The translations under genes were made by a program, and so were the position numbers. 64,000 nt of DNA from Pseudomonas alcaliphila JAB1 (GTDB lineage: Bacteria > Pseudomonadota > Gammaproteobacteria > Pseudomonadales > Pseudomonadaceae): contig NZ_CP016162.1 of the NCBI RefSeq assembly GCF_001941865.1, positions 744,001 to 808,000 of the forward strand, in the 5' to 3' direction. The notes below the pieces were generated by a model. It saw only the letters and a list, made by a program, of their open reading frames with translations. It ran no database searches and was not told the DNA's origin. Shown here piece after piece: positions 1 to 64,000 of this stretch; position 1 is the first letter of the stretch; each line of letters opens with the position of its first letter.

Positions 1-677
1 GCAAGGCGCTGATCATCGCCCCGGCTGGCGATGCCATCGATACCCGGATAGCGGCCTTGCGTGACGAAGGTATTCCCACCGTCTATGTCGACCGCGGCGT
101 TGCGGGAGATGGCGCTTATGCGCTGGTGGCGACCGACAACTTCCTCGCAGGTCAGTTGGCCGGGCAACAACTGGCCGAGCGTCTCGGGCAGGGTGGCAGG
201 GTCGGGGTGTTGCGTTTGCGTCCCGGGCTGCAATCGACCGAGGAACGTGAGCGCGGCTTTCTGCTGGCGGCACAGGCGTCAGGGCTGCAGGTGGTATTCG
301 ACACCTACCTGGGTGATGACCGCCAGCGCATCGCCGAGGCCCTGAGCGAGCAGTTACCCAGACTCGACGGCCTGTTCAGCCCCAACGGCACCAGCAGCCG
401 GGCGACACTGGCGGCCCTGCGCCAGTTGGGCAAGGCCGGTACGGTGGACTTCGTCGGCTTCGACGGAGGCGAACTGCTGTTCGATGCCGTGAGACAAGGA
501 CAGATTCACGCCCTGTTGCTTCAGCAGCCGCAGGCCATGGGCGATCATGCGGTGCGTCTGGTGCATCGGGCCCTGAGTGGCGAACGCGCCATTTCACGCC
601 TGCAACTGTTGCTCGAGCCGCGGGTACTGACCGCCAGGGAATTGGCCGATATGACCGCGCCGCAACAGCCTTGGTGA
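1..677 (+). CDS. Periplasmic sugar-binding protein-like domain (3' part of gene)
   Basis: The frame is already open at the left window edge, so the N-terminus is missing; about 224 residues are visible. The sequence has the two-lobed periplasmic-binding-protein fold of the RbsB/LacI superfamily: an ALRDEGIPTVYVDR segment, a hinge-like DNFLAGQLAGQQLAERL helix, and a late VDFVGFDGG strand followed by a segment for a C-terminal helix. The family binds sugars, either as the periplasmic component of an ABC importer or as the effector domain of a LacI-type repressor. Without the N-terminus I cannot tell a signal peptide from a helix-turn-helix. The next gene starts 79 bases downstream and is of a different binding-protein family, so a shared operon is not implied. 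Confidence 0.7.
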   Translation, partial: KALIIAPAGDAIDTRIAALRDEGIPTVYVDRGVAGDGAYALVATDNFLAGQLAGQQLAERLGQGGRVGVLRLRPGLQSTEERERGFLLAAQASGLQVVFDTYLGDDRQRIAEALSEQLPRLDGLFSPNGTSSRATLAALRQLGKAGTVDFVGFDGGELLFDAVRQGQIHALLLQQPQAMGDHAVRLVHRALSGERAISRLQLLLEPRVLTARELADMTAPQQPW

Positions 678-756
678 TGGGCAGAGCGCGGGTTTATGAT
701 CCTTGTCCTGGCCGCCCTGAATTCGCTGTAGGGCGCGCTCTAGACGGTGGCGTGCA

Positions 757-1530
757 ATGAACCTGAAGTACCTGCTCGCAGCTCTGTTGTTGTTCTGCAG
801 TTTCTGCGTCCACGTGACGGCTGCCGAGTTGCGGCTGTATACCGAAGACTATCGACCTTTCAGCTATCTCGAGAATGGCAAGCCGAGTGGCATGGCTGTG
901 GCGGTGGTCGAAGAGTTGATCCGCCGTACCGGTGAGCTGGCGCGCATCGAACTGGTGCCCTGGACACGCGGCTATCACCAGGTTCGTCATCAGGCCGACA
1001 CCGCGTTGTTTTCCACCGTGCGCACGGCGCAGCGCGAAGCCGAGTTTCACTGGGTCGGGCCGATCGCGCGAGGCTATACGCGCTTCTACACGCACAAGGA
1101 TGCCGGGCTGCGAGTCACCAGTCTGGACGACGTGCGCCAGCTCGGCACCCTCGCCGTGCCCAAGCAGTGGTACAGCTACGAACTGCTGCGTGAGCAGGAG
1201 CTGGATAACCTGTATGGCGTGCCGACGCCTCAGGACATGCTGCGCATGTTTCGCCATGGCCGGGTCAAGCTGCTGCTGGCCAACAACCTGACCCTCGACG
1301 GCATGCTTGCCGAACAGGGCATGAATGCCGGACAACTGCAGGCGCAGTTCGACCTGATGCCCAATGACTCCTATATCGCCTTTTCCCTGCAGACGGATGC
1401 CGCTCGTGTCGCGCGATGGCAGCAGGCGCTGCAGCAGATGCGTCATGACGGCAGCCTGGAGCGGATCTATCGACACTGGTTTCCGACGGCCGATGAGCGG
1501 ACGTTGGTCGATTTGCTGCGCCTCGAGTGA
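757..1530 (+). CDS. Substrate-binding protein, SBP_bac_3 (amino-acid) family, copy 1
   Basis: 257 residues starting at an ATG, with a typical Sec signal peptide (charged N-terminus, hydrophobic LLAALLLFCSF core, cleavage likely after the Ala-Ala near residue 23). The mature part begins ELRLYTEDYRPFSY, the usual first strand of family-3 binding proteins, and carries the VEELIRRTG helix and the LVPWTRGYHQ segment of the family. It should bind a polar amino acid or a related small ligand in the periplasm. No permease or ATPase is adjacent; instead a paralogue follows directly. The ligand is unknown. Proteins of this subgroup can also feed sensor proteins rather than importers. Confidence 0.8.
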   Translation: MNLKYLLAALLLFCSFCVHVTAAELRLYTEDYRPFSYLENGKPSGMAVAVVEELIRRTGELARIELVPWTRGYHQVRHQADTALFSTVRTAQREAEFHWVGPIARGYTRFYTHKDAGLRVTSLDDVRQLGTLAVPKQWYSYELLREQELDNLYGVPTPQDMLRMFRHGRVKLLLANNLTLDGMLAEQGMNAGQLQAQFDLMPNDSYIAFSLQTDAARVARWQQALQQMRHDGSLERIYRHWFPTADERTLVDLLRLE

Positions 1531-1583
1531 AGCGGCTGCATGGCGCTCCACGTCTTGCTAGGCTGCAAGCGGGAGGGGCGGTG

Positions 1584-2339
1584 ATGGCCAAGTGTATTAA
1601 TCGATGGCTGTGTGTCCTGCTGGTGGTGCTGTGCGCTCCGGTGGAGGCACAGTTGCGTCTGCTCACCGAGGATGCGCCGCCAATGAGCTTCTTGCGCGAG
1701 GGCGAGCCCAGCGGTCTTGCCGTCGAGGTGGTCAGAGCGTTGCTGGCGCGCACCGGCGACAGCGGCCAGATCGAACTGATGCCCTGGACGCGAGCATTGC
1801 ATCTGGCTCAACAGGAGGAAGATGTCGTGCTGTTTTCCACCGTGCGCACTCCTGAGCGCGAGAACAGGTTTCAGTGGGTCGGGCCCATCGTGGTCGGCAC
1901 CACCAGCTTCTATTCGCTCAAGTCGCGCGACCTGGTCATCGACACGTTGGAGCAGGCCGCGGCCAGCGGGCCACTGGCGCTGCCAAAGCAGTGGTACACC
2001 TTCGAGATCCTCAGCGCGAGGGGCTTTACCAACCTCTACGGCGTGCCCAGTTCGAAACAGATGGTGACCATGCTCAAGCATGGCCGGGTCAACCTGATTG
2101 CTACCGAAGACCTGACCCTGGCTGGTGAGCTGGCTGCTGTCGATCTCAAACCGCAGGACGTCACCGTGCATGTGCCATTCATGCGCTCGGCCTATTACAT
2201 TGCTTTCTCCCCGCAGACTTCGGTGGTGCGTGTGGTGCGATGGCAGCGCGCCTTGCAGCAGATGCATGAGGACGGCAGCCTCGCAGCGATCCTCAGGCGT
2301 TGGCTGCCGCATGCGCCGATGCCCCCCATCGCTCCGTAG
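1584..2339 (+). CDS. Substrate-binding protein, SBP_bac_3 family, copy 2 (tandem paralogue)
   Basis: I chose the ATG at 1584 because GGGAGGGG lies a few bases upstream and the resulting protein starts with a clean signal peptide (MAKCINRWLCVLLVVLCAP, cleavage near VEA-Q). An in-frame GTG at 1527, overlapping the previous stop, would add 19 non-hydrophobic residues. The mature protein (about 230 residues) matches copy 1 along its length: shared blocks are LLTEDAPPMSF, LMPWTRALH, VLFSTVRTPERE, FQWVGPIV, LPKQWYTFE, NLYGVP and a C-terminal RWQRALQQMHEDGSL. This is a recent-looking tandem duplication with retained function likely. No transporter subunits are adjacent. Confidence 0.8.
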   Translation: MAKCINRWLCVLLVVLCAPVEAQLRLLTEDAPPMSFLREGEPSGLAVEVVRALLARTGDSGQIELMPWTRALHLAQQEEDVVLFSTVRTPERENRFQWVGPIVVGTTSFYSLKSRDLVIDTLEQAAASGPLALPKQWYTFEILSARGFTNLYGVPSSKQMVTMLKHGRVNLIATEDLTLAGELAAVDLKPQDVTVHVPFMRSAYYIAFSPQTSVVRVVRWQRALQQMHEDGSLAAILRRWLPHAPMPPIAP

Positions 2340-2392
2340 CGCCTCGCGTGACGACTGGTTAACCTGAGCGCTGAAATCCACCGAGCCCGATC

Positions 2393-3394
2393 ATGTCGCG
2401 TCGTCATCTCACTCTCGATCTGCGCAGTCGCGCCGGCTTGTTCGCTCACCTTGGTGCGATGGAACGGGCCGGTGTGCCCATCGATCGGGCGCTGGCCAGT
2501 CTGGATCTCGGTACGCGCCACGAGGCCGCCGTGAAGCGCATGCGGCAGATGGTCGGCGGCGGACGTGACCTGGCGAGTTCCGGCCAGTTGAGTGGCGTGT
2601 TCACGCCACTGGAAAGCGGCCTGGTACGCGCCGCTCAAGAAGCCGGAGCACTGGCGCATATCTACGAGCAGCTGGCGCAGCGCTACGATGAACAGGCGCG
2701 TCATGCCGCAGAACTGAAGTCACGTCTTCTGCTGCCGGCCGGGGTTTTGCTGCTGGCACTAGCGGTCAAACCCTTGCCTTCTCTGGTTGCTGGCAGCCTG
2801 AGTGGCGCAGGTTACCTGGCGGCCGTTCTGCTGCCGGTGTTGTGGCTGGCTGCTCTGTTGTTCGGTACGCGCGCGTTGTGGCGGCGCTGGCAGCAGCGGC
2901 GAAGCGATCAGCCAGGTCCACTCGACGATCTTCTGCTGGCCCTGCCGATATTGGGCAGCCTGCAGTTGCGGGCGGATATCCGTAACTTCTGTGACAGCCT
3001 CGGGCTGTTGCTGGAGGCGGGCATGCCGGTGCTCGATGCCTTGCCGCGTGCCTGCAATGCCGTGACCAATGCACGGCTGCGGCGGGATTTCGCCAACCTG
3101 GCACCACGGGTTGCGGCTGGGCAGTCGTTGGTGCGCGCTTTCGACGGGCTGAGTTTTCATGGCAAAGCCATGCTCATCGGCGTGCTCAATACCGGCGAAG
3201 CGACCGGCCGACCAGGCGAGGCGCTGCTGCGTTTCGCCCGCCTGCAGGCGCAGCAGCTGGCTGCAAGCCAGCAGGCGTTGGCGAGCTGGGCACCACGCCT
3301 GTTCTATCTGGCCGTCGCCGTGTGGATGGCGTACGGCCTGCTGACCGGTGGCGGTTTCTTCCCGGCCCTGCCCGCGGAGCTGGCTGGCCGATAA
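2393..3394 (+). CDS. GspF/PilC-like type II secretion system F-domain protein, standalone
   Basis: 333 residues with two T2SSF-type domains, the first at about residues 8-110 and the second at about 175-300, separated by hydrophobic membrane segments (about 113-135 and 140-165), with a further one near 298-320. The second domain has the family pattern [23 protein letters not shown] and [19 protein letters not shown] proteins are inner-membrane platform proteins of type II secretion and type IV pili. Typical GspF/PilC proteins have about 400 residues, so this one is short. No GspE, pseudopilin or other secretion gene is nearby, so its partner is unknown. It follows the tandem binding proteins by 53 bases. 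Confidence 0.75.
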
Positions 3395-3522
3395 TTTGCT
3401 GGTTATCGACCACGGCGGTCCGTTTGAAAGCTGGCAGCAAGTGCCTTGCGCTAGCATTCGTCACGTCTACGCCATTACTAAAAAGAGAAAAAAGCGATTC
3501 AACCGACTTTGGAATACGCCCC

Positions 3523-4395
3523 ATGCCCATCCTGCAACGTGCATCTCATCATGAGCTACGCAGTGCCTTTCGTGCCCTGCTGGCTTCCGACCGCTGCTAC
3601 CACACGGCTTCGGTCTTCGACCCCATGTCCGCCCGCATCGCCGCCGATCTCGACTTCGAGGTCGGTATCCTCGGTGGCTCCGTCGCCTCCCTGCAGGTAC
3701 TCGGTGCGCCGGACTTCGCCCTGATCACTCTCAGCGAATTCGTCGAGCAGGCCGCACGCATTGGCCGCGTCTCGCGTTTGCCGGTGATCGCCGATGCCGA
3801 CCACGGCTACGGTAATGCGCTCAATGTGATGCGCACCGTGGTCGAGCTGGAACGCGCCGGCGTCGCCGCGCTGACCATCGAAGATACCCTGCTGCCGGCC
3901 CAGTTCGGTCGCAAGTCCACCGACCTGATCTCCATCGAGGAAGGCGTCGGCAAGATCCTCGCTGCGCTGGAGGCGCGTGTCGATCCGGAGCTCTCGATCA
4001 TCGCCCGTACCCATGCCGGCGTACTGGAGGTGGACGAAGTGATCCGCCGCACTCGCGCCTATGAGGCTGCCGGCGCCGACGGCATCTGCCTGGTCGGGAT
4101 CAAGGATTTCGCCCACCTGGAGCAGATCGCCGCAGGCCTCAAGGTGCCGCTGATGCTGGTCACCTACGGCAACCCCGAACTGCGCGACAACCAACGCCTG
4201 GCGCGCCTGGGCGTGCGCATCGTGGTCAACGGCCATGCTGCCTACTTCGCCGCGATCAAGGCCACCTACGACTGCCTGCGCGAACAGCGCGGTGCCCAGC
4301 CGTGCGACCTCAACGCCACCGAGCTGACCCACAAGTACACCATGCCCGAGGATTACATCCTCTGGGCCAAGGAGTTCATGGAAGTGCGCGAATAA
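3523..4395 (+). CDS. Oxaloacetate decarboxylase (PEP mutase/isocitrate lyase superfamily)
   Basis: 290 residues from the ATG at 3523; the open frame extends further upstream but encodes unrelated, non-conserved residues. The protein has the alpha/beta-barrel of the isocitrate lyase/PEP mutase superfamily: [14 protein letters not shown] near the N-terminus, the metal-binding [15 protein letters not shown] strand, and [16 protein letters not shown]. It lacks the KKCGH loop of isocitrate lyase. It matches the P. aeruginosa PA4872 type, which was characterised as a Mg-dependent, biotin-independent oxaloacetate decarboxylase giving pyruvate and CO2. It is cytosolic. The neighbourhood (urease genes a few kb away) is the same as in P. 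aeruginosa as I remember it. Confidence 0.87.
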
Positions 4396-4464
4396 CGACC
4401 AGCAGCACTTGCACTTCGCATTTCTCGGGCGCATATCTGTCCGGAGAGCGCGAGGAAACAGAGC

Positions 4465-4731
4465 ATGGCAGGCGGATGGGCAAGTGACGACGCAGTGCAG
4501 GAGCAGATCGACAGCAGCATCGAGGACGCCGTCGCGCGTGCTCGCAGCCAGCTGCCGAAGGGTGAGAGTCTGCGTCATTGCGAGGAGTGCGATGCAATTA
4601 TTCCCGAGGCTCGGCGTCAGGCGATTCCCGGCGTGCGCCTGTGCGTCAACTGCCAGGCCGAGCACGACCGGGAGAATGCCGCCTACAGCGGCTACAACCG
4701 TCGCGGCAGCAAGGACAGCCAGCTGCGCTGA
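4465..4731 (+). CDS. DksA/TraR-family C4 zinc-finger protein
   Basis: 88 residues. A single zinc ribbon is formed by Cys39-x2-Cys42 and Cys60-x2-Cys63, the spacing of the DksA/TraR finger. It lacks the long coiled coil of full-length DksA (about 150 residues), so it belongs with the small YbiI/TraR-like members. TraR-type proteins bind the RNA polymerase secondary channel and can imitate DksA plus ppGpp; whether this one does so is inference. The acidic stretch before the finger (IDSSIEDAVARA) could form the short helical hairpin. The hemerythrin gene follows after 74 bases. Confidence 0.8.
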   Translation: MAGGWASDDAVQEQIDSSIEDAVARARSQLPKGESLRHCEECDAIIPEARRQAIPGVRLCVNCQAEHDRENAAYSGYNRRGSKDSQLR

Positions 4732-4763
4732 GCAAGCGGTACGGCACCTATTCGAGTCCTGAT

Positions 4764-4782
4764 GGTCTAGTGCTACTAGACC
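4764..4782. promoter_or_regulatory. Perfect inverted repeat upstream of the hemerythrin gene
   Basis: GGTCTAGT-GCT-ACTAGACC: two exact 8-base arms around a 3-base spacer, ending 23 bases before the hemerythrin ATG. The size and symmetry suit the operator of a dimeric repressor. As RNA it would also make a short hairpin ahead of the ribosome-binding site. No candidate regulator is adjacent. Confidence 0.4.
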
Positions 4783-4805
4783 GTGACTCAGGAAGAGGTG
4801 CCTGC

Positions 4806-5249
4806 ATGACGATTTTCGAAGCCCTACGCATCAGCCACGATATCCAGCGCGAACTGGCGCAGAAACTGATCGCCACCCAGGGCGATAGCGCCGAACGCCA
4901 CGCTTTGTTCTCTCAGCTCAAGCAGGAGCTGGCCGTGCACTCGGTGGCCGAAGAACGCCATTTCTATATTCCCCTGATGCAGCAGGACGCGGGCGTGGAT
5001 CTGTCGCGCCACGCGATCGCCGAGCATCACCAGATGGACGAAATGATCGAGGACCTGGAGGAAACCGACCCCAGCAGCCCGAGCTGGCTGGCGCAAGCCA
5101 AGGCGCTGGCGGACAAGGTCGAGCATCATCTCAAGGAAGAAGAACACACCTTCTTCCAGATGGCCGGCAAGCTGCTTCGCGACAAGGAGAAGCAGCAACT
5201 GGCGGGTGACTATCTCAACGCCTACGACGAGATGAAGCAGGCGTCCTGA
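4806..5249 (+). CDS. Hemerythrin HHE-domain protein
   Basis: 147 residues from the ATG at 4806, preceded by AGGAAGAGG. The protein is an all-helical bundle with likely di-iron ligands His11, His45, Glu49, His74, His107 and Glu111, matching the H-HxxxE-H-HxxxE pattern of hemerythrin-like HHE proteins. Bacterial members bind O2 or NO or take part in iron and redox stress responses; the specific role here is unknown. The upstream inverted repeat at 4764-4782 suggests control separate from the DksA-like gene. The protein is cytosolic, with no signal peptide. Confidence 0.85.
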   Translation: MTIFEALRISHDIQRELAQKLIATQGDSAERHALFSQLKQELAVHSVAEERHFYIPLMQQDAGVDLSRHAIAEHHQMDEMIEDLEETDPSSPSWLAQAKALADKVEHHLKEEEHTFFQMAGKLLRDKEKQQLAGDYLNAYDEMKQAS

Positions 5250-5271
5250 ATGGGCTAGCCTCAATGGCAAC

Positions 5272-5321
5272 GGCGGGTTTCACCCGCCCTACACATGACC
5301 GTAGGGCGGGTGAAACCCGCC
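5272..5321. repeat. REP family A, inverted pair upstream of RAYT
   Basis: Two 21-base REP units in opposite orientation (5272-5292 and 5301-5321), with their GTAG ends facing each other across 8 bases. The unit is GTAGGGCGGGTG followed by its own partial complement AACCCGCC. The 5' GTAG is the tetranucleotide recognised by REP-associated transposases. Confidence 0.9.
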
Positions 5322-5350
5322 ACAGCCAACTCCGCAACAAGGACGTTGCC

Positions 5351-5896
5351 ATGTCTGACTACCGCCGCGCCGCCGTTCCTGGCGGCACCTATTTCTTCAC
5401 GCTAGTCACTGAGCGGCGTCAGCCGATCCTCACTGATCCCGATATCCGCCAAGCTTTGCGCGAAGCCATCGAAACGGTGCGTCTTACCCAGCCCTTCGTC
5501 ATCGACGCCTGGGTATTGCTGCCCGATCATCTGCATGCCATCTGGCGCTTGCCGGCAGGTGATGCGGACTTTTCCAATCGCTGGCGGTTGATCAAGCGGC
5601 ATGTCACGCATGCGTGTGGCAGCCGCTATAACCGCTCGGATTTGTTGAGCCACCGACGTCAGACGAAGGGCCAGGGCACGCTCTGGCAGCAGCGCTTCTG
5701 GGAGCACCTGATCCGTGACGAGTGCGACTACGCGCAACATTTCGACTACCTGCACGGCAACCCGCTCAAGCATGGGCTGGTGAGACGAGTCAGGGATTGG
5801 CCCTGGTCTTCATTTCATCGTTGGGTGAAGGAGGGTGTTTATTCCAGCGATTGGGGCGGGGATATGGGTGACAACGAACCGAGTGTCGGTGAATGA
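5351..5896 (+). CDS. rayT: REP-associated tyrosine transposase (RAYT, TnpA-REP)
   Basis: 181 residues from the ATG at 5351. This is a Y1 HUH single-strand transposase of the IS200/IS605 superfamily: the HUH motif is His60-Leu-His62 and the catalytic tyrosine is Tyr133 in DYLHGNPLKHG. Other hallmarks are RRAAVPGGTYFFT at the N-terminus, RWRLIKRHVTHACG, and WPWSSFHR near the C-terminus. Compared with E. coli TnpA-REP it has about 15 extra residues before LWQQRFWEH. It is thought to process and spread REP palindromes bearing a 5' GTAG. Inverted pairs of family A REPs flank the gene on both sides, as expected for a RAYT and its own substrate. All key residues are present, so it looks functional. 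Confidence 0.93.
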   Translation: MSDYRRAAVPGGTYFFTLVTERRQPILTDPDIRQALREAIETVRLTQPFVIDAWVLLPDHLHAIWRLPAGDADFSNRWRLIKRHVTHACGSRYNRSDLLSHRRQTKGQGTLWQQRFWEHLIRDECDYAQHFDYLHGNPLKHGLVRRVRDWPWSSFHRWVKEGVYSSDWGGDMGDNEPSVGE

Positions 5897-5899
5897 ATT

Positions 5900-5979
5900 G
5901 GCGGGTTTCACCCGCCCTACCGCTCGGCAGCGCGGCGAATACCGCAGCCTTTCATCCCGTAGGGCGGGTGAAACCCGCC
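5900..5979. repeat. REP family A, inverted pair downstream of RAYT
   Basis: REP units at 5900-5920 and 5959-5979 in opposite orientation with a 38-base spacer. They are the same 21-base unit as at 5272-5321, so the RAYT gene is bracketed by matching pairs. Confidence 0.9.
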
Positions 5980-6001
5980 ATTGTCGTCTCAGCTTGCGAT
6001 G

Positions 6002-7702
<1,701 letters not shown>

Positions 7703-7723
7703 CGGCACTTCCTGTATTCGTTT

Positions 7724-7827
7724 GATCGTGCCCACGCTCTGCGTGGGCATGCAGTTGGCGACGCTCTGCGTCGCAAGGACGCGGAGCGTCCCGCTAAGGG
7801 TTCCCACGCCGAGCGTGGGAACGATCA
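7724..7827. repeat. Family C cruciform element between ureB and ureC
   Basis: About 104 bp. Outer arms GATCGTGCCCACGCTC and GAGCGTGGGAACGATC pair with each other, and each also folds locally. The centre holds ACGCTCTGCGTCG and GGACGCGGAGCGTCC hairpins. It matches 33155-33257 in length and arrangement. Its right end overlaps the ureB stop codon (TGA inside CTGATCGTT on the minus strand). It has no GTAG end. Confidence 0.85.
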
Positions 7828-8133
7828 GTCGAGATCGCCCATGACCCGGCCGGCGAAGCCGAATACCCGGCGCGCGCCAGCCAGATCGACCAGTTCCACC
7901 TCACGGCTCTGCCCTGGCTCGAAGCGCACGGCCGTGCCGGCGGGAATGTTCAGGCGCATGCCGCGCGCGGCGGCGCGGTCGAACAGCAGGGCATCGTTGG
8001 TCTCGAAGAAGTGGTAGTGCGAGCCGACCTGGATCGGTCGGTCGCCGCTGTTGGCCACGGACAGGGTCAGGGTACGGCGACCGGCATTGAGCTCGATCTC
8101 GCCGTCGGCAATCTGGTATTCGCCGGGAATCAT
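7825..8133 (-). CDS. ureB: Urease subunit beta
   Basis: 102 residues, the normal length for a separate bacterial beta subunit. It contains the family segments [16 protein letters not shown] at the start, [13 protein letters not shown], and a C-terminal [15 protein letters not shown]. UreB packs against UreC in the (alpha-beta-gamma)3 urease trimer. It starts 7 bases after the GNAT gene and is clearly in the urease operon. Its stop codon is formed where the coding frame runs into the family C repeat. Confidence 0.96.
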
Positions 8134-8140
8134 GGGCTGT

Positions 8141-8641
8141 TCACTCCAGAATCAGTTGCATAAAGGTCAGATCCAGCCAACGCCCGAACTTGCGCCCGAC
8201 CTGGGGCATCTGTCCGCTGGTGACGAAGCCAAGGCGCTGGTGCAGGCGAATCGAGGCGGCGTTCTCTGATTCGATGGCGGCGACCATGACATGCAGGTTG
8301 GCGGCGCGGGCGCGTTCGATCAGCGCCTGCATCAGCGCCGGGCCGAGGCCCTGGCCGCGCTGGTCGGCGCGTATGTAGACCGAGTGCTCGACGGTCTGAC
8401 GGAAGCCTTCGATGGTGCGCCAGGTGCCATAGCTGGCGTAGCCGAGCACCAGGCCTGCGGCGTCACGCGCCACCAGCACCGGGAAGCCGGCCGCCGTGCG
8501 TTCGGCCAGCCAGGCACGGCGGTTGGCGAGATCCACCAGGGTCTCGTTCCAGATCGCCGTGGTGTGCTGCACCGCGTCGTTGTAAATGGCGAGAATGCCG
8601 GGCAGGTCGGCTTCGCCGGCATTCACTATGTCGAAATTCAT
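8141..8641 (-). CDS. GNAT N-acetyltransferase (methionine sulfoximine/phosphinothricin-type)
   Basis: 166 residues with a complete GNAT fold: the acetyl-CoA-binding signature is [13 protein letters not shown] (Q/RxxGxG/A), and the C-terminal motif is [15 protein letters not shown]. It lies inside the urease operon, 3 bases after ureA and 7 bases before ureB. The same gene sits there in P. aeruginosa (PA4866), whose product was shown to acetylate methionine sulfoximine and methionine sulfone. Methionine sulfoximine inhibits glutamine synthetase, so detoxifying it fits a nitrogen-assimilation operon. Activity on that substrate here is inferred from similarity and context. Confidence 0.9.
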
Positions 8642-8644
8642 GGT

Positions 8645-8947
8645 TCAGGCGATCGGTTGGTGGACGGTCACCAGCTTGGTGCCGTCGGGGAAGGTGGCTT
8701 CGATCTGGATCTCCGGAATCATCTCCGGCACACCCTCCATCACCTGATCGCGGGCCAGCAGGGTTGTGCCGAAATGCATCAGCTCGGCGACCGTCTGGCC
8801 GTCGCGCGCGCCTTCGAGCAGGGCCGCGGAGATGTAGGCCATGGCTTCCGGGTAATTCAGCTTCACCCCACGCGCCAGTCGGCGCTCGGCCACCAGGCCG
8901 GCGGTGAAGATCAGCAGCTTGTCTTTTTCTCTTGGTGACAAATCCAT
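8645..8947 (-). CDS. ureA: Urease subunit gamma
   Basis: 100 residues, the standard length. The start [16 protein letters not shown] at 8947 is the canonical UreA N-terminus. The rest follows the family: [16 protein letters not shown], a [12 protein letters not shown] helix and [27 protein letters not shown] at the end. UreA is the small structural subunit of the urease trimer. It is preceded by a REP pair that separates it from ureD, and it is almost contiguous with the GNAT gene downstream. Confidence 0.96.
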
Positions 8948-9059
8948 GACGGCTCCAGTCTTGGAGCGGCAAGGCCGTGCCTTGTCCGCAATAGTGCTTC
9001 GGTCGCTTGGTGGAACGCGGCGTGCGCTGTTCCACTCTGGCGTGGCTGTACTGCAATTT

Positions 9060-9118
9060 GTAGGAGCCGGCTTGCCGGCGATTAGGCCTCTGTCGATCGC
9101 CGGCAAGCCGGCTCCTAC
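9060..9118. repeat. REP family B, inverted pair between ureD and ureA
   Basis: GTAGGAGCCGGCTTGCCGGC followed 13 bases later by its inverted copy ending in CGGCTCCTAC. Both units have the GTAG mark of RAYT substrates, but the family differs from that flanking the local RAYT. Confidence 0.9.
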
Positions 9119-9131
9119 ATGTCCGTTGTGC

Positions 9132-9968
9132 TCATGTGCTCCAGATTCGGGGTGACACTGCTTCGCGCCCCAGCATCGCCGGGCGCAGCAGGCGCCAGAG
9201 CTCGATCAGCCAGGCGCGAGCCTTGAGTGCTTCGCTGGCCAGGCAGCGTGCGACCAGCAGGCCCGAGAGCTGGCTGAGGTCACCGCGCACGCCATCGATC
9301 TTCAGTTCCCGGCAGCGTTCGAGTAAATCACTGTCTACATCGGCGCTGATCAGCAGGGTGGCAAACACCGGCTGGCCGTTGAGGCCGATAGGTGAATCGA
9401 GCAGACCGTCGCCGCCGACCACGCGCTGGCGTTCGTGCCAGAGCGGCTTGCCGTCACGGCGGACATCCAGCGCGGCCTGAAAATGGCCGCTGGCAAAGCG
9501 CTCGTCGGCAGCCGGGCGGCCGAGGGCGACGATGTCCCAGTAAAGCAGGCGAGCATCGCCGTGCAGGTCGATCTGCGTGTGCAGTTCGGCCTGGGCGCCG
9601 GCATAGATGATGGTTTCCTGCGGCAGCCACTCCAGGGTGGCGCCGGCGTCGATGCGCAGGCGCAGATCCTGACGGGCGACACCGGCGGCGCGATACCACT
9701 TGGCGGCGCCGGGGCTGGTGAGCTGCACCCAGGTGTTTTCGCCGGCGTGGGCCGAGATGTCCAGGACGTCACCGCCGGCAATGCCGCCGGGCGGGTGGAC
9801 GATGATGTGCTGGCACACCTCCGGGCCTTCGGCATACAGGTGCTTCTGCACTCTAAGTGGGCCTAGGTGGCGTCTCTGCACTGGTGTGGTGCGTTCGCCG
9901 TGGCGCGCGTAGGCCAGCTCCAGCTCGGCAGGCCAGCTTGGCGTGAACAGGGCGGCAGGCAGATTCAT
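9132..9968 (-). CDS. ureD: Urease accessory protein UreD
   Basis: 278 residues from the ATG at 9968 ([20 protein letters not shown]). UreD (UreH) is the scaffold that, with UreF and UreG, delivers nickel and CO2 to apo-urease. Family landmarks are [38 protein letters not shown] and [16 protein letters not shown]. The length matches pseudomonad UreD. It is the first gene of the urease operon, and a good sigma-54 promoter lies about 40 bases upstream of its start, pointing to nitrogen-controlled expression. Confidence 0.95.
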
Positions 9969-10009
9969 GGTAGGGCAGGGGTTCCGCAGGATAGTTGACC
10001 GAGTGGGCA

Positions 10010-10025
10010 AGCAAGAGGCGTGCCC
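10010..10025 (-). promoter_or_regulatory. Sigma-54 (-24/-12) promoter of the urease operon
   Basis: On the minus strand the sequence reads GGGCACGCCTCTTGCT, which matches the sigma-54 consensus TGGCACG-N4-TTGCW with the invariant GG and GC exactly 10 bases apart. Transcription would start near 9998, about 30 bases before the ureD ATG. GCAC-N7-GTTC (10027-10041), just upstream, resembles an NtrC site but is weak and very close. Confidence 0.7.
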
Positions 10026-10148
10026 TGAACCAATTCGGTGCGCATTTACGGCTGTCTGCGGCGGTGGCCAGTCGCACTGCTGTATCTGGCTCTGCCTTCT
10101 CGCGCCTGGCCGGCTCTAGAGTGGGGCGTCGATTCGTGCGGAGCGCTC

Positions 10149-10862
10149 ATGTTCACCTTTATCGCCTTCGCCGCGGGGTTGGTGCGCGGCTACAGCGGCT
10201 TCGGTTTCGCCATGCTGATGGCGCTCGGACTGATGCTGCGACTGCCGCCGGCCGAGGCCGTGCCGGTGGCGCTGATTCTCGACGTGGCCTGCAGCGTGAC
10301 GCTGTGGCCGGCGGCGCTGCGCGCCGTGCATGGGCGCGTGCTGGGGCGTCTATTGGTCGGCATGCTGCTGGCAGTGCCGCTGGGCGCCTGGCTGCTGCTG
10401 TGGCTGCCGGCGCACATCATGGCGCCGCTGGTGGCTGTGCTCTGTTTATGCGGTGGCGTGCTGGTGTTGTGGCGACCGTCCGTTGCCACGCCGGTGGGCC
10501 AGGGCATGGCCTGGTTGGCGGGGCTGGCATCCGGCCTGGCGACCACCCTGGCCTCGGCCGGCGGCCCGCCATTGATGATCTACCTGCTGCGCAGCGGCCT
10601 CGACGCCCGCCAGTTACGCGGTACGGCGGTGCTGTTCTTCCTCGCCAGCAGTGGCGCTGCGCTGATCGGGTTGGGCCTTGCGGGTGTGTTGAACGGCGCG
10701 CTCTGGCGGCTGGCACTGGAGCTGGCATTGCCGGCGTTGGCCGGCAACCTGCTCGGCCAATGGCTGCATCCGCGCTGGCAGCCGTTTTCGCTGCGGGTGC
10801 TGGTCGGTGGTTTGCTGGTACTGCTGTCGGTGGGGAGTCTGTTGCGGGTGTTGTGGGCGTAG
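10149..10862 (+). CDS. TSUP (TauE/SafE) family membrane transporter
   Basis: 237 residues from the ATG at 10149, which has GGAG six bases upstream; an in-frame start further left would add a non-hydrophobic tail. The protein is almost entirely hydrophobic with about 7-8 membrane segments and carries two versions of the family motif: RGYSGFGFAMLMALGL near the N-terminus and LASAGGPPLMIYLL in the second half. TSUP proteins export or import sulfite, sulfoacetate and other small organic anions. The substrate is unknown. It is divergent from ureD. Confidence 0.83.
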   Translation: MFTFIAFAAGLVRGYSGFGFAMLMALGLMLRLPPAEAVPVALILDVACSVTLWPAALRAVHGRVLGRLLVGMLLAVPLGAWLLLWLPAHIMAPLVAVLCLCGGVLVLWRPSVATPVGQGMAWLAGLASGLATTLASAGGPPLMIYLLRSGLDARQLRGTAVLFFLASSGAALIGLGLAGVLNGALWRLALELALPALAGNLLGQWLHPRWQPFSLRVLVGGLLVLLSVGSLLRVLWA

Positions 10863-10892
10863 GGCAGGGGCGTCATCAGACATGGGTGGCCT

Positions 10893-10913
10893 GGCGGGTT
10901 GCACCCGCCCTAC
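10893..10913. repeat. REP family A, single unit
   Basis: GGCGGGTTGCACCCGCCCTAC, one base different from the units around the RAYT gene. It lies between the convergent TSUP and SDR genes. Confidence 0.8.
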
Positions 10914-10928
10914 GGTGAGTTTCGTCCT

Positions 10929-12493
<1,565 letters not shown>

Positions 12494-12501
<8 letters not shown>

Positions 12502-13156
12502 GTTCGAAACCTCGTTTGGCGCCGAACCGGCTCGCCCATTTGAGCGCCAGTTCCAGGCAGATGCTGATGATCCAGTACAGGGCGATGACCACGATGAACG
12601 CCTCGCTGGGGATGAAGTAGGTGGCCTGCACCGAGTTGGCTGCAGCGGTCAGTTCCTGCACGGTGATGATGGTGAGAAAGGCGGTGTCCTTGAGTGCGTA
12701 GATCAGCTGGTTGCCGAGCAGCGGGCGGGTGCGGATCACCAGTTGCGGCAGGATGATCCGCCAGTACAGGCGAGCGGGACGAAAGCCATGGGCCTTGGCC
12801 GCCTCGACCTGGCCGAGCGGCAGCACCAGGCGTGCACCGCGCAGGATTTCGGCGAAATAGGCCGCATGATAAATGGCCAGCGCCACCAGGCCCGCGCCCC
12901 AGGCGCTGGGTTTGATGCCCAGAGCCGGCAGGCCGTAGTAGAGCAGGTAAGCCAGTACCAGGAAGGGCAGCATGCGCATCAGGTTGATCGCCCCGCGCAG
13001 CAGGGTCGACAGCCAGTTGCGGCCCTCCAGCAGGTAGACGCTGAAGCAGCCGATGACGAAGGCCGCCAGCACCGACAGGGCGAACAGGATCAGGGTGTTG
13101 AGTGCGCCGTTGAGGAAAGCGCCGCGCGCCTCCCAAATGATGCTCCATTCAGTCAT
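12494..13156 (-). CDS. Amino-acid ABC transporter permease (second)
   Basis: 220 residues with about five membrane helices and the HisM/HisQ-type inner-membrane signature (EAAKAHGFRPARLYWRIILPQ, the coupling EAA loop). The conserved start is EARGAFLNGALNTL. It forms the pore with the other permease. It overlaps the ATPase gene and follows the first permease after 10 bases. Confidence 0.92.
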
Positions 13157-13166
13157 GGTCGCGTCC

Positions 13167-13808
13167 TCACATGGCCAGTCGGTTGGCTTTCTTCTCGGCG
13201 ATGGCCTGCACCTTGAGCAGCACGCCGATGATCAGCATGTACAGCAGGGCGGCGGCGAGAATCGGTGGTAGCGGCTCGTAGGTCACGGCACTGATACGGT
13301 TGGTCACCCGGGTCAGGTCGACGATGCCGATCACCGCGATGGCCGGGCTGCTCTTGATCAGGAAGGACATCTCGTTGACCAGGCCGGGCAGGCTGCTGGT
13401 GATCATCTGCGGCAGCATGATGCGGCGAAAGAACACGCCGTTGGTCATGCCGCAGGCCAGCGCCGCTTCCTTCTGCTCGCGGGAGAAACTGATGAAGGCC
13501 GTGCGCCAGACCTCGGCGTTGAAGGCCGCGGTGTTCAGGGTGAGGGCGAGAATCGCTGCCGTGTAGCGATCCATGGCCAGGCCGAAGGTCGGTGCCGAGA
13601 GGAAGATGAACAGCACCAGGGTGACCAGCGGCGTGGCACGCGCCAGGCTCACGTAGAGCACCAGCGCCTGCTCCACGAAGGGGATGCGCGCCATGCGCAG
13701 CAGGGCGATGCCCAGGCCGATGACCACGCCCAGGGCAATGGCGATCGAGGAGATCCACAGAGTCGTCCAGGCGCCTTCGAGCAGCAATAACCAGGCTTGT
13801 CCGTTCAT
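13167..13808 (-). CDS. Amino-acid ABC transporter permease (first)
   Basis: 213 residues, a HisM/HisQ-type permease with about five membrane helices. The EAA coupling loop is KEAALACGMTNGVFFRRIMLPQ. An internal NTAAFNAEVWRTAF segment is also typical. The binding-protein gene lies upstream, separated by 188 bases that hold an inverted repeat pair. Confidence 0.92.
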   Translation of the reverse strand: MNGQAWLLLLEGAWTTLWISSIAIALGVVIGLGIALLRMARIPFVEQALVLYVSLARATPLVTLVLFIFLSAPTFGLAMDRYTAAILALTLNTAAFNAEVWRTAFISFSREQKEAALACGMTNGVFFRRIMLPQMITSSLPGLVNEMSFLIKSSPAIAVIGIVDLTRVTNRISAVTYEPLPPILAAALLYMLIIGVLLKVQAIAEKKANRLAM

Positions 13809-13897
13809 GTCGGGCTCCTAGAAAAAAGTGGGGTGTGCCAAGCAAGGTCAGGGCCAGGGCTGGCCCTGATATTCGGCAGTGCGCTGGACATGAGCAT

Positions 13898-13962
13898 GTA
13901 GGGTGCGCCGTGCGCACCGAAGCGCTGGCACCTTTGAGGCTGGTGCGCACGGCGTACCCTAC
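13898..13962. repeat. Family F palindrome pair between binding-protein and permease genes
   Basis: GTAGGGTGCGCCGTGCGCACC and its inverted partner GGTGCGCACGGCGTACCCTAC about 20 bases on. The GTAG ends mark it as a REP-type element. A relative lies at 49151-49205. It sits where an mRNA hairpin could separate binding-protein and permease expression. Confidence 0.75.
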
Positions 13963-13996
13963 GAGGCCATGCCAGAGGCTTGGCCTCGGCCCGCTG

Positions 13997-14878
13997 TCAC
14001 ATGCCGGCCAGTTCGTGGAACTGCTCGACCTTGGTGATCGGCTCCTTGGGCATGGCCGGGAAGGCTTCGCCGAACCACTTGGTCTGCAGCTCGGCCAGGC
14101 GACCGCTGTCGCGCACCTCGGTCATGAAGCCGGTGAGGAACTCCAGCAGCTCGGGGCTGTTCTTCGGTACTGGCCAGGCGGCGAAGCCGTCGCCGGACAC
14201 GGCGATGCCCTTGGCGAAGGTGTCGCCGCGGGTCTTGACCAGGTCGTTGACCGAAATCAGCGCGTTGATCACGTAGTCCAGACGGCCGTTGGCCAGGTCG
14301 GCGTAGGCTTCGGGGTAGGACGGATACTCGGTGACCTTGCCGATCTTGCAACCTTCGGCCTCCATCATCTTCTTCAGCTCCGGCAGGCGCGCGAGCAGGG
14401 CGCTGCCGGCCTGCAGGCCGACAGTCTTGCCGCACAGGCTGGCGATGTCGCTGAGGCGATCGTCACCGGCGCGCTTGACGTAGAAGTGCTGCGCCGAGGC
14501 GAAAGGCGGGGCGAAGTTGAACACGCGCAGGCGGTCGTCGGTGACCAGGGCGCCGGTAAAGGCCATGTCGTACTGGCCGGACGAAACCGAGGCGAGCAGG
14601 CCGGTCCAGGGCAGGATTTCCTGCTTCACGTCGAAGCCCTGCGCCTTGGCGTAGGGCTTCAGGTCCTCCAGCAGTTCCTTGTGAAAACCTTCCGGCTTGC
14701 CATCGACGATGAAGTTGAACGGCGCGTAGTCATCCTCGGTGGCAACAGTCATCACGCCCTTGCTCTTGATGTCGTCGAGGTCGGCGTGGGCGCTCAGCGA
14801 GGCGCCGACCAGGCAACTGGCCAGGGCCAGCTTGCGCAGCAGGCCGAAGGGTTTGGAATCGGTATTCGATGGCTTCAT
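13997..14878 (-). CDS. Amino-acid ABC transporter periplasmic binding protein
   Basis: 293 residues from the ATG at 14878. The signal peptide (LLRKLALASCLVGASLSAHA) is followed by DLDDIKSKGVMTVATEDDYAPFNF, the SBP_bac_3 start. Further family marks are GFHKELLEDLKPYAKAQGF, AFTGALVTDDRLRVFNFAPPFA and YEAYADLANGRLDYVIN-like segments. It begins the importer operon and is divergent from the MocR regulator, which is the likely controller. The ligand may be an amino acid or a diamine; the nearby aminotransferase hints at an amine substrate. Confidence 0.9.
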   Translation of the reverse strand: MKPSNTDSKPFGLLRKLALASCLVGASLSAHADLDDIKSKGVMTVATEDDYAPFNFIVDGKPEGFHKELLEDLKPYAKAQGFDVKQEILPWTGLLASVSSGQYDMAFTGALVTDDRLRVFNFAPPFASAQHFYVKRAGDDRLSDIASLCGKTVGLQAGSALLARLPELKKMMEAEGCKIGKVTEYPSYPEAYADLANGRLDYVINALISVNDLVKTRGDTFAKGIAVSGDGFAAWPVPKNSPELLEFLTGFMTEVRDSGRLAELQTKWFGEAFPAMPKEPITKVEQFHELAGM

Positions 14879-15054
14879 GGGCGTGCTCCAGAGGTGTCGA
14901 CAAGGGTTGTCCAGGCCGCTCGGCGGCGGTTTCGTTTTCACCTTAGAGACGCCCGGCAAGGCGGCGATAGGGGCAGTTCCGGCCTTTGTTCTGGCCAGTG
15001 ACAGTGGCGCGCTACTTGCTACATCACAGGGTTGTTTGGCTGTTGGAGGGCGCC

Positions 15055-16551
15055 ATGATCGATCACTTCTACCACCTCGATTTCGACCGTCAGCGCGGCC
15101 TTCAGGAGCAGCTTCGCGAGTCGTTGGTGTCGGCCATTCTCGGTGGCGGTTTCCCTGCCGACGAGCCGCTGCCGTCATGCCGCAAGCTGTCCCAGCAGCT
15201 GTCGGTCTCACGTAACACCGTGGCACTGGTCTACGAAAGCCTGCTCGACAACGGCTACCTGATCAGCCGCCCGCGCAGCGGCTACTACCTGCACCCGGAC
15301 TATTGCGGGCAGGCGGGCGAGGCGGTGCTGCGCATGACGCCGCTGCGCAAGCTGGAGCAGTCCGACGACAGCAGCGCCGCCACTGCCCCGGATTGGGCCA
15401 CGCGCTTTCGCATGCAGCCCAGTTTGAAGCACGGCGTGCTGCGCCCGAGCAACTGGAGCCGCTTCACCTACCCGTTCATCTACGGCCAGCCGATCAGCGA
15501 GCTGTTCCCGCTGGAGCGCTGGCGCGAGGTGTCGCGCAAGAACCTCAGCGGCGAGCGCGACCAGGGTTGGCTGGGTGACCGTTTCGACCGTGACGATGAG
15601 CAACTGATCGAGCAGCTGCGCACCCGCGTGCTGCCCAAGCGCGGCATCTGGGCGCGTGCCGACGAGATACTGGTGACCCTCGGTTCGCAGAACGCGCTGT
15701 ATCTGCTGGCCAGCCTGCTGATGGCGCGCGGGGTGCGCGTCGGCATGGAGAACCCGGGCTTTCGCGACGCGGCGAGCATCTTCGACCTGCATGGCGCCAA
15801 GGTGCATCTGCAGGATGTCGACGACCAGGGCCTGGTGGTGGACCGCCGCCTGGATGACTGCCAGTACCTCTACGTGACGCCGGGGCACCAGGTACCTACC
15901 GGCGTGGCGATGAGTGCGGCCCGGCGCGAGCAACTGCTGCGGCAGATTCGCGAGCACGACCAGGTGCTGATCGAGGACGACTACGACGCCGAATTCAACC
16001 TCGACAACCACCCGCTGCCGGCGTTGAAGGCCAGCGACAGCAGTGGCCGGGTGATCTACCTGAGCAGCCTGTCCAAGGCCTTCTCGCCGGGGCTGCGGAT
16101 CGGCTACATGGTCGCCGACGCCGAACTGATCGATGAGCTCCGCGCGCTGCGCCGGCTGATGTACCGCCACCCGCCGTTGAACAACCAGCGCATGCTCGCC
16201 GACTTCCTCGCCCAGGGGCACTACGACGCGCACCTGCGGCGCTTTCGCGAGGAACATTGTCGCCGCCGCGAGCTGCTCTACCAGGCGCTGCGCAGCGACC
16301 TGAGCGATTGCCAGCCGATGGGCAGTCCGGGTGCCAGCGCCTGCTGGCTGGCGGCACCTGCAGGCGTCGATACCCAGCGCTTGGCCTGGGCGGCGGCGCA
16401 GCAGAGCGTGCTGATCGAATCCGGGGCGCAGTTCTTCCTTGGCGAGGGCGCGGCGCCGACCAACTTCATGCGCCTGGGGTTCCATGCCATCGATGCCGAG
16501 CGCATTCGGCCGGGCGTGCAGAAACTGGGTGAGGTGTTGGCGGGGTTGTGA
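15055..16551 (+). CDS. MocR-type GntR/aminotransferase regulator
   Basis: 498 residues from the ATG at 15055 with TTGGAGG upstream. Residues about 10-75 form a GntR winged helix-turn-helix (LPSCRKLSQQLSVSRNTVALVYESL). The rest is a fold-type I aminotransferase domain with the PLP lysine in SLSKAFSPGLRIGYM and the EDDYDAEFN strand. MocR proteins sense PLP and an amino compound and usually regulate a divergent gene. Here the divergent partner is the ABC importer operon (176-base gap). The aminotransferase gene downstream is convergent. Confidence 0.92.
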   Translation: MIDHFYHLDFDRQRGLQEQLRESLVSAILGGGFPADEPLPSCRKLSQQLSVSRNTVALVYESLLDNGYLISRPRSGYYLHPDYCGQAGEAVLRMTPLRKLEQSDDSSAATAPDWATRFRMQPSLKHGVLRPSNWSRFTYPFIYGQPISELFPLERWREVSRKNLSGERDQGWLGDRFDRDDEQLIEQLRTRVLPKRGIWARADEILVTLGSQNALYLLASLLMARGVRVGMENPGFRDAASIFDLHGAKVHLQDVDDQGLVVDRRLDDCQYLYVTPGHQVPTGVAMSAARREQLLRQIREHDQVLIEDDYDAEFNLDNHPLPALKASDSSGRVIYLSSLSKAFSPGLRIGYMVADAELIDELRALRRLMYRHPPLNNQRMLADFLAQGHYDAHLRRFREEHCRRRELLYQALRSDLSDCQPMGSPGASACWLAAPAGVDTQRLAWAAAQQSVLIESGAQFFLGEGAAPTNFMRLGFHAIDAERIRPGVQKLGEVLAGL

Positions 16552-16560
16552 TCGCTTGTC

Positions 16561-16652
16561 TCCCCTCTCCCGCTTGCGGGAGAGGGGCGGGGGAGAGGGT
16601 TTGCTGCCATTCTTGCCCTCTCCCCAGCCCTCTCCCATAAATGGGAGAGGGG
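16561..16652. repeat. Family D palindrome, inverted doublet
   Basis: Forward unit CCCCTCTCCCGCTTGCGGG-AGAGGGG followed by GGGGGAGAGGG, then after a short spacer the same unit inverted, ending ATAAATGGGAGAGG. Each unit is a strong hairpin with a GGGAGAGGG tail. It lies between the convergent MocR and aminotransferase genes and could also end both transcripts. It has no GTAG end. Confidence 0.85.
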
Positions 16653-16692
16653 GCCGTCTGTGGTGTGGCTGGCGCCCGAGGCGGAGCCGCAG

Positions 16693-16715
16693 TCCCCGGA
16701 TTGCATCCGGGCTAC
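16693..16715. repeat. REP family E, single unit
   Basis: CCCCGGATTGCATCCGGGCTAC, whose complement starts GTAGCCCGGATG. Other copies are at 27879 and 51995. Confidence 0.75.
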
Positions 16716-16742
16716 GCAGCCTTCCCGAATTTCGTTGGACCT

Positions 16743-16765
16743 GTAGGAGCGGCTTCAGCCGCGAT
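16743..16765. repeat. REP-like single unit (family B variant)
   Basis: GTAGGAGCGGCTTCAGCCGC followed by GAT: a GTAG-headed palindrome near the 3' end of the aminotransferase gene. Confidence 0.7.
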
Positions 16766-16770
16766 GGTTA

Positions 16771-18090
16771 TCAAGCAAATCGCGGCGCGAACAGGGCGAA
16801 CACCTCGTCGAAGACCGCCAACGCCTCGTTCACCTGCGCCGCGCTGACGATGCACGGCGGCACCACATGGATGCGGTTCTCCACCACGAAGCTGAGCAGC
16901 CCGCGTGCGGTCAGTGCCGCCTTTATTTCCTGCATCACCGCTGCCGGCATCGGCGTCTTCTTCTGCACATCGCTGACGAATTCCAGCGCCCAGAACAGGC
17001 CGACGCCACGCGCCTCGCCGATCATCGGATAGCGTTCGGCCAGTTTCTTCAGGCCCGGGCCGAGCACCTGGGCGCCGATGTCACGGGCATTCTCCACCAT
17101 GCCTTCCTCGGTCATCGCATCCAGCGTGGCGACGATGGCGGCCATGGCCAGCGGGTGGCCGGAGTAGGTCAGCCCGCCGGGGAAGAAGTGGTTGTCGAAG
17201 TGCTCGCAGATCGGCTTGGAAATTATCACCCCACCCGCTGGCACATAGCCGGAATTGACGCCCTTGGCGAAGACGATCAGGTCCGGCACCACATCGAAGT
17301 GCTCCAGCGCCAGCCAACTGCCGGTACGGCCGAAACCGGCCATTACTTCATCGAGGATGAGCAGGATGCCGAACTCGTCGGCCAATTTGCGTACACCCTG
17401 CATGTAGCCCTTGGGCGGCACCAGAATGCCGGCTGTACCGGGGATGCTCTCCAGCAGTATCGCGGCGATGGCACCCGGCCCTTCGCACTCGATGGTTCGG
17501 CGCAGGTGCTGCAGGGCGCGCTGGCATTCTTCTTCCTCGTTCGCCGCGTTGAACTCGGTGCGGTAGAGGTAGGGGTTGAAGAAGTGCACGTGGCCCCGGG
17601 CGTATTCGTTGGGCACGCGGCGCGGGTCACCGGTGGCAACGATGGCCGCGCCGGTGCTGCCATGGTAGGAGCGGTAGGCGGAGAGGATCTTGTCGCGGCC
17701 GGTGTACAGGCGCGCCATGCGCATGGCGTTCTCGTTGGCATCGGCGCCGGCGTTGGTGAAGAACACCTTGGAGAAACCGGCCGGCGCGCGGGCGAGGATG
17801 CGCTTGGCCGCTTCGCCACGCATCAGGTTGGCGGTGGCTGGGGCGATGGTCACCAGGCTGCCGGCCTGTTCCTGAATGGCGGCGATGACCTTCGGGTGCT
17901 GGTGGCCGATGTTGGTGTTGACCAGCTGGCTGCTGAAGTCGAGGTAGCGTTTACCGTCGTAGTCCCACAGCGTGCAGCCTTCGCCGCCGGCGATCACCAG
18001 CGGGTTGAGGGCGCCCTGGGTCGACCAGGAATGGAAGACGTGCTGGCGATCCAGATCGTGGACGTACTGGTTGCTGATCGGTGTGCTCAT
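16771..18090 (-). CDS. Class-III PLP-dependent aminotransferase
   Basis: 439 residues. Class-III (omega-amino acid) aminotransferase: TNAGADANENAMRMAR for PLP phosphate binding, YRSYHGSTGAA, the LILDEVMAGFGRTG aspartate strand and the Schiff-base lysine in VFAKGVNSGYVPAGGVI. It most resembles the taurine/beta-alanine/putrescine-pyruvate transaminases, which move an omega amino group to pyruvate. The neighbouring amino-acid importer, MocR regulator and class-II aldolase suggest a small catabolic block for an amine or omega-amino acid. The substrate cannot be read from sequence. Confidence 0.88.
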   Translation of the reverse strand: MSTPISNQYVHDLDRQHVFHSWSTQGALNPLVIAGGEGCTLWDYDGKRYLDFSSQLVNTNIGHQHPKVIAAIQEQAGSLVTIAPATANLMRGEAAKRILARAPAGFSKVFFTNAGADANENAMRMARLYTGRDKILSAYRSYHGSTGAAIVATGDPRRVPNEYARGHVHFFNPYLYRTEFNAANEEEECQRALQHLRRTIECEGPGAIAAILLESIPGTAGILVPPKGYMQGVRKLADEFGILLILDEVMAGFGRTGSWLALEHFDVVPDLIVFAKGVNSGYVPAGGVIISKPICEHFDNHFFPGGLTYSGHPLAMAAIVATLDAMTEEGMVENARDIGAQVLGPGLKKLAERYPMIGEARGVGLFWALEFVSDVQKKTPMPAAVMQEIKAALTARGLLSFVVENRIHVVPPCIVSAAQVNEALAVFDEVFALFAPRFA

Positions 18091-18272
18091 GATGACCTCG
18101 GGCTGGCCGTTGCGGATGGCTGCACCTTAGGAACAAAGCAGTCGTGTGCCGTAGGGCCAGATGCCGGAAGTGGCCGGGTCAGCGCGTCTGGCTCAACGAC
18201 ACCGGGCAACTGTCCCTAGGCGCCCTGTGTGCACAGGCTAGGCTGGAGGCATACGTTTTCAGGAGTGAAACC

Positions 18273-19058
18273 ATGGCCCACGCATTCGAAATCAACACTG
18301 CCCCGGTGGCGTCCACTGAAGGCCTGAACAGCCCCGAGATCGCCCAGGCGCGTATCGACCTGGCCGCCTGTTTTCGCATGGCGGCGCGGCTCGGCATGGG
18401 CGAGGGCATCTGCAATCACTTTTCCGTGGTGGTGCCGGGGCGACCCGAGCTGTTTCTGGTCAACCCTTATGGCCTGGCCTTCGCCGAGGTCACGGCGTCC
18501 TCACTGCTGATCTGCGATTTTGACGGACGCGTGGTGCTAGGTGAGGGCCGCCCGGAGGCCACGGCGTTCTTTATCCATGCCCAGTTGCACCGTCTCAACC
18601 CGCGCGCCACGGCAGCGTTCCACACGCATATGCCCAACGCCACGGCGCTGTGCATGTTGGAGGGTGAGCCCTTCGTCTGGGCCGGGCAGACGGCGTTGAA
18701 GTTCTATGAGCGTCTGGCCGTGGATGAGGATTATCAGGGCCTTGCCCTGAACTACGCCGAGGGTGAGCGCATTGCCCGCGCAGCAGGTGATGCCGATGTG
18801 GTGATGCTGAAGAATCATGGCCCGCTGGTGCTGGGGCCTAGTATTGCCGAAGCCTGGGACGACCTCTACTACCTGGAGCGCGCCGCTGAGGTGCAGCTCA
18901 AGGCCATGGCCAGCGGTCGGCCGCTGAAGGCGGTGGCACCGGCGATTGCCAGTGCGGCGTGCCGGCAGATGCTGCAGGGCAACGCCGAAAGTGCTCACCT
19001 GCATCTTGAGAGCGTGAAACGCCAGTTGCTGCGCGAGGGTTCGGATTTCGCCGGGTGA
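18273..19058 (+). CDS. Class II aldolase/adducin family protein
   Basis: 261 residues from the ATG at 18273 with AGGAG upstream. Class II aldolase/adducin fold: GEGICNHFSVVVPG at the N-terminus, zinc-binding histidines in AAFHTHMPNATAL, and a third ligand in MLKNHGPLVLG. Family members are zinc-dependent aldolases or epimerases for sugar phosphates, or non-catalytic relatives. It is divergent from the aminotransferase gene (182-base gap). Its true substrate is unknown. Confidence 0.83.
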   Translation: MAHAFEINTAPVASTEGLNSPEIAQARIDLAACFRMAARLGMGEGICNHFSVVVPGRPELFLVNPYGLAFAEVTASSLLICDFDGRVVLGEGRPEATAFFIHAQLHRLNPRATAAFHTHMPNATALCMLEGEPFVWAGQTALKFYERLAVDEDYQGLALNYAEGERIARAAGDADVVMLKNHGPLVLGPSIAEAWDDLYYLERAAEVQLKAMASGRPLKAVAPAIASAACRQMLQGNAESAHLHLESVKRQLLREGSDFAG

Positions 19059-19063
19059 TGCCT

Positions 19064-19128
19064 GTAGGAGTCCGCTTGCGGGCGATCCGTCGTTTAGGCC
19101 AACGGATCGCCGGCAAGCCGGCTCCTAC
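19064..19128. repeat. REP family B, inverted pair
   Basis: GTAGGAGTCCGCTTGCGGGC and the inverted GCCGGCAAGCCGGCTCCTAC about 25 bases on. It lies directly after the aldolase stop codon. Confidence 0.85.
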
Positions 19129-19156
19129 AGGGAGGGATCAGATTTGTAGGGTTGAT

Positions 19157-19272
19157 GGCTCCCACGCTCCAGCGTGGGAGCTCAGTCCAGGGCGCTCTGC
19201 GCCCGCTAGCGCTGGAGTACGGGGACGCGGAGCGTCCCTGGCTTCATTCCCACGCGGAGCGTGAGGAACGAT
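19157..19272. repeat. Family C element, diverged copy
   Basis: CTCCCACGCTCCAGCGTGGGAG, a central GGGGACGCGGAGCGTCCC and a final CCCACGCGGAGCGTGAGG-AACGATC. The order matches the 104-bp elements at 7724 and 33155 but with changes in the left half. It lies just past the 3' end of urtE. Confidence 0.75.
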
Positions 19273-19302
19273 CTTCCAACCCCTCCCACAGAATGGCGCC
19301 CG

Positions 19303-20001
19303 TCAGATCGCCACCAACCCTCGCACACCATCCGCTTCCATGTTCTCGCCACGGCCCTGCTGGACGATTTCGCCACGGCTCATCACCAGGTACTGGTCTG
19401 CCAGTTCGGCGGCGAAGTCGTAGAACTGCTCGACCAGCAGGATGGCCATGTCGCCGCGAGCGGCGAGCGTCTTGATCACCACGCCGATCTCCTTGATCAC
19501 CGAAGGCTGGATGCCTTCGGTGGGCTCGTCGAGGATCAACAGGCGCGGCTGGCTGGCCAGGGCGCGACCGATGGCCAGCTGTTGCTGCTGACCACCGGAC
19601 AGGTCGCCGCCACGGCGATGCTTCATTTCGCGCAGCACCGGGAACAGCTCGTAGATGAATTCCGGCACGGCCTTGGCCTGGCTGCCGGGAAAGCGCGACA
19701 GGCCCATCAGCAGGTTTTCCTCTACCGTGAGGCGGCCGAAGATCTCGCGGCCCTGTGGCACGTAGGCGATGCCTGCGTGTACGCGCTGGTGCGGTTTGAA
19801 GCCAGTGATGGGCTTGCCTTCCCATTGCACGCTGCCGTCCTTGGCCGGGATCAGACCCATCAGGCACTTGAGTAGGGTGGTCTTGCCCACGCCGTTGCGG
19901 CCGAGCAGGCAGGTGACTTCGCCGACCTTCACGTCGAACGACAGGCCACGGAGGATGTGGCTGCCGCCGTAGTATTGATGCAATTTTTCGACTTGGAGCA
20001 T
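19303..20001 (-). CDS. urtE: Urea ABC transporter ATP-binding subunit UrtE
   Basis: 232 residues, a LivF-type ATPase: Walker A GRNGVGKTTLL, the signature LSGGQQQQLA, Walker B LLILDEPTEGIQP. The segments MLQVEKLHQYYGGSHILRG and RFPGSQAKAVPEFIYELFPVL are typical of UrtE. It is the last gene of urtABCDE. It powers urea uptake together with UrtD at the inner membrane. It follows urtD after a 123-base gap containing REP sequence. Confidence 0.95.
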   Translation of the reverse strand: MLQVEKLHQYYGGSHILRGLSFDVKVGEVTCLLGRNGVGKTTLLKCLMGLIPAKDGSVQWEGKPITGFKPHQRVHAGIAYVPQGREIFGRLTVEENLLMGLSRFPGSQAKAVPEFIYELFPVLREMKHRRGGDLSGGQQQQLAIGRALASQPRLLILDEPTEGIQPSVIKEIGVVIKTLAARGDMAILLVEQFYDFAAELADQYLVMSRGEIVQQGRGENMEADGVRGLVAI

Positions 20002-20039
20002 GTGGCGCCTCGTAATTCTGTGGAGTCTGGTCGATCGAT

Positions 20040-20062
20040 ATCGCGAGCAAGCTCGCTCCTAC
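20040..20062. repeat. REP-like unit between urtD and urtE
   Basis: ATCGCGAGCAAGCTCGCTCC followed by TAC; read on the minus strand it starts GTAGGAGCGAGC. A degenerate opposite arm (CTTGCTCGCGATC) lies near 20103-20115. Confidence 0.75.
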
Positions 20063-20124
20063 AGGTTCAGCGCTGCCCGTGTGGAGCGGCGGGGGCGCCT
20101 AGCCTTGCTCGCGATCCTCGGTAT

Positions 20125-20963
<839 letters not shown>

Positions 20964-20967
<4 letters not shown>

Positions 20968-22052
20968 TGGTCCTTCTCCTTCTTCAACAGGCCGACGACG
21001 CCTCGTGGCAGGAACAGGGTGACGACGATGAATAGCGCGCCCAGGGCGAACAGCCAGTATTCCGGGAAGGCCACGGTGAACCAGCTCTTCATGCCATTGA
21101 CCAGGCCGGCGCCAAGCAGCGGGCCGATCAGCGTGCCGCGACCGCCCAGGGCGACCCACACGGCGGCTTCGATGGACTGCGTCGGTGCCATTTCGCTGGG
21201 GTTGATGATGCCCACCTGCGGCACGTATAGCGCGCCGGCCAGGCCGCACAACACCGCGCTCAGCACCCAGATGAACAGCTTGTAACCGCGTGGGTCGTAG
21301 CCGCAGAACATCAGGCGGTTCTCGGCGTCACGCAGGGCTGTGAGCACCCGGCCGAACTTGCTGCGTGCCAGGCGAAAGCCCAGGTACAGGCTGCCCACCA
21401 GCAACACCACGGTGGCGAAGAACAGCACGGCGCGGGTGCTCTGCGCGGTGATGTCGAAGCCGAGGATGCGAGTGAAGCCGGTAAAGCCGTTGTTGCCGCC
21501 GAAGCCGGTTTCGTTGCGGAAGAACAAGAGCATGCCGGCGAAGGTCAGCGCCTGGGTCATGATCGAGAAGTACACGCCCTTGATCCGCGAGCGGAAGGCG
21601 AAGAAGCCGAACACCAGCGCCAGCAGGCCGGGCGCCAGCACTACCAGGCACATCGCCCAGAGGAAGCTGGAGGTGCCGTACCAGTACCAGGGCAGCTCGT
21701 TCCAGGCCAGAAAGCTCATAAAGGCCGGCAGCCCATCACCCGCCGACTGGCGCATCAGGTACATGCCCATGGCGTAGCCACCGAGGGCGAAGAACAGGCC
21801 GTGGCCCAGCGACAGCATGCCGGCGTAGCCCCAGACCAGATCCAGCGCCAGTGCGACGATGGCGTAGCAGAGGATCTTGCCCACCAGGGTCAGGCTGTAT
21901 GCCGAGACGTGCAGGGCATGGTCGGCCGGCAGCAGGTGCAGCAGGGGCATGGCGAGCAGCACGGCCAGCACCAGCAGGCCGATGGCCAGCGAAACCTGCG
22001 GGCCGAGCTTGGCGCTGGCGCGGGCCAGCAGCGTTTGATTTATCGCATTCAT
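20964..22052 (-). CDS. urtC: Urea ABC transporter permease UrtC
   Basis: 362 residues, a LivM-type permease with about nine membrane segments. Family blocks are VWGYAGMLSLGHGLFFALGGYAMGMYL, GVYFSIMTQALTFAGMLLF, NNGFTGFTRILGF and the loop ALRDAENRLMFCGYDPR. It forms the pore with UrtB. Its stop overlaps the urtD start, while a 125-base gap with a REP pair separates it from urtB. Confidence 0.95.
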
Positions 22053-22078
22053 CAGTCGATCACTCGTCCTTTAAGCCC

Positions 22079-22147
22079 GTAGGGCGGGTGCAACCCGCCG
22101 CTGCAGTGATGGCGTTCGGTCTGTCTGGCGGGTTTCACCCGCCCTAC
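22079..22147. repeat. REP family A, inverted pair between urtB and urtC
   Basis: Units at 22079-22099 (GTAGGGCGGGTGCAACCCGC) and 22127-22147 (inverted), the same family that flanks the RAYT gene at 5351. Here the GTAG ends face outwards. Confidence 0.9.
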
Positions 22148-22177
22148 GCCCGTTGGCGCAATAACGGTCGTTGGTCA

Positions 22178-23746
22178 TCAGTCGATCACCCGTCCTTTGA
22201 GAGCAAAGAGGCCTTGCGGGCGTTTCTGGATGAACAGAATGATCAGCGCGAGGATGAGGATCTTGCCGAGTACGGCACCGATCTGCGGCTCGAGGAATTT
22301 GTTCACCACGCCCAGGCCGAAGGCGGCCAGCACGCTACCGGCCAGTTGGCCGACGCCGCCGAGTACCACCACCAGGAAGGAGTCGATGATGTAACTCTGG
22401 CCAAGGTCCGGGCCGACGTTGCCGATCTGGCTCAGGGCCACGCCGCCGAGGCCGGCGATGCCCGAGCCGAGACCGAAGGCCAGCATGTCCACGCGCCCGG
22501 TGGGCACGCCGCAGCAGGCGGCCATGTTGCGGTTCTGCGTCACCGCGCGCACGTTCAAGCCCAGGCGCGTCTTGTTCAGCAACAGCCAGGTCAGGACCAC
22601 GACAAACAGCGCGAAGCCGATGATGACGATGCGGTTGTACGGCAGCACCAGGTTCGGCAGCACTTGCATGCCGCCGGACAGCCAGGCCGGGTTGGCCACT
22701 TCGACGTTCTGCGCGCCGAAGGTGACGCGTACCAGCTGAATCAGGATCAGGCTGATGCCCCAGGTGGCCAGCAGGGTTTCCAGCGGTCGGCCGTAGAGAT
22801 GGCGGATCACCGTGCGCTCCAGGGCCATGCCGATGCAGGCGGTGACCAGAAAGGCGATCGGCAACGCGGCCAGTGGGTAGAGCGTGAGGTATTCGGGGGC
22901 CAGGCGCTGGAAGCTCAGCTGCACCACGTAGGTGGTGTAGGCGCCAAGCATCAGCATTTCGCCGTGGGCCATGTTGATCACCCCGAGCAGGCCGAAGGTG
23001 ATGGCCAGACCGAGGGCGGCGAGCAGCAGGATCGAACCCAGCGACAGGCCACTGAAGGCCTGGCCGAGCAGTTCGCCGATCAGCAGTTTGTTCTTCACCT
23101 GGGCCAGGCTTTGCTCGGCAGCGGCGCGTACGGCTCTATCGCTTTCTTCGCCATCGAGCAGGCTTTGCAGGCGGGTGCGGGCCAGCGGGTCGCCGGTCTT
23201 GCCCAGACGCTCCACGGCAGCCAGGCGCACGGCCGGGTCGCTGGCCTCCAGCTGCAGGTTGGCCAGGGCCAGGGTAATGGCGTCACGCACGTTCTCGTCG
23301 GCTTCCATGCTCAGGCGGTTTTCCAGCAGCGGCAGCAGTGCCGGCGGCGTATTGCGCTGCAGTTGCTTGGCGGCGGCGAGGCGCACGGCGGCGTCGTCAT
23401 CGAGCAACTGATGGCTGGCCACAGTGAAAGCGACCAAGCCGCGCAGGCGGTTGTTCAGGCGCAGTTTGCGTGGCGTGCCATTGGCCTCGGCTGCGCCATC
23501 GGCGGCCTGCCAGGTGCCGTCCTGTTCGATGAAGGCGCGTTTGTCGGCATCGCTGCCGACGCGGCCCTGCTGCAGGGCTTGCAACAGCGGCATACGCTCG
23601 GGGCTGGGCGCGGCGGCCCAGTCCTGTAGCAGTTTGGCCTGCTTGCTGGCGTTGGCAGCGACGAAATCGTCGGCCTCGCCAGCCTGCGCCGCCAGTGGCA
23701 GCAACAGCAGCAGGCTCAAGAAAATTCGGGTAAGGGCAGTGGGCAT
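22178..23746 (-). CDS. urtB: Urea ABC transporter permease UrtB
   Basis: 522 residues. A signal-like N-terminus (LTRIFLSLLLLLPLAAQA) is followed by a roughly 210-residue region with HEAT-like alternations (AVRLAAAKQLQ, NVRDAITLALANLQ, AVRLAAVERLG), then a LivH-type permease from about residue 232 (GLSLGSILLLAALGLAITFGL, VINMAHGEMLMLGAY). The extra N-terminal region is a known feature of UrtB compared with LivH and probably lies in the periplasm. The permease half has about eight membrane helices. Confidence 0.94.
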   Translation of the reverse strand: MPTALTRIFLSLLLLLPLAAQAGEADDFVAANASKQAKLLQDWAAAPSPERMPLLQALQQGRVGSDADKRAFIEQDGTWQAADGAAEANGTPRKLRLNNRLRGLVAFTVASHQLLDDDAAVRLAAAKQLQRNTPPALLPLLENRLSMEADENVRDAITLALANLQLEASDPAVRLAAVERLGKTGDPLARTRLQSLLDGEESDRAVRAAAEQSLAQVKNKLLIGELLGQAFSGLSLGSILLLAALGLAITFGLLGVINMAHGEMLMLGAYTTYVVQLSFQRLAPEYLTLYPLAALPIAFLVTACIGMALERTVIRHLYGRPLETLLATWGISLILIQLVRVTFGAQNVEVANPAWLSGGMQVLPNLVLPYNRIVIIGFALFVVVLTWLLLNKTRLGLNVRAVTQNRNMAACCGVPTGRVDMLAFGLGSGIAGLGGVALSQIGNVGPDLGQSYIIDSFLVVVLGGVGQLAGSVLAAFGLGVVNKFLEPQIGAVLGKILILALIILFIQKRPQGLFALKGRVID

Positions 23747-23766
23747 AAGGGTGTCCTTGATGGCCT

Positions 23767-23819
23767 GTAGGAGCCCGCTTGCGGGCGATCAGGGTGATCG
23801 CTGGCAAGCCAGCTCCTAC
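23767..23819. repeat. REP family B, inverted pair between urtA and urtB
   Basis: GTAGGAGCCCGCTTGCGGGC and the inverted GCTGGCAAGCCAGCTCCTAC, GTAG ends outward. Confidence 0.88.
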
Positions 23820-23847
23820 AGGTTTACAGCGGGTGAGAACCGTGGAA

Positions 23848-25113
23848 TCAGTTCGACTTCACCGGGGTATCGGCTTTCTTGTCGTTGCCTTCGATGAAGG
23901 GGCTCCACGGCTGGGCGCGAACCGGGCCGTCGGTTTCCCAGACCACGGAGAACTGACCGTCTTCCTGGATCTCGCCGATCATCACCGGCTTGTGCAGGTG
24001 GTGGTTCTTCTCGTCCATCTTCAGGGTGAAGCCGCTCGGCGCCGCGAAGGTCTGGCCGGCCATGGCTTCGCGCACCTTGTCGACGTCGGTGGTGCCAGCC
24101 TTCTCGACCGCCTGCGCCCACATGTGGATGCCCACGTAGGTGGCTTCCATCGGGTCATTGGTCACCACAGTGTCGGCGTTCGGCAGCTTCTTGGCCTTGG
24201 CGTAGGCTTTCCAGTTGGCGACGAATTTCTCGTTGACCGGGTTCTCCACGGACTGGAAGTAGTTCCAGGCCGCCAGGTGGCCGACCAGCGGCTTGGTGTC
24301 GATGCCGCGCAGTTCTTCTTCACCCACGGAGAAGGCCACCACCGGCACTTCGGTGGCTTCCAGACCCTGGTTGGCCAGTTCCTTGTAGAACGGCACGTTG
24401 GAGTCGCCGTTAACGGTGGAAACCACGGCCGTCTTGCCGCCAGCGGAGAACTTCTTGATGTTGGCGACGATGGTTTGATAGTCGCTATGGCCGAACGGCG
24501 TGTAGACCTCTTCGATGTCCTTGTCGGCGATGCCCTTGCTGTTGAGGAAGGCGCGCAGGATCTTGTTGGTGGTGCGCGGGTAGACGTAGTCGGTGCCGAG
24601 CAGGAAGAAGCGCTTGGCGGCGCCGCCGTCTTCGCTGAGCAGATATTCCACCGCCGGGATGGCCTGCTGGTTTGGCGCTGCGCCGGTGTAGAACACGTTC
24701 GGCGACATCTCTTCGCCTTCGTACTGCACGGGGTAGAACAGCAGGCCGTTGAGCTCTTCATAGACCGGCAGCACGGATTTGCGCGATACCGAGGTCCAGC
24801 AGCCGAAGGTCACTGCGACCTTGTCCTGGGTCAGCAGCTGGCGGCCACGCTCGGCGAACAGCGGCCAGTTCGACGCCGGGTCGACCACTACCGCTTCGAG
24901 CTGCTTGCCGAGTACACCGCCCTTGGCGTTGATCTCGTCGATGGTCATCAGCGCCATGTCTTTCAGCGAAGTTTCGGAAATGGCCATGGTGCCGGACAGC
25001 GAGTGCAGGACGCCGACCTTGATGGTCTCGGCGGCCTGGATGGACCAGCTCAGGCCCATGGCGGCGATGGAAGCGGAAAGGGTAAAGGCCTTGATCAGGC
25101 TGCGACGTTGCAT
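23848..25113 (-). CDS. urtA: Urea ABC transporter substrate-binding protein UrtA
   Basis: 421 residues from the ATG at 25113 (TGGAGA upstream). The start MQRRSLIKAFTLSAS contains a twin-arginine pattern (RRxxIK) before a hydrophobic stretch ending QAAE, so Tat export is likely. The mature part starts ETIKVGVLHSLSGTMAISE and has GCWTSVSRKSVLPV, LFYPVQYEGEEMSPNVFYTGA and FLLGTDYVYPRTTN, all diagnostic of the urea/short-chain-amide binding proteins (UrtA/FmdD/AmiC relatives). First gene of the urtABCDE operon. Confidence 0.95.
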   Translation of the reverse strand: MQRRSLIKAFTLSASIAAMGLSWSIQAAETIKVGVLHSLSGTMAISETSLKDMALMTIDEINAKGGVLGKQLEAVVVDPASNWPLFAERGRQLLTQDKVAVTFGCWTSVSRKSVLPVYEELNGLLFYPVQYEGEEMSPNVFYTGAAPNQQAIPAVEYLLSEDGGAAKRFFLLGTDYVYPRTTNKILRAFLNSKGIADKDIEEVYTPFGHSDYQTIVANIKKFSAGGKTAVVSTVNGDSNVPFYKELANQGLEATEVPVVAFSVGEEELRGIDTKPLVGHLAAWNYFQSVENPVNEKFVANWKAYAKAKKLPNADTVVTNDPMEATYVGIHMWAQAVEKAGTTDVDKVREAMAGQTFAAPSGFTLKMDEKNHHLHKPVMIGEIQEDGQFSVVWETDGPVRAQPWSPFIEGNDKKADTPVKSN

Positions 25114-25128
25114 GGTGCGATCTCCATT

Positions 25129-25138
25129 CACAATTGTG
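25129..25138. promoter_or_regulatory. CACAATTGTG palindrome in the urtA leader
   Basis: A perfect 10-base palindrome 15 bases upstream of the urtA ATG. The gene upstream encodes a GntR/FCD regulator, a class that often binds short AT-centred palindromes. Binding is inferred from position only. Confidence 0.35.
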
Positions 25139-25186
25139 ATTAAGTGGACAGCGTTTTTATTGGTGGCAGTGAAGGTCATGGCTCGG

Positions 25187-25891
25187 TTATTCCGGCATCG
25201 GCTCTACGCGCTGGCGAGCGCCGTACAGCTTGTGCAAGGTGATCGAATGCACCTCTGCCTTGCTGACCTCTATATGGCCCTTGAGCAATTGCTGTGCCTC
25301 TTCTGAGCGACGGGTCAGGATTGCCTCGAGAATTTGCTGGTGTTCGGCATAGGTCAGGTCGATGCGTCGGGCCTGAGTGAAATCCAGCCGCCTTAGAATG
25401 CGGATCTTCTCGCTGACCTCGCGGTGCACGCGGGCCATCTCCTGGTTGCCGGCCGCGCCCAGCAACTGGCAATGGAAGGCTTCATCGAGTCGTGAAACAG
25501 CGATGCCGTCTTGCAGTTGCTCGTCCTTTCGCACCATCCAGGTGCGCGCAAGAGTCTGCAGTGCAGGCGGATGTTCGTCCGTGGGGCGCTGGCAAAGTCG
25601 GCGTACGGCGTCGAGTTCAAGGACGATGCGCAGCTCGTACAATTCGTCGAATTGCACGAAGTCCAGCGGGCGAACCTGCCAGCCGCTGCGAAAGTGCACA
25701 TCGAGAAAACCCTCGCGCTGCAGACGGTGCAGCGCCTGGCGTACCGGCGTGCGGCTGGCCGCCATGCGCGCGGCGACCTCGCCTTCGGAGAAGCGGTCGC
25801 CGGGCATTAGGCGGAACTCGAAGATGTCGTCCTTGAGCCTTGCGTAGATACGCTCAGCCAGGCTCTGCGGGCGCTCAGCGGCATGTGGCAT
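25187..25891 (-). CDS. GntR-family (FCD) transcriptional regulator
   Basis: 234 residues. N-terminal winged helix (residues about 10-75: LAERIYARLKDDIFEFRLMPGDRFSEGEVAARMAAS in outline, then RTPVRQALHRLQREGFL). C-terminal FCD domain (about 85-220) with metal/ligand residues in DEAFHCQLLGAAGN and TYAEHQQILEAI. FCD regulators usually sense small carboxylates or amides. It starts 8 bases after the allophanate hydrolase stop codon, so the two are one unit, and it ends 73 bases before urtA. A role in controlling urea/allophanate genes is likely but inferred. Confidence 0.88.
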   Translation of the reverse strand: MPHAAERPQSLAERIYARLKDDIFEFRLMPGDRFSEGEVAARMAASRTPVRQALHRLQREGFLDVHFRSGWQVRPLDFVQFDELYELRIVLELDAVRRLCQRPTDEHPPALQTLARTWMVRKDEQLQDGIAVSRLDEAFHCQLLGAAGNQEMARVHREVSEKIRILRRLDFTQARRIDLTYAEHQQILEAILTRRSEEAQQLLKGHIEVSKAEVHSITLHKLYGARQRVEPMPE

Positions 25892-25899
25892 GAGTGGGT

Positions 25900-27699
25900 T
25901 CAGGCCTTGGTGCTGGCGATAAAGGCGCGCCAGCCACCGAAGCTGGTGATGTCACGCGCGCCATCCAGCGCGTAGGGCTCGCAGATAAAGCCCTTGACCC
26001 AACGGCCGTCGGCCAGCTCCAGATTGCCGATGCCCAGCGGTGGCGGGATTTCGGCAACGAATTCGCCGAAGCGCGCCTGCGGTACGTCCCACAGCTCGAC
26101 GATGATCGCCGCGCCGTCTTCGGCGACCCGTGCCAGGCCTGGTTTGGGCGGCACGGTGCCGGGCAGGGCGTAAAGGCGGTAATGCGCGGCGCTGGTTGTT
26201 TGCTCCACCAGCACCGCATCGCGTGTTCTGAGCTGTAAGTTCAGCGGCATGCCGGTCAGGTGCGCGCCGACCACGGCAACACGGATGCAACCGGGTGCCG
26301 GCTTGTCGCTGGTGGTTTGTTTTGGCAGCGGCTTGCCGGTGGCGCCCAGCGGCAGATTGACTGCCTGCTGCCAGCGCTGACCGAAGGCGGCCAATGCCTG
26401 GTCATGCCAGGCTGGGGCGAGCAGGGTGATGCCGGCTGGCAGACCGTCGGCGCGCAGGCCTGCCGGCACGGCGAGGGCAGACAGGTCAGCGAGGTTGGTG
26501 AAGTTGGTGTAGGTGCCGAACTGGCTGTTGAACAGCACCGGCTCGGCTTGCATCTCGGCCAGGGTGCGGATGGTTGGTGAGGTCGGCACCACCATGGCGT
26601 CGAAGCCGGCCAGGGCGTCGTTGATCACGCGGCTCAGTTCGGCGCGAATGTACTCGGCCTTGTAGGCGTCGCAGGCGCTGTACTTGTGGCCGCTTTCGAC
26701 GATGCCGCGCACCACCGGGTTGATGTGTTCGGGGTTCACGCCTTCCACCGCGACGGTGCGTTCGGCGACCCAGGGGCCGTAGTAGAGCTGCTCGGCCAGT
26801 TGCTGGAAGGGGGCGAAATCGATCTCCACCAGCTCGGCGCCCAGTTCGCGCAGTTTGCCCAGTGCGGCCTCATAGACGGCCTGGTTCTGGCTGTCGCCGA
26901 AGAACTCGGGGTTGGACGGCACGGCCAGGCGCGGCTGGGCCGGCATGCCGACCTTGGCGCTGTTCGGGTTCTTGCGGCTGTAGGCATCGGCGGCGTCATA
27001 GCCGCCGGCGATGTTGGCCACGGCCAGGGCATCGCTGACGGTCAGGGCGAACACCGAGACGCAGTCGACGGTGCGGCAGGCCGGCACCAGGCCGGTGTTG
27101 GGCAGCCAGCCCTTGGTCGGCTTGAGCCCGACGATATTGTTGAAACCCGCCGGCACGCGGCCCGAGCCTGCGGTGTCGGTGCCCAGCGAGAAGGGCACCA
27201 GGCCACGGGCGACCACGCTGGCCGAGCCGGAGCTGGAACCGCCGCTGACGTAAGCCGGGTTGAAGCTGTTAGGCACCGCGCCGTGAGGCGAACGGGTGCC
27301 GACCAGGCCGGTGGCGAACTGGTCGAGGTTGGTCTTGCCGATGAGGATGGCGCCGGCGGCGCGCAGGCGCGCGACCACGCTAGCGTCGGCCTGGGCCTGG
27401 TAGGCGAACTCGGGGCAGGCGGCGGTGGTCGGCCAGCCGGCGGCGTCGATATTGTCCTTGATGGCAAAGGGCACGCCGTACAGCGGCAGCTTGCTCAGAT
27501 CACCTGCTGCACCTTCCAGTGCGCTGGTCAGGGCATCGAGCTGGGCATCGAGCTGCGCTTCGCTGGCCAGGGCGATCCAGGCGCTGTCGTCAGTGCGCAG
27601 TTCCAGGCGCAGGGCGTGCAGCAGTTCAGCAGGGGATTGGCCGTCGCGGTAGGCCTGTTGCCACTGCGCGAGGGTGAAAGCGATAGGTGCGTTGGACAT
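25900..27699 (-). CDS. atzF: Allophanate hydrolase
   Basis: 599 residues from the ATG at 27699; an ATG at 27714 would add 5 residues but would leave only a very short leader from the predicted sigma-54 start. Amidase-signature enzyme with the Ser-cisSer-Lys triad Lys81, Ser155 and Ser179 (AIKDNID, GGSSSGSA, GTDTAGSGR), the same spacing (74 and 24) as in AtzF. A C-terminal domain of about 130 residues follows residue 460. It splits allophanate into ammonia and CO2. Allophanate usually comes from urea carboxylase, but no such gene is adjacent; here the enzyme is paired only with a GntR regulator beside the urea transporter. It could serve urea, guanidine or triazine-type catabolism encoded elsewhere. 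Confidence 0.92.
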   Translation of the reverse strand: MSNAPIAFTLAQWQQAYRDGQSPAELLHALRLELRTDDSAWIALASEAQLDAQLDALTSALEGAAGDLSKLPLYGVPFAIKDNIDAAGWPTTAACPEFAYQAQADASVVARLRAAGAILIGKTNLDQFATGLVGTRSPHGAVPNSFNPAYVSGGSSSGSASVVARGLVPFSLGTDTAGSGRVPAGFNNIVGLKPTKGWLPNTGLVPACRTVDCVSVFALTVSDALAVANIAGGYDAADAYSRKNPNSAKVGMPAQPRLAVPSNPEFFGDSQNQAVYEAALGKLRELGAELVEIDFAPFQQLAEQLYYGPWVAERTVAVEGVNPEHINPVVRGIVESGHKYSACDAYKAEYIRAELSRVINDALAGFDAMVVPTSPTIRTLAEMQAEPVLFNSQFGTYTNFTNLADLSALAVPAGLRADGLPAGITLLAPAWHDQALAAFGQRWQQAVNLPLGATGKPLPKQTTSDKPAPGCIRVAVVGAHLTGMPLNLQLRTRDAVLVEQTTSAAHYRLYALPGTVPPKPGLARVAEDGAAIIVELWDVPQARFGEFVAEIPPPLGIGNLELADGRWVKGFICEPYALDGARDITSFGGWRAFIASTKA

Positions 27700-27720
27700 G
27701 CTTCGAGATTCCATCTTGTA

Positions 27721-27731
27721 TCCAAGTTGGA
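27721..27731. promoter_or_regulatory. TCCAAGTTGGA palindrome in the atzF leader
   Basis: A perfect 11-base palindrome (5-base arms) near the predicted transcription start of atzF. A possible operator for the co-transcribed GntR regulator. Confidence 0.3.
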
Positions 27732-27739
27732 ATCGCTAG

Positions 27740-27755
27740 AGCAATGAGGATGCCA
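27740..27755 (-). promoter_or_regulatory. Sigma-54 (-24/-12) promoter of atzF-gntR
   Basis: Minus strand TGGCATCCTCATTGCT: GG and GC exactly 10 bases apart, matching TGGCACG-N4-TTGCW except at two tolerated positions. The start would be near 27729, about 30 bases before the ATG at 27699. Confidence 0.6.
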
Positions 27756-27783
27756 GGTCTTATAAAGCCTTATTTTTCAGTTG

Positions 27784-27800
27784 CTTATAAGTTTTATAAG
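27784..27800. promoter_or_regulatory. CTTATAA-N3-TTATAAG inverted repeat upstream of the atzF promoter
   Basis: Seven-base arms (CTTATAA and TTATAAG) about 45 bases upstream of the -24 element, with a related CTTATAAAG at 27759. An AT-rich island in a GC-rich genome and a candidate regulator or IHF site. Confidence 0.35.
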
Positions 27801-27878
27801 GCGCGAGAAAAGGGCTTGGCTGGTTGCAATGCACCGAGCTAGAGCGTTGTTGCAAGCATATGGTGCAGAAGCAGCGGC

Positions 27879-27900
27879 GTAGCCCGGATGAAATCCGGGG
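27879..27900. repeat. REP family E, single unit
   Basis: GTAGCCCGGATGAAATCCGG, just past the 3' end of the marC gene. Confidence 0.75.
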
Positions 27901-27923
27901 CAGGTCATACGCTTATCGCGGCG

Positions 27924-28517
27924 TTACGGCACCAGGTAATTCTTCACCCCGGTGAAGATGATCTGCGCGGCCAGGGCGCAGACGAACAAGCCCATCAAAC
28001 GGCTGACGATCTGCAGCCCCTGGTCGCCGAGCAGGCGCTCGAACTGGTTGGACAGGTACAGCACCACGCCCACGGTGAGGCTGGCGAGGAAGATCGCCGC
28101 CACGGCCACCAGCTTATCGTCCCAGTGCGGCTGGCTGGCGCCCATCAGCAGCAGGGCGCCGATGGTGCCGGGGCCGACCGTCAGCGGAATGGTCAACGGT
28201 ACGATGGTCACGTCCTGCTGCACGTTGTCTGTCTGCACCGCCGACTTGCCCTGGGCCATGCCGAGGGCGGAGATGAACAGCACCGAGCCTGCGCCGATAC
28301 GGAAGGCGTCGATGGTGATGCCGAACAGGGTGAAGATGTGTTTGCCGAACAGGTACAGCAGCACGCTGGCGATCAGCGTGGCCAGCGCCACCTTCCAGGC
28401 CAGGCGTTTGCGTTCCTTGAGGGTGTAGCCGCGACTGAGGCCGATAAAGCAGGAGAGGACGAAGAAGGGGCTGTAGAGCACCAGCATCTTCAAGTACAGG
28501 CTGAACAACTCGGACAT
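27924..28517 (-). CDS. MarC-family inner-membrane protein
   Basis: 197 residues from the ATG at 28517 (MSELFSLYLKMLVLYSPFF). About six membrane segments and the family blocks IDAFRIGAGSVLFISALGM, IVPLTIPLTVGPGTIGALL and ISRLMGLFVCALAAQ-like end. MarC proteins (UPF0056) have no firm function; an early link to multiple antibiotic resistance was not upheld. It lies downstream of retS on the same strand with a repeat-filled 130-base gap. Confidence 0.9.
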   Translation of the reverse strand: MSELFSLYLKMLVLYSPFFVLSCFIGLSRGYTLKERKRLAWKVALATLIASVLLYLFGKHIFTLFGITIDAFRIGAGSVLFISALGMAQGKSAVQTDNVQQDVTIVPLTIPLTVGPGTIGALLLMGASQPHWDDKLVAVAAIFLASLTVGVVLYLSNQFERLLGDQGLQIVSRLMGLFVCALAAQIIFTGVKNYLVP

Positions 28518-28547
28518 GGGGCGCTCGTTTGAGATGGGGGGACTGAG

Positions 28548-28647
28548 GTAGGGCGGATCGGAGCGCCGACCGCTCGTAGCGAAGCGAACAGTCCGCCGCT
28601 CTTCGTCACAGCGCAAATCCAGCGGCGTACTGCTTCGCGAGTACGCC

Positions 28648-28651
<4 letters not shown>
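28548..28651. repeat. Family G palindromic element at the retS 3' end
   Basis: About 104 bp bounded by GTAGGGCGGATCGGAGCGCC on the left and GAGTACGCCCTAC on the right, with internal hairpins around AGCGAAGCGAACAG and TGCTTCGCGAG. The GTAG end on the minus strand supplies the retS stop codon (TAG in CGTAGGGCG). Confidence 0.7.
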
Positions 28652-31428
<2,777 letters not shown>

Positions 31429-31567
31429 GGGCAAAATCCTTCTAAATGAGTGGCCGGATTATAGCCAAGCATCTGCTCGCGGGAACATGGTGCAGCCAGG
31501 CATTTTTAAGGCTTTTTGCTGGTAAAAGCCGCCTTTTACCGGGCTGCACCCTGTTTCTCGATACCTC

Positions 31568-31723
31568 AGAACCTGCTTCACGATTTCGCGAGCTAGAGCG
31601 ATACAAGGCAAAAACAAGCGAGGACCGGTCGGAGTCGCGCTCGACTTTACAAGTTGTAAATGAGCATCCGAGCTTGTTTTTAACGCAGTAGCGCCGACGC
31701 GCAGCAGATCGTGAACAGGTTCT
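31568..31723. repeat. Family H element (156 bp) at the purD stop codon
   Basis: A long imperfect palindrome. The outer arms AGAACCTG-TTCACGAT pair with each other across the element. Inside are GTTAAAAAC and GTTTTTGCC segments that pair, and a central CATTTAC/GTAAA hairpin. The purD stop codon TAG is the first triplet of the element on the minus strand. Related copies are at 38825 and 49797. Confidence 0.8.
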
Positions 31724-33011
31724 AGTCCTCGCCGCGCTCGCGGGCAATGGCCCGATAGCCAATATCGTTACGGTGGAACATGCCGTTCCAGCGAATCTTC
31801 TCGGCCAGGCGGTAGGCCTGCTGCTGGGCATCGGCAACGCTGGCGCCGATGGCGGTGGCGCAGAGTACGCGACCGCCAGCGGTGACGATCTGGCCGTCCT
31901 TCAGTGCGGTACCGGCGTGGAACACCTTGCCGTCGAGCTTGGCGGCTTCATCCAGACCTTCGATGACATCGCCCTTGGCGTAGTCGCCCGGGTAGCCACC
32001 GGCGGCCAGCACCACGCCCACGGTCGGACGCGGGTCCCAGGTCGCTTCGACCTTGTCCAGCGCCTTGGCCAGGGCAGCCTCGACCAGCAGCACCAGGGAG
32101 CTTTCCAGACGGCACATGATCGGCTGGGTTTCCGGGTCGCCGAAGCGGCAGTTGAATTCGATGACCTTGGGCTTGCCAGCCTTGTCGATCATCAGGCCGG
32201 CATAGAGGAAGCCTGTGTAGACGTTGCCTTCGCTGGCCATGCCGCGCACGGTGGGGTAGATCACCTCGTCCATCACGCGCTTGTGTACTTCGGCGGTGAC
32301 TACCGGGGCTGGCGAGTAGGCGCCCATGCCGCCGGTATTCGGGCCGCTGTCGCCGTCGCCGACGCGCTTGTGGTCCTGGCTGGTGGCCATCGGTAGCACG
32401 TTCTCGCCGTCGACCATGACGATGAAGCTGGCTTCTTCGCCGTCGAGGAATTCCTCGATCACCACGCGCGAACCGGCTTCACCGAAGGCGTTGCCAGCGA
32501 GCATGTCGCGCACAGCGTCTTCGGCCTCTTGCAGAGTCATGGCGACGATCACGCCCTTGCCGGCGGCCAGGCCGTCGGCCTTGATCACGATGGGTGCACC
32601 TTTCTCGCGCAGATAGGCCAGCGCCGGCTCGATCTCGGTGAAGTTCTGGTAGTCGGCAGTCGGGATCTTGTGACGCGCCAGGAAATCCTTGGTGAAGGCC
32701 TTGGAGCCTTCCAGCTGGGCGGCGGCGGCGGTGGGGCCGAAGATGTCCAATTTGCGGCTGCGGAACAGGTCGACCACGCCTTTGACCAGCGGCGCTTCCG
32801 GGCCGACGATGGTCAGTTGCACGTTCTGCTCAGCGAAATCGGCCAGCTCTTCGATGGCCAGGACGTCGATGGCGACGTTCTGGCATTTGGCTTCCACCGC
32901 AGTGCCGGCGTTGCCCGGGGCGACGAAGACCTTCTCGACGCGTTTGTCCTGCGCCACTTTCCAGGCCAGGGCGTGTTCGCGACCGCCGCTGCCGATGATC
33001 AATACGTTCAT
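31722..33011 (-). CDS. purD: Phosphoribosylamine-glycine ligase
   Basis: 429 residues from the ATG at 33011 (MNVLIIGSGGREHALAWK); the longer open frame upstream is repeat DNA. PurD is an ATP-grasp enzyme of purine synthesis that makes glycinamide ribonucleotide. Family blocks are VAPGNAGTA, IVGPEAPLVKGVVD, PIVIKADGLAAGKGVIVA, EEFLDGEEASFIVMVDG, SQDHKRVGDGDSGPNTGGMGAYSPAP and EFNCRFGDPETQ. The length is standard. It is downstream of purH, separated by 246 bases of repeats. Confidence 0.97.
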   Translation of the reverse strand: MNVLIIGSGGREHALAWKVAQDKRVEKVFVAPGNAGTAVEAKCQNVAIDVLAIEELADFAEQNVQLTIVGPEAPLVKGVVDLFRSRKLDIFGPTAAAAQLEGSKAFTKDFLARHKIPTADYQNFTEIEPALAYLREKGAPIVIKADGLAAGKGVIVAMTLQEAEDAVRDMLAGNAFGEAGSRVVIEEFLDGEEASFIVMVDGENVLPMATSQDHKRVGDGDSGPNTGGMGAYSPAPVVTAEVHKRVMDEVIYPTVRGMASEGNVYTGFLYAGLMIDKAGKPKVIEFNCRFGDPETQPIMCRLESSLVLLVEAALAKALDKVEATWDPRPTVGVVLAAGGYPGDYAKGDVIEGLDEAAKLDGKVFHAGTALKDGQIVTAGGRVLCATAIGASVADAQQQAYRLAEKIRWNGMFHRNDIGYRAIARERGED

Positions 33012-33023
33012 TGCATTCTCCTG

Positions 33024-33127
33024 GATCGTTCCCACGCTCTGCGTGAGGAGGATCAGTCTGTGCTGTTTGTAGGAGCCGGCTTGCCGGCGATGCTTTGCGG
33101 GTTGATCGCCCGCAAGCGGGCTCCTAC
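33024..33127. repeat. Partial family C unit plus REP family B pair downstream of purH
   Basis: A half-element GATCGTTCCCACGCTCTGCG at 33024-33055 followed by a REP B inverted pair at 33069-33127 (GTAGGAGCCGGCTTGCCGGC and CCGCAAGCGGGCTCCTAC). Confidence 0.8.
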
Positions 33128-33154
33128 GTCTCGCCTGTGTGCAGGGTGGATCTG

Positions 33155-33257
33155 GATCGTTCCCACGCTCTGCGTGGTAACGCCTCACGGACGCTCTGCG
33201 TCCGAGGGACGCGTAGCGTCCCAGGCTGCGTGCCCACGCGGAGCGTGGGCACGATCA
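33155..33257. repeat. Family C cruciform element (103 bp) at the purH stop codon
   Basis: GATCGTTCCCACGCTCTGCG at the left, ACGCTCTGCGTCCGAGGGACGC in the middle and CCCACGCGGAGCGTGGGC-ACGATC at the right. Same length and plan as 7724-7827. Its right edge touches the purH stop codon (33258-33260). Confidence 0.85.
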
Positions 33258-34865
33258 TCAATGGCGGAAGTGGCGCATGCCGGTGAACACCATGGCTATG
33301 CCGGCTTCGTCGGCCGCCGCGATCACTTCGTTGTCGCGCATCGAGCCACCGGGCTGGATCACCGCGGTGATGCCGGCCTTGGCGGCGTTGTCGATACCGT
33401 CGCGGAAGGGGAAGAAGGCGTCGGAGGCCATGACGGCGCCGGGCACCGGCAGGCCAGCGTGCTCAGCCTTGATCGCGGCGATGCGCGCGGAGTTGACGCG
33501 GCTCATCTGGCCGGCACCGACACCCACGGTCTGACGGTTCTTGGCGTAGACGATGGCGTTGGATTTGACGAACTTGGCCACTTTCCAGGCGAAGATCAGG
33601 TCGTGGATTTCCTGCTCGCTCGGCGCGCGCTGGGTGACGATCTTCAGGTCTTCTGCCTTGATCATGCCGATGTCGCGGCTCTGCACCAGCAGACCACCAT
33701 TGACGCGCTTGAAGTCCCAACCCGCAGCACGCTCGGCCGGCCATTCGCCGCATTCGAGCAGGCGCACGTTGGCCTTGGCGGCCACCACTTCACGGGCGGC
33801 AGCGCTGATTTTCGGGGCGATGATCACTTCGACGAACTGGCGCTCGACGATGGCCTTGGCGGTCTCGCCATCCAGCTCGCGGTTGAAGGCGATGATGCCG
33901 CCGAACGCCGATTCGGTGTCGGTGGCGTAGGCCAGGTCGTAGGCCTTGCGGATGCCGCCTTCGTCTTCCGGTACCACGGCCACGCCGCAGGGGTTGGCGT
34001 GCTTGACGATGACGCAGGCCGGCTTGACGAAGCTCTTCACGCATTCCAGCGCGGCGTCGGTGTCGGCGACGTTGTTGAACGACAGTTCCTTGCCTTGCAG
34101 CTGCACGGCGGTGGAGACGCTGGCTTCGCCCTTCTTCGCTTCGACGTAGAACGCCGCGCTCTGGTGCGGGTTCTCGCCGTAGCGCATTTCCTGCGCCTTG
34201 ATGAACTGGCTGTTGAAGGTACGCGGGAAGGCGCCACGGCCTTCGGTGGACAGAGTGCCCGCCGCCTGGTCGATGGTGCCCAGGTAGTTGGCGATCATGC
34301 CGTCGTAGGCAGCGGTGTGTTCGAAGGCCTTCAGCGCCAGGTCGAAACGCTGGGCGTAGCTCAGGCCGCCGGCCTTGAGGGAGGCGACGATGCCGGCGTA
34401 GTCGCCGGTGTTGACCACGATGGCGACGTCCTTATGGTTCTTCGCCGCGCTGCGGACCATGGTCGGGCCGCCGATGTCGATGTTCTCGATGGCGTCGGCC
34501 AGGTCGCAATCAGGCTTGGCCACGGTGGCTTCGAAGGGATAGAGGTTGACCGCGACCAGGTCGATCGGCTTGATGCCGTGCTCATCCATCACCGCGCCGT
34601 CGATGGCGCGACGGCCGAGGATGCCGCCGTGGATCTTCGGGTGCAGGGTTTTCACGCGGCCGTCCATCATCTCCGGGAAGCCGGTGTAGTCAGCCACTTC
34701 CACTGCGGCTACGCCGTTGTCCTTGAGCAGCTTGTAGGTACCGCCGGTGGAGAGAATCTCGACACCGAGGGCGGCCAGTTCGCGAGCGAATTCGAGGACA
34801 CCGGTCTTGTCGGAAACGCTGATCAGCGCGCGGCGGACGGGCAGAAGGGTGGTCTGGTCGGTCAT
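33258..34865 (-). CDS. purH: Bifunctional AICAR transformylase/IMP cyclohydrolase
   Basis: 535 residues from the ATG at 34865 ([22 protein letters not shown]), the usual length; the ATG 12 bases upstream is less likely. N-terminal IMP cyclohydrolase (about 1-200) with [29 protein letters not shown] and [19 protein letters not shown]-terminal transformylase with [11 protein letters not shown], the conserved Lys-His, [13 protein letters not shown] and [12 protein letters not shown]. It catalyses the last two steps to IMP. It follows fis, with a terminator between them. Confidence 0.97.
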
Positions 34866-34894
34866 TTCACTATCCATCAGAGCGGGGATATCAG

Positions 34895-34926
34895 CAAAAA
34901 AGGCGGCTCATGCGGGCCGCCCTTTT
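34895..34926 (-). terminator. Rho-independent terminator after fis
   Basis: On the minus strand GGGCGGC-CCGCATGA-GCCGCC is followed by TTTTTT, a classic hairpin plus T-run in the short gap between fis and purH. It would end or attenuate dusB-fis transcripts before purH. Confidence 0.8.
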
Positions 34927-34939
34927 CGGGAGTTCAGGG

Positions 34940-35260
34940 TTACAGCAGGTCGTACTGCTTGAGCTTCTTGCGCAGCGTACCGCGGTTCAGGCCGAGCAGC
35001 TCGGAAGCCTTGGTCTGGTTACCTTTCACGTGATTCATGACGGTTTCCAGCAGCGGCGCTTCGACTTCGGTGAGCACCAGGTTGTACACGTCGGTGACGT
35101 CCGCGCCCTCGAGATGGGCGAAGTAATTGTGCAGCGCCTTCTCCACGGCGCCGCGCAGGGTCTGGCCCTCTTCGCTCGGCGTGTTCAGGTGCTGTTTAAG
35201 GCTGGTGTTGTCACTCACGGGTGCAATTCCACTCACTAGGGTCTCTGTCATCAACGTCAT
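34940..35260 (-). CDS. fis: DNA-binding protein Fis
   Basis: 106 residues from the ATG at 35260, overlapping the dusB stop as ATGA. The C-terminal helix-turn-helix ([23 protein letters not shown]) is essentially invariant among gammaproteobacteria, and [16 protein letters not shown] forms the dimer helices. The N-terminus ([18 protein letters not shown]) is of Pseudomonas type. Fis bends DNA and activates stable-RNA promoters in fast growth. The dusB-fis operon is the standard arrangement. Confidence 0.97.
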
Positions 35261-36255
35261 GCGGCCACCTCGTTTCCATCGTTGTGCCGTTCGCGGAAGA
35301 ACGCGCGAACGTGGGCGCACTGTGCGTCCGTACTGTCCAGACGGTTGAATTGGGCGCGAAACTCCCTGGCGCCCGGCAGGGTTGCCAGATACCAGCCGAC
35401 ATGCTTGCGGGCGATACGCGTGCCCATCAATTCGCCATAGAAGGCGTGCAGTGCAGCCAGGTGCTCTAGCAGAATGCGTTCCACTTCGAGCAGGCTCGGC
35501 GCCGGCAGGGTTTCGCCGGTACGCAGGTAGTGCTCGATTTCACGGAAGATCCACGGCCGCCCTTGGGCGGCGCGACCAATGAGCAGGGCGTCGGCGCCAG
35601 TGGCGTCGAGCACGGCCTTGGCCTTCTGTGGCGAGTCGATGTCGCCATTGGCGAACACCGGAATCGATATCGCCTGCTTGATGGCAGCGATGGTGTCGTA
35701 CTCGGCTTCGCCGGTATAAAGGTCGGCGCGGGTGCGGCCGTGTACGGACAGTGCAGCAATGCCGGCATCTTCGGCGATTTTCGCCACGGTAATGCCGTTC
35801 TTGTTCTGCCGGTCCCAGCCGGTGCGAATCTTCAGGGTCACCGGCACGTCCACCGCACCGACCACGGCGTCGAGGATTTCCCGTACCAGCGGCTCGTCAC
35901 GCAGCAGGGCGGAGCCGGCGGCCTTGTTGCAGACCTTCTTGGCTGGGCAGCCCATGTTGATGTCGATGATCTGCGCGCCCAACTCGACGTTCTTGCGTGC
36001 TGCGTCGGCCATCATCTGCGGGTCGCCACCGGCGATCTGTACCGAGCGCGGCTCGGGATCACCGGCGTGCAGCAAACGCAGGCTGGACTTGCGGCTATTC
36101 CACAGGCGCACATCGCTGGTGACCATCTCCGATACCACCAGGCCGGCACCGAGACGGCGGCACAGCTGGCGGAACGGGCGATCGGTGACGCCGGCCATGG
36201 GAGCCAGGATCAACCGATTGGGCAATGTGTAAGGGCCAATACGTGGGGCCGACAT
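35257..36255 (-). CDS. dusB: tRNA-dihydrouridine synthase B
   Basis: 332 residues from the ATG at 36255. FMN-dependent TIM barrel: [38 protein letters not shown] with the catalytic cysteine, [27 protein letters not shown] and [10 protein letters not shown]. DusB reduces uridine at a specific D-loop site in tRNAs. Co-transcribed with fis. Confidence 0.96.
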
Positions 36256-36366
36256 GGGGCGTCCCTGCTTGTTGTTGCGCAGTTGAGACAAAGGGCGATC
36301 AACACCCGCCCTCCACTGTGTCCTCAGGGGAAACTGCGGTGGGTTGGTGCTCGCGAAAGGGTGGGC

Positions 36367-36394
36367 ATGATACCCGCTCTGGATGACCGGATAA
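36367..36394 (-). promoter_or_regulatory. Possible sigma-70 promoter of dusB-fis
   Basis: Minus strand TTATCC, 16 bases, TATCAT, in the 229-base gap upstream of dusB. The -35 match is weak. No other feature was seen in that gap. Confidence 0.3.
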
Positions 36395-36484
36395 AGGTCG
36401 TTTTGAACAAATTCTGAACAGCTATGGGCTTATCGCCAGTAGTTAGATGGAAGGCCTGCGACCACGGGGCGCGCCGTCTCCAGA

Positions 36485-37762
36485 CTACTCGGGCGAGTGG
36501 AAGCTCAGGCTGTAGTTCACCGCGCGGGTGCCCGGATCAAGGATGTCCAGGGAGATGTGGATGGGCGTCTGCGGTGGCATCTCGCTCTGTCCGGCCAGCT
36601 CGCCGGCCAGGTACTCGCTGGGTTTGAAGCGACGACTGGCGACCAGTTGTCCGCCCAGGTCGGCGAAGCGCATCTCCAGCAGCGGGAAGGGCTGGGCGAA
36701 GGAGGCGCGGTTGTAGAGGATGGCGTCGACGATCAGTGCGCCGGAGAACTCCGGGTGGCTGCGTACCACCAGGTTGCTGCTGCGAATCTGGCTGATGTCT
36801 ACTTTCGAGGGCAGGGTGCAGCCGATGTTCGGGCACAGTTGTTCGAACCAGGGGCGATAGCGGTCCTGGCGTGCCAGCTCATCGAAGTTGTAGGCAGCGT
36901 ATTGTGCCAGCAGGCCGCCAACCGCCAGCAGATTGAGCAAGCCCCAGCCGAACAGGCGACCCCATGATGTCCCCTGTGGCTGGCGCCAGTCGAGTTGCAG
37001 GGGTTCGTCGTCCAGTTCGAACAGACGTTCCTCGCGCAGCCCCGGCTCGTTGCGCACTACCTTGGGTTCTTCAGGTGCCGTGCGCAGGTCTTCGTCCTGG
37101 TGCTCCGGTTCGGTCTGCTCGTCGTCGAGATCACCCAGGCGCGGCTCAACGGCTTCGTCGAGGTCATCGGCGATGGGCTGCTGCTTGCGGGATGTGGCGG
37201 GAGGGGCGAACTCAATGGCCGCTTTGGGCTCAGGTGCGGTGATCGGTTCAGGCTGCTCTTCAGTCGGTTGCAGTTCGAAGCTGTCGCGCTCGCGCTTCAC
37301 CGGCTCGTCACGCAGCAGGGCTTCGGCCCAGGCTTCGTCATGCACGTCGTCGGGCTCGTCCGTCGCGCGGCTACCGAAATTCTCGGCATAGCGCGGCGCC
37401 TGCTCCAGTGCGAGGAACTGCTGCGACAGCTGCTGTTCCTGCTCCTCCAGTCTGGCCAGTTCCTCATCGAGGTTGAGGCTGTCCAGGTCGAGGTCGTCAT
37501 GAATCCACAGGGTATCGTCGGCGGGCTTGCTCGCTGGTGGCCTGGTGCGTGTGTCGGGCTGAGCTGCGGCCGGAGCGCTCACCGTTTTGGCTGCCGCTGA
37601 CGCAGGTGCGGCGGCACGCGGGCCGAACAGTTGCTCGGCAGCATTGAACACGTGCAGGCAGGCACCGCAGCGTACTGCGCCATGGGCAGCAGCCAGCTGC
37701 GCCTGGCTGACGCGGAAGCTGGTACGGCAATTGGGGCACTGGGTGACGTGGCTTTCGCTCAT
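36485..37762 (-). CDS. Zinc-ribbon DUF3426 membrane protein
   Basis: 425 residues from the ATG at 37762 (MSESHVTQCPNC). The N-terminus has an MJ0042-type zinc ribbon, CPNC-x20-CGAC, then a long acidic, low-complexity linker (about 60-270) rich in Glu, Pro and Gln, one membrane helix (about 278-300: LFGWGLLNLLAVGGLLAQY) and a C-terminal DUF3426 domain. The family is often found beside prmA and dusB but has no established role. Here prmA lies 53 bases upstream, so they are probably one operon. Confidence 0.88.
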   Translation of the reverse strand: MSESHVTQCPNCRTSFRVSQAQLAAAHGAVRCGACLHVFNAAEQLFGPRAAAPASAAAKTVSAPAAAQPDTRTRPPASKPADDTLWIHDDLDLDSLNLDEELARLEEQEQQLSQQFLALEQAPRYAENFGSRATDEPDDVHDEAWAEALLRDEPVKRERDSFELQPTEEQPEPITAPEPKAAIEFAPPATSRKQQPIADDLDEAVEPRLGDLDDEQTEPEHQDEDLRTAPEEPKVVRNEPGLREERLFELDDEPLQLDWRQPQGTSWGRLFGWGLLNLLAVGGLLAQYAAYNFDELARQDRYRPWFEQLCPNIGCTLPSKVDISQIRSSNLVVRSHPEFSGALIVDAILYNRASFAQPFPLLEMRFADLGGQLVASRRFKPSEYLAGELAGQSEMPPQTPIHISLDILDPGTRAVNYSLSFHSPE

Positions 37763-37815
37763 GCGCGGGTCCGGAAAATCCAAGCAGCTAGTCTAACGCA
37801 ACGACTGCGCGCGGT

Positions 37816-38694
37816 TCAGCGCTTGACGCCGCTGATGCGCACCCAGCCGTCCTTGACGGCCGTCGGGTCGAGGTCGAAGGCGCTTGCGTAGGCTGCGCGG
37901 ACTTCCTCGGCCTGTTCGGCGAGGATACCCGACAGCGCCAAGCGTCCACCGCCTTTGACCAGCGCGGTGATCTGAGGTGCCAAAGAAACCAGCGGGCCGG
38001 CGAGAATGTTGGCGACGACCACGTCGGCAGGCTGCTGTGGCAGGTCGGCAGGCAGATACACCGGGAAGCGCGCCGGATCGATGCCGTTGCGCGAAGCATT
38101 GTCGCGCGAGGCTTCCAGCGCCTGCGGGTCGATATCGGTGCCCGCTGCCTGCGGCGCGCCGAGCAACAGGGCGGCGATGGCGAGGATGCCCGAGCCGCAA
38201 CCAAAGTCGAGCACGCTGCAGTTGTCCAGATTCTGGCCGTCGAGCCATTCCAAGCACAGTGCGGTGGTCGGGTGGGTGCCGGTGCCGAAGGCCAGGCCCG
38301 GATCGAGCAGCAGATTGACCGCGTCCGGCTGCGGCGCGGCGTGCCAGCTCGGCACGATCCACAGGCGCTGGCCAAAGCGCATCGGCTGGAAGCCATCCAT
38401 CCAGCTGCGTTCCCAGTCCTGATCCTCGATGCGCTCGACATGATGCTCCGGCAGTGCGCCGCCGCACAGCAGTTGCAGGTGGGCGAGCAGTGCGGTTTCG
38501 TCGGTGTCGGCCTCGAACAGGGCCAGCAGGTGGGTGTTCGACCACAGCGGGGTGGTGCCCAGATCCGGCTCGAAGATCGGCTGATCTTCGGCGTCCATGA
38601 AGGTTACCGACACAGCGCCGACTTCCAGCAGGGCGTCCTCGTAGGTTTCTGCCTGCTCAGGTGTGATGGCGAGACGGACTTGTAACCAGGGCAT
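37816..38694 (-). CDS. prmA: Ribosomal protein L11 methyltransferase
   Basis: 292 residues from the ATG at 38694 ([16 protein letters not shown]). N-terminal substrate-recognition domain (about 1-95) and a class I SAM methyltransferase: [36 protein letters not shown] and [10 protein letters not shown] (the NxxL/NPPY-equivalent). PrmA trimethylates several residues of L11. The length is as usual. Confidence 0.96.
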
Positions 38695-38786
38695 GGCAAA
38701 CCTCATGAACGGTGCGCGGGGCGTTTGGCCGCGCAGCTTACTTGAACGGATGGCCGGCCGGCCAGTTCGGCTATCTGCCGGAAACG

Positions 38787-38814
38787 ACAAGGGCCGCCCG
38801 AGGGCAGCCCTTGT
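38787..38814 (-). terminator. Hairpin terminator between accC and prmA
   Basis: ACAAGGGCCGCCC-GA-GGGCAGCCCTTGT, a near-perfect stem with one mismatch and T-rich flanks on both sides. On the minus strand it could end accBC readthrough; it sits beyond the family H element. Confidence 0.6.
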
Positions 38815-38824
38815 TTAGCATTTC

Positions 38825-39008
38825 AGTCATGACCTCGCGAGCTAGAGCGAGACAAGGCAAAAACGGTCGAGGGAGCGGAGCTTACATTTGTAAGTGAGCA
38901 TTACTCGTTCCACTCGCCCTTCGGGCCGCGCTAAAGCGCGTTAGCTGCAAGCAGCTTGCCGAGATCGTTTTTAACGCCGTATCGCCGACGCGCAGCAGGT
39001 CATGGACT
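38825..39008. repeat. Family H element (184 bp) at the accC stop codon
   Basis: Outer arms AGTC-ATGACCT and AGGTCATGGACT pair with each other. The core (GCTAGAGCGA, GGCAAAAAC, TACATTTGTAAGTGAGCAT, GTTTTTAACGCC, GCGCAGCAGGT) is shared with 31568-31723, but an extra 45-55 bp with two small hairpins (CGCGCTTTAGCGCG and AGCTGCTTGCAGCT) is present. The accC stop codon overlaps its right end. This element and the terminator fill the 313-base gap. Confidence 0.8.
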
Positions 39009-40363
39009 CAGTGCTTGTCCATACCCAGTTTCTTTTCCAGGTAATGGATGTTCACGCCACCTTTGACGAAACCCTTGTCGCGGGTCAGGTCGCGGTGCAG
39101 CGGCACGTTGGTCTTGATGCCATCGACCACGATCTCGTCCAGGGCATTGCGCATACGGGCCATGGCCTCGTCACGGTCCTTGCCGAAGGTGATCAGCTTG
39201 CCGATCAGCGAGTCGTAGTGCGGTGGAACGCTGTAGCCGCTGTACAGGTGCGAATCGACGCGAACACCATTGCCGCCCGGAGCATGGAAATGCTTGACCT
39301 TGCCTGGGCTGGGCATGAAGTTGTCCGGGTCTTCGGCGTTGATCCGGCACTCGACCGAGTGACCGAGGATCTTCACGTCTTCCTGCTTGATCGACAGCTT
39401 GTTGCCAGCGGCGATGCTGAGCATCTCCTTGACGATGTCGATACCAGTGACCATCTCGGTGACCGGGTGCTCCACCTGAACGCGGGTGTTCATCTCGATG
39501 AAGTAGAAACGACCGTCTTCATAGAGGAACTCGAAGGTGCCGGCGCCACGGTAGCCGATCTCGACGCAGGCATCGACGCAGCGCTTGAGCACTTCGGCGC
39601 GGGCCTTCTCGTCGATCAGCGGGGCCGGAGCCTCTTCGATCACTTTCTGGTGACGGCGCTGCAGCGAGCAGTCACGGTCATACAGGTGAATCGCGTTGCC
39701 CTGGCCGTCGGACAGCACCTGGACTTCAACGTGGCGCGGGTTGCCGAGGAACTTTTCCAGATAGACCATCGGGTTGCCGAACGCAGCACCGGCTTCGGTG
39801 CGGGTCAGCTTGGCCGATTTGATCAGGTCTTCTTCCTTGTGTACCACGCGCATGCCGCGACCACCGCCGCCGCCAGCGGCCTTGATGATCACCGGGTAGC
39901 CCACTTCACGGGCGATGCGCAGTGCTTCTTCCTCGTCTTCCGGCAGCGGGCCGTCGGAGCCGGGAACCACCGGTACGCCGGTTTTGATCATGGCTTCCTT
40001 GGCCGATACCTTGTCGCCCATCAGGCGAATGGTGTCGGCTTTCGGGCCGATGAAGGCGAAACCGGAGTTCTCCACCTGTTCGGCGAAGTCGGCGTTCTCG
40101 GCCAGGAAACCGTAGCCCGGGTGAATGGCGGTAGCGCCCGTCAGCTCGGCGGCACTGATGATCGCCGGGATGTTCAGGTACGACAGCGAGCCAGGAGCCG
40201 GGCCAATGCAGACGCATTCGTCGGCCAGACCCAGGTGCATCAGTTCGCGGTCGGCGGTGGAGTGCACGGCCACCGTCTTGATACCCAGCTCCTTGCAGGC
40301 ACGCAGGATACGCAGGGCGATCTCGCCACGGTTGGCGATCAGGACTTTTTCCAGCTTCTGCAT
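39008..40363 (-). CDS. accC: Acetyl-CoA carboxylase biotin carboxylase subunit
   Basis: 451 residues from the ATG at 40363 ([27 protein letters not shown]). ATP-grasp biotin carboxylase: [55 protein letters not shown]-like [32 protein letters not shown] and the C-terminal [17 protein letters not shown] region. First half-reaction of fatty-acid synthesis. Operon aroQ-accB-accC. Confidence 0.97.
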
Positions 40364-40380
40364 TGCAGGCTCCCCGGGCA

Positions 40381-40842
40381 TCAAACGATGGTGAACAGGG
40401 GCTGGTCGTACTCAACCGGCTGGCCGTTTTCCACCAGGATGGACTCGATCACGCCGCTGGCTTCGGCTTCGATGTGGTTCATCATCTTCATCGCTTCGAC
40501 GATGCACAGGATGTCGCCCTTCTTCACGGTCTGACCGACTTCGACGAAGTTGCCCGAAGTCGGCGAAGCGGCGCGATAGAAGGTGCCGACCATCGGCGAA
40601 CGAGCGACGGTGCCGTTCAGTTTCGGTGCGGCGGCCGGGGCAGCTTCGGCGCTCGGTGCGGCTGCGGCGACAGGTGCAGCGGCCGGAGCGGGGGCTTGAG
40701 CATAGAACGGCTGCGGAGCGTAGGCAGGCTGCTTGCTGTGACGGCTGATGCGTACGGACTCTTCGCCCTCTTTGATCTCCAGCTCGTCGATACCGGACTC
40801 TTCCAGCAGCTCGATCAGTTTCTTGACTTTACGGATATCCAT
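40381..40842 (-). CDS. accB: Biotin carboxyl carrier protein
   Basis: 153 residues. The N-terminal dimer region [23 protein letters not shown] is followed by an Ala/Pro linker (about 40-75) and the biotinyl domain with Lys119 in EAMKM as the biotin site. It carries carboxybiotin between AccC and AccAD. It lies 17 bases upstream of accC. Confidence 0.97.
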
Positions 40843-40892
40843 GAAGGTTCAACTCCCAGAGGTGAGGTAGGACTTGTCTACCGAGCGTCGCG

Positions 40893-41339
40893 TCAGGCGC
40901 GCCCGGTCAGTTGTTCGAGTGCCGCTTCCAGGGCCAGCCGATAACCGCTGGCGCCAAGGCCGCAGATCACCCCTACTGCAACGTCGGAAAAATAGGAGTG
41001 ATGGCGGAAAGGTTCACGCTTGTGCACGTTGGACAGGTGCACTTCGATGAATGGGATGCTCACCGCCAGCAATGCGTCACGTAATGCGACGCTGGTATGG
41101 GTAAAAGCGGCGGGATTGATCAGGATAAAGTCGACACCTTCACCCTTTGCGGCATGAATCCGCTCGATCAGCTCGTACTCGGCATTGCTCTGCAGGTACA
41201 GCAGATGGTGGCCAGCCTCGCGGGCGCGGCGCTCCAGATCCTGATTGATCTCGGCGAGGGTGGTGGCGCCATATTTGTCGGGCTCGCGGGTGCCCAGCAG
41301 ATTCAGATTGGGGCCGTGCAGCACCAGTAGGGTGGCCAT
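40893..41339 (-). CDS. aroQ: 3-dehydroquinate dehydratase, type II
   Basis: 148 residues with the type II signature: [20 protein letters not shown], the catalytic tyrosine region, [29 protein letters not shown], and [20 protein letters not shown]. Third step of the shikimate pathway. First gene of the aroQ-accB-accC unit. The 168 bases to dsbD hold no further gene. Confidence 0.97.
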
Positions 41340-41507
41340 GGTCGCGTTCCTTGTTGTTCAGGCTGCGCAGGACTATGCCGCAGCTGCGCGATGTCAGCAA
41401 TAGTCGACACGATGCCTGCCGTTTGCGGCAGAAATATGACTATAGCGTTGGTTTCGGTCGTTGCCAGGGCATTTGCAAAGAACCGGCGATGATCGCGTCG
41501 CCAGCGT

Positions 41508-43295
41508 TCAACGACCTGCCTGGCGGTTGCTGGCCTGATCCAGGCGCCCTGCGAAGGTGGCGGCATTGACCTCACCTACGACACGCAGATCGAGCAATTC
41601 GTCACCATTGCCGGCGAACAACTGGATGGCAGGTGGGCCGAACAACTTGTAACGGTCCAGCAGGGCGCGCTGGGCGGCGTTGCTTTCGGTGATATCGAAG
41701 CGGATCAGGCGCCAGCCGGCCAGTTTGCTGCCTACTTCGGCATTGCCGAACACCTCGCGCTCGATGACCTTGCAGCTGATGCACCAGTCGGCGTACCAGT
41801 CCAGCAGTAGCGGTTGGCCGCCGGCTTTGGCCTCGGCCAGTGCGGCGTCCAGTTCGGCGGGGCTGCTCAGGGTTTGCCAGGCACCGCTCTTGGCGCTGCT
41901 CTGGCTGGCGCCGGCCTGCAACTGGCCGAGCGGTTTGAGCGGATCGGTCGCGCCCTGCAGGGCACCGACCCAGGCGGCCAGCGCGTAAACCAGCAGTGCC
42001 AGACCGGCGATCTGGCCGAGCTTCTGTCGATGCGTTTTGGGGCCGAACTCCAGCGCACCGAGGAATACCGCCGCGCCACCCGCCAGCAGGCCCCACAGGG
42101 CCAGACTGAGACTGCCCGGCAGTACGCGCTCGAGCAGCCACACCGAAACGGCCAGCAGCAGCACGCCGAAGGCATTGCGCACCGTGACCATCCAGGTGCC
42201 GGTTTTCGGCAGCAGCGCACCTCCGCCAACGGCGAACAGCACCAGCGGCGTACCCATACCGAGGCCGAGCGCGAGCAGCTTCAGGCCGCCGCCCAAGGCA
42301 TCGCCACTGGCGCTGATATAAAGCAGGGCACCGACCAGCGGCGCCGAAACGCAGGGGCTGACCAGCAGGCTGGAGAGTACGCCGAGCAGGGCTGCATTCA
42401 GATGCGAGCCGCCATGGGTTTTGCCTGCCAGGCGATCCAGAGGTTCACTGATGAAACGAGGCAGGCGCAGCTCGAACAGGCCGAACATGGCCAGCGCGAA
42501 GAAGGCGAAGAAGGCGGCGAAAGGCACTAATACCCAGGCCGATTGCAGGCGAGCCTGCAGATTGAGGCCCGCGCCGAACAGCCCCATCAGCGTGCCGAGA
42601 ATGGCGAAGCAGGCGGCCATCGGCAGGACATAAGCCAGTGACAGCGTCAGGCTGCGCAGGCCACCCAACTGGCCGCGCAGTACCACGCCGGAGAGTATCG
42701 GCAGCATCGGCAGCACGCAGGGGGTGAAGGTCAGTGCCAGACCGCCGAGGAAGAACAGCGCCAGCTCTTTCCAGTTCCAGCCTGTCGCGACCGGTGCCAC
42801 ATCACCGCTGGTGGCGGCAGGTATATCACCGATCTCGATGAACTCGGTTTCCGGCGGGTAGCACAGGCCCTTGTCGGCGCAGCCCTGATAGCCCACCTGC
42901 AGGCGCAGCGGGCGGTTATCCGGGTTGTCCAGCGGCACGCGGATATCCAGCACGCCGTAGTACACCTCGACATCGCCGAAGAATTCATCGTGCTTGGCTT
43001 CGCCTGCTGGCAATTGGGCGTCGCCGAGCACCAGATCCGCCGGTTCGACGCTGAAATTGAAGCGATGGCGATAGAGGTAGTAGCCCTCGGCCGCGACGAA
43101 GCGCACCGTCACTGCCTGTGCATCGCTGCTCACCAGGCTCAGCTTGAAGGCTTCGCGCACCGGCAGGAAATCGCTGCTGTTGTTCAGCGGTGCGCCAATC
43201 GGCGAGGCAGCAGGGCGCTGGTCGAAGAGGTTGGCGCTGGCGGGCAGGCTCAGGCAGAGCAGAAGCAGGGGAAGCAGCAGTCGACACAGTGACAT
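41508..43295 (-). CDS. dsbD: Thiol:disulfide interchange protein DsbD
   Basis: 595 residues from the ATG at 43295. Signal peptide (LLLPLLLLCLSLPASA), N-terminal DsbD-alpha domain with the cysteine pair in YQGCADKGLCYPP, eight membrane helices with one cysteine in TFTPCVLPMLP and one in LVSPCVSAPLVG, and a C-terminal thioredoxin domain with Cys505-Ile-Ser-Cys508. DsbD passes electrons from cytosolic thioredoxin to DsbC/DsbG and cytochrome c maturation. All six redox cysteines are present. Confidence 0.96.
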   Translation of the reverse strand: MSLCRLLLPLLLLCLSLPASANLFDQRPAASPIGAPLNNSSDFLPVREAFKLSLVSSDAQAVTVRFVAAEGYYLYRHRFNFSVEPADLVLGDAQLPAGEAKHDEFFGDVEVYYGVLDIRVPLDNPDNRPLRLQVGYQGCADKGLCYPPETEFIEIGDIPAATSGDVAPVATGWNWKELALFFLGGLALTFTPCVLPMLPILSGVVLRGQLGGLRSLTLSLAYVLPMAACFAILGTLMGLFGAGLNLQARLQSAWVLVPFAAFFAFFALAMFGLFELRLPRFISEPLDRLAGKTHGGSHLNAALLGVLSSLLVSPCVSAPLVGALLYISASGDALGGGLKLLALGLGMGTPLVLFAVGGGALLPKTGTWMVTVRNAFGVLLLAVSVWLLERVLPGSLSLALWGLLAGGAAVFLGALEFGPKTHRQKLGQIAGLALLVYALAAWVGALQGATDPLKPLGQLQAGASQSSAKSGAWQTLSSPAELDAALAEAKAGGQPLLLDWYADWCISCKVIEREVFGNAEVGSKLAGWRLIRFDITESNAAQRALLDRYKLFGPPAIQLFAGNGDELLDLRVVGEVNAATFAGRLDQASNRQAGR

Positions 43296-43463
43296 CGGGC
43301 GAATATCTCGGCGAAAGGTGGCAGCATGATACCGGAAAGCGCTCACCCGTATCGTCGTCGCCGCGCCGGGGCGTCGATTGCCGGGGATGAGCGGAACCTT
43401 GGAGGGGCCCGGCCTTGTCGAGTTCCTGCGCAGATCAAACCTGCGCTGCCGTGTCGCAGGCGC

Positions 43464-45428
43464 TTAGACGCGAAACGCCTGTACGGCGCTGTGCAACTGG
43501 CCACCCAAGTGCAGCAGGCGTTCACTCTCGCTGCGTCCGTTGGCGATCAGGCCGAGGTTGTCGTCGCCCAGTTGGTGGATGCGTTCGCCGTGTTCGCGAA
43601 TCTCGCTGACCGCATCGCTCTGCTGCGCGGTGGCCTCGGCGATGCGTCCGGCCATGCTGGCGATGGTGCGGATGGCGCTGACGATCTCGTCCAGCGCACC
43701 ATCGGCGGCTTCGGCCTTGCCTGCGGTCGCTTCGGCGTGTTCGACCTGCGCACGCATGGCCTGTACCGACTGGTGCGCAGCCTGTTGCAGGCGGCCGATC
43801 ACATCCTGGATTTCCGCCGTGGCGCTGCCGGTGCGTTGCGACAGTGAGCGCACCTCATCGGCGACCACGGCGAAACCGCGGCCGGCCTCGCCGGCGCGTG
43901 CGGCCTCGATGGCGGCGTTGAGGGCGAGCAGGTTGGTCTGTTCGGCGATGCCGCGAATCACCGTAAGCACGCTGCCGATGGTGGCGGTCTCGTCGGCCAG
44001 ACGTTCGATGGCCTGGGCGTTGCCCTGCACCTCGGTGACCAGGGCGTGCAGCCCTTCCAGGCTCTGGCCGATGACCTGCTGGCCCTGGGCCAGGGCGCGG
44101 TCGGCGTCGCGGCTGGCGTCGGCGGTCTGGCTGGCGTCCTGGGCGACCTGGCCGATGGTCGCTTCCAGCTCGCTCAATGCGTCGCGGATCAGGGCGGTAT
44201 CGCCGGCCTGGCGTTCGGCTCCGCCGTGCAGGCCGGCGCTGAGGTCGGCCAGGGTGCGACTGGAGCCGGCGACATGCTCGGCGTGGCCGCGGATGCTGGC
44301 AACCAACTCCACCAGATAGCGGCGCAGGTGATTGAGCGAATCTTCGATATCGCGCAGCTCGCGGGTGCGGGCATTGATGCTGATCGGCGTCGCGAAATCA
44401 CCTTTGGCCCACTGCGACAGCGCCGGTACCAGGCGCTCGAGCACCTGTGACAGGCGCCGCTGGATACGATCGATGAGCAGGGCGATCAGCAGGATCAGGC
44501 CGATCATCAGGCCTTGAATCAGCCGGACCTCGCCCTGGATGCGCGCGTATTCGCCTTTTACCAGGGGTTCCAGCGCCGCCAGTGCCTGTTGCACCTGGGT
44601 CACGCGTTCGGTGGTGGTCACGGCCAGTTGCTGACGTTGCTCGACCAGCTCGCGGGTGCGCTGCAGTTCGCTGGGGTAGCGGCGTACCAGGGTGCTCAGT
44701 TCGCGTTTCAGCTCGATGCCACGATCCTGCGCCTGTTGCTCCTGCTGTGTGTCATCCAGGCCTAACAGTGCGGCGAAACCGACGCTGGCAGAGCTGTCGG
44801 CCTGCTGCACGCCGAGTAGCGGCAACTTATCCAGCGCCTCTGCCTGTTGAGCAAGAGCCTTGAGTTCGCGTTCGACGTCGCCGAGCAGCTCACTACGACC
44901 CTGGCTGGTGAAGCGTTCGCGGGCGTGGGCCAGCTTCAGCAGGCGCGAACCGGCTTCCTGCAGTGGTTTGCGGTAGTCACCGGCGGCGGGGCTGCTGGCA
45001 TCTGCGACGTACTGGGTCAGTTGTTCCAGCGCGGCGAGCATCTCGCGTTCGGCCTGCAACAGCAGCCCCTGCGGATCACCGGCCAGTTTGCCGGCCGCCA
45101 GCAGCTGATTGGCGCTGAAGTCGCGCAGTTGCTCAAGGCTTGGGCGCAGCTCGGTGGTCAATTGTTGTGGCAGTTGTTCGAGGGCTTCGTCGAAGGCGTC
45201 GATGGCCTGGGTCGCACTGCTGTGTTGCACCGCGTTGCCACTGGCCAGATAGGCCTGAATGTTGTCGGCCACCTCGCGCTGGAACTGCTGGGACAGCGTC
45301 AGGTAGCGCTCCATCAGTTGCACCGGTTGCTGCAACGCGCGCTGCGACCACCAGAGCGTCGCCGCCAGCGCAACGCAGACGGTGACCAGCAGCAGGGTGT
45401 TTAGGTTGGTGAGCAGCTTGAGGCGCAT
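43464..45428 (-). CDS. ctpL: Methyl-accepting chemotaxis protein, CtpL-like
   Basis: 654 residues. Short cytosolic start, membrane helix 1 (about 7-28), a large periplasmic helical sensor domain (about 30-300), membrane helix 2 (about 303-322), HAMP, and a signalling domain with the near-invariant hairpin tip [19 protein letters not shown] and [18 protein letters not shown]. Position and shape match P. aeruginosa CtpL (PA4844), which mediates taxis to low phosphate, hence the symbol. Ligand identity here is inferred. gcbA lies upstream (96-base gap). Confidence 0.9.
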
Positions 45429-45524
45429 GACGGGCTCGATCGACGACTGAACGATGCCCGCGAGCTTATTGCGGTTTGGTTACAGGCTGATGACGCTGTG
45501 AGCTGCGTCACGCTCTGCGGCGAG

Positions 45525-47138
45525 TCATTCGCTGCTGTACAGCTCCACCCGGTTACGACCGCCGTGCTTGGCCTTGTACAGCGCTTCGTCTGCGCGCTTG
45601 GACAGTGCGTTGCCGTCCAGGCCCGGTTGCAGCATGGCGATGCCGCAGCTGAAGGTGCAGGACAGGTCCTGCGGCTGGGCCGGGTAGTGGATTTCGGCGA
45701 AGCGCTGGCGAATCTCCTCCAGCACCTTGAGCGCCGATTGCTCGTTGGTATCGGGCAGTACCACGGCGAATTCCTCGCCACCGTAGCGGCCGATGTGGTC
45801 AGTTTTGCGCAGGCGCTGCTTGAGGAACAGCGCTAGGCTCTTGATCACGCGGTCGCCCATGGGGTGGCCATAGGTGTCGTTGACCTTCTTGAAGTGGTCG
45901 ATGTCGAGCATGGCGAAGGCCAGCGGCTGCTCGTCGCGACGGGCGCGAAAGCAGGCGTCTTCGAGCAGCTGCAGGGTATGGGTGTGGTTGTACAGGCCGG
46001 TCAGGCTGTCACGCACCATGCGCGCCTTGAGGTTGCGCGCACGGGCCGCGCGGTTGCGCACGGTGGCGATCAGATGGCGTGGCTTGATCGGTTTGGTGAG
46101 GAAGTCGTCGCCGCCCTCGCTCATGGCGTCGAGCTGCTTGTCCAGGTCGTCCTCGGCCGACAGATAGATGATCGGAACGCTGACGTAACGGTCGTTGTGG
46201 CGGATCACCTTGGCCAGTTCGGTGCCGTTGCAGTCGGGCATGTACATGTCGAGGATGATCAGGTCCGGCTGGAATTCGGCCAGCGCGTCCATCGCCTGGA
46301 TCGGCTCGGTCAGGGTGTGGGTGAGAATGCCGGCGCTGTTGAGCACGCGCTCGGTATGGGTTGCCTGGGCCTTGGAGTCGTCGACGATCAGCACCTTGTA
46401 CGGGTCGTATTGGGCGACATGAGTCAGCATCTCGATGCGTTCGAGCAGGCTGGAGGCGTCCAATGATCCGGTGAAGAACTCCTGGCCGCCGGCGCGTACC
46501 GCGGCAAGACGGGTCGGAGTATCGGTGTCGCAATGGCTGAAGAACAGCAGAGGAATCTTCTGCTCCAGACCCTCTTGCACCGAGTTGGCAAGTTCCAGGC
46601 CGGCGCCGGCGAAATCGACGTCCATGACGATGGCAGCCGGGTGGCGCTCGCTGATGGCGGCGCGGAAGGCGAGCTCATCACCCAGGGCCTGCGCCGCCAG
46701 GCCGAAGAAATCCAGTTGCTGGGCCAGGTGTTCGGCGCGCTGGGTATCCTGCAGAGCCAGGTACACCGGCTTGCGCAGCGGCGGCAGGAAGGTCTGTTCG
46801 AAGGCATCGCTATGGCGCAGGCCGGTACGCGAAAGACGTTGCATGGCCTGATTGAGCCGGGCGATCAGGGTACTGTTGAGACGCCCACGGTTTTCCACGA
46901 CGTCGTCGAGGCTGGCACCGATGTTTTGCGCCAGTTGCGCATGTTCGATCTGCTCGAAACGCTCGGCGTAACGCAGCAGGCGCAGGTTGGCCTCGGTCAG
47001 CTCAGCCATGCCGGCATCGTTCCATTCGCTGCGTTGCAGGCGTTGCCAGACTTCCAGCACCTGGCGTGCCTGGTGAATCACGCGCTGGGCGAAATGATGC
47101 TTGAGGCGATCGCGACTGGGATCCAGGTGCTCGGTCAT
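45525..47138 (-). CDS. gcbA: Diguanylate cyclase with two receiver-like domains
   Basis: 537 residues. An N-terminal helical region (about 1-120), a degenerate receiver (about 125-240), a full receiver (about 247-365: VLIVDDSKAQ, LIILDMYMPDCNG, LTKPIKP) and a GGDEF domain with GGEEF at 453-457. The allosteric I-site RKTD lies at 444-447, five residues before it. It makes c-di-GMP. The order matches PA4843, known as GcbA/AdcA in pseudomonads. A striking pair of inverted repeats lies in the divergent promoter region upstream. Confidence 0.92.
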   Translation of the reverse strand: MTEHLDPSRDRLKHHFAQRVIHQARQVLEVWQRLQRSEWNDAGMAELTEANLRLLRYAERFEQIEHAQLAQNIGASLDDVVENRGRLNSTLIARLNQAMQRLSRTGLRHSDAFEQTFLPPLRKPVYLALQDTQRAEHLAQQLDFFGLAAQALGDELAFRAAISERHPAAIVMDVDFAGAGLELANSVQEGLEQKIPLLFFSHCDTDTPTRLAAVRAGGQEFFTGSLDASSLLERIEMLTHVAQYDPYKVLIVDDSKAQATHTERVLNSAGILTHTLTEPIQAMDALAEFQPDLIILDMYMPDCNGTELAKVIRHNDRYVSVPIIYLSAEDDLDKQLDAMSEGGDDFLTKPIKPRHLIATVRNRAARARNLKARMVRDSLTGLYNHTHTLQLLEDACFRARRDEQPLAFAMLDIDHFKKVNDTYGHPMGDRVIKSLALFLKQRLRKTDHIGRYGGEEFAVVLPDTNEQSALKVLEEIRQRFAEIHYPAQPQDLSCTFSCGIAMLQPGLDGNALSKRADEALYKAKHGGRNRVELYSSE

Positions 47139-47230
47139 GGGCCGACTTCTATAGGTGGTTAAGTCAGTGGTGGCTTGATGCTATCACCTGCTGGAGGCGC
47201 TGACATTGCCGTCGATCAATTGGCGTCGGT

Positions 47231-47281
47231 ATTTCTGTCGAATAAGCGACAGAAATGTAGTTTTCTCTTACCAGCGGTAAG
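47231..47281. promoter_or_regulatory. Two inverted repeats in the gcbA/DUF2333 divergent promoter
   Basis: ATTTCTGTCG-AATAAG-CGACAGAAAT (47231-47256, exact 10-base arms) and CTTACC-AGC-GGTAAG (47267-47281). The inner GTCGAATAAGCGAC agrees with the FleQ consensus GTCAATAAATTGAC at 9 of 14 positions. A TATAGT -10-like box for the DUF2333 gene lies at 47320-47325. Confidence 0.5.
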
Positions 47282-47395
47282 TTTGCCCCTCTGCCCTGCG
47301 TTTTGCTGTGGGCTTGCCTTATAGTGCGTAGCAGGTCGCAACCCGTTGGTCGGGTTGTGGTCGAACACTCGAATTCGCTTGAAAAGGACACTGCC

Positions 47396-48457
47396 ATGCT
47401 GGACTGGAAGAATCGCGCGACGAACTCGCTAGACGGCGCCGCCAAGACCTCAGGGGGCGGTCGCAGTGGCGGCAGCCTGATTGCCCGAGCTCTGGGCGGC
47501 CTGATCGGTGTCTATCTGCTGATCGCCCTGGTGGTCGGCTGGTACTGGAGTCAGGAACCGTCTGCCTTCCAGGTCCAGCAGCATGCGCAGAATTCGGCGC
47601 AGCAGGCGCAACGGCAGATGGTCATCGGTTACACCTCGGTGGAAACCCTCAAGCAGGTCGCCAGCACGCTGCTCGACAAGCCGGGCGGCTATCTGTCCAA
47701 CGATCTTGCGCCACCCGGTCTGTGGCTGGACAACATGCCGAGCTGGGAATACGGCGTGCTGGTGCAGGTACGCGATTTCTCGCGTGCGCTGCGCAAGGAC
47801 TTCGCCCGTTCGCAGTCGCAGTCCACCGAGGACCCGGACCTGGCCAAGGCCGAGCCGCGTTTTCACTTCGACAACAAGAGCTGGGCGTTGCCGGCGTCCG
47901 AGTCCGAGTATCGCGAGGGCATCAAGTCGCTGGACCGCTACCTCGCTCGTCTGGCCGACCCGGCGCAGAGAAACGCGCAGTTCTATGCGCGTGCCGACAA
48001 TCTCAATAACTGGCTGGGTGATGCCGGCACACGTCTTGGCTCGCTGTCCCAGCGCCTGTCCGCCAGCGTGGGTCAGGTGCGCCTGAACGAGAAACTGCAG
48101 GTCGGCGACGATGCCGAAGAGTCCGGGCTGATTGGTGAAGGCGGCGTTTACGAGACGCCCTGGCTGCAGATCGATAACGTGTTCTACGAGGCTCGCGGCC
48201 AGGCCTGGGCGCTGGCTCATCTGCTACGCGCCATCGAGGTGGACTTCGCCGACGTGCTGGCGAAAAAGAACGCCACTGTCAGCGTGCGTCAGATCATTCG
48301 TGAGCTGGAGGCAGCGCAGGCCACCCTGTGGAGCCCGATGATCCTCAACGGCAGCGGTTACGGTGTTCTGGCCAACCACTCGCTGGTGATGGCCAACTAC
48401 ATCTCCCGTGCCAACGCCGGCATGATCGATCTGCGTCAGTTACTGAGCCAGGGTTGA
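47396..48457 (+). CDS. DUF2333 family membrane-anchored protein
   Basis: 353 residues from the ATG at 47396 (MLDWKNRATNSLDG). One membrane helix near residues 35-57 (LGGLIGVYLLIALVVGWYW), then a mostly helical, soluble domain on the periplasmic side. DUF2333 is common in Pseudomonas and marine gammaproteobacteria; no function is known. Its stop overlaps the Nudix start (TGATG), so the two are translationally coupled. Confidence 0.88.
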   Translation: MLDWKNRATNSLDGAAKTSGGGRSGGSLIARALGGLIGVYLLIALVVGWYWSQEPSAFQVQQHAQNSAQQAQRQMVIGYTSVETLKQVASTLLDKPGGYLSNDLAPPGLWLDNMPSWEYGVLVQVRDFSRALRKDFARSQSQSTEDPDLAKAEPRFHFDNKSWALPASESEYREGIKSLDRYLARLADPAQRNAQFYARADNLNNWLGDAGTRLGSLSQRLSASVGQVRLNEKLQVGDDAEESGLIGEGGVYETPWLQIDNVFYEARGQAWALAHLLRAIEVDFADVLAKKNATVSVRQIIRELEAAQATLWSPMILNGSGYGVLANHSLVMANYISRANAGMIDLRQLLSQG

Positions 48458-48993
48458 TGGTCGCTATCTCGGCGGCGGAGGCGGCGCATCGCGCCGCTTC
48501 CGATCAGGAGCGGGTGGCCTGGGTCGATGAACATGATCAGCCACTGGGCGGTGTTTCCCGGTCCGAAATGCGCGAGCGCCGGCTGATCGGGCGCGGTACC
48601 TACATTTTATTGTTCAACACTGCCGGACTGCTGTGCGTGCACCGGCGCACCCTGAGCAAGGCGCTGTATCCTGGCTATTGGGACGTGGCGGCCGGCGGCA
48701 TGGTGCTCGAAGGCGAAGACTATCGACTCTCCGCCGAGCGTGAGTTAGCCGAGGAGTTGGGCATCGTCGATGCCGAGTTGGTCGAGCATGCGCACTTTCT
48801 CTATGACGCCCCGGAAAGCCGCCTGTGGTGCATGGCCTACTCGGCGGTGTCTGACGCGCCACTGGTGCTGCAGCCAGAGGAGGTGCTGGAGGCGCGCTTC
48901 ATCAGCATCGAGCAAGCGCTGGAAGAAACTCACCGCTTGCCCTATTGCCCGGATTCATTGGCGGCGCTGCAGCGCTATATGAACAGGCCATAA
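48457..48993 (+). CDS. Nudix hydrolase
   Basis: 178 residues from the ATG at 48457. A perfect Nudix box at residues 81-103 (G-x5-E-x7-REL-x-EELGI). The N-terminal VDEHDQPLGGVSRSEMRERRLIGRGTY resembles the IDI-like/YfcD group of Nudix enzymes. It hydrolyses a nucleoside-diphosphate-linked compound of unknown identity. Translationally coupled to the DUF2333 gene. Confidence 0.92.
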   Translation: MVAISAAEAAHRAASDQERVAWVDEHDQPLGGVSRSEMRERRLIGRGTYILLFNTAGLLCVHRRTLSKALYPGYWDVAAGGMVLEGEDYRLSAERELAEELGIVDAELVEHAHFLYDAPESRLWCMAYSAVSDAPLVLQPEEVLEARFISIEQALEETHRLPYCPDSLAALQRYMNRP

Positions 48994-49020
48994 ACAGGCC
49001 GCTTGCGGCTAGCTGATGTC

Positions 49021-49112
49021 CCTCTCCCATTTATGGGAGACGACTGCATGGATGCAGGAGGTAGGGCGACGCAGGATGCCCAAGCCGAGGGTGCCCGAAG
49101 GGCGGGAGAGGG
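49021..49112. repeat. Family D palindrome with internal insertion
   Basis: CCTCTCCC-ATTTAT-GGGAGA hairpin, then about 65 bases beginning CGACTGCATGGATGCAGG, then the closing GGGAGAGGG. The same plan as at 16561 and 60050, with the tail displaced. Confidence 0.7.
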
Positions 49113-49150
49113 TGGTTGTGTCGGCACCTGTATTTCGTCGAGCTTAGCTC

Positions 49151-49205
49151 GTAGGGTGCGCCTTCACCTCGAATAGGGGCCCTTGGCGCGTACCGCCCAC
49201 CCTAC
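49151..49205. repeat. Family F palindrome
   Basis: GTAGGGTGCGCC at the left and its partner CCCACCCTAC at the right, around 30 bases. Together with the family D copy and the promoter below it fills most of the 432-base gap 48994-49425; no further gene was seen there. Confidence 0.65.
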
Positions 49206-49284
49206 GGCGTCGCGGATTCCGAGCGCACCGTGCGCGATGGCGAACGGCGTCGCCAAAGTGCCGCACAATGACGCAAATTTGGTC

Positions 49285-49313
49285 TTAGCAAGTCTGGCCT
49301 TTGCCGTTACACT
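49285..49313 (+). promoter_or_regulatory. Possible sigma-70 promoter of the eIF1-like gene
   Basis: TTAGCA, 17 bases, TACACT, about 110 bases upstream of the GTG start. A fair but not strong match. Confidence 0.4.
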
Positions 49314-49425
49314 GCGCGGCCTTTTCGGCGGACGTCTGTTCGCTTGCGCTGCCCCTGCCTGAGTGGGGCTTCGCGGCTGAACCCGTTCAGCCAGTCGCTA
49401 TCCTGACCCCTACGAGGACAAGCCG

Positions 49426-49797
49426 GTGGTCAAGAAAGCCTCTTCATTTGCCGCCCTGAGCGGTCTCGTCTATTCCACCGATGGCGGTCGCCATTGCCCG
49501 GATTGCAACCAGGCGGTGGATGCCTGCATCTGCAAACAGACACGCATTCCCGATGGCGACGGTATTGCCCGTGTGCGCCGTGAGACCAAGGGCCGTGGCG
49601 GCAAGACCGTCACCACCGTCAGCGGCGTGCCGCTGGCCGAGGAGCCGCTCAAGGAGCTTGCCAGCGCCTTGAAGAAACGCTGTGGCACCGGCGGCGCACT
49701 CAAGGACGGGGTGATCGAGATTCAGGGTGATCACGTCGATCTGTTGTTGGCCGAGCTGAGCAAGCGCGGGTTTACCGCGAAGAAGTCCGGCGGCTGA
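49426..49797 (+). CDS. yciH: eIF1/SUI1-like translation factor (YciH type)
   Basis: 123 residues from the GTG at 49426 with GAGG upstream. The N-terminus has CPDC-x8-CIC, a possible zinc site. The C-terminal half is the SUI1 fold: RRETKGRGGKTVTTVSGVP, LAEEPLKELASALKKRCGTGGALKDGVIEIQGDH. Bacterial YciH has been proposed to influence initiation fidelity on the ribosome; the role in Pseudomonas is unclear. A family H element begins at its stop codon. Confidence 0.92.
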   Translation: MVKKASSFAALSGLVYSTDGGRHCPDCNQAVDACICKQTRIPDGDGIARVRRETKGRGGKTVTTVSGVPLAEEPLKELASALKKRCGTGGALKDGVIEIQGDHVDLLLAELSKRGFTAKKSGG

Positions 49798-49940
49798 AGG
49801 GCGCCTCTAAAAACGTAGGCGAGACAGCCAGCGCAAGGCAAAAACAGGCGAGAAAGCGCAGTTTACGAGCAGTAAATGAGCATTTTGAGGCTGTTTTTAA
49901 CGCGGCGATGGCAACGCAGGTAGTTTTTAGAGGTGCCCTT
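49797..49940. repeat. Family H element (144 bp) at the yciH stop codon
   Basis: Outer arms AAGGGCGCCTCTAAAAAC and GTTTTTAGAGGTGCCCTT pair with each other. The core GGCAAAAAC, CAGTTTACGAGCAGTAAATG, AGCAT and TGTTTTTAACGC matches the copies at 31568 and 38825, but in the opposite orientation relative to the upstream gene. Confidence 0.8.
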
Positions 49941-50061
49941 GGCGTCCTTTTCTAAACTTGGATGACGCTCATACGGTCAACCGCCGAGCAAATGTCATCT
50001 TGCTTTCATAATTTCTAAACTGGCCGCCAGCAAGGTCAGGCTTTTCTCATGGGAGAACCCG

Positions 50062-51975
50062 ATGTCCGCACGACGCACCCGCAAAGACGACGGCAGCCAA
50101 TGGACCGTAGCCGATAGCCGTAGTGTCTATGGCATTCGCCATTGGGGCGCCGGTTACTTTTCGATCAACGATGCCGGACGTATCGAAGTGCGTCCCAATG
50201 GGCCAGACAGCCAGCCCATCGATCTTTATCAGCAGGTCAACGAGCTGCGTCAGAGCGGCCTGTCGCTGCCGCTGCTGGTGCGTTTCCCGGACATTCTGCA
50301 GGACCGCGTACGCCGCCTGACCGGTGCCTTCGACGCCAGTATCGAGCGCCTGGAATACCAGAGCCGTTACACCGCGCTGTACCCGATCAAGGTCAACCAG
50401 CAGGAAGCGGTGATCGAGAACATCATCGCCACGCAGAACGTCTCCATCGGCCTCGAAGCCGGCTCCAAGCCCGAGCTGCTGGCCGTGCTGGCGCTGGCGC
50501 CGAAGGGCGGCACCATCGTCTGCAACGGTTACAAGGACCGCGAGTTCATCCGCCTGGCGCTGATGGGGCAAAAGCTCGGCCACAACGTGTTCATCGTCAT
50601 CGAGAAAGAGTCGGAAGTCGCCCTGGTGATCGAGGAGGCCGCTGACCTCAAGGTCGCGCCGCAGATCGGCCTGCGCGTGCGCCTGTCCTCGCTGGCATCT
50701 TCCAAGTGGGCCGACACTGGTGGCGAGAAGTCCAAGTTCGGTCTGTCCGCAGCGCAGATCCTGCAGGTGGTGGAGCGCTTCCGCGCTGCCGGGCTGGATC
50801 AGGGCATCCGCCTGCTGCACTTTCACATGGGTTCGCAGATCGCCAACATCGCCGACTACCGCAAGGGCTTCCGCGAGGCCATCCGCTATTACGGCGAGCT
50901 GCGCGCCATGGGCCTGCCGGTCGATCACATCGACGTCGGCGGCGGCCTCGGTGTGGACTACGACGGTACCCATTCGCGCAACGCCAGCTCGATCAACTAC
51001 GACATGCAGGACTACGCCGATGCCGTGGTCGACATGCTCAAGGAGTTCTGCGACCGCCAGGAAATCCCCCATCCGCACATCTTCTCCGAGAGCGGCCGGG
51101 CGATGACCGCGCACCATGCCGTGCTGCTGGTGCAGGTCACCGACGTCGAGCGGCACAACGACAAGGTGCCGGAGATCGACGCCAGCGTCGAGCAGCCGGA
51201 AGTGTTGCAGGTGCTGATCGAACTACTGGAAGACAGCGACCCGGAAATGGTCGCCGAGACCTACTGGCGCGCCACCCACTACATCGAGGAAGTGGCTGCG
51301 CAGTATTCGGCTGGCAAGCTCAGCCTGGCGCAGAAGGCGCTGGCCGAGCAGTGCTACTTCGCCATCTGCCGTCGCCTGCACAACCAGCTCAAGGCGCGTC
51401 AGCGCTCGCACCGCGCGGTGCTCGACGAGCTCAACGACAAGCTCGCCGACAAGTACATCTGCAACTTCTCGGTATTCCAGAGCCTGCCGGACACCTGGGC
51501 CATCGGCCAGATCCTGCCGATCCTGCCGCTGTCACGCCTGGACGAAGAGCCGCTGCGCCGCGCCGTGCTGCAGGACCTGACCTGCGACTCTGACGGCAAG
51601 ATCCGTCAGTACGTCGACGAGCAGTCGATCGAGACCAGCCTGCCGGTACACGAGATCCGCGAGGGTGAGGATTATGTGCTGGGCATCTTCCTGGTCGGCG
51701 CCTATCAGGAAATCCTTGGCGATATGCACAACCTGTTCGGCGATACCGACTCGGTGAACATCTACCAGGGCGCCGATGGCAGCGTGGTGCATGCCGGCAT
51801 CGAGACCCACGACACCATCGAGGACATGCTGCGCTACGTGCACCTGTCGCCCGAGGAGCTGATGACCCACTACCGCGACAAGGTGGCCAGCGCCAAGATC
51901 AGCGCCCGCGAGCGTACCCAGTTCCTCGATGCCTTGCGTCTGGGCCTGACCCGCTCATCCTATCTGGCGTCGTAA
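50062..51975 (+). CDS. speA: Biosynthetic arginine decarboxylase
   Basis: 637 residues from the ATG at 50062 (GGGAGAA upstream). PLP-dependent fold III enzyme: [15 protein letters not shown] with the PLP lysine, [67 protein letters not shown] and a C-terminal [14 protein letters not shown] with the catalytic cysteine. It makes agmatine for putrescine synthesis. Length and start are normal. Confidence 0.96.
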
Positions 51976-51994
51976 ACCGCCTGCGGCAACTCCG

Positions 51995-52060
51995 GTAGCC
52001 CGGATGCAATCCGGGGATGGTGCAACGTCGGACATCGTTCCCGGATTGCATCCGGGCTAC
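51995..52060. repeat. REP family E, inverted pair
   Basis: GTAGCCCGGATGCAATCCGG and the inverted CCGGATTGCATCCGGGCTAC, between the convergent speA and DUF2214 genes. Another GTGGGAGGCGC-type palindrome follows at 52072-52094. Confidence 0.85.
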
Positions 52061-52113
52061 GGTGCTGCTCTGTGGGAGGCGCTTTCGCGGCGATGCTTTG
52101 CGTCTCTCACGGC

Positions 52114-52569
52114 TCAGCCAATGACGCCATGACCGCGCGCCATCAGCGTCGCCAGCAGCGGTATCACCAGCAACAGCAGCAGCTCGATGCGAATGCTCCA
52201 GGTCACCAGACGTACCTGCCGAGCGCTGGGCGCGGGCACCTGGCCTGCCTTCAGGGTTTTGCGCCATTTGATGAACACCACCGTGGGCAGGATCGACAGC
52301 AGGCCAACCAGGATGAACAGCCCTAACTTCGCATGGAACAGGCTGTTGCCCATGTAGTAGGCGGCGCCCTTGCCGAACCACAGCACGCGGGCGACACCGG
52401 TGGCCAGCACCAGACCGGCACAGATGCCGTAGACCAGGTCGGTGATCATCAGGCTGCGCGCACGGGACAGATCCAGCGGCGCCTTGAACAGCACGTGCTC
52501 GACGCTAAGTAGGGCGAACAGGGCGAAGATCGCCAGAAAATGCAGATAGGCGACGAGTGCGGCGGCCAT
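52114..52569 (-). CDS. DUF2214 family membrane protein
   Basis: 151 residues from the ATG at 52569 (MAAALVAYLHFLAIFALFAL). Four membrane segments (about 5-25, 45-62, 80-100 and 120-145) and conserved histidines (His10, His25). This is the family found next to speA in P. aeruginosa. It resembles small CopD/heme-binding membrane proteins, but no function is established. Confidence 0.87.
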   Translation of the reverse strand: MAAALVAYLHFLAIFALFALLSVEHVLFKAPLDLSRARSLMITDLVYGICAGLVLATGVARVLWFGKGAAYYMGNSLFHAKLGLFILVGLLSILPTVVFIKWRKTLKAGQVPAPSARQVRLVTWSIRIELLLLLVIPLLATLMARGHGVIG

Positions 52570-52586
52570 CGAGTGCTCCTTGCGGG

Positions 52587-53624
52587 TTATTGATCGGTTG
52601 CGGCGAATTCGCAGCGATTGCGACCGCCGCGCTTGGCCCGGTACAGCGCCTGGTCGGCCCGTTCCAGGGCGTCGGCGGTGGTTTCGCCGGGCGCCAGCAG
52701 GGCGCAGCCGACGCTGGCGGTCTGGCTCAACTGGGCGCCGTCCAGCTCCATGGCCGGTTCGGCGATGGCCAGGCGAATGCGTTCGGCGATCTGCAGCAGT
52801 TCGGCGCGGTCGTGCACCAGGGCGAGAATCACGAACTCTTCGCCGCCGTTGCGGGCGACCACGTCCTGCGGGCGCACCGCCGCGCTCAGGCGTCGCGCGC
52901 TCTGCCACAGCACCTGATCGCCGGCGGCGTGGCCATGGCGGTCGTTGACCTGCTTGAAGTGGTCGAGGTCGCAGAACAGCAGGCCCAGGCGCAGGCCGGC
53001 GCGTTCGGCCGCGGCCTGCTGCTGGGGCAGAAAGTGCAGCAGGCCGGCGCGATTCCACAGCTGGGTCAGCGCGTCGAGCATGGCCTTGCGCTGCGCGCGA
53101 CTCAGCGCTGCGCGCAGCTGTTCGGCCTGGCGCGAGCTGTGGCGCAGGCGCAGATAGCCCTCCACCAGTTGTGCCATGTCGCGCAGCTGGCGCCGCTCGC
53201 GGGCATCTAAGCCGCGCGGCTGCGGGTCGATCAGGCACAGGGTGCCGAGGGTCTGGCCGTCTTCGTCATGCAGCGGCTGGCCGGCGTAGAAGCGGATAAA
53301 GGGCGATTGCAGCACCACCGGGTTGTCGGCGAAGCGAAAGTCCAGGTGGGTGTCCTCGATCACCAGGGCGTCGTCTTGCAGGATGGCGTGGGCGCAGAAG
53401 GAAATGCACCTTGGGGTCTCGGCGAGTTCCAGGCCCTGGCGGCTCATGAACCACTGCCGGTCGTTGTCGATCAGGCTGATCAGCACCGTCTTCACTGCGA
53501 ACGGTTCACGGGCGATACGGGTCAGTGTGTCCAGGTAGGGATCGGCCGGGGTGTCGAGCAGGTCCTGGCGCTCCAGGGCCTGCTGACGTTGTACTTCGTT
53601 GTGCGGCAGCTCAGCGCTGAGCAT
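52587..53624 (-). CDS. GAF-GGDEF diguanylate cyclase
   Basis: 345 residues. N-terminal GAF domain (about 22-165: TRIAREPFAVKTVLISLIDNDRQWF, CISFCAHAIL, PLHDEDGQTLGTLCLID) and a GGDEF domain with GGEEF at 260-264 and an intact I-site RPQD at 251-254. It should make c-di-GMP under product control. The GAF ligand is unknown. Its ATG overlaps the end of the MATE gene by 14 bases, so the two are coupled. Confidence 0.92.
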   Translation of the reverse strand: MLSAELPHNEVQRQQALERQDLLDTPADPYLDTLTRIAREPFAVKTVLISLIDNDRQWFMSRQGLELAETPRCISFCAHAILQDDALVIEDTHLDFRFADNPVVLQSPFIRFYAGQPLHDEDGQTLGTLCLIDPQPRGLDARERRQLRDMAQLVEGYLRLRHSSRQAEQLRAALSRAQRKAMLDALTQLWNRAGLLHFLPQQQAAAERAGLRLGLLFCDLDHFKQVNDRHGHAAGDQVLWQSARRLSAAVRPQDVVARNGGEEFVILALVHDRAELLQIAERIRLAIAEPAMELDGAQLSQTASVGCALLAPGETTADALERADQALYRAKRGGRNRCEFAATDQ

Positions 53625-54984
53625 GGGCGGTCTCTCCTGCTGGCAGTGGGGGGAACCATTGGTCGCGACGACTCAAGTGCCAAGCATAGCCAGCCAGCAC
53701 TAGGCTCCGTAGCCCCATGAAGGCGAGAAAGGCCAGCCACAGGCCGTGGTTGCCCAGCGCCTGCAGCGCCCAGCCCAGCGGCAGGGCCAGCGCCAGGGCA
53801 ATCAGCATGGCGTCGCGCATTTCTCGGGCCCGGGTGGCACCGATGAACAGGCCGTCGAGCAGGTAGCTCCACACCGCTAGCAGCGGCAGCAGGGCCAGGT
53901 AGGGCAGGAAGGTCAGCGCCAGTTCGCGGACTTCGGCGATATTGGTGAGCAGGCCGACGAACCAGTGCCCGCCAAACAGGAAGAACAGCGCGAAGGCGGC
54001 GCTGGCCAGCAGCGACCATGTGCCGGCCACCAGCAGCGAGCGGCGCAGCGCAGCGCGATCACGCGCGCCCAGGGCATGACCGCAGAGTGCTTCGACGGCA
54101 TGCGCCAGGCCGTCGAGGGCGTAGGCGGTCAGGGTCAGACCATTGAGCAGCAGCGCGTTGGCCGCCACCGTGGCATCGCCTAGGCGCGTGCCTTTCACGG
54201 TGATCAGGAAGAACACCAACTGCAGCGCCAGGGTGCGGATGAAGATGTCGCGGTTGACCGCCAGCAATGGGCGCCAGTTGCGCCAGTGTTGCAGCGCGCG
54301 GCGGTCGAGTTGGCCGGGATAGCGTGCCAGCGCGCCACGGGCCAGCCACAGGCCGAGCAGGGCGCCGCTCCATTCGGCGATCACCGAAGCCCAGGCCGCG
54401 CCGGCCACACCCCATTCGAGACCGAGCACGAACAGCAGGTCGAGCGCCACGTTGATCAGGTTGGCTGTCAGCAGAATGGCCAGCGGGCCACGGGCGCTTT
54501 GCGTGCCCAGCAGCCAGCCGATCAGCGCATAGGTCGCCAGGCTGGCGGGCAGGCCGAACAGGCGAATCTGGAAATACTGGCGCGCCAACTGATCCAGCTC
54601 GGCGGAGGGTTGCATCAGGCTCAGTGCGGCACTGCTGAATGGCAGGGCCAGCAGACCCAGGAGCAGGGCCATGAACACGCCCAGACCGAGCCCCTGCACC
54701 AGCACCTGGCGCAACGCGCCGCCATCCTCGCGCCCTGCAGCCTGGGCGGCGAAACCGGTGCTGCCCATGCGCAGAAAGCCCATGGCCCAGGTCAGCAGGG
54801 TGTAGAGGCTGCCGCCCACCGCCACCGCAGCCAACTGGTGGGCATGCGGCAAGTGGCCGACCACGGCGGTGTCGACCAGCGCCACCAGTGGCACCGAGAG
54901 GTTGGAGAGAATCATTGGCGCCGCCAGTGCCCAGACCTTGCGCTGGGTCGGGGTGTGGCGCCAGGCATCGAGCAGGGCGGACAT
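53611..54984 (-). CDS. MATE-family efflux transporter (DinF-like)
   Basis: 457 residues from the ATG at 54984 (GGAG upstream). Twelve membrane helices; MATE blocks are APMILSNLSVPLVALVDTAVVGHL, AWASVIAEWSGALLG and LDGLAHAVEALCGHALGARD. The DinF-like branch exchanges protons or sodium for drugs or other organic compounds. Overlap with the diguanylate cyclase gene suggests they are expressed together. Confidence 0.92.
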   Translation of the reverse strand: MSALLDAWRHTPTQRKVWALAAPMILSNLSVPLVALVDTAVVGHLPHAHQLAAVAVGGSLYTLLTWAMGFLRMGSTGFAAQAAGREDGGALRQVLVQGLGLGVFMALLLGLLALPFSSAALSLMQPSAELDQLARQYFQIRLFGLPASLATYALIGWLLGTQSARGPLAILLTANLINVALDLLFVLGLEWGVAGAAWASVIAEWSGALLGLWLARGALARYPGQLDRRALQHWRNWRPLLAVNRDIFIRTLALQLVFFLITVKGTRLGDATVAANALLLNGLTLTAYALDGLAHAVEALCGHALGARDRAALRRSLLVAGTWSLLASAAFALFFLFGGHWFVGLLTNIAEVRELALTFLPYLALLPLLAVWSYLLDGLFIGATRAREMRDAMLIALALALPLGWALQALGNHGLWLAFLAFMGLRSLVLAGYAWHLSRRDQWFPPLPAGETAHAQR

Positions 54985-55146
54985 GGGCGGCTCCGACAAA
55001 GCGCCGATTATAGGCACAGCACCGGGGTGGTCGCACGTCGCCTCAGGACTGTGAGTGGCTTGGCGAATTCTTCTGCACGGCTCGTCGTCGGCAGGGCGCC
55101 TCAGCTATAGTTGACGGTCTCTGCGCCCCTGATTCCGGAGCCCGCA

Positions 55147-58100
55147 ATGCCGAACAAAGGACTGCTTCTGGCCATGCTGCTGACCCTGCTCAGCGCCTGT
55201 GATTCCTCCCAGCCCCCTGCCACGGTGACCCCTGGCGCGCCTGCTGCGCAACAGCCACAGGCGCCCAAGCCAGCGGTCGACCGCGACGCGCTGGCCAAGC
55301 GCTACGCCGGGCGCGAGCTGGAGGTGGTCGACGTCTCCGAGGTGCAGCTCGACGGCGCCAGTGCGCTGTCGGTGACCTTCTCCATCCCGCTGGACCCCGA
55401 CCAGCCCTTCGCCGAGCGCCTGCACCTGGTCGACAGTACTGCCGGCAAGGTCGACGGCGCCTGGGAACTGACCGACAACCTCAGCGAGTTGCGCCTGCGC
55501 CACCTGGAGCCGCAGCGCAAACTGGTGCTGACCATTGATGCTGGCCTGACGTCGATCAATGGCGGCAAACTCGCCAAAGAGCACGTCAGCCGCTTCGAAA
55601 CCCGCGACCTGCAGGCCAGCGTCGGCTTCGCCAGCCGCGGTTCGCTGCTGCCGACCCGCCTGGCCGAAGGTCTGCCGGTCATCGCGCTGAACGTCGACAA
55701 GGTCAACGTCGAGTTCTTCCGTATCAAGCCCGAGGCGCTGCCGCGTTTCCTGTCCCGCTGGGGCCGGGCCAGCAACCTGGATACCTGGGAGGCGCGCGAA
55801 CTGCTGCCGATGGCCGATCTGGTCTATGGCGGGCGCTTCGACCTCAACCCGGCGCGCAACACCCGTGAAACCTTGCTGCTGCCCATCGCCGGCCTGGAGC
55901 CGTTCAAGCAGCCGGGCGTGTACCTGGCGGTGATGCGTGAGGCCGGCAGCTACAGCTACTCGCAGCCGGCGACGCTGTTTTCCCTGAGTGATATCGGCCT
56001 GTCCGCGCATCGCTATCGCGACCGTCTCGACGTGTTCACCCAGGCGCTGGAAGGTGGCAAGGCGCAGTCCGGCGTGCAGCTCGAACTGCTCGATGGCGAC
56101 GGCGCGCTGCTGGCTGAGGGCAAGACCGATTCGGCCGGCCATGCGCAACTGCCGCTGCCAGCCAAGGCCCAGGTGCTGCTGGCCAAGCAAGACGAGCAGA
56201 CCAGCCTGCTGCGCCTGAACACGCCGGCGCTGGACCTGGCTGAGTTCGATATCACCGGCCCGAAAGCGCACGCCCTGCAGTTCTTCGTGTTCGGCCCGCG
56301 CGATCTGTATCGCCCCGGCGAGACGGTGCTGCTAAACGGCCTGTTGCGTGATGCCGACGGCAGCCCGGTCAAGGCCCAGCCGGTCAGCGTCGAGGTGCGC
56401 CGCCCGGATGAGCAGATCAGCCGCAAGTTCGTCTGGAATGCTGGCGATGACGGCCTCTATCAATACCAGCTGCCGCTCGCCGAAGAGGCCCCGACCGGCC
56501 GCTGGCAGCTATTGCTCGACCTGGGCGACGGCAACCCGCAGCTGTACGAATTTCTCGTCGAGGATTTCCTGCCCGAGCGCATGGCCCTGGAGCTCAAGGG
56601 CCAGGACCAGCCCTACGCGCCGGGCGACAGCGCCGAGTTCGCGGTGACCGGACGCTACCTCTATGGTGCGCCGGCCGCTGGCAATCGTCTGACCGGGCAG
56701 CTCTACGTGCGCCCGTTGCGTGAGGCGGTGGCGAGCCTGCCGGGCTATCAGTTCGGCGACATCACCGAGGCCGATCTGAGTCAGGACCAGGAGCTCGACG
56801 AAATCAATCTCGACGACCAGGGTCGTGCCGTGCTGCGCCCGGAAAACCGCTGGGGCGACGCCAAGTCGCCGCTGCGTTTGATCCTCCAGGCCAGCCTGCA
56901 GGAGTCCGGTGGCCGTCCGATTACCCGCCGCATCATTCAGCCGGTATGGCCCGCCGAGCGTCTGCCGGGTGTGCGCGGGCTGTTCGAGGGCGAGGAGGTC
57001 GATGCTGACAGCCTGGCCGAATTCGAGATCCTGGTGGCCGACGCCGCCGGCAACAAGCTGGCGGCCGACAGCCTCAACGTGCGCCTGCTGCGTGAGCGTC
57101 GCGACTACTTCTGGAGCTTCTCTGACGGTGAAGGCTGGCGTCACAACTACAACGAGAAATTCCTCACCTTGAGCGACGAGCCGCTGAAGGTTGCCGCGGG
57201 CGGTACCGCCAAGGTCAGCTTCCCGGTGGAGTGGGGCCCGTACCGGGTCGAGGTGGTGGACAACCAGACCGGTCTGGTCAGCAGCCTGCGCTTTTGGGCC
57301 GGCTACCGCTGGCAGGACAACGCCGACGGCGGCGCGGTGCGCCCGGACCAGGTCAAACTGGCCTTGGACAAACCGGCCTATGCGGCGGGCGACGTGGCCA
57401 AGATCACCGTCACCCCGCCGGCTGCGGGTAATGGTTACCTTCTGGTCGAGTCCAGCGAGGGGCCGCTGTGGTGGCAGGAGATCAGCGTGCCGGCTGAAGG
57501 TCAGACCTTCGAACTGCCCATCGACGAAAAATGGGCGCGTCACGACCTCTACCTCAGTGCTCTGGTGATTCGCCCTGGCGAGCGCAAGGCGCAGGTCACG
57601 CCGAAGCGCGCGGTCGGCCTGCTGCACCTGCCACTGGAGCGCGCCCCGCGCAAGCTGGCGGTGAGCCTGGAAACGCCGGAAAAAATGCGTCCCAAGCAAC
57701 CGCTGAAGGTCAAGGTCAGCGCGCGCAATGCCGACGGCAGCATTCCTGACAAAGTGCATGTGCTGGTCGCCGCGGTGGACGTGGGCATCCTCAACATCAC
57801 CAGCTACGCCACGCCCGATCCTTTCGCCAACTTCTTCGGGCGCAAGGCCTATGGCGCTGACCAGCTGGATATCTACGGTCAGCTGATCGAAGCGCAGGGG
57901 CGTGTCGCCAGCCTGGCCTTCGGCGGTGACGCCGGCCTTGCCGCCGGCGGCAAGCGTCCGGATACCAGCGTGCTGATCGTCGCGCTGCAGAGCGATGCAC
58001 TGCAGCTCGACGACAAAGGGGAAGGCGAAGTCAGCCTGGATATCCCCGACTTCAATGGCGAGCTGCGGCTGATGGCGCAGGCCTGGACCGACGAGCGCTT

Positions 58101-60045
58101 CGGCATGGCCGAAGCCAAGACGGTGGTGGCGGCGCCGCTGATTGCCGAACTGTCGATGCCGCGCTTCCTAGCCGGTGGTGATGAAACCACCCTGGCGCTG
58201 GACCTGACCAACCTGTCCGGCAGCGAGCAGAAGCTCGATGTGCAGCTGGACGTAGAAGGCCAGCTGCGTCTGCTCGGCAAGGGTGAATCGCCGATCAGCC
58301 TGAAGGATGGCGAGCGCACCACTCTGCGCATTCCGGTACGCGCCGAGGGCGGTCTGGGCCAGGGCCGCATCCATGTCGAGGTGCAGGGCCTGGCGCTGCC
58401 GAACGAGACCCTGGGCGACTTCAGCCGCGAGTGGACACTGGGCATCCGACCGGCCTACCCGGCGCAGTTGCAACACTTCCGCGCGGTACTGGGTGAGGGC
58501 GAGCCGTGGAGTATGCCGGCGGGCACCCTCAATCAGTTCGAACCTGCCGGGCTGGAGGCCGTGTTGGCGCTGTCGAGCCGCCCGCCGCTTAACCTCGGTG
58601 AGCAGATTCGTGCGCTCAAGGCCTACCCCTACGGCTGTCTGGAACAGACCACCAGCGGCCTCTATCCGTCGCTCTACGCCGACGCCGCGAGTCTCAAGCG
58701 CCTTGGCCTTGAGGGTGAACCTGACGAGCAGCGACGCAAGAGCATCGAGCTGGGCATCGAGCGTCTGCTTGGTATGCAGCGGCATAGCGGCGGCTTCGGC
58801 CTGTGGAGTGCCGAGAGCGAAGAGGAATACTGGCTCACCGCCTATGTCACCGATTTCCTTCTGCGTGCTCGCGAGCAGGGCTTCGGCGTACCGCCGGAAG
58901 CACTGAAGAAGGCCAGTGATCGCCTGCTGCGCTACCTGCAGCAGAGCAGCCTGATCGAGGCCAGCTACAGCCAGGACTTCGCCCACACCCGCTTCGCCGT
59001 GCAGGCCTACGCTGGCTACGTGCTGGCGCGCAGCCAGCAGGCGCCGCTGGGCGCGCTGCGCAGCCTGTTCGACCGCCGCAGCGATGCGCGTTCCGGCCTG
59101 CCGCTGGTGCAACTGGCAGCGGCGCTGAAGCTGATGGGCGATGCGCCGCGTGCCGAGCAGGCGTTGAATCAGGGCTTGATCCAGCAGCGCGATGGCGAGC
59201 GCTGGATGGCCGATTACGGCAGTCCGCTGCGTGACCAGGCGCTGATCCTCGCCCTGCTGGAGGAGCACGACCTGGCGGCCGGTCAGCGCGAGCAGCGTCT
59301 GTTCAACCTGGCCGATGAACTGGCCGGCCAGCGCTGGCTGTCGACCCAGGAGCGCAATTCGCTGTTCCTCGCCGGTCGCGGCATTCTCGGCAAGCGGGAG
59401 CAGACCTGGAGCGCTGCGCTTACCAGCGGTGCCTTCCAGTTCGAGCTGAGCAACCAGCAGCCCGGTATCAAGCTGGAGCGTGACGAACTGGCCGAACCAC
59501 TGAGCGTGAACAATGCCGGCAGCACCAAGCTGTATCAGCAGCTGACCCTGTCTGGTTATCCGAGCCAGGCGCCACGCGCCGGTGGCGAGAACCTCAGCAT
59601 CGAGCGCGAATACCTTGGCATGGACGGCCGTCCGCTCGATCTGCAGCGCCTGGACAGTGGCGAGCTGGTGCTGGTGCACCTGGCTGTGCGGGCCAAGCAG
59701 CGCGTACCGGATGCGCTGGTCGTCGACCTGTTGCCGGCTGGCCTGGAACTGGAGAACCAGAACCTGGCGCAGAGCGCGGCGAGCCTCGATGACGCCGGCA
59801 GCAACGTCAAGGAATGGCGCCGCTCCATGCAGAATGCGCGGATCAAGCACCAGGAATATCGCGGCGACCGCTATGTGGCAGCGGTGGACGTGGAGGGCTA
59901 CGGCACTACCCATCTGCTCTATCTGGCCCGTGCGGTGACGCCTGGCAGCTATCGGGTACCGCCACCGCAGGTGGAGTCCATGTACCGGCCGAGCTGGCAG
60001 GCGCTTGGCACTGCGCCGGAGAGTCTGGTCGTCAGGGGGCGCTAA
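55147..60045 (+). CDS. magD: Alpha-2-macroglobulin family lipoprotein
   Basis: 1632 residues from the ATG at 55147. Lipoprotein signal with lipobox LSAC, and Asp at the +2 position, which favours retention on the inner membrane. Serial macroglobulin domains follow, then a complement-type region with the thioester motif Cys1164-Leu-Glu-Gln (YGCLEQ) and a long C-terminal domain. The family (E. coli YfhM, P. aeruginosa MagD) traps proteases entering the periplasm and works with PBP1C, the product of the neighbouring pbpC. The length is typical. Confidence 0.95.
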   Translation: MPNKGLLLAMLLTLLSACDSSQPPATVTPGAPAAQQPQAPKPAVDRDALAKRYAGRELEVVDVSEVQLDGASALSVTFSIPLDPDQPFAERLHLVDSTAGKVDGAWELTDNLSELRLRHLEPQRKLVLTIDAGLTSINGGKLAKEHVSRFETRDLQASVGFASRGSLLPTRLAEGLPVIALNVDKVNVEFFRIKPEALPRFLSRWGRASNLDTWEARELLPMADLVYGGRFDLNPARNTRETLLLPIAGLEPFKQPGVYLAVMREAGSYSYSQPATLFSLSDIGLSAHRYRDRLDVFTQALEGGKAQSGVQLELLDGDGALLAEGKTDSAGHAQLPLPAKAQVLLAKQDEQTSLLRLNTPALDLAEFDITGPKAHALQFFVFGPRDLYRPGETVLLNGLLRDADGSPVKAQPVSVEVRRPDEQISRKFVWNAGDDGLYQYQLPLAEEAPTGRWQLLLDLGDGNPQLYEFLVEDFLPERMALELKGQDQPYAPGDSAEFAVTGRYLYGAPAAGNRLTGQLYVRPLREAVASLPGYQFGDITEADLSQDQELDEINLDDQGRAVLRPENRWGDAKSPLRLILQASLQESGGRPITRRIIQPVWPAERLPGVRGLFEGEEVDADSLAEFEILVADAAGNKLAADSLNVRLLRERRDYFWSFSDGEGWRHNYNEKFLTLSDEPLKVAAGGTAKVSFPVEWGPYRVEVVDNQTGLVSSLRFWAGYRWQDNADGGAVRPDQVKLALDKPAYAAGDVAKITVTPPAAGNGYLLVESSEGPLWWQEISVPAEGQTFELPIDEKWARHDLYLSALVIRPGERKAQVTPKRAVGLLHLPLERAPRKLAVSLETPEKMRPKQPLKVKVSARNADGSIPDKVHVLVAAVDVGILNITSYATPDPFANFFGRKAYGADQLDIYGQLIEAQGRVASLAFGGDAGLAAGGKRPDTSVLIVALQSDALQLDDKGEGEVSLDIPDFNGELRLMAQAWTDERFGMAEAKTVVAAPLIAELSMPRFLAGGDETTLALDLTNLSGSEQKLDVQLDVEGQLRLLGKGESPISLKDGERTTLRIPVRAEGGLGQGRIHVEVQGLALPNETLGDFSREWTLGIRPAYPAQLQHFRAVLGEGEPWSMPAGTLNQFEPAGLEAVLALSSRPPLNLGEQIRALKAYPYGCLEQTTSGLYPSLYADAASLKRLGLEGEPDEQRRKSIELGIERLLGMQRHSGGFGLWSAESEEEYWLTAYVTDFLLRAREQGFGVPPEALKKASDRLLRYLQQSSLIEASYSQDFAHTRFAVQAYAGYVLARSQQAPLGALRSLFDRRSDARSGLPLVQLAAALKLMGDAPRAEQALNQGLIQQRDGERWMADYGSPLRDQALILALLEEHDLAAGQREQRLFNLADELAGQRWLSTQERNSLFLAGRGILGKREQTWSAALTSGAFQFELSNQQPGIKLERDELAEPLSVNNAGSTKLYQQLTLSGYPSQAPRAGGENLSIEREYLGMDGRPLDLQRLDSGELVLVHLAVRAKQRVPDALVVDLLPAGLELENQNLAQSAASLDDAGSNVKEWRRSMQNARIKHQEYRGDRYVAAVDVEGYGTTHLLYLARAVTPGSYRVPPPQVESMYRPSWQALGTAPESLVVRGR

Positions 60046-60049
60046 AAGC

Positions 60050-60165
60050 GACCCTCTCCCCAACCCTCTCCCATGAATGGGAGAGGGGGCTGATCGTGAA
60101 CAGCTTCGGTCGCGCGTCGAACTTCTCCCCTCTCCCGCTTGCGGGAGAGGGGCTGGGGGAGAGGG
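60050..60165. repeat. Family D palindrome, inverted doublet upstream of the DUF559 gene
   Basis: ACCCTCTCCCCAACCCTCTC, CCATGAATGGGAGAGGG, then 35 bases, then CCCCTCTCCCGCTTGCGGG and the GGCTGGGGGAGAGGG tail. Two opposed units as at 16561. It follows the magD stop codon at once and ends 22 bases before the DUF559 ATG. Confidence 0.88.
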
Positions 60166-60187
60166 CAAAAAGGTTCAAGGAGGAACC

Positions 60188-60285
60188 ATGACCTTACTCG
60201 ACCACGCCAAACGCCTTCGCCATGAGATGACTGATGCCGAGCAACGGCTCTGGTATTACCTGCGTGCTCACCGCTTCCTAGGCCT
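60188..60285 (+). pseudogene. DUF559 endonuclease-like protein, 5' part (disrupted by IS66)
   Basis: Starts at the ATG at 60188 after a strong AAGGAGG site and encodes MTLLDHAKRLRHEMTDAEQ, then RLWYYLRAHRFLG before the IS begins. The segment is the classic N-terminus of DUF559 proteins. Translation would end a few codons inside the IS (stop at 60287-60289). The 98 bases here plus the 247 bases at 62350-62596 make 345 bases, exactly 115 codons, so the gene was intact before insertion. Confidence 0.9.
60278..60285. repeat. 8-bp target site duplication, left copy
   Basis: CTAGGCCT directly before the IS66 left end; the same eight bases follow the right end at 62342-62349. Eight bases is the rule for IS66-family elements. 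Confidence 0.93.
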
Positions 60286-60327
60286 GTAAGCGCTCCATAA
60301 ACCCCGTCCTGGCGGACGGGTTTGTTT

Positions 60328-61881
60328 TCAGGAAGCAGAGGCAGAAGCTGGCGAGCAGTTCCACGGCAGCAGCGCTTCGTAGTCTTCGACGCTCTGTGCC
60401 GCAGGCAGGCGTTCAAGGATGTGGCGCAGCCAGGCGTAGGGCTCCTGCCCGTTGGCTTTCGCGGTTTCGATCAGGCTGTAGATCTGCGCGCTGGCCGTGG
60501 CACCCTTGGGCGTGTCGCTGAACAGCCAATTCTTGCGGCCGATGACGAACGGTCGGATGGCGTTCTCGGCGCGGTTGTTGTCGATCGGTAGATGCCCACC
60601 TTCGATGTAGCGCACCAGCCTGCTCCAGTTGCTGGCCAGGTAGTTCACCGCCTTGCCCAGGGCCGTCTGCCCAGCGACCTGCGACTGGGTTTTGTCCAGC
60701 CAGGCCTTGAGTTGGTCGAGCAGCGGCTGGCTGCGTTGCTGGCGGGCGGCCAGGCGTTCGCTGTCGTCGACCTCTTTAAGATCGCGCTCGATGCCGTAAA
60801 GCTTGTTGATCAGGTTCAGCGCCATGTCGGCACGGCCGGTCTTGCCCTTGGGCTGCACTTTCTGCGCCTCGACGAACTTGCGCCGCGCATGCGCCCAGCA
60901 GGCCAACCGCTCGATGCCGTCGCGTGCAGCCACGGCGTTGTAGCCGGCGTAGTCGTCGGTCATCAGGTAGCCGCGGTAGCCATCGAGCAGGCGTAGCGGC
61001 ACCTCCTGCGCACGGCTGGCTGTGTAGTCGAAAAGGATCACCGGCTTGTCCGGCGGCCCACCGCTTTGCACCCACATCCAGGATTGTGCCGAGGGGTCGC
61101 GTCCCAGTTCATGCAGCACCTGCAGACGCGTTTCGTCGCAGTGCAACACGGGGTATTCGAACAGTTTGTCGCGCATCAGGTTGAGCAGCGGTTGCAGTTG
61201 CTCGCCACTTTGGATCACCCAACGCGCCAGGGTCTGCCGTGGGATGTCGACGCCGTGGCGGCTGAGCATCCTCTCGAAGCGGTACAGCGGGATGCCGTCG
61301 GCGTACTTGGTGGTCAGCAGCATCGCCAATACGCTGGGGCTGGCCAGGCTCTTCTCGATCAGTTGTGCCGGCTTGTCGGCGGTGACCGGCGCGGTTTCAC
61401 AGGCCTTGCAGGCGTAGGTCTTGCGGATGTGGCGGATGACCCGCACCTGCATCGGGATGATCTCCAGCTGCTCGCTGGTCTCTTCACCGATGACCTGTTT
61501 GCAGGCGCCGCAGGCGCAGGTCAGTTCGTGCTCGGGCAGCTCATGGATGACCTCCACACGCGGCAGGTTGGCCGGCAGCGGCTTGCGTTTGCCACGGCGC
61601 TTGACCGGCGCAACGACTTCTTCGGCTTCGGCTTCGGCTGGCTCGGCGGCCAGCGCTTCGATCAGCTCTTCGGCCTCGTTGAACATGGCCAACTGCGGTG
61701 AGTCGGCATCTTCAGGGCTGCGCTCGGACTTAGGCGAGAACAGCTTGTGGCGCAGCAGGGCGACCTGTTCCTGAAGTTGTTCTATGCGAGCATCTTTCGC
61801 AGCCGCCTGTTCACTGGCCAGCAGCAGTAAATGCTTGAGCAGGATTGGGTCGTCAGGAAGGGACTCGGGCACGGCGATCAT
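60328..61881 (-). CDS. tnpC: IS66 transposase TnpC
   Basis: 517 residues. Leucine-zipper-like N-terminus (about 10-50: [25 protein letters not shown] in outline), a zinc-finger region with Cys122/124/127 and Cys158/161, and a DDE catalytic core with Asp249 (HCDETRL), Asp309 or Asp310 (MTDDYAGY) and Glu439 ([11 protein letters not shown]). The C-terminal IS66 segment ([25 protein letters not shown]) is complete. It is the active transposase of the element. Confidence 0.95.
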
Positions 61882-61900
61882 GGCCGTGGATTATACCGGC

Positions 61901-62260
61901 TCAGGTTACGAAGCGCGGCGTCAGTATCTGGTGCGGGCGATTACGCCACAGGTCGATGCCGTCGAGCAGCCAGTTCAACTCATCGACCGTCAGCTCAATG
62001 GCCTCGTCACCGGCATCGGGTTTGGTCTTGAAGCGCTCGGCTTCCAGACGCTTGAGCCACAGGCAGAAGCCATTGCGCTCCCAGTAGAGAATCTTGACCT
62101 GGCTGCGGGTGCGATTGAGGAACACGAACAGCACCGGGTTGAACACTTCCACCTTGATGTCCAGCTCGACCAGCGCCGCCAGGCCATTGATGGATTTGCG
62201 GAAGTCGACAGGCTTGGGATACAGATAAACCTTTTGGACCTTGGCGTCGGGACGCATCAT
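61901..62260 (-). CDS. tnpB: IS66 accessory protein TnpB
   Basis: 119 residues of the IS66 Orf2 family: VYLYPKPVDFRKSINGLAALVE, FNPVLFVFLNRTRSQVKILYWERNGFCLWLKRLE. Needed with TnpC for IS66 transposition by an unknown mechanism; it is unrelated to the TnpB nucleases of IS605. It starts at the ATG at 62260 or the adjacent one at 62257. Confidence 0.94.
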   Translation of the reverse strand: MMRPDAKVQKVYLYPKPVDFRKSINGLAALVELDIKVEVFNPVLFVFLNRTRSQVKILYWERNGFCLWLKRLEAERFKTKPDAGDEAIELTVDELNWLLDGIDLWRNRPHQILTPRFVT

Positions 62261-62341
62261 GGGATGAACTCCAGAGAAAACAGGAGTTCAGCATCCGCTG
62301 ATCTGCGGGCTATAGGCAGGTGGGGTTTATGGAGCGCTTAC

Positions 62342-62349
62342 CTAGGCCT
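62342..62349. repeat. 8-bp target site duplication, right copy
   Basis: CTAGGCCT, matching 60278-60285. Confidence 0.93.
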
Positions 62350-62596
62350 GAAGTTCAAACGGCAGAAACCCATTGGCCCCTATATCGTCGATTTCATCTG
62401 CACTGAACGTTGGCTCGTCATCGAGCTGGACGGTGGGCAGCATCAGTTGCAGACGGAATACGATCAACAACGTGAGCGTTATCTGGAGACTCGAGGCTAT
62501 CGTGTGCTGCGTTTCTGGAATCATCAGGTACTGGCTGAAACGGAGGCTGTACTTGAACAGATTCGTCTTGAAATTGGCGAGCAAGATGGCTTATGA
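62350..62596 (+). pseudogene. DUF559 endonuclease-like protein, 3' part
   Basis: Continues the frame after the duplicated CTA GGC CT: LKFKRQKPIGPYIVDFIC, then ERWLVIELDGGQH, RERYLETRGYRVLRFWN and EAVLEQIRLEIG. The PYIVDF-x-ERWLVIELDGGQH pattern (D, E-x-D/G) resembles the PD-(D/E)XK/Vsr nuclease core that defines DUF559. No start codon of its own is evident, so it is probably silent unless the IS excises. Confidence 0.9.
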
Positions 62597-62630
62597 GCGT
62601 CGCCGCGAGTCTTGGCATAACGTTGATCCG

Positions 62631-62671
62631 CTCCCCTCTCCCATTTATGGGAGAGGGGTTGGGGGAGAGGG
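62631..62671. repeat. Family D palindrome, single unit before pbpC
   Basis: CTCCCCTCTCCCATTTATGG, GAGAGGGG and the GGGGGAGAGGG tail. It starts 34 bases after the DUF559 stop and ends 6 bases before the pbpC ATG, so its purine-rich tail forms the pbpC ribosome-binding site. Confidence 0.85.
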
Positions 62672-62677
62672 TTTTGC

Positions 62678-64000
62678 ATGCCCCGCCTAACTCGCCGCTG
62701 GCTGCTGATCCTCCTGCTCCCCCTGGCCCTGCTCTGGCTCGCCGACCGCCTCTTCCCATTGCCCCTGCCCGAGGACGATCTGGCGCGCGTGGTGCTGGCC
62801 GAGGACGGCACGCCGCTGTGGCGCTTCGCCGATCGTGACGGTGTATGGCGTTACCCGGTGACGCCCGAAGAGGTCTCACCCTATTACCTCGAAGCCCTGC
62901 TGACCTACGAGGATCGCTGGTTTCGCCAGCACCCCGGCATCAACCCGCTGGCGCTGGGCCGTGCGGCCTGGCAGAACCTCACTGGCGGGCGCGTGGTGTC
63001 CGGCGGCAGTACGCTGTCGATGCAGGTGGCGCGACTGCTCGATCCGCACGGGCGCAATCTGCCGGGCAAGCTCAAGCAGCTGTGGCGGACCGCGCAGCTG
63101 GAGTGGCACCTGTCCAAGGATGAAATCCTCACCCTGTATCTGAATCGCGCGCCCTTCGGCGGCACCCTCGAGGGTGTGGCGGCAGCGAGCTGGAGTTACC
63201 TGGGCAAACCTCCAAGCCAACTGTCCCGTGCCGACGCCGCGTTGCTCGCGGTACTGCCGCAGGCGCCCAGCCGCTTGCGTCCGGACCGCCATCCCGAGCG
63301 CGCCCAGGCCGCACGTGACAAGGTGCTGCGGCGCCTGGGTGAGTTTCAGGTATGGCCGCAGGCGCAGGTGGATGAAGCGCTGGAAGAACCGGTGTTTCTT
63401 GCGCCGCGCCGTGAGCCGAGCCTGGCGCCCTTGCTGGCGCGTCGCCTGAACCGTGCTGGCAGCCCGCCGCTAATCCGCACCACCCTCGATGCCGGCTTGC
63501 AGCTGCGCCTGGAGGATCTGCTGCTGGGCTGGCGCGCGCGCCTGCCGGAGCGCACCTCGGCAGCGATTCTGGTGGTCGAGCACGAGAGTATGGCGGTGCG
63601 CGCCTACCTCGGCTCGGTGGATATCAGTGATACCGCGCGCTTCGGCCATGTCGACATGGTCCGCGCCCTGCGTTCGCCCGGTTCGACGCTGAAGCCCTTT
63701 CTCTACGGCATGGCCCTGGATGCTGGCTTGATCCATTCCGAATCACTGCTGCAGGACGTGCCGCGGCACTATGGCGACTACCGTCCCGGCAACTTCGCTG
63801 CCGGCTTCATCGGCCCGGTATCGGCCAGCGAAGCGCTGGCCACCTCACTCAACCTGCCCGCCGTGCAACTGCTCGAAGCCTATGGGCCGAAGCGCTTTGC
63901 CGGCGAGCTGCGCAGTGCCGGCGTGCCGATTCGCCTGCCGGCGCTGGCCGAACCGAACCTGGCGCTGATTCTGGGGGGCGGCGGCTCGCGCCTGGAATCG
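62678..64000 (+). CDS. pbpC: Penicillin-binding protein 1C (5' part, cut by window end)
   Basis: 441 residues are visible from the ATG at 62678; the C-terminus lies outside. Membrane anchor near residues 8-25 (LLILLLPLALLWLA), then a GT51 glycosyltransferase domain (EDRWFRQHPGINPLALGRAAW, GGSTLSMQVARLL, LNRAPFGG) and a transpeptidase domain with the active-site Ser336-Thr-Leu-Lys339 (SPGSTLKPF). Class A bifunctional peptidoglycan synthase of the PBP1C group. The partner gene magD lies upstream, as in E. coli, but the DUF559 gene, IS66 and family D repeats now separate the two. The reading frame is open to the window end. Confidence 0.94.
   Translation, partial: MPRLTRRWLLILLLPLALLWLADRLFPLPLPEDDLARVVLAEDGTPLWRFADRDGVWRYPVTPEEVSPYYLEALLTYEDRWFRQHPGINPLALGRAAWQNLTGGRVVSGGSTLSMQVARLLDPHGRNLPGKLKQLWRTAQLEWHLSKDEILTLYLNRAPFGGTLEGVAAASWSYLGKPPSQLSRADAALLAVLPQAPSRLRPDRHPERAQAARDKVLRRLGEFQVWPQAQVDEALEEPVFLAPRREPSLAPLLARRLNRAGSPPLIRTTLDAGLQLRLEDLLLGWRARLPERTSAAILVVEHESMAVRAYLGSVDISDTARFGHVDMVRALRSPGSTLKPFLYGMALDAGLIHSESLLQDVPRHYGDYRPGNFAAGFIGPVSASEALATSLNLPAVQLLEAYGPKRFAGELRSAGVPIRLPALAEPNLALILGGGGSRLES

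Follow-up and report, generated by a model that had tools for sequence, protein, structure and literature searches.

A DUF559 gene bracketed by triplex-type palindromes: a likely mobile cassette in Pseudomonas and other bacteria

Introduction

In the 64,000-nucleotide stretch of Pseudomonas alcaliphila JAB1 DNA analysed here (the window), a gene of the DUF559 family lies between palindromes of a single repeat family, family D. The question raised by this locus is whether gene and repeat belong together, and if so whether the gene product acts on the repeat. A preliminary description, made from the sequence alone, proposed a partnership parallel to that between RAYT transposase genes and REP palindromes. 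RAYT genes are known to co-vary with their repeats.

Results and Discussion

The DUF559 locus of the window

There are 17 copies of CCCTCTCCC in the window, compared with 0.72 expected from shuffles, and pattern matching around the DUF559 gene gives three full units in which a hairpin with CCCTCTCCC/GGGAGAGGG arms is followed by a GGGAGAGGG tail. Two units of the family D (PIT) type form a doublet upstream of the DUF559 gene, both matching the hairpin-plus-tail pattern exactly; the outer member (60052-60087, minus strand) has its tail leftward and the inner member (60128-60165, plus strand) has its tail toward the gene. The ATG at 60188 follows the end of this unit by 22 bases, as the preliminary description stated, and the stop codon (62594-62596) precedes a third unit (62634-62671, plus strand; pattern match) by 37 bases rather than by the 34 given there. 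This downstream unit is oriented opposite to the usual bracket direction.

The gene had been described as one open reading frame, which it is not. It is split after about 33 codons into a 5′ piece (60188-60285, plus strand) and a 3′ piece (62342-62596, plus strand) that, when searched separately, match PF04480 at 1.2e-6 (on 33 amino acids) and 8.5e-32. Between them lies an IS66-type insertion on the minus strand (∼60286-62341), with ends GTAAGCGCTCC and GGAGCGCTTAC read from the sequence, that carries tnpC (60328-61881, minus strand; Pfam DDE_Tnp_IS66, 1.5e-105) and tnpB (61901-62260, minus strand; TnpB_IS66, 1.9e-35). Copies of the 8-bp target duplication CTAGGCCT, also read from the sequence, occupy 60278-60285 and 62342-62349. 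In three congeners (L194, L195 and L197) DUF559 lies between similar units with no insertion sequence, and in each of them its frame is open over 114 codons; the target sequence is present as a single copy in L197 and has base changes in L194 and L195. The window gene is bracketed by family D units but broken by the IS66 insertion.

A PF04480 search of the genome found a second DUF559 gene at 2149334-2149639, and this one is intact. It too has a flanking unit on both sides, so that both DUF559 genes of the genome are bracketed; the genome holds 43 strict units and 54 hairpins in 5.34 Mb, and the chance of a strict unit within 300 bp is ∼0.7% per gene.

Units without the gene are found at two other places in the window, each previously described as a doublet. 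At 16561-16652 the description is borne out by pattern matching and congener comparison, with opposed units at 16563-16599 (plus strand) and 16616-16651 (minus strand); this doublet is missing from the close congeners L233 and L234, which have other palindromes at the site. The stretch given as 49021-49112 proves, from sequence reading and congener comparison, to be a single unit (49020-49112, plus strand) whose hairpin carries extra sequence in the 3′ arm, and the unit at 49.0-49.1 kb in the congener L237 lacks this extra sequence. The additional stem sequence is shared by the window and some congeners; here and in L237-L239 a second small hairpin separates the stem of the unit from its tail.

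Bracketing of DUF559 genes in other genomes

Matches to PF04480 are present in 60 of 185 genomes sampled from the Gammaproteobacteria. We analysed 51 loci, taken from the best 52 matches (to E 2.6e-30) with the window's split gene and all weaker matches omitted. When these were scanned for CCCTCNCCC with three mismatches allowed, a unit was found within 300 bp in 32 of the 51 and on both sides in 25. The nearest upstream unit was on the plus strand in 24 of 29 cases and the nearest downstream unit on the minus strand in 23 of 28; the tails thus usually point toward the gene. Many of the remaining 19 loci lie between units that share this architecture but differ in sequence, for example CCCCCTTT...AAAGGGGGATTGAGGGGGATTT. 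A motif-free test, in which the 300 bp upstream were aligned to the reverse complement of the 300 bp downstream and a locus passed if it scored above the 99th percentile of shuffles, gave inverted brackets in 42 of the 51 DUF559 loci, the other nine failing, and in none of 30 Vsr-gene loci from the same genome set, a control that is weakened because strict units are lacking from some of the genomes with Vsr genes. Of the 51 DUF559 genes, 22 have a strict unit no more than 300 bp away, compared with 0.27 predicted from the genomes' own densities.

A second scan covered 80 named DUF559 loci from many phyla, a non-random set selected for similarity to a single DUF559 protein. Two were too short to score and 48 of 78 passed; removal of an N-run artefact (L103) leaves 47 bracketed loci of 77, compared with 6 of 140 sham genes in the same loci. 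Those passing include loci from Planctomycetota (L093), Chloroflexi (L152), Nitrospirales (L125), Aminicenantes (L126), Gastranaerophilales (L141), Daviesbacteria (L143) and Rickettsiales (L097), and the Dadabacteria locus (L112) failed. The enrichment of repeats beside DUF559 that had been predicted is thus strongly positive across genomes, and we conclude that a genomic partnership between DUF559 and the palindromes is well supported.

Some DUF559 proteins, such as those of L076, L029 and L126, end in SPxPLPxGEG-like tails that resemble a translated bracket unit, and the annotated ends of DUF559 proteins may therefore be repeat sequence.

Identity of the repeat and its relation to E. coli ycjD

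Judged by sequence, family D is the intrastrand-triplex or PIT repeat (TM) described in the available part of Holder et al. 2015 (PMC4666352). Common to both are a CCCTC(T/G)CCC hairpin with a GGG(A/T)GAGGG tail and inverted doublets; CCCTCNCCC hairpin arms followed by a GGGNGAGGG tail are present here, the other sequence classes match in architecture only, and the 43 strict units of the window's genome are the many dispersed copies expected of such a repeat. Intrastrand triplex folding of the E. coli motif was demonstrated in vitro in that work, which, in the part available, reports neither a partner gene nor genes for mobility near the repeats. The repeats considered here differ from that description in having DUF559 as partner and in comprising additional classes that keep the architecture with other sequences. 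In the open-access PMC literature we found no report linking DUF559 with these repeats.

E. coli ycjD is a DUF559 gene. The site 9 repeat of Holder et al. lies 167 bp past its stop codon, with a degenerate hairpin in between, a proximity expected by chance for one gene in ∼0.3% of cases. A ycjD match is present in 3365 of 5426 complete E. coli genomes; in ATCC 25922, the single ycjD-less genome inspected, an efflux operon lies between fabI and sapF, which the available text of PMC12817139 identifies as eefRABCD at the position of ycjD. MG1655 and O157 have the doublet between hrpB and mrcB, whereas three other strains lack it and one more has a reduced form, indicating that units are gained and lost. 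In E. coli ETEC6 (NZ_CP041627.1) an IS1 lies in the ycjD region and DUF559 is annotated in two pieces. YcjD was listed as a PD-(D/E)XK member by 2005 (PMC1189080); it and VsrA belong to the same protein family as the window gene, and the available part of that paper draws no link to repeats.

Signs of mobility

The window's cassette occupies the site between yfhM and pbpC. A DUF559 cassette is present there in three congeners and none in L196, and in the congener G192 a RAYT gene (NF047646; L198 958-1407) lies at this site between other palindromes. One genome, G032, has three loci with a cassette of ∼0.5 kb and inverted ends of ∼80 bp, the copies being 97.8% identical over 408 bp (L016/L071), 98.3% over 534 bp (L071/L072) and 88.9% over 638 bp (L016/L072).

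Cassettes are also found in frame within other genes. A survey limited to stop-free frames of more than 300 codons found 19 cases, of which L022, L087, L093, L110 and L125, where at most one side of DUF559 carries other sequence, were not counted; in 14 of 131 loci DUF559 thus lies within an open frame that also holds part of another gene. The hosts are valS (L099, L157), mfd (L097), priA (L165), a GHMP kinase gene (L141), an M14 peptidase gene (L142, L161), hsdS (L034, L037, L077), hsdM (L075, L083) and N6/N4-methylase genes (L020, L085), the names hsdM, hsdS, priA, mfd and ispE being read from Pfam and sequence. Pfam host domains flank DUF559 on both sides in L097, L099, L157 and L165; alignment to 1gax and to 4nl4 shows that the ValS sequence of L157 and the PriA sequence of L165, respectively, continue on either side. 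In the other cases the far side was assigned by reading the translation, in L037 from a second Methylase_S stretch that probably lies there, and in L083 the frame stops just past DUF559. Units in L157, L165, L141 and L161 are in the reversed, non-usual orientation. In the Rickettsiales genome with a cassette in valS (L099), the same gene contains a solo unit as well, likewise in frame, at 4322-4357.

Terminal inverted repeats like those of insertion sequences are present, as the inverted brackets of the 42 loci and the ∼80-bp ends in G032. The difference from insertion sequences is that no transposase is recognised in L001 and L009, which in Pfam match only DUF559 and the REase model MTES_1575. 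Among the congeners and E. coli strains compared we found no cassette target duplication, no exact insertion end and no empty site with well conserved flanks. We conclude that DUF559 and its palindromes are likely to form a mobile cassette.

Co-occurrence and co-variation of gene and repeat

Strict units are present in 30 of 41 genomes with a strong DUF559 match (E<1e-15) and in 22 of 144 others (odds ratio 15, p 5e-12), with genomes treated as independent and 19 weak-match genomes counted among those without a strong match. The suggestion that family D tracks the presence of DUF559 is supported by this association. Four unit-rich genomes, G045 (30 units), G047 (44), G082 (22) and G093 (47), in which no DUF559 gene and no clear remnant was found, count against it but do not decide the matter, as they may once have carried the gene. 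Nine open reading frames beside or between units in G045, G047 and G082, a small sample, include no nuclease or transposase by Pfam; in G047 the housekeeping gene dapB lies between opposed units.

Gene and bracket vary together. Over 89 loci bracket similarity increases with DUF559 protein identity (rho 0.32, 0 of 2000 permutations), and bracket classes are clustered on the DUF559 tree, with 23 changes compared with a shuffled mean of 36.6 (0 of 200; 53 of 86 forks open). The classes are motifs set after viewing the sequences, with two of the 89 loci falling in none, and class D (six loci) shows no clustering on the tree. Strict type-C units are present in three of the four genomes with clade C DUF559 genes (L032, L078, L082, L084) and in 10 of 181 others (p 0.001). 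At the same time, G177 holds 116 strict type-C units with no DUF559 match, and G009 holds 31 while its own DUF559 gene carries a different bracket. Co-variation could be explained by joint inheritance of a linked unit, recognition of the repeat by the protein not being required.

Comparison with known systems

As first proposed, the layout resembles that of RAYT (TnpA-REP) genes with their REPs or REPINs: a gene in inverted palindromic units, opposed doublets and solo copies. At one site in the genus a RAYT even stands where relatives have the DUF559 cassette. The enzymes differ, DUF559 being of the PD-(D/E)XK type (PF04480) and not an HUH tyrosine transposase. The repeats differ also, since DUF559 units have a third purine arm and the window units carry neither GTAG nor CGTC as a tag at the palindrome base; the lack of GTAG had been noted before and is confirmed by our reading of the window. 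Intragenic copies, reported for REPs in the available part of PMC3733652, are common to both. The best reading is that the DUF559 system operates in the manner of RAYT/REP without belonging to it.

With the EDxHD homing endonucleases (I-Bth0305I) and Vsr, DUF559 shares a predicted Vsr-like PD-(D/E)XK fold, and it differs in being a free-standing cassette between palindromes; no intein family is found among Pfam matches at E<=1e-5 in the 14 in-frame cases. Rickettsia palindromic elements likewise lie in frame within genes, but are ∼150 bp long and, in the available text of PMC10969869, no nuclease gene is mentioned for them, whereas the DUF559 cassette carries one.

Proposed mechanism and alternative explanations

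The element would consist of unit, gene and unit, ∼0.45-0.55 kb in all, with the units often doubled. Its protein is probably a small PD-(D/E)XK nuclease of the Vsr/EDxHD type; its predicted fold is similar to those of 3hrl, of a homing endonuclease and of Vsr, in keeping with the core proposed earlier. This nuclease may recognise the extruded or single-stranded unit, with its hairpin and third purine arm, and nick or cut there, after which replication or repair might copy the freed end into new sites or join it to them. Non-autonomous derivatives, mobilised in trans, would account for the solo units and doublets. That DUF559 and the palindromes make up a mobile element whose nuclease acts on the units and moves them is the best single reading, and we consider it somewhat more probable than not; it draws on bracketing, enrichment, presence and absence at shared sites, co-variation, in-frame residence in conserved genes and fold. 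The partnership proposed at the outset is supported, and the protein may bind and cut the repeat. The mobile-cassette reading is weakened by the unit-rich genomes G045, G047, G082, G093 and G177 with no DUF559, by the bracket mismatch in G009, the unclustered class D and the nine bracket failures among the 51 loci, by the reversed units in the window and in L157, L165, L141 and L161, and by the failure to find a cassette target duplication or exact ends. Caulobacter VsrA, a DUF559 protein, is predicted to be a mismatch-repair enzyme in the available part of PMC12907096, which also counts against it.

Homing comes next. A free-standing DUF559 endonuclease would cut gene-less units; a copy with the gene would then serve as repair template, the units providing the homology, and the gene would be installed. 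This account is rather unlikely: it requires something else to spread the units, and none of the nine open reading frames of G045, G047 and G082 matches a nuclease or transposase by Pfam, small as that sample is, while gene-repeat co-variation would have to come from linkage alone. Linkage would likewise have to serve, and could do so, if DUF559 were inactive on the units and simply carried between fragile, frequently recombining triplex-type sequences. The high variability that Holder et al. (PMC4666352) describe near the units in E. coli and recombination between hotspot pairs that include DUF559 segments in Legionella (PMC12308824), both from the available portions of those papers, fit such a passenger role. 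We regard it as improbable, given that a single gene family is bracketed across phyla where Vsr genes are not and sham genes in the same loci rarely are, and that another unit sequence class accompanies another DUF559 clade.

A housekeeping role, with DUF559 a Vsr-like repair enzyme and the units its terminators or regulators, is very hard to sustain. The VsrA work in Caulobacter favours it, as does the presumption, in the available part of PMC2869309, that palindromes of Enterobacter sp. 638 are transcription terminators; the inverted two-sided brackets, the units translated in frame within other genes and the presence and absence of cassettes speak against it. Finally, chance neighbourhood in a repeat-rich genome might be suspected from the 43 strict units in the genome of the window, but is refuted by the 22 genes with nearby units where 0.27 were expected and by the recurrence of brackets in many genera and phyla. 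With 42 of 51 loci against none of 30 for Vsr, and 47 of 77 against 6 of 140 for shams, we reject it.

Implications

The DUF559-based mobile element, if correctly identified, would place an enzyme unrelated to RAYTs in the same kind of gene-palindrome partnership, and within one genus even at a shared genomic site. With a gene partner, the spread of the repeat could be tested in a laboratory strain and DUF559/YcjD would gain a function. More tentatively, and with slightly less than even confidence, we suggest that DUF559/YcjD founds a separate class of mobile element, in which a lone PD-(D/E)XK nuclease would move itself and a superfamily of triplex-type palindromes by acting on DNA in folded form, in several phyla and in frame even within essential genes. 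The palindromic repeat concerned is widespread, E. coli K-12 included, and has been studied as triplex DNA; its source was not known in the available part of the 2015 paper (PMC4666352). If it is real, such a class would explain the origin of the PIT/triplex repeats in E. coli, the pseudomonads and other bacteria.
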